Source of the DNA: Cyclobacteriaceae bacterium
GTDB taxonomy: Bacteria > Bacteroidota > Bacteroidia > Cytophagales > Cyclobacteriaceae
Length of the DNA stretch: 10,963 nt
Assembly (NCBI GenBank): GCA_026994125.1
Contig: JALWRJ010000545.1
Location: forward strand, 1-10,963
Direction of reading: 5' to 3'
Below are positions 1 to 10,963 of the stretch, one piece after another. The stretch's first letter is position 1; each line of letters begins with the position of its first letter. A model generated the notes under the pieces. The model was not told the origin of the DNA. It did not search any database and saw only the letters and a list, made by a program, of their open reading frames with translations. The translations under genes were made by a program, and so were the position numbers.

Positions 1-176
1 ACAAACGCCCTGAAACTGATAGGAAACACATCCGCGACCGCAGGAAGCATTGCTGCAATGTACAATACCAAATTAAGAGCCGACAGCATAGCTGCCATCC
101 CTAGCATTACTACAACAAATTGCAGCACCCGGGTGCTTTGCCCGGATACACCAGATTGAAAAGTAGTTTTTTGCAT
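1..176 (-). CDS. Partial membrane protein, N-terminal part only
   Basis: The frame is open from an ATG at 176 leftward to the window edge and gives 58 codons. The product begins with a short polar stretch (MQKTTFQSGVSGQSTR) and then a long hydrophobic segment from about residue 17 to 46 (VLQFVVVMLGMAAML..., LNLVLYIAAML), so it is an integral membrane protein with its N-terminus near the first helix. An AAAAGGT stretch just upstream of the ATG can serve as a ribosome binding site and favours this start. An in-frame ATG seven codons further upstream (197) is a possible alternative but has no visible Shine-Dalgarno sequence. The gene is divergent from the CHAT operon. I do not recognise the family: small multi-helix proteins of the DUF2975 type begin in a similar way, but the fragment is too short to decide. 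Coding is fairly sure; function is unknown. Confidence 0.6.
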   Translation of the reverse strand, partial: MQKTTFQSGVSGQSTRVLQFVVVMLGMAAMLSALNLVLYIAAMLPAVADVFPISFRAF

Positions 177-454
177 ACCTTTTGACCTCGAAAGCATGTT
201 TTTATTGACCGTGTTTAGTAGTAAGATGGCCTAAGTACCTAAAAAGTTGCATAAGTGCTGGGCTTAATTCTTTAATGTTTGACAAACGGTTGTTTACAGG
301 GATAAGCGAACTACCGACCATAGTAGCCTATCTTTTTTTTGATTATTTTTAGAAATAACCTTTGCTGCCAGTTCATCCCTCTTTATATGATAAATAGGCT
401 AGCCAAAGGATTAAATATATGTAGTTAGCAGTTTCCCACAGTTTTTAGTATATT

Positions 455-462
455 TAAATTTG
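455..462 (+). promoter_or_regulatory. Candidate -7 promoter element of the CHAT operon
   Basis: TAAATTTG matches the Bacteroidota sigma-factor -7 consensus TAnnTTTG exactly. The -33 region, where a TTG or TTTG would be expected around 431-436, holds only a weak match (GTTTC). Transcription would start near 467-470 and give a leader of only about 15 bases before the ATG at 483. It is the only good match close upstream of the gene. Confidence 0.5.
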
Positions 463-472
463 GCTTGTAAAT

Positions 473-477
473 AAGGA
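473..477 (+). promoter_or_regulatory. Shine-Dalgarno-like site of the TPR-CHAT gene
   Basis: AAGGA lies 5 bases before the ATG at 483. This is notable because most other starts in the window (6536, 9261, 9417) have no such sequence, and it supports the chosen start. Confidence 0.5.
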
Positions 478-482
478 AGAAA

Positions 483-3400
483 ATGCGTCAACTTAGTACT
501 TCCAGGGGGATCGTCAACCGTATAAACTATTTTTTACCCCTGGCTTTGGTTTTGATGTTAGGAACTTGCAACGCTGCACGTGCGCAAGATTGGCTAACTG
601 CTTACAACAACTCAGTTGCACTTTTTAATGATGGCAACGATGCCAAAGCGCTTGCAGAAGCGCAACGAAGCGAGCAACTCTACAAAAAACAATATAACCC
701 CGACCACAACAACTACCGGGCTATCCTTAGGCAGTTGGCTGTAGTATGTTATAACCTAAACGAGCTTGACCAAGGTAAAAAATATGCTGTGCGAGAAGTA
801 ACCTCCTGGCGCTCTACCTTGCAGGTAGATGAGCTTTCGTATATGGATGCCCTGGATATTTTAGGGATTTTATATGTGGCTAACCAACAATACGATTCGG
901 CAATTATTGTGCTTCAGGAAGCCGTTAGGTTGGGCAGTTCAAAACCCGGTTATCCTGCCACCGAACTAGCCTTAAAACAATGCCATTTGGCCGATGCCTT
1001 GGCAGGAAGTGGCGATGCCAACCAGGCTTACATTCGCTTTTCCGAAGCCATGCCTGTGCTGGAGCAAAACGAAGAACTACCGGCCGAGTACCTATCGTTT
1101 TGTTATAGCTTTGGCAAAACTGCCCTTGCCGTAAAGCAATATAACACTGCCTCGCATTACCTGGCTACCATGTTGGAGTACTACCCTCCGGAATACAACC
1201 ACAACCCCGAAGTAGTAGATGCCCTGATAGCCTTAGGAACAGCCCATACCGAACTTACCCACTACTCCAAAGGCGAAACCTATTACACCACAGCCCTGGA
1301 ACGAATACCCAACCACCAGGATCCGCTTTACGTGTCAACCTCTAAGCTATTAGCCGATAACCTGGAACGCCAGGGGCGACACCAGGAAGCCGAAGCCATA
1401 CTTAAAAAAGCAGGAACCTCTATCGATAAAGCCTCAAACCAGGCCGCCCTTTTACTGGCCAACCAGGCGGCCGTACAACTTAACGGAGGCAATGCGGCCG
1501 GGGCAGCAGTACTACTCGATAGCGCCTTGGCCATTTTAAAAGCAAACCAACCCATAGATTACAACGCCCTAAGCAACGTTAGCTATAATGCGGCCATTAC
1601 CTACCGCACACTGGGTAACACTTCCCATGCCAAGAAACTACTATTAGAATCTATCGATGCCGCCAACCCGGCCTCTGCCGTACGCCAAAAAGCTTTAATA
1701 GCTCTGGCCAGGTTGCAGCAATCGGAAGGCAAAACAACCGAGGCCGAAACTACTATTGGCCAACTTAATCTAAGTAAAACGAGCGCATGGCGAGCTACCG
1801 AAAAAGGAGGCATTTACAACGAACTGGCCGGTTACTACCAAGCAGCCACTAAGTATGCGCAAGCAACCGATTATTATAAATTGGCCTTAAGTGCCGTGCC
1901 ACCGGCAACCAATGCCCAACTCTACACCAACATAGCCTTTAATTATGTTTCGCTGTTGCAGGCTTCGGGCAATTTTACCGAAGCCGAAAGGCTGCTGGCT
2001 GATATTGAAGCAACCTTAAAACAAGGCGACCCTGCCTTACAGTTTAAATTTTTGCAAAATACCGGCAACCTGTACCATGCCAAAGGCAATTTAACCATGG
2101 CCGAAACCCAATACAGGAAAGCACTGGCACTAGCTGCCAATACCTATGGCACTAGCAGTGTAGAGTATGCCGATATTATTTTAAGACAAGCCACTCTGGC
2201 CAAGGATAAAGGCGCCTACGAAAAAGCCGAGCCTTTGTTTAATCAGGCGCTACAAATGGTGGGCAACAAACCACTGCCGGCCGCTGCTATTCACAACAAT
2301 TTGGGCATTTTGTTTCAGCAAATGGGTAGGTTTACCGAAGCTCGCGAGCAATTCGAACAAGCCTTGGCCAACTACAAAGCAGCAGGAGCAGCCAACCAAT
2401 CGGACTACGTGCTTACCGAAGAAAACCTGGCCACTCTGTATAGCCTAATGGGTAATAATGCCAAAGCCTTGCAACTGCTGGCCGAAACCGTAAACTTAAA
2501 CAAACAGATCTACGGCACCCAAAGCCCCAATTATGCCATTTCGCTGCATAATTACGCTTCGCTGCTTCAAAAAGAAAAACAATACAACCAGGCCGAAGCC
2601 TTGTTTGAACAAGCTCTGGCCATTCAAAAAAGTAGCCTGGGAACTAACCATGCCTCGTATGCCAACACCTTGCACAACCTGGCCATTTTAGCCGAAGACC
2701 AAAAAAACTACACTAAGGCCGAACAACTTTTAAATGAAGTAATGGCCATTAGAGCCAACCTGTACGAGGAAAACCACCCGGCTTATACGGCAGGGCTTTA
2801 TAGCCGAGCCGTGCTTATGCAACAAATGAATAAATTTGAAGAAGCCAAAGCCGATTTCGACAAGGTTGCCTCCCTCTACCTGGGTCAAATTATTAAATAT
2901 TTTCCAAACTTGAGCGAACGTGAAAAAACGGCTTTCTACAAAAAAATTACTCCGGTATTTAACCGATACAAAGAGTTTTTACTGGAATACTACCTTCACT
3001 TTAAAAAGGATGAGCAGGTACTCGGGCAGTTGTACAATATACAAATTGCCACCAAAGCCATTTTATTAAACTCGGTAAACAAAACCCGCAATGCTATTTT
3101 AAATAGCGGTAACACAGCTCTAATAAATAATTTTAATGAATGGCAGGCCCTCAAAAAGCAACTGGCCGATTATTATAACTATTCAAAATCGAAACTACAA
3201 GCCGAAGGCATTAACCTGCAACAGGTAGAAGCCATGGTTAACAACCGCGAAAAAGAGCTTTCGGCTCAATCGGCCGAATTTGCCCAGGTGTTTAACCAAC
3301 AGCAAATAACCTGGCAACAGGTAAAAGACCAACTGCAACCCGGCCAAGCCGCCATAGAACTGGTGCGGATTAAACGCAACACCAACAACAACCAGGATTC

Positions 3401-4436
3401 GGTTACCTACATTGCCCTGGGTTTACAACCACAAGCCAACGCACCCACACTTAGCGTGTACCCCAAAGGCTTACAGTTAGAAAATAAGTTTTACCCGGGC
3501 TACAGCAATGCTATTTTATTTAAAAAGCAAGATAATTATAGCTATGCTGCTTTTTGGAAACCCTTAGAGCCCATGACAACCCAAGCAACTACAATTTACC
3601 TGTCGGCCGATGGAATTTTTAATAAAGTAAATGCCAACTCGTTGTATAACCCACAAACCAAACATTTTGTGGTAGAGCAGCTTAATGTTCGCTACATAAG
3701 CTCTTCGCGCGATTTGCTTGAAGAAAGCCAACACCAAATGGCCGTACAGGAAGAAGCCCTGGTAATAGCCAACCCTTACTACCCTAATAGTGTACAAGCA
3801 AATGCATCGGTTAAACGCAGCTATGATTTTGGTAAAATTTCGCAACTGCCCGGCACCCAAATTGAAGCCGAAAGTATTGCAAAGATGATGCAGCAAAAAG
3901 GATGGAAAACTGATGTAGAAACAGGTAAAAATGCTTCGAAACAAACCCTTTTACAATCGCAACCTCGGGTGTTACACATTGCCGCACATGGTTTTTTTAT
4001 GAACGAGCAGGAAGCAAGGGCTTCGTTTTTAACCAACCCTTTGTTTCGTTCGGGTTTACTACTGGCCGGAGCCGGCCAGGTATCCGAAACCAATAAAAAC
4101 AAAGGCATACTTACCGCTTACGAAGTAATGAATATGAACCTGGATAAAACCGAGCTGGTGGTGCTTTCGGCCTGCCAAACAGCCCTGGGCGAAGTGCAAA
4201 ATGGCGAAGGAGTGTATGGGTTGCAGCGAGCTTTTATGGTAGCAGGTGCCAATACCCTTATAATGAGCCTATGGAAAGTAGATGATACTGCCACACAAAA
4301 ACTAATGGAGGCTTTTTACACCTACTGGTTGCAAGGCACCGAAAAACACGAAGCCCTACGCAAAGCTCAAATCGAAATACAACAACAATATAAATTCCCT
4401 TACTACTGGGGTGCTTTTATTATGATTGGAATATGA
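483..4436 (+). CDS. Exported TPR-repeat protein with C-terminal CHAT caspase-like protease domain
   Basis: This is a 1317-residue protein. Residues 1-34 form a signal peptide (hydrophobic core around 17-28) with likely cleavage after ARA, leaving Q35 at the new N-terminus, so it acts in the periplasm or at the outer membrane. Residues about 40-805 are TPR repeats, roughly 19 by eye. From about 520 they follow a regular 42-residue spacing of the kinesin-light-chain type (for example 685-718 and 727-760). A helical linker follows (about 805-940). Residues about 945-1317 form a CHAT domain, a caspase/separase-clan cysteine protease fold. The dyad is present: His1169 in HIAAHG (1165-1170) and Cys1231 in LSACQTALGE, followed by the typical GEGVYGLQRAF and MSLWKVDD motifs. 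The domain is therefore probably active, though its substrate is unknown. The last base pairs overlap the next gene (ATGA), implying translational coupling. A lipoprotein reading at Cys29 (LGTC) is less likely because T at -1 is not canonical. The domain calls are firm; the role is inferred. Confidence 0.92.
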   Translation: MRQLSTSRGIVNRINYFLPLALVLMLGTCNAARAQDWLTAYNNSVALFNDGNDAKALAEAQRSEQLYKKQYNPDHNNYRAILRQLAVVCYNLNELDQGKKYAVREVTSWRSTLQVDELSYMDALDILGILYVANQQYDSAIIVLQEAVRLGSSKPGYPATELALKQCHLADALAGSGDANQAYIRFSEAMPVLEQNEELPAEYLSFCYSFGKTALAVKQYNTASHYLATMLEYYPPEYNHNPEVVDALIALGTAHTELTHYSKGETYYTTALERIPNHQDPLYVSTSKLLADNLERQGRHQEAEAILKKAGTSIDKASNQAALLLANQAAVQLNGGNAAGAAVLLDSALAILKANQPIDYNALSNVSYNAAITYRTLGNTSHAKKLLLESIDAANPASAVRQKALIALARLQQSEGKTTEAETTIGQLNLSKTSAWRATEKGGIYNELAGYYQAATKYAQATDYYKLALSAVPPATNAQLYTNIAFNYVSLLQASGNFTEAERLLADIEATLKQGDPALQFKFLQNTGNLYHAKGNLTMAETQYRKALALAANTYGTSSVEYADIILRQATLAKDKGAYEKAEPLFNQALQMVGNKPLPAAAIHNNLGILFQQMGRFTEAREQFEQALANYKAAGAANQSDYVLTEENLATLYSLMGNNAKALQLLAETVNLNKQIYGTQSPNYAISLHNYASLLQKEKQYNQAEALFEQALAIQKSSLGTNHASYANTLHNLAILAEDQKNYTKAEQLLNEVMAIRANLYEENHPAYTAGLYSRAVLMQQMNKFEEAKADFDKVASLYLGQIIKYFPNLSEREKTAFYKKITPVFNRYKEFLLEYYLHFKKDEQVLGQLYNIQIATKAILLNSVNKTRNAILNSGNTALINNFNEWQALKKQLADYYNYSKSKLQAEGINLQQVEAMVNNREKELSAQSAEFAQVFNQQQITWQQVKDQLQPGQAAIELVRIKRNTNNNQDSVTYIALGLQPQANAPTLSVYPKGLQLENKFYPGYSNAILFKKQDNYSYAAFWKPLEPMTTQATTIYLSADGIFNKVNANSLYNPQTKHFVVEQLNVRYISSSRDLLEESQHQMAVQEEALVIANPYYPNSVQANASVKRSYDFGKISQLPGTQIEAESIAKMMQQKGWKTDVETGKNASKQTLLQSQPRVLHIAAHGFFMNEQEARASFLTNPLFRSGLLLAGAGQVSETNKNKGILTAYEVMNMNLDKTELVVLSACQTALGEVQNGEGVYGLQRAFMVAGANTLIMSLWKVDDTATQKLMEAFYTYWLQGTEKHEALRKAQIEIQQQYKFPYYWGAFIMIGI

Positions 4437-6484
4437 AAACAAACACCTACTATATTGGGTTGCTAACTACTGTTTTGCTAATGGCCGGGCAAGCACTACA
4501 GGCGCAGGATAGTTTAAAAAACCAGGTGCCTGTGAAGGGCATTAACACCAAAGACTACGTAGAATATGCACCTACCATTAGTGCCGATGGTAAAACCATG
4601 ATTTTTCAATCCAATAAAAAAGATGGGGTTAAATACGATTTGTACGAATCCAAACTGGGCGATGACGGGGTGTGGTCGGAACCGGTGCCCTTAGACAAAA
4701 TAAATAATTTTGGAGCCGACAACGATTTAATTGGTGGCCCCAGCTTGAGTTTTGACGGCAACTTTTTGCTTTTCTTTGCCACTTATAATTCGGGCTTTGG
4801 TCGCGAAGATATCTACTACGCTACCCGCGAAAAAGACGGCTGGAGCGAACCCATCAACTTAGGAAACACCATTAATTCAGCCGGCTATGAGGCCTTCCCC
4901 TCCATTTCGGCCGATTTTAAAACCCTCTATTTTGTTAAGGAACGAAACCCTGACGATATCAAGAATAAAACCATTCGCAAAGCCATTAATTTTCCCTATG
5001 CTATTTACGAATCAAAACGAATAGGACCCAACGAATGGACAACCCCTAAGGAACTTTCGTCCACCATAAACCTGTACTCTTCTAAAGCGCCACGGATTAT
5101 GGCCGATAACAAAACCCTTATTTTCTCGGCCATCCGCTCAGAAGATAAGCTGGATTACGACCTGTTCCAATCGCAACGAAATATTTTAGGCGAATGGAAA
5201 CTGCCTGTGAACCTAAGCTATGTAAACACCCCGGCCAGCGACCAGCACTCCTGTATTTCGGCTTCGGGCGATATTATGTATTTTGTGTACGACAGCAAAG
5301 ATATTTATACCGTTGAAATACCCGAAAACCTGCGCCAGTTTGTAAACAATGTAGTTACAGGCACCATTACCGACCAGGATACCGGCAAAGGCGTTGAAAC
5401 CGAAATAATAATAACCGATGCCCGCACCACCCAAGAGGTAATGCGCTCTAAAAGTAGCCCGGCCGATGGCAAATATGCCCTGGTATTGGCGGCCGGCCGT
5501 AATTATAATGTAGAGTTTAAAGCTAAGGGCTACTCCAGTTTTGCCCGCTCGTTTGAACTTAAAAACACGAAAACCTATAAAGAATACAACCTCGATATCC
5601 AACTTTTTACTTCGGCCAAGCTTACCCTTACCGTTAGCGATATTGAACTTTTTGAAGCGCTGGAAGCCGAAGTAAAAGTAAAAAAACAAGGCGAGTCCGG
5701 GTTTTTGCAAGAACTAAAAACCGATAAACGCAACGGCAGAGTTGAGCTTGATTTACCTCTGGGTAGCGCATACGAAGTATTTATTAACGCCCCCAACTTT
5801 AAAGGGGCTACCTTTAAGCTCGATTTAACCGGACTCATTATTTACCGCCAATACGAAAAAGACATTGAACTGCAACCCGAAAAAGTAAGGGTTTTTATAG
5901 ATGTAGCCGATATTAAGAACAACAGCAAAATTCGGTCGAAAATAATTATTAGAAACAAAACCCGCGATGAAGTAATTGAAGTATATGGAAACGAATTTGT
6001 AGCCTTGCGGGCAGGCGACCGGTACGAAATAGAATCGACCAGCAAGGATGGCTACGCTTTTAACTCTACAACTATCGACCTAACCGAAGGAAAAGCAAAA
6101 GAAACCAAGGTAGGAATGAAACTTACCAAGCTCGAAAAAGATGCGAAGCTTACCTTAAAAAATATCAACTTCGAAACCAACTCTGTACAGCTCTCGGACG
6201 AATCGTTTGTAGAGCTACAACGGGTAGTTAAGCTTATGAAAGAAAACCCGGGATTACGCGTAGAAATAGCCGCCCATACCGATGATGTGGGGTCGGCCGC
6301 TTTTAACCTGGGGTTGTCGAACCGAAGAGCTCAAAGTGTAGTGGACTACCTGATTGACAACCAGATTTCGCCCGATAAATTTGTAGCGAAAGGTTATGGC
6401 GAAGAGGCGCCTTTGGTTCCTAACGATTCAGACGAAAACAGGGCTAAAAACCGAAGAGTAGAACTAAAAATTATTGATATGTAA
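4433..6484 (+). CDS. OmpA-family envelope protein with PD40 beta-propeller and CRD-like domains
   Basis: This 683-residue protein has a signal peptide at 1-24 (cleavage LQA, then Q25). Five PD40/WD40-like blades are visible at about 45-73, 101-131, 153-194, 218-247 and 271-296, with repeated cores such as SADGKTMIFQS and MADNKTLIFSA; the third has an insertion. Next is a carboxypeptidase-regulatory-like beta-sandwich (about 305-387, VTGTITDQDTGKGVE) and two more beta-rich segments (about 394-480 and 485-563) of less certain family. The C-terminus (about 572-683) is an OmpA-like peptidoglycan-binding domain. Asp617 (HTDD) and Arg632 (LSNRRA) sit 15 residues apart, as in the diaminopimelate-binding pair of known OmpA domains, so anchoring to the cell wall is likely. 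The layout recalls the type IX secretion protein PorE, but without its N-terminal TPR. The start is fixed by the 4-base overlap with the TPR-CHAT gene, which implies co-expression with it. Whether it has any secretion role is open. Confidence 0.9.
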   Translation: MKTNTYYIGLLTTVLLMAGQALQAQDSLKNQVPVKGINTKDYVEYAPTISADGKTMIFQSNKKDGVKYDLYESKLGDDGVWSEPVPLDKINNFGADNDLIGGPSLSFDGNFLLFFATYNSGFGREDIYYATREKDGWSEPINLGNTINSAGYEAFPSISADFKTLYFVKERNPDDIKNKTIRKAINFPYAIYESKRIGPNEWTTPKELSSTINLYSSKAPRIMADNKTLIFSAIRSEDKLDYDLFQSQRNILGEWKLPVNLSYVNTPASDQHSCISASGDIMYFVYDSKDIYTVEIPENLRQFVNNVVTGTITDQDTGKGVETEIIITDARTTQEVMRSKSSPADGKYALVLAAGRNYNVEFKAKGYSSFARSFELKNTKTYKEYNLDIQLFTSAKLTLTVSDIELFEALEAEVKVKKQGESGFLQELKTDKRNGRVELDLPLGSAYEVFINAPNFKGATFKLDLTGLIIYRQYEKDIELQPEKVRVFIDVADIKNNSKIRSKIIIRNKTRDEVIEVYGNEFVALRAGDRYEIESTSKDGYAFNSTTIDLTEGKAKETKVGMKLTKLEKDAKLTLKNINFETNSVQLSDESFVELQRVVKLMKENPGLRVEIAAHTDDVGSAAFNLGLSNRRAQSVVDYLIDNQISPDKFVAKGYGEEAPLVPNDSDENRAKNRRVELKIIDM

Positions 6485-6535
6485 CGAGGATGAGAAGCAT
6501 AACGACAAATTCCTCCGATTAAACTATTCAACTAT

Positions 6536-8656
6536 ATGAAGCGGCTCATTTTATTACTTTACATAGGACTGTATTTTCAAGGGCAGGCACAAACCAAGTA
6601 CAAAGATATTGTGCCAATGATTGAAGGTACAGCAGACGACTACGCTATGGAGGTGTTGCGTACCTTTTTAAATACAAATTTAGACCACCCGGCTGCTAAC
6701 TTGCGCATAGCCTCGTTTTACTTAAAAAAGGCTAACCAAACCGATGCCTTAATCGACTACGATAAACTACAAGCTTATGCCGAACAAGCCCGGCAAAAAC
6801 TGCTTAAAGCAAAATTGCTTATTACCGAAAAAGAAGTTAAAAAACATGCGGCATATTATGCCTGGATAGCCCAAAAACAACAAGCTGCCGAAGCCAATTT
6901 TGCCATGGTAAACCAGTACATGGCCGACCAAAAAACAGCCCTTAGCCAATTGCAACTAAGCCTGCCAAAAGTATATAACAGCTTTACACGCTCGGTAAAT
7001 GCCTATTCGCAAGCAGCTAAAAATTTCAACCGTATTTCAAGTAGCTACCCTTCGCTAAAAGAATTATACCTCCGCTACGATGATACCCTCGATAAATCGT
7101 TTACTCAACTTAAAAACGACTACGATTCCTGCCTTTACTTTTTTAGCAGGTACAAAAGCATGACCGATACCTTTGCCATAAAAGGCTACGACCAAACCCT
7201 TACCATAAAACCCATCAATGTATTTAGGTACGATGGCCTGGTTACACAAATTAACTTTTTAACTAACCAGGTAGAAGTATGGAATTACGCAGCCTGGGTG
7301 GATAGCGTACGAGCTGTTGTAAATTCGGACATTAAGGCATTACGGCAACTGCTACAAACCAACGAAGAGCGGCAAAACAAAGCCTTACAAACCTTGGAAA
7401 AAGGTGGTTTTACTAAAGATATTAACGTGGTTAAGGTAGATAAATCGTTGGTATTTAATTTACTGAGGTTCGATTACAACAACCCCATTGTGCCGCTTAT
7501 TAAATACAAGGAAGCCAAACAACAATTACTAATTGAAGAAGCCAACAGCACTTATTTCGACACCGCTCAAATAGACATAACACGTAAGCTGGTGTACTAC
7601 AACAAAATGGTGTATCAGTTACGCAATTCGGACAGCATAATCTCAGTATTTAAGGCTCGGTTTAACCCTAAACGATTAGCAAAGTACCAAGGGTATCTTA
7701 CCACGTATTATAAGGGCATTGACGAAGCCAGCCAATACATGGCCAACCAAAAAAACGAACTCAAAAAAGAATGGAATATATACGGAAAACTGTTGCAAGA
7801 AGGCGTTTCCTCCCTTAAACCAGTAGATTCCGTAGGTACATCGGTACGTTACCGAAAAGTAAACTATCCGCTGCAAGTTAAGCCAATGGATGAAACCAAG
7901 CTGGCCAGCGGCACACCCTTTACCACGCATATTTTAGCAGACCCCAATGGAGGTTACTATATTGCCGGGCAATACAAACCCAACAAAAAAATAAACAACA
8001 CCCAGCTATACCTTATTAAGTTAAGCCCCACGAAGCGAGTAAGTTGGTTTAAAAAATACGATATTCAGTTAGATAGTGCCGGAGCAGACAGCAACCAACA
8101 CCTGGCCGGCATTACCCTTACCAGTGAAGGCGTTGCCCTGCTTATTTATTCCTCCCATTTAACCAGCCAGGCTCAGGCCTCTACCGTGTTGCACGTACTG
8201 GCCGATGGCAGTACTAAAATGAGCACCCACTTAGCCACCTCTTTATTTCCTCGTGCTATTTTATACAACGATAAGCAAAATAGCTTTGCCCTGTGCTTTA
8301 ATGGAAACACACCACACCTGGAAAACTCAGCTAAAAATGAACTGGAATTAACTATCCTAAACAGTTTGGGCGAAGTGGGTTGGAGCTACTCCGAAAACAA
8401 TATTGGAGCCTTTGTAAGCCTCAACCAAATAAAATCTGGCTACTTAATTAGCCGCAATTCTACCACCGTAAGCTCTACCAAAGTATTGCTAACTAAAGTA
8501 AGCGATACAGGAGCTAAACTAAGCGACAAACTTATTGAAGTGCCCGGCAATAAACCCATAAGCCGTGTGTATAAACTAAACGACACCAGCATTCATTTAA
8601 TTGGCGACAACGCCTACCAAATGATTAATTCCAAACTTCAAAAAATATACCCTTAG
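6536..8656 (+). CDS. Exported protein of unknown function: helical region plus beta-propeller-like repeats
   Basis: This 706-residue protein has a signal peptide (residues 1-18, cleavage GQA, then Q19), so it is exported. Residues about 30-430 are predicted by eye to be mostly helical, starting with a TPR-like pair (30-70) and continuing as long charged helices rich in K, Q, Y and L. Residues about 455-706 are beta-rich repeats; the clearest is at about 463-508 (GGYYIAGQY ... LYLIKLSPTKRVSW), which has the form of blades in secreted beta-propeller proteins. Three or four weaker copies follow. No catalytic motif, heme site or lipobox is visible. It lies 51 bases after the OmpA-family gene, with no promoter or terminator in the gap, so it is probably the last gene of the same operon. 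No Shine-Dalgarno sequence precedes the ATG, and the signal peptide starting there supports the start. I do not recognise the family. Partner, adaptor or substrate of the CHAT protein are all possible. Confidence 0.85.
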   Translation: MKRLILLLYIGLYFQGQAQTKYKDIVPMIEGTADDYAMEVLRTFLNTNLDHPAANLRIASFYLKKANQTDALIDYDKLQAYAEQARQKLLKAKLLITEKEVKKHAAYYAWIAQKQQAAEANFAMVNQYMADQKTALSQLQLSLPKVYNSFTRSVNAYSQAAKNFNRISSSYPSLKELYLRYDDTLDKSFTQLKNDYDSCLYFFSRYKSMTDTFAIKGYDQTLTIKPINVFRYDGLVTQINFLTNQVEVWNYAAWVDSVRAVVNSDIKALRQLLQTNEERQNKALQTLEKGGFTKDINVVKVDKSLVFNLLRFDYNNPIVPLIKYKEAKQQLLIEEANSTYFDTAQIDITRKLVYYNKMVYQLRNSDSIISVFKARFNPKRLAKYQGYLTTYYKGIDEASQYMANQKNELKKEWNIYGKLLQEGVSSLKPVDSVGTSVRYRKVNYPLQVKPMDETKLASGTPFTTHILADPNGGYYIAGQYKPNKKINNTQLYLIKLSPTKRVSWFKKYDIQLDSAGADSNQHLAGITLTSEGVALLIYSSHLTSQAQASTVLHVLADGSTKMSTHLATSLFPRAILYNDKQNSFALCFNGNTPHLENSAKNELELTILNSLGEVGWSYSENNIGAFVSLNQIKSGYLISRNSTTVSSTKVLLTKVSDTGAKLSDKLIEVPGNKPISRVYKLNDTSIHLIGDNAYQMINSKLQKIYP

Positions 8657-8684
8657 TGCTATTTATACACTAAGGGTATATTTT
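8642..8684. terminator. Perfect 17-bp hairpin terminator, probably bidirectional
   Basis: The arms at 8642-8658 and 8668-8684 are exact inverted repeats around a 9-base loop. The right arm ends in T4 (rightward transcripts) and the left arm begins with an A run (U run for leftward transcripts), so the hairpin can end both the operon and the convergent cytochrome gene. The TAG stop codon of the third operon gene (8654-8656) lies inside the left arm. A second, smaller inverted repeat (GGGTATA at 8674-8680 with TATACCC at 8684-8690) shares the right arm and would compete with the main hairpin. Confidence 0.85.
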
Positions 8685-8727
8685 ATACCCATTGTTTCAA
8701 GGCAAAAAAGTTGGCTGTTAGTTGGCT

Positions 8728-9261
8728 CTACTCCCTAGGGTGCTCCATGTTTTCCATATTCATTTTTCCTTTGCCCTTGCCATGCATCTTTTCAAAATGA
8801 GCATTAAACCAATCGGGCACTTGCAATTCGTTATCATAAATAAAGGCCGCAATGGTAGCTAAATCTTCTTTACTGGTAGCTGGTTTTGGCATTACCTTAA
8901 ATCGCTTCACAGCCCCTTTCATTAGCGATGCCTCTTCGGTGGGGTTTTCACCCCAAGCTACTATAGCTGCCACAAAGTCCTCTTTAGTGGTATATTTTTG
9001 CGAATAAAACCACTTGACTGCCTGCATAGGTGGGGCAATCAGGGCATCGTGGGTGGGTGCTCCGCCATGGCAAATAAGGCATTGGTTTTTTAATAACATA
9101 TAGTTTTCCGATACGGTATCTATGGCTATGGTAGCCGGTTTAACAATTGCTTCCTGTGGTTGTAGGCTTTCTTTACTTTCATTAGTTTCGGTAGCTTGGT
9201 TTGTATTGGTACATGCGGCCAACAAGCCCACCGCCATAAAAAATAAAATTGGCTTTTTCAT
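8728..9261 (-). CDS. Lipoprotein c-type cytochrome with Met/His-rich tail
   Basis: This 177-residue protein opens with a lipoprotein signal peptide: a hydrophobic core and the lipobox LAAC, with Cys17 as lipidation site. A low-complexity Thr/Asn/Glu/Gln linker follows (18-40). The heme site is CLICH at 61-65, and Met124 in VMPKPA is the likely sixth iron ligand, followed by a helix typical of class I cytochrome c (KEDLATIAAFIYD). It should be membrane-anchored, most likely in the periplasm, and carry electrons; partner enzymes are not visible here. The last 25 residues are rich in Met, His and Lys (HFEKMHGKGKGKMNMENMEHPRE), which is not part of the usual fold. No Shine-Dalgarno sequence precedes the ATG, but a good -7 promoter element lies 25 bases upstream. 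The gene is convergent with the CHAT operon and divergent from FTCD, so it is probably transcribed alone. Confidence 0.88.
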   Translation of the reverse strand: MKKPILFFMAVGLLAACTNTNQATETNESKESLQPQEAIVKPATIAIDTVSENYMLLKNQCLICHGGAPTHDALIAPPMQAVKWFYSQKYTTKEDFVAAIVAWGENPTEEASLMKGAVKRFKVMPKPATSKEDLATIAAFIYDNELQVPDWFNAHFEKMHGKGKGKMNMENMEHPRE

Positions 9262-9286
9262 TAGTTTATTGTTTTAGTTAGTTGTG

Positions 9287-9294
9287 CAAAAGTA
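9287..9294 (-). promoter_or_regulatory. Candidate -7 promoter element of the cytochrome gene
   Basis: On the minus strand this reads TACTTTTG followed by CA, an exact match to the Bacteroidota TAnnTTTG element. It lies 25 bases upstream of the ATG, giving a leader of about 20 bases. No clear TTG is seen at the -33 distance, where there is a homopolymer run (A8 on the plus strand). Confidence 0.55.
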
Positions 9295-9387
9295 CGCCAA
9301 GCCGGGTATTAAAAAAAAGAATTGTTGCCCTTCATAAAGCGGGTGGATTTACATGAGTTAATGTGCGTATCATCGGGTTGAATTTTC

Positions 9388-9395
9388 TATTTTTG
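9388..9395 (+). promoter_or_regulatory. Candidate -7 promoter element of the FTCD gene
   Basis: TATTTTTG matches TAnnTTTG and ends 21 bases before the ATG at 9417. The expected -33 TTG is not obvious at the right distance. The sequence around it is T-rich, so a chance match is possible. Confidence 0.4.
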
Positions 9396-9416
9396 CCTTT
9401 CTTTAACATATATAAA

Positions 9417-10963
9417 ATGAGCAAGCCATTAATTGAGTGTGTTCCTAATATTAGCGAGGGACGTGACAAGCAAAAAATTAAAGCCATTACTGATGTGGTT
9501 GAAACCGTAGAAGGGGTTAAACTGTTGGATGTAGATCCGGGCAAAGCCACTAACCGCACCGTTATTACGTTTGTGGGCGAGCCCGAACCAGTTATTGAAG
9601 CAGCCTTTTTGGTAATTAAAAAAGCAAGCGAGCTTATAGATATGAGCAAACATACCGGAGAACACCCCCGTTTTGGAGCTACCGATGTATGCCCACTGGT
9701 ACCCATTGCCAACATTAGCATGGACGAAACCGTAAGCTATGCCCATAAGCTGGGCAAACGGGTAGGCGAAGAGCTGGGCATACCCGGTTATTTTTATGAA
9801 AACGCTGCCACCAGCGAAGAAAGACGAAACCTGGCCAATTGCCGGGCAGGAGAGTACGAAGGGCTAGCCGATAAGCTAACCAACCCCCATTGGAAACCCG
9901 ATTTTGGCCCGGCTGCCTTTGATAAAGCTAAAACTTCCGGAGCCACCGCCATAAGTGCCCGCGATTTTTTAGTGGCCTACAACATCAACTTAAATACTAC
10001 CTCATCGCGCAGAGCCAACGCCATTGCTTTTGATATACGCGAACGTGGTCGCGTTAAGCGGGAAGGAAATTCGCTTACCGGAAAAATTGTAAAAGATGAA
10101 AAAGGCAACCCTGTAAATATTCCGGGTACTTTAAAAGCCGTAAAAGGCATTGGTTGGTATATCGAGGAATACGGCATAGCTCAGCTTTCGTTAAACCTGA
10201 CCAATATTAGTATTACACCTATGCACATTGCTTTTGATGAGGCCGTAGATAAAGCGCAAAAAAGAGGCATTCGGGTAACAGGCTCCGAACTGGTTGGGCT
10301 GGTACCCCTGCAAGCCATGCTCGATGCCGGAAAGTATTTTTTACGTAAACAACAACGCTCGGTTGGGGTTTCGGAGCAGGAACTGATAAAAATTGCCATT
10401 AAATCGTTAGGCCTTGACGACCTAAAACCTTTTAACCCCCGAGAGCGCATTATTGAGTACTTAATAGCCGATAAAGCGCCTAAGCTTATTGATATGAGCC
10501 TGACCGAATTTGCAAATGAAACCGCTTCGGAATCCCCAGCTCCCGGTGGAGGTTCTATTTCGGCCTATGTAGGTGCGTTAGGAGTATCGTTGGGCACGAT
10601 GGTAGCTAACTTATCATCGCATAAACGGGGATGGGACAACCGCTGGGAAGAGTTTTCGGACTGGGCCGAAAAAGGGATGGCGTACCAAAAACAATTGTTA
10701 GCACTGGTAGATGAAGATACCAATGCCTTTAACAAAATTATGGATGCCTTTGGCTTACCCAAAAATAGCGATGATGAAAAAACTGCTCGTAAACAGGCTA
10801 TTCAAGAGGCTACCCTCTATGCCACCCGGGTTCCTTTACAGGTGGTAGAAGTGTGCTACCAATCTATGGAAGTAATGAAAGCCATGGCCGAAACCGGTAA
10901 CCCTAACTCCGTAACCGATGCCGGAGTGGGTGCCCTGTGTGCACGTACTGCCGTGCGTGGCGC
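9417..10963 (+). CDS. ftcD: Bifunctional glutamate formimidoyltransferase / formimidoyl-THF cyclodeaminase (3'-truncated by window)
   Basis: The frame is open from ATG 9417 to the window edge, giving 515 codons plus two bases. The enzyme moves the formimino group of formiminoglutamate to tetrahydrofolate, then releases ammonia to give 5,10-methenyl-THF: the last step of one histidine-degradation route, in the cytoplasm. The formiminotransferase domain (about 1-330) starts with the family motif ECVPNISEGRD and has GEHPRFGATDVCP, in which His83 matches the catalytic His82 of pig FTCD. The cyclodeaminase domain (about 358 on) has ESPAPGGGS (372-380), the acidic motif VDEDTNAFN (431-439) that contains the expected catalytic Asp region, and SVTDAGVGALCARTAVRG at the edge. 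Compared with the roughly 541-residue mammalian enzyme or slightly longer bacterial fusions, about 50 residues are missing, because of the window end and not a mutation. No Shine-Dalgarno sequence is seen. Other hut genes are not in the window but could follow downstream. Confidence 0.95.
   Translation, partial: MSKPLIECVPNISEGRDKQKIKAITDVVETVEGVKLLDVDPGKATNRTVITFVGEPEPVIEAAFLVIKKASELIDMSKHTGEHPRFGATDVCPLVPIANISMDETVSYAHKLGKRVGEELGIPGYFYENAATSEERRNLANCRAGEYEGLADKLTNPHWKPDFGPAAFDKAKTSGATAISARDFLVAYNINLNTTSSRRANAIAFDIRERGRVKREGNSLTGKIVKDEKGNPVNIPGTLKAVKGIGWYIEEYGIAQLSLNLTNISITPMHIAFDEAVDKAQKRGIRVTGSELVGLVPLQAMLDAGKYFLRKQQRSVGVSEQELIKIAIKSLGLDDLKPFNPRERIIEYLIADKAPKLIDMSLTEFANETASESPAPGGGSISAYVGALGVSLGTMVANLSSHKRGWDNRWEEFSDWAEKGMAYQKQLLALVDEDTNAFNKIMDAFGLPKNSDDEKTARKQAIQEATLYATRVPLQVVEVCYQSMEVMKAMAETGNPNSVTDAGVGALCARTAVRG

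Follow-up and report, generated by a model that had tools for sequence, protein, structure and literature searches.

The three genes of the analysed locus are a recurrent unit of Cytophagales, comprising a gene for a TPR-CHAT protein (A), a gene for a PD40-CarboxypepD_reg-OmpA protein (B) and a gene for a family-less protein modelled as a helical half and a beta-propeller (C). The constant part of this arrangement is the B-C pair, and in other loci the adjoining enzyme is either a protease of the C14 family or a phosphatase of the SpoIIE type. The chances appear evenly balanced that B and C form a peptidoglycan-attached sensing pair controlling a swappable output enzyme, here the TPR-CHAT protease, which is predicted to be exported and active in the periplasm. 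This reading builds on the gene linkage, the exchange of the neighbour, the kept dyad and the putative peptidoglycan-binding residues of B; the sensing, the contacts between the proteins, the activation and the choice of substrate would follow the course proposed below. In the open-access literature searched, no description was found of an apparently exported TPR-CHAT protein combined with a peptidoglycan-binding-domain protein and a helical-propeller protein, in line with the original prediction of a system without a name among known families.

Organisation of the locus

The window, i.e., the whole stretch of DNA that was analysed, has a length of 10,963 nucleotides. The original prediction of three consecutive genes proved exact in its coordinates (Table 1), A and B overlapping by 4 bases and B and C being separated by 51 bases. 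Within the window, sequence patterns typical of a promoter or a terminator did not rise above chance level. Signal peptides were judged by eye as a hydrophobic stretch, usually followed by a small-residue site before Gln, and on this basis A is apparently exported, as had been proposed. All proteins compared, i.e., 11 A, 11 B and 15 C proteins including those of the window, begin with a hydrophobic stretch; four rows cut by contig ends were skipped.

Table 1. Coordinates of the genes, domains and residues discussed in the text
Feature	Position	Strand	Extent and basis
Gene A, TPR-CHAT protein, signal-peptide-like start	483..4436	+	1317 aa; ORF list, Pfam
A signal-peptide-like N-terminus	483..584	+	residues 1-34, ends ARA before QDW; by sequence
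A TPR solenoid	588..2909	+	~residues 36-809; Pfam, helix pairs in model (model starts at residue 118)
A CHAT domain	3543..4430	+	residues 1021-1316; PF12770 E 8e-69
A His1169, predicted catalytic	3987..3989	+	HIAAHG motif
A Cys1231, predicted catalytic	4173..4175	+	LSACQT motif
Gene B, PD40-CarboxypepD_reg-OmpA, signal-peptide-like start	4433..6484	+	683 aa; ORF list, Pfam
B signal-peptide-like N-terminus	4433..4504	+	residues 1-24; by sequence
B PD40 (WD40-like) propeller region	4562..5332	+	~residues 44-300; PF07676 two stretches; region end estimated
B CarboxypepD_reg	5354..5578	+	residues 308-382; PF13620 E 2e-9
B OmpA peptidoglycan-binding domain, predicted	6170..6454	+	residues 580-674; PF00691 E 1e-20
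B Asp617, putative place of diaminopimelate-binding Asp	6281..6283	+	D in 43/43 B rows
B Arg632, putative place of diaminopimelate-binding Arg	6326..6328	+	R in 43/43 B rows
Gene C, signal-peptide-like start, modelled helical + beta-propeller, family-less	6536..8656	+	706 aa; ORF list, model
C signal-peptide-like N-terminus	6536..6589	+	residues 1-18; by sequence
C helical half	6599..7813	+	residues 22-426; model; strongly conserved stretch R231-W254
C C-terminal beta-propeller	7829..8653	+	residues 432-706; model, propeller fold matches

The TPR-CHAT protein

The assignment of A as a TPR-CHAT protein with the dyad His1169/Cys1231 stood up to the Pfam search, which returned many TPR and a CHAT domain scoring 232.7 bits, above the curated PF12770 cut-off of 24 bits; both residues are present. 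An AF2 model of residues 118-1317 reached a pLDDT of 85.9 and was weak at the dyad, where the means over blocks of 10 residues were 62 around His and 57 around Cys. Given this low model confidence, A might be a non-catalytic scaffold in which the caspase fold is kept as a binding site. We regard this as highly implausible, since all 35 aligned A proteins have both His and Cys and the C14 proteins taking the same place next to B-C retain their motifs in 6 of 6 cases.

The PD40-OmpA and helical-propeller proteins

Two PD40 stretches and an OmpA domain were recovered in B by Pfam, as originally described, together with a CarboxypepD_reg domain that had been absent from that description. The OmpA domain scored 73.9 bits, passing the PF00691 cut-off of 27.2, and its profile matches solved OmpA/Pal domains. 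Asp617 and Arg632 are 15 residues apart, the same spacing as in OmpA, and probably correspond to the diaminopimelate-binding pair reported as D271/R286 in A. baumannii OmpA (PMC6572160). No TPR was detected in B by Pfam. The protein scored 165.9 bits against the PorE type IX secretion family (NF052230) and 205.3 bits against the CHU_0125 outer-membrane integrity family (NF053607), under the respective curated cut-offs of 600 and 620, and an assignment of B to PorE or CHU_0125 was rejected on these grounds; the B proteins of L130, L151 and L214 were likewise under the CHU_0125 cut-off. These sub-threshold scores, together with the reported impairment of outer-membrane integrity upon chu_0125 deletion (PMC5891637), would fit constitutive maintenance in place of sensing. 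In this case, B-C would connect wall and outer membrane as a scaffold, as PorE does for T9SS and CHU_0125 for outer-membrane integrity, and the protease would serve this scaffold continuously in processing or quality control. We consider this unlikely, since the TPR of CHU_0125 was not found in B and a scaffold offers no obvious reason for exchanging its neighbour with a signalling-type phosphatase.

The description of C as a helical-propeller protein was upheld by a structural model with a mean pLDDT of 89, in which residues 22-426 are predicted to form helices and residues 432-706 strands, and propellers were the top fold matches for this second half. G234, F241, W249, W254 and D313 were conserved in 43 of 43 rows, and R231 and L242 in 42. 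No family could be assigned, the best Pfam match having an E value of 0.086 and no match being obtained in NCBIfam or PADLOC 2023 at E 0.1. A relationship to a solved protein was also rejected, the best sequence match lying at E 0.027 and the fold matches covering mainly the propeller; they tell nothing about function. Among 7994 scored candidates in protein databases, 70 relatives of C were found at E 1e-5, none of them with a Pfam domain, and they were named 'hypothetical' or TPR.

The B-C pair and its exchangeable neighbour

The C genes were counted in the window and in loci L036-L055 and L076-L222 (168), leaving out L001-L035, with short flanks, and L056-L075, which hold shorter C paralogues and the other CHAT loci of the window's genome. 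Proteins of at least 640 aa and at least 120 bits were kept and repeats were removed by the last 200 residues, yielding 87 distinct C. B was found directly before C in 72 cases by script and additionally in L040, whose B had been hidden by an overlap filter and is visible in L117, the same locus, which gives 73 distinct B-C pairs; the other 14 of the 87 long C genes had no adjoining B. For genes beside solitary C, names such as Sir2-like were given by eye; one of these genes is DUF7832. Flanks were sufficient for testing the neighbour in 66 pairs. L119, in which the 500 bases before B showed no A, was grouped with those pairs that lie too close to the end of a contig.

A TPR-CHAT gene adjoins B-C in 37 of the 66 testable pairs, a TPR-Peptidase_C14 gene in 10 and a propeller-Y_Y_Y-SpoIIE phosphatase gene in 11, leaving 8 with none of these three neighbours. 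The A-B-C order recurred beyond chance, being observed in 33 of the 66 loci, the window included (A is cut or fragmented in L104, L111 and L126), and in two more loci with a convergent phosphatase gene; B-C-A and divergent layouts were also seen. The SpoIIE gene is convergent in L214 and L215. Co-transcription is unsure in 3 of the 11 SpoIIE loci, as the gap after C exceeds 150 bases. Across 72 loci with 479 ORFs, all 46 motif-recognised CHAT or C14 genes directly flank B-C, in a motif control that was non-exhaustive, missing WD40-C14 genes one place past the neighbour in L148 and L179, and did not count a further CHAT-like ORF cut by the locus end in L210. A B+C tree of 43 of the 66 testable pairs, hand-chosen to thin near-copies, requires several partner changes, and the TPR-CHAT gene of one lineage looks separately recruited. 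B-C being common to all three layouts, we abandoned the original view of a unit built around the CHAT protease.

The same counts bear on neutral or expression-only synteny, i.e., a common promoter serving separate pathways. All three proteins resemble exported proteins of general types, and the 8 pairs without such an adjoining enzyme would be in keeping with mere proximity. The occupation of the same place by enzymes from two clan CD families, the direct flanking in every motif-recognised case and the occurrence of B-C-A and divergent layouts make this explanation very improbable.

The partners are not inseparable. A with B and without C was found in six loci (L134, L135, L137-L140), and to this limited extent CHAT orthologues do occur outside the full unit. 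In 26 of 79 B-bearing loci, the B-like gene was a more distant one and the retrieved stretch contained no A and no C, and B-like proteins thus also act without these partners.

Distribution in related genomes

The co-occurrence of the CHAT gene with its partners, put forward as a check with the original prediction, was strong in 98 genomes of the family. Six candidates per genome were scored and the best matches listed; A exceeded 1000 bits in 15 of 16 genomes with long C versus 4 of 82 without, with a profile that favours operon A proteins because it was built from 11 of them. In those 4 genomes, the A genes adjoin a divergent pair of B-like genes. CHAT itself was detected in 86 of the 98 genomes, in 1 to at least 21 copies, and four TPR-CHAT genes of the 1400-aa class that were examined (L092-L095) had neither B nor C adjoining. 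This spread and copy number, together with the latter four genes, led us to reject the view that all TPR-CHAT genes belong to one system. The TPR-CHAT genes of L092, L093 and L094 come after a methylmalonyl-CoA mutase gene.

A phylum-wide draw identified long C in 1 of 395 genomes, the window's own; three other matches were weaker and concerned the shorter paralogue. Drawing across the class with a Bacteroidales profile gave matches in 3 of 395. As these draws yielded little, the spread of B-C was traced order by order, which gave 31 of 291 genomes at E 1e-30 (shorter or solitary C included) in one draw and 24 of 247 in another. According to these draws, B-C pairs are uncommon across the phylum as a whole. 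The trio is present in Marivirga sericea, Reichenbachiella faecimaris and Marinoscillum furvescens, and the C14 version in Flammeovirga pacifica.

Proposed role of the unit

Bacterial caspase-type proteases are best known as cytoplasmic immunity effectors or division regulators. The present unit is predicted to put such a protease outside the cytoplasm, in the company of a protein that carries a peptidoglycan-binding domain. Since B and C are usually kept together while the neighbour enzyme varies, envelope sensing is the likely task of the pair, which would activate whichever enzyme accompanies it. B would be held on the cell wall via its OmpA domain and present its PD40 propeller, C would bind B, and the propeller or the helical half of C may read the state of the envelope, be it a damaged wall, a ligand, or a protein that is unfolded or mislocalised. 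A change in this state would be relayed to A, whose TPR solenoid may keep the CHAT site shut beforehand, as proposed for Csx29. A would then cut one envelope protein or a few, with C or B itself as possible substrates. With a SpoIIE output, the same input would take the form of dephosphorylation and reach the far side of the inner membrane. The adjacency of the genes argues for a common role of the products rather than for a complex.

In a broader and more doubtful version, B-C would be a general wall-mounted receptor pair of Bacteroidota, with either of two caspase-type families in the periplasm or inward signalling by a SpoIIE-type phosphatase as its output, and would constitute an envelope-damage pathway with a caspase executioner outside the cytoplasm. 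A unit of the kind proposed would equip bacteria with an envelope response based on a caspase and point to B and C as its input proteins.

Comparison with known systems

The TPR-CHAT architecture is common to A and Csx29 of the type III-E CRISPR system Craspase; A differs by its signal-peptide-like start and by its PD40-OmpA and helical-propeller partners, and no match to Cas7-11 (gRAMP) or Csx30 was obtained among the five window genes with Pfam/NCBIfam. The bacterial gasdermin-protease system differs in that the neighbour C is modelled as helices plus a propeller. Separase, the eukaryotic cohesin protease, showed 14% identity in an alignment. Clan CD proteases are common effectors of anti-phage and self-killing systems, in which exchangeable effectors are typical, and a periplasmic system of this type would have B-C detect phage adsorption or wall attack and the protease trigger death, like cytoplasmic gasdermin-CHAT and Craspase. 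We judge this improbable: in PADLOC 2023, A matched a generic TPR model and B matched OmpA models of the MotB/ZorB type, with no further system match, the five window genes held no gasdermin or Cas match (Pfam/NCBIfam), the flanking genes among those listed were ordinary by eye, and the CHAT-B-C loci of the family lie mostly in one region of the trees.

Among the proteins resembling B, PorE carries TPR. It was described as a lipoprotein of the periplasm that is associated with the outer membrane, and its structure was solved together with a fragment of peptidoglycan (PMC7192894). Both PorE and CHU_0125 of Cytophaga hutchinsonii resemble B in the OmpA domain, and CHU_0125 also in PD40, but CHU_0125 has TPR in the same chain, whereas B does not (PMC5891637). 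HetF of Anabaena is likewise a CHAT and TPR protein at the envelope, where it acts in the synthesis of septal peptidoglycan and interacts with FtsI; in contrast to A, it is a membrane protein for which a single transmembrane segment is predicted, its CHAT part lies at residues 1-555, and no B or C partner is mentioned in the accessible sections of that study (PMC8406250). A precedent for linking C14 proteases with OmpA proteins was a 2012 survey in which 217 operons held metacaspases and an OmpA domain occurred in 14 metacaspase operons; a C-type partner and enzyme exchange are not named in its accessible sections, and the word CHAT is absent from its main text (PMC3501461). With the unit outlined here, this unexplained OmpA-metacaspase operon link becomes testable in isolates such as Marivirga, Reichenbachiella and Flammeovirga.

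A three-gene operon encoding a TPR-CHAT protein

The window, contig C545 of a draft genome of 2.9 Mb, carries three consecutive genes (A, B and C), of which A and B overlap by 4 bases and B and C are separated by 51 bases. H1169 and C1231 (the dyad) were both present in the CHAT domain of A. The best Pfam match of C had an E-value of only 0.086, and searches of NCBIfam and PADLOC at 0.1 retrieved nothing for this protein. Judged by B, the nearest named relatives of the window are Cyclobacteriaceae MAGs, records of the same genome perhaps being excluded. Signal peptides were assigned by eye throughout.

Features of the window and of other loci (L-numbers) with their coordinates
Locus	Feature	Position	Strand	Length (aa)	Remarks
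Window	A	483-4436	+	1317	signal-peptide-like start, TPR repeats, CHAT domain at 1021-1316 (Pfam)
Window	B	4433-6484	+	683	two PD40 stretches, CarboxypepD_reg domain, OmpA domain (Pfam)
Window	C	6536-8656	+	706	modelled as helical part and propeller
Window	lipoprotein-like ORF	8728-9261	-		one CxxCH motif, weak cytochrome-c matches; convergent to A-B-C
Window	glutamate formimidoyltransferase fused to formiminotransferase-cyclodeaminase domain	9363-10963			runs beyond window end
L148	WD40-Peptidase_C14 gene	16584-19451			Flammeovirgaceae; after TPR-C14 gene of B-C unit
L179	WD40-Peptidase_C14 gene	13043-15904			as L148
L214	SpoIIE-type gene (by profile)	10105-13440			convergent, directly after C of CHAT-B-C
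L215	SpoIIE-type gene (by profile)	9975-13163			as L214
L092	TPR-CHAT, 1400-aa class	4062-8282			signal-peptide-like start
L093	TPR-CHAT, 1400-aa class	4293-8498			as L092
L094	TPR-CHAT, 1400-aa class	4391-8659			as L092
L127	extra TPR-CHAT-like gene	3067-5886		939	in tandem ahead of A-B

The enzyme adjoining B-C is exchanged

Among 87 distinct long C genes (640 aa or more), B directly adjoined 73, including L040, which was entered by hand, and was absent beside 14. Seven of the 73 pairs lay too close to a contig end, and the 66 testable pairs were flanked by CHAT (37), a propeller-SpoIIE phosphatase gene (SpoIIE, 11), a TPR-Peptidase_C14 protease gene (C14, 10) or none of these (8), counts that take in related genomes and uneven sampling. 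The CHAT loci comprised 33 A-B-C arrangements (A being cut or in pieces in L104, L111 and L126), one B-C-A (L086), one divergent arrangement (L210) and two A-B-C arrangements followed by a SpoIIE gene in convergent orientation (L214 and L215), where both output types stand at one place. Most neighbours were named by motif or profile (CHAT by motif, C14 by motif and profile, SpoIIE by profile), and this typing agreed with Pfam wherever tested: for CHAT in the window, L182, L210, L214 and L215, for C14 in L129, L130, L148 and L185, and for SpoIIE in L144, L151, L152 and L199, the last a locus without B. As a control, 479 ORFs of at least 300 aa in 72 B-C loci yielded 36 CHAT-motif and 10 C14-motif genes, and all 46 directly flanked B-C; the motifs miss some genes, such as the WD40-C14 genes of L148 and L179, which lie one position beyond the flanking gene. 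Counted from first start codons, the median gap in 33 CHAT trios (31 of the A-B-C loci with L214 and L215) was 12 bases between A and B and 1 base between B and C, and gaps ranged from -1 to 217 bases for C-C14 and from -13 to 435 bases for C-SpoIIE.

When named genomes were scanned with B, 79 loci emerged; in 26 of these the B-like gene was more distantly related, and both A and C were missing from the fetched stretch. Five Flammeovirga and one Microscillaceae MAG carried B-C without CHAT, followed by a C14 gene whose product had a signal-peptide-like start; SGHG and DAC(F/Y)SG motifs were intact in 6/6. A Reg_prop-Y_Y_Y-SpoIIE phosphatase was encoded after C in three further MAGs, one of Draconibacterium and two of Bacteroidales. 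At E 1e-30, C was found in 31 of 291 genomes of the window's order, shorter or solitary copies included; the order of genome G963, which includes genomes whose contigs match those of L143, L144 and L152, gave 24 of 247. Broader draws returned hardly any C: one long C among 395 phylum-wide, and three matches among 395 class-wide, one outside the family.

In a tree of 43 B+C pairs, the partner labels needed 8 changes versus a shuffled mean of 21.7, and well-supported branches (SH-aLRT only, with L086 and L208 on long branches) forced at least 4 CHAT, 2 C14 and 2 SpoIIE changes, gains and losses to 'none' included. In the B tree, the CHAT loci of the f74 lineage and the C14 locus from Microscillaceae formed a joint group (96/95) that lay apart from the CHAT loci of the family. 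The f74 CHAT domain fell inside the 1400-aa class clade (97/98, then 98/88), apart from the family's operon CHATs, in a tree that left out the CHATs of L210, L214 and L215; because of this placement, the f74 CHAT looks separately recruited.

Linkage of A and C within the family

Long C was found in 16 of 98 genomes of the window's family (G000, G006, G007, G008, G023, G033, G052, G054, G055, G059, G061, G069, G077, G088, G089 and G092), that of G089 being a fragment at a contig edge. Scored against a profile built from operon A proteins themselves, A exceeded 1000 bits in 15 of the 16, the exception being G052; A-B-C lay side by side in 11, and the genes lay at contig edges in four, consistent with a split operon. 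A also exceeded 1000 bits in 4 of the 82 genomes without long C (G012, G025, G071 and G091), adjoining a divergent pair of B-like genes with C absent there. Across the 98 genomes, Fisher p was 3e-13, or 9e-17 if A was counted only when C adjoins, both uncorrected for shared descent. The dyad was kept in all 35 A proteins >1200 aa, of which six come from loci with A and B but no C.

Related genes in other contexts

A second operon type (L134, L135, L137-L140) combined TPR-CHAT (1238-1305 aa) with B, without C, and both types occurred in Shiella (L116/L135) and Chryseotalea (L107/L137). Divergent B-like pairs (~700 and ~230 aa) lay opposite A-like CHAT genes (1350-1384 aa) in L076-L079. In the family genomes of L092, L093 and L094, a methylmalonyl-CoA mutase gene (Pfam) preceded the 1400-aa class TPR-CHAT, and B and C were absent nearby. 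CHAT matches in the family genome G022 numbered at least 21, counted from 21 scored of 71 candidates, and many of them lay on contig C190. Shorter or solitary C paralogues without B (L052-L071, L186-L194; mostly 590-650 aa, some 667-760 aa) had housekeeping-looking neighbours, such as a histidine phosphatase in L188 and DUF7832 in L063 (Pfam), and a Sir2-like gene named by eye.

Proposed roles and comparison with known systems

The peptidoglycan-binding Asp and Arg of the OmpA domain were present in 43/43 B proteins, with the 15-residue spacing that PMC6572160 gives for D271 and R286 of A. baumannii OmpA. The helical core of C was strongly kept (R231-W254, D313), and the propeller was more variable. 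The constant part, B-C, is better guessed to be the input and the exchanged part the output, the latter because two caspase-type families and one phosphatase share mainly the ability to change other proteins. We infer sensing, contact, activation and substrate from gene layout. By analogy with Csx29, as described in the abstracts of PMC10028731 and PMC9729208, the TPR arm would hold A shut until a trigger.

Among the open-access papers listed by searches that combined CHAT with a signal peptide, the periplasm or OmpA, or that combined PD40, OmpA, SpoIIE and C14, none has a title or abstract describing the unit reported here. According to a 2012 survey, OmpA is present in 14 metacaspase operons (PMC3501461), and the C14-OmpA link is therefore not new. 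CHU_0125, on which outer-membrane integrity depends, is described in PMC5891637 as a PD40-OmpA protein with TPR. HetF, another CHAT protein, is located at the envelope; it is, however, a membrane protein working with the divisome (PMC8406250).
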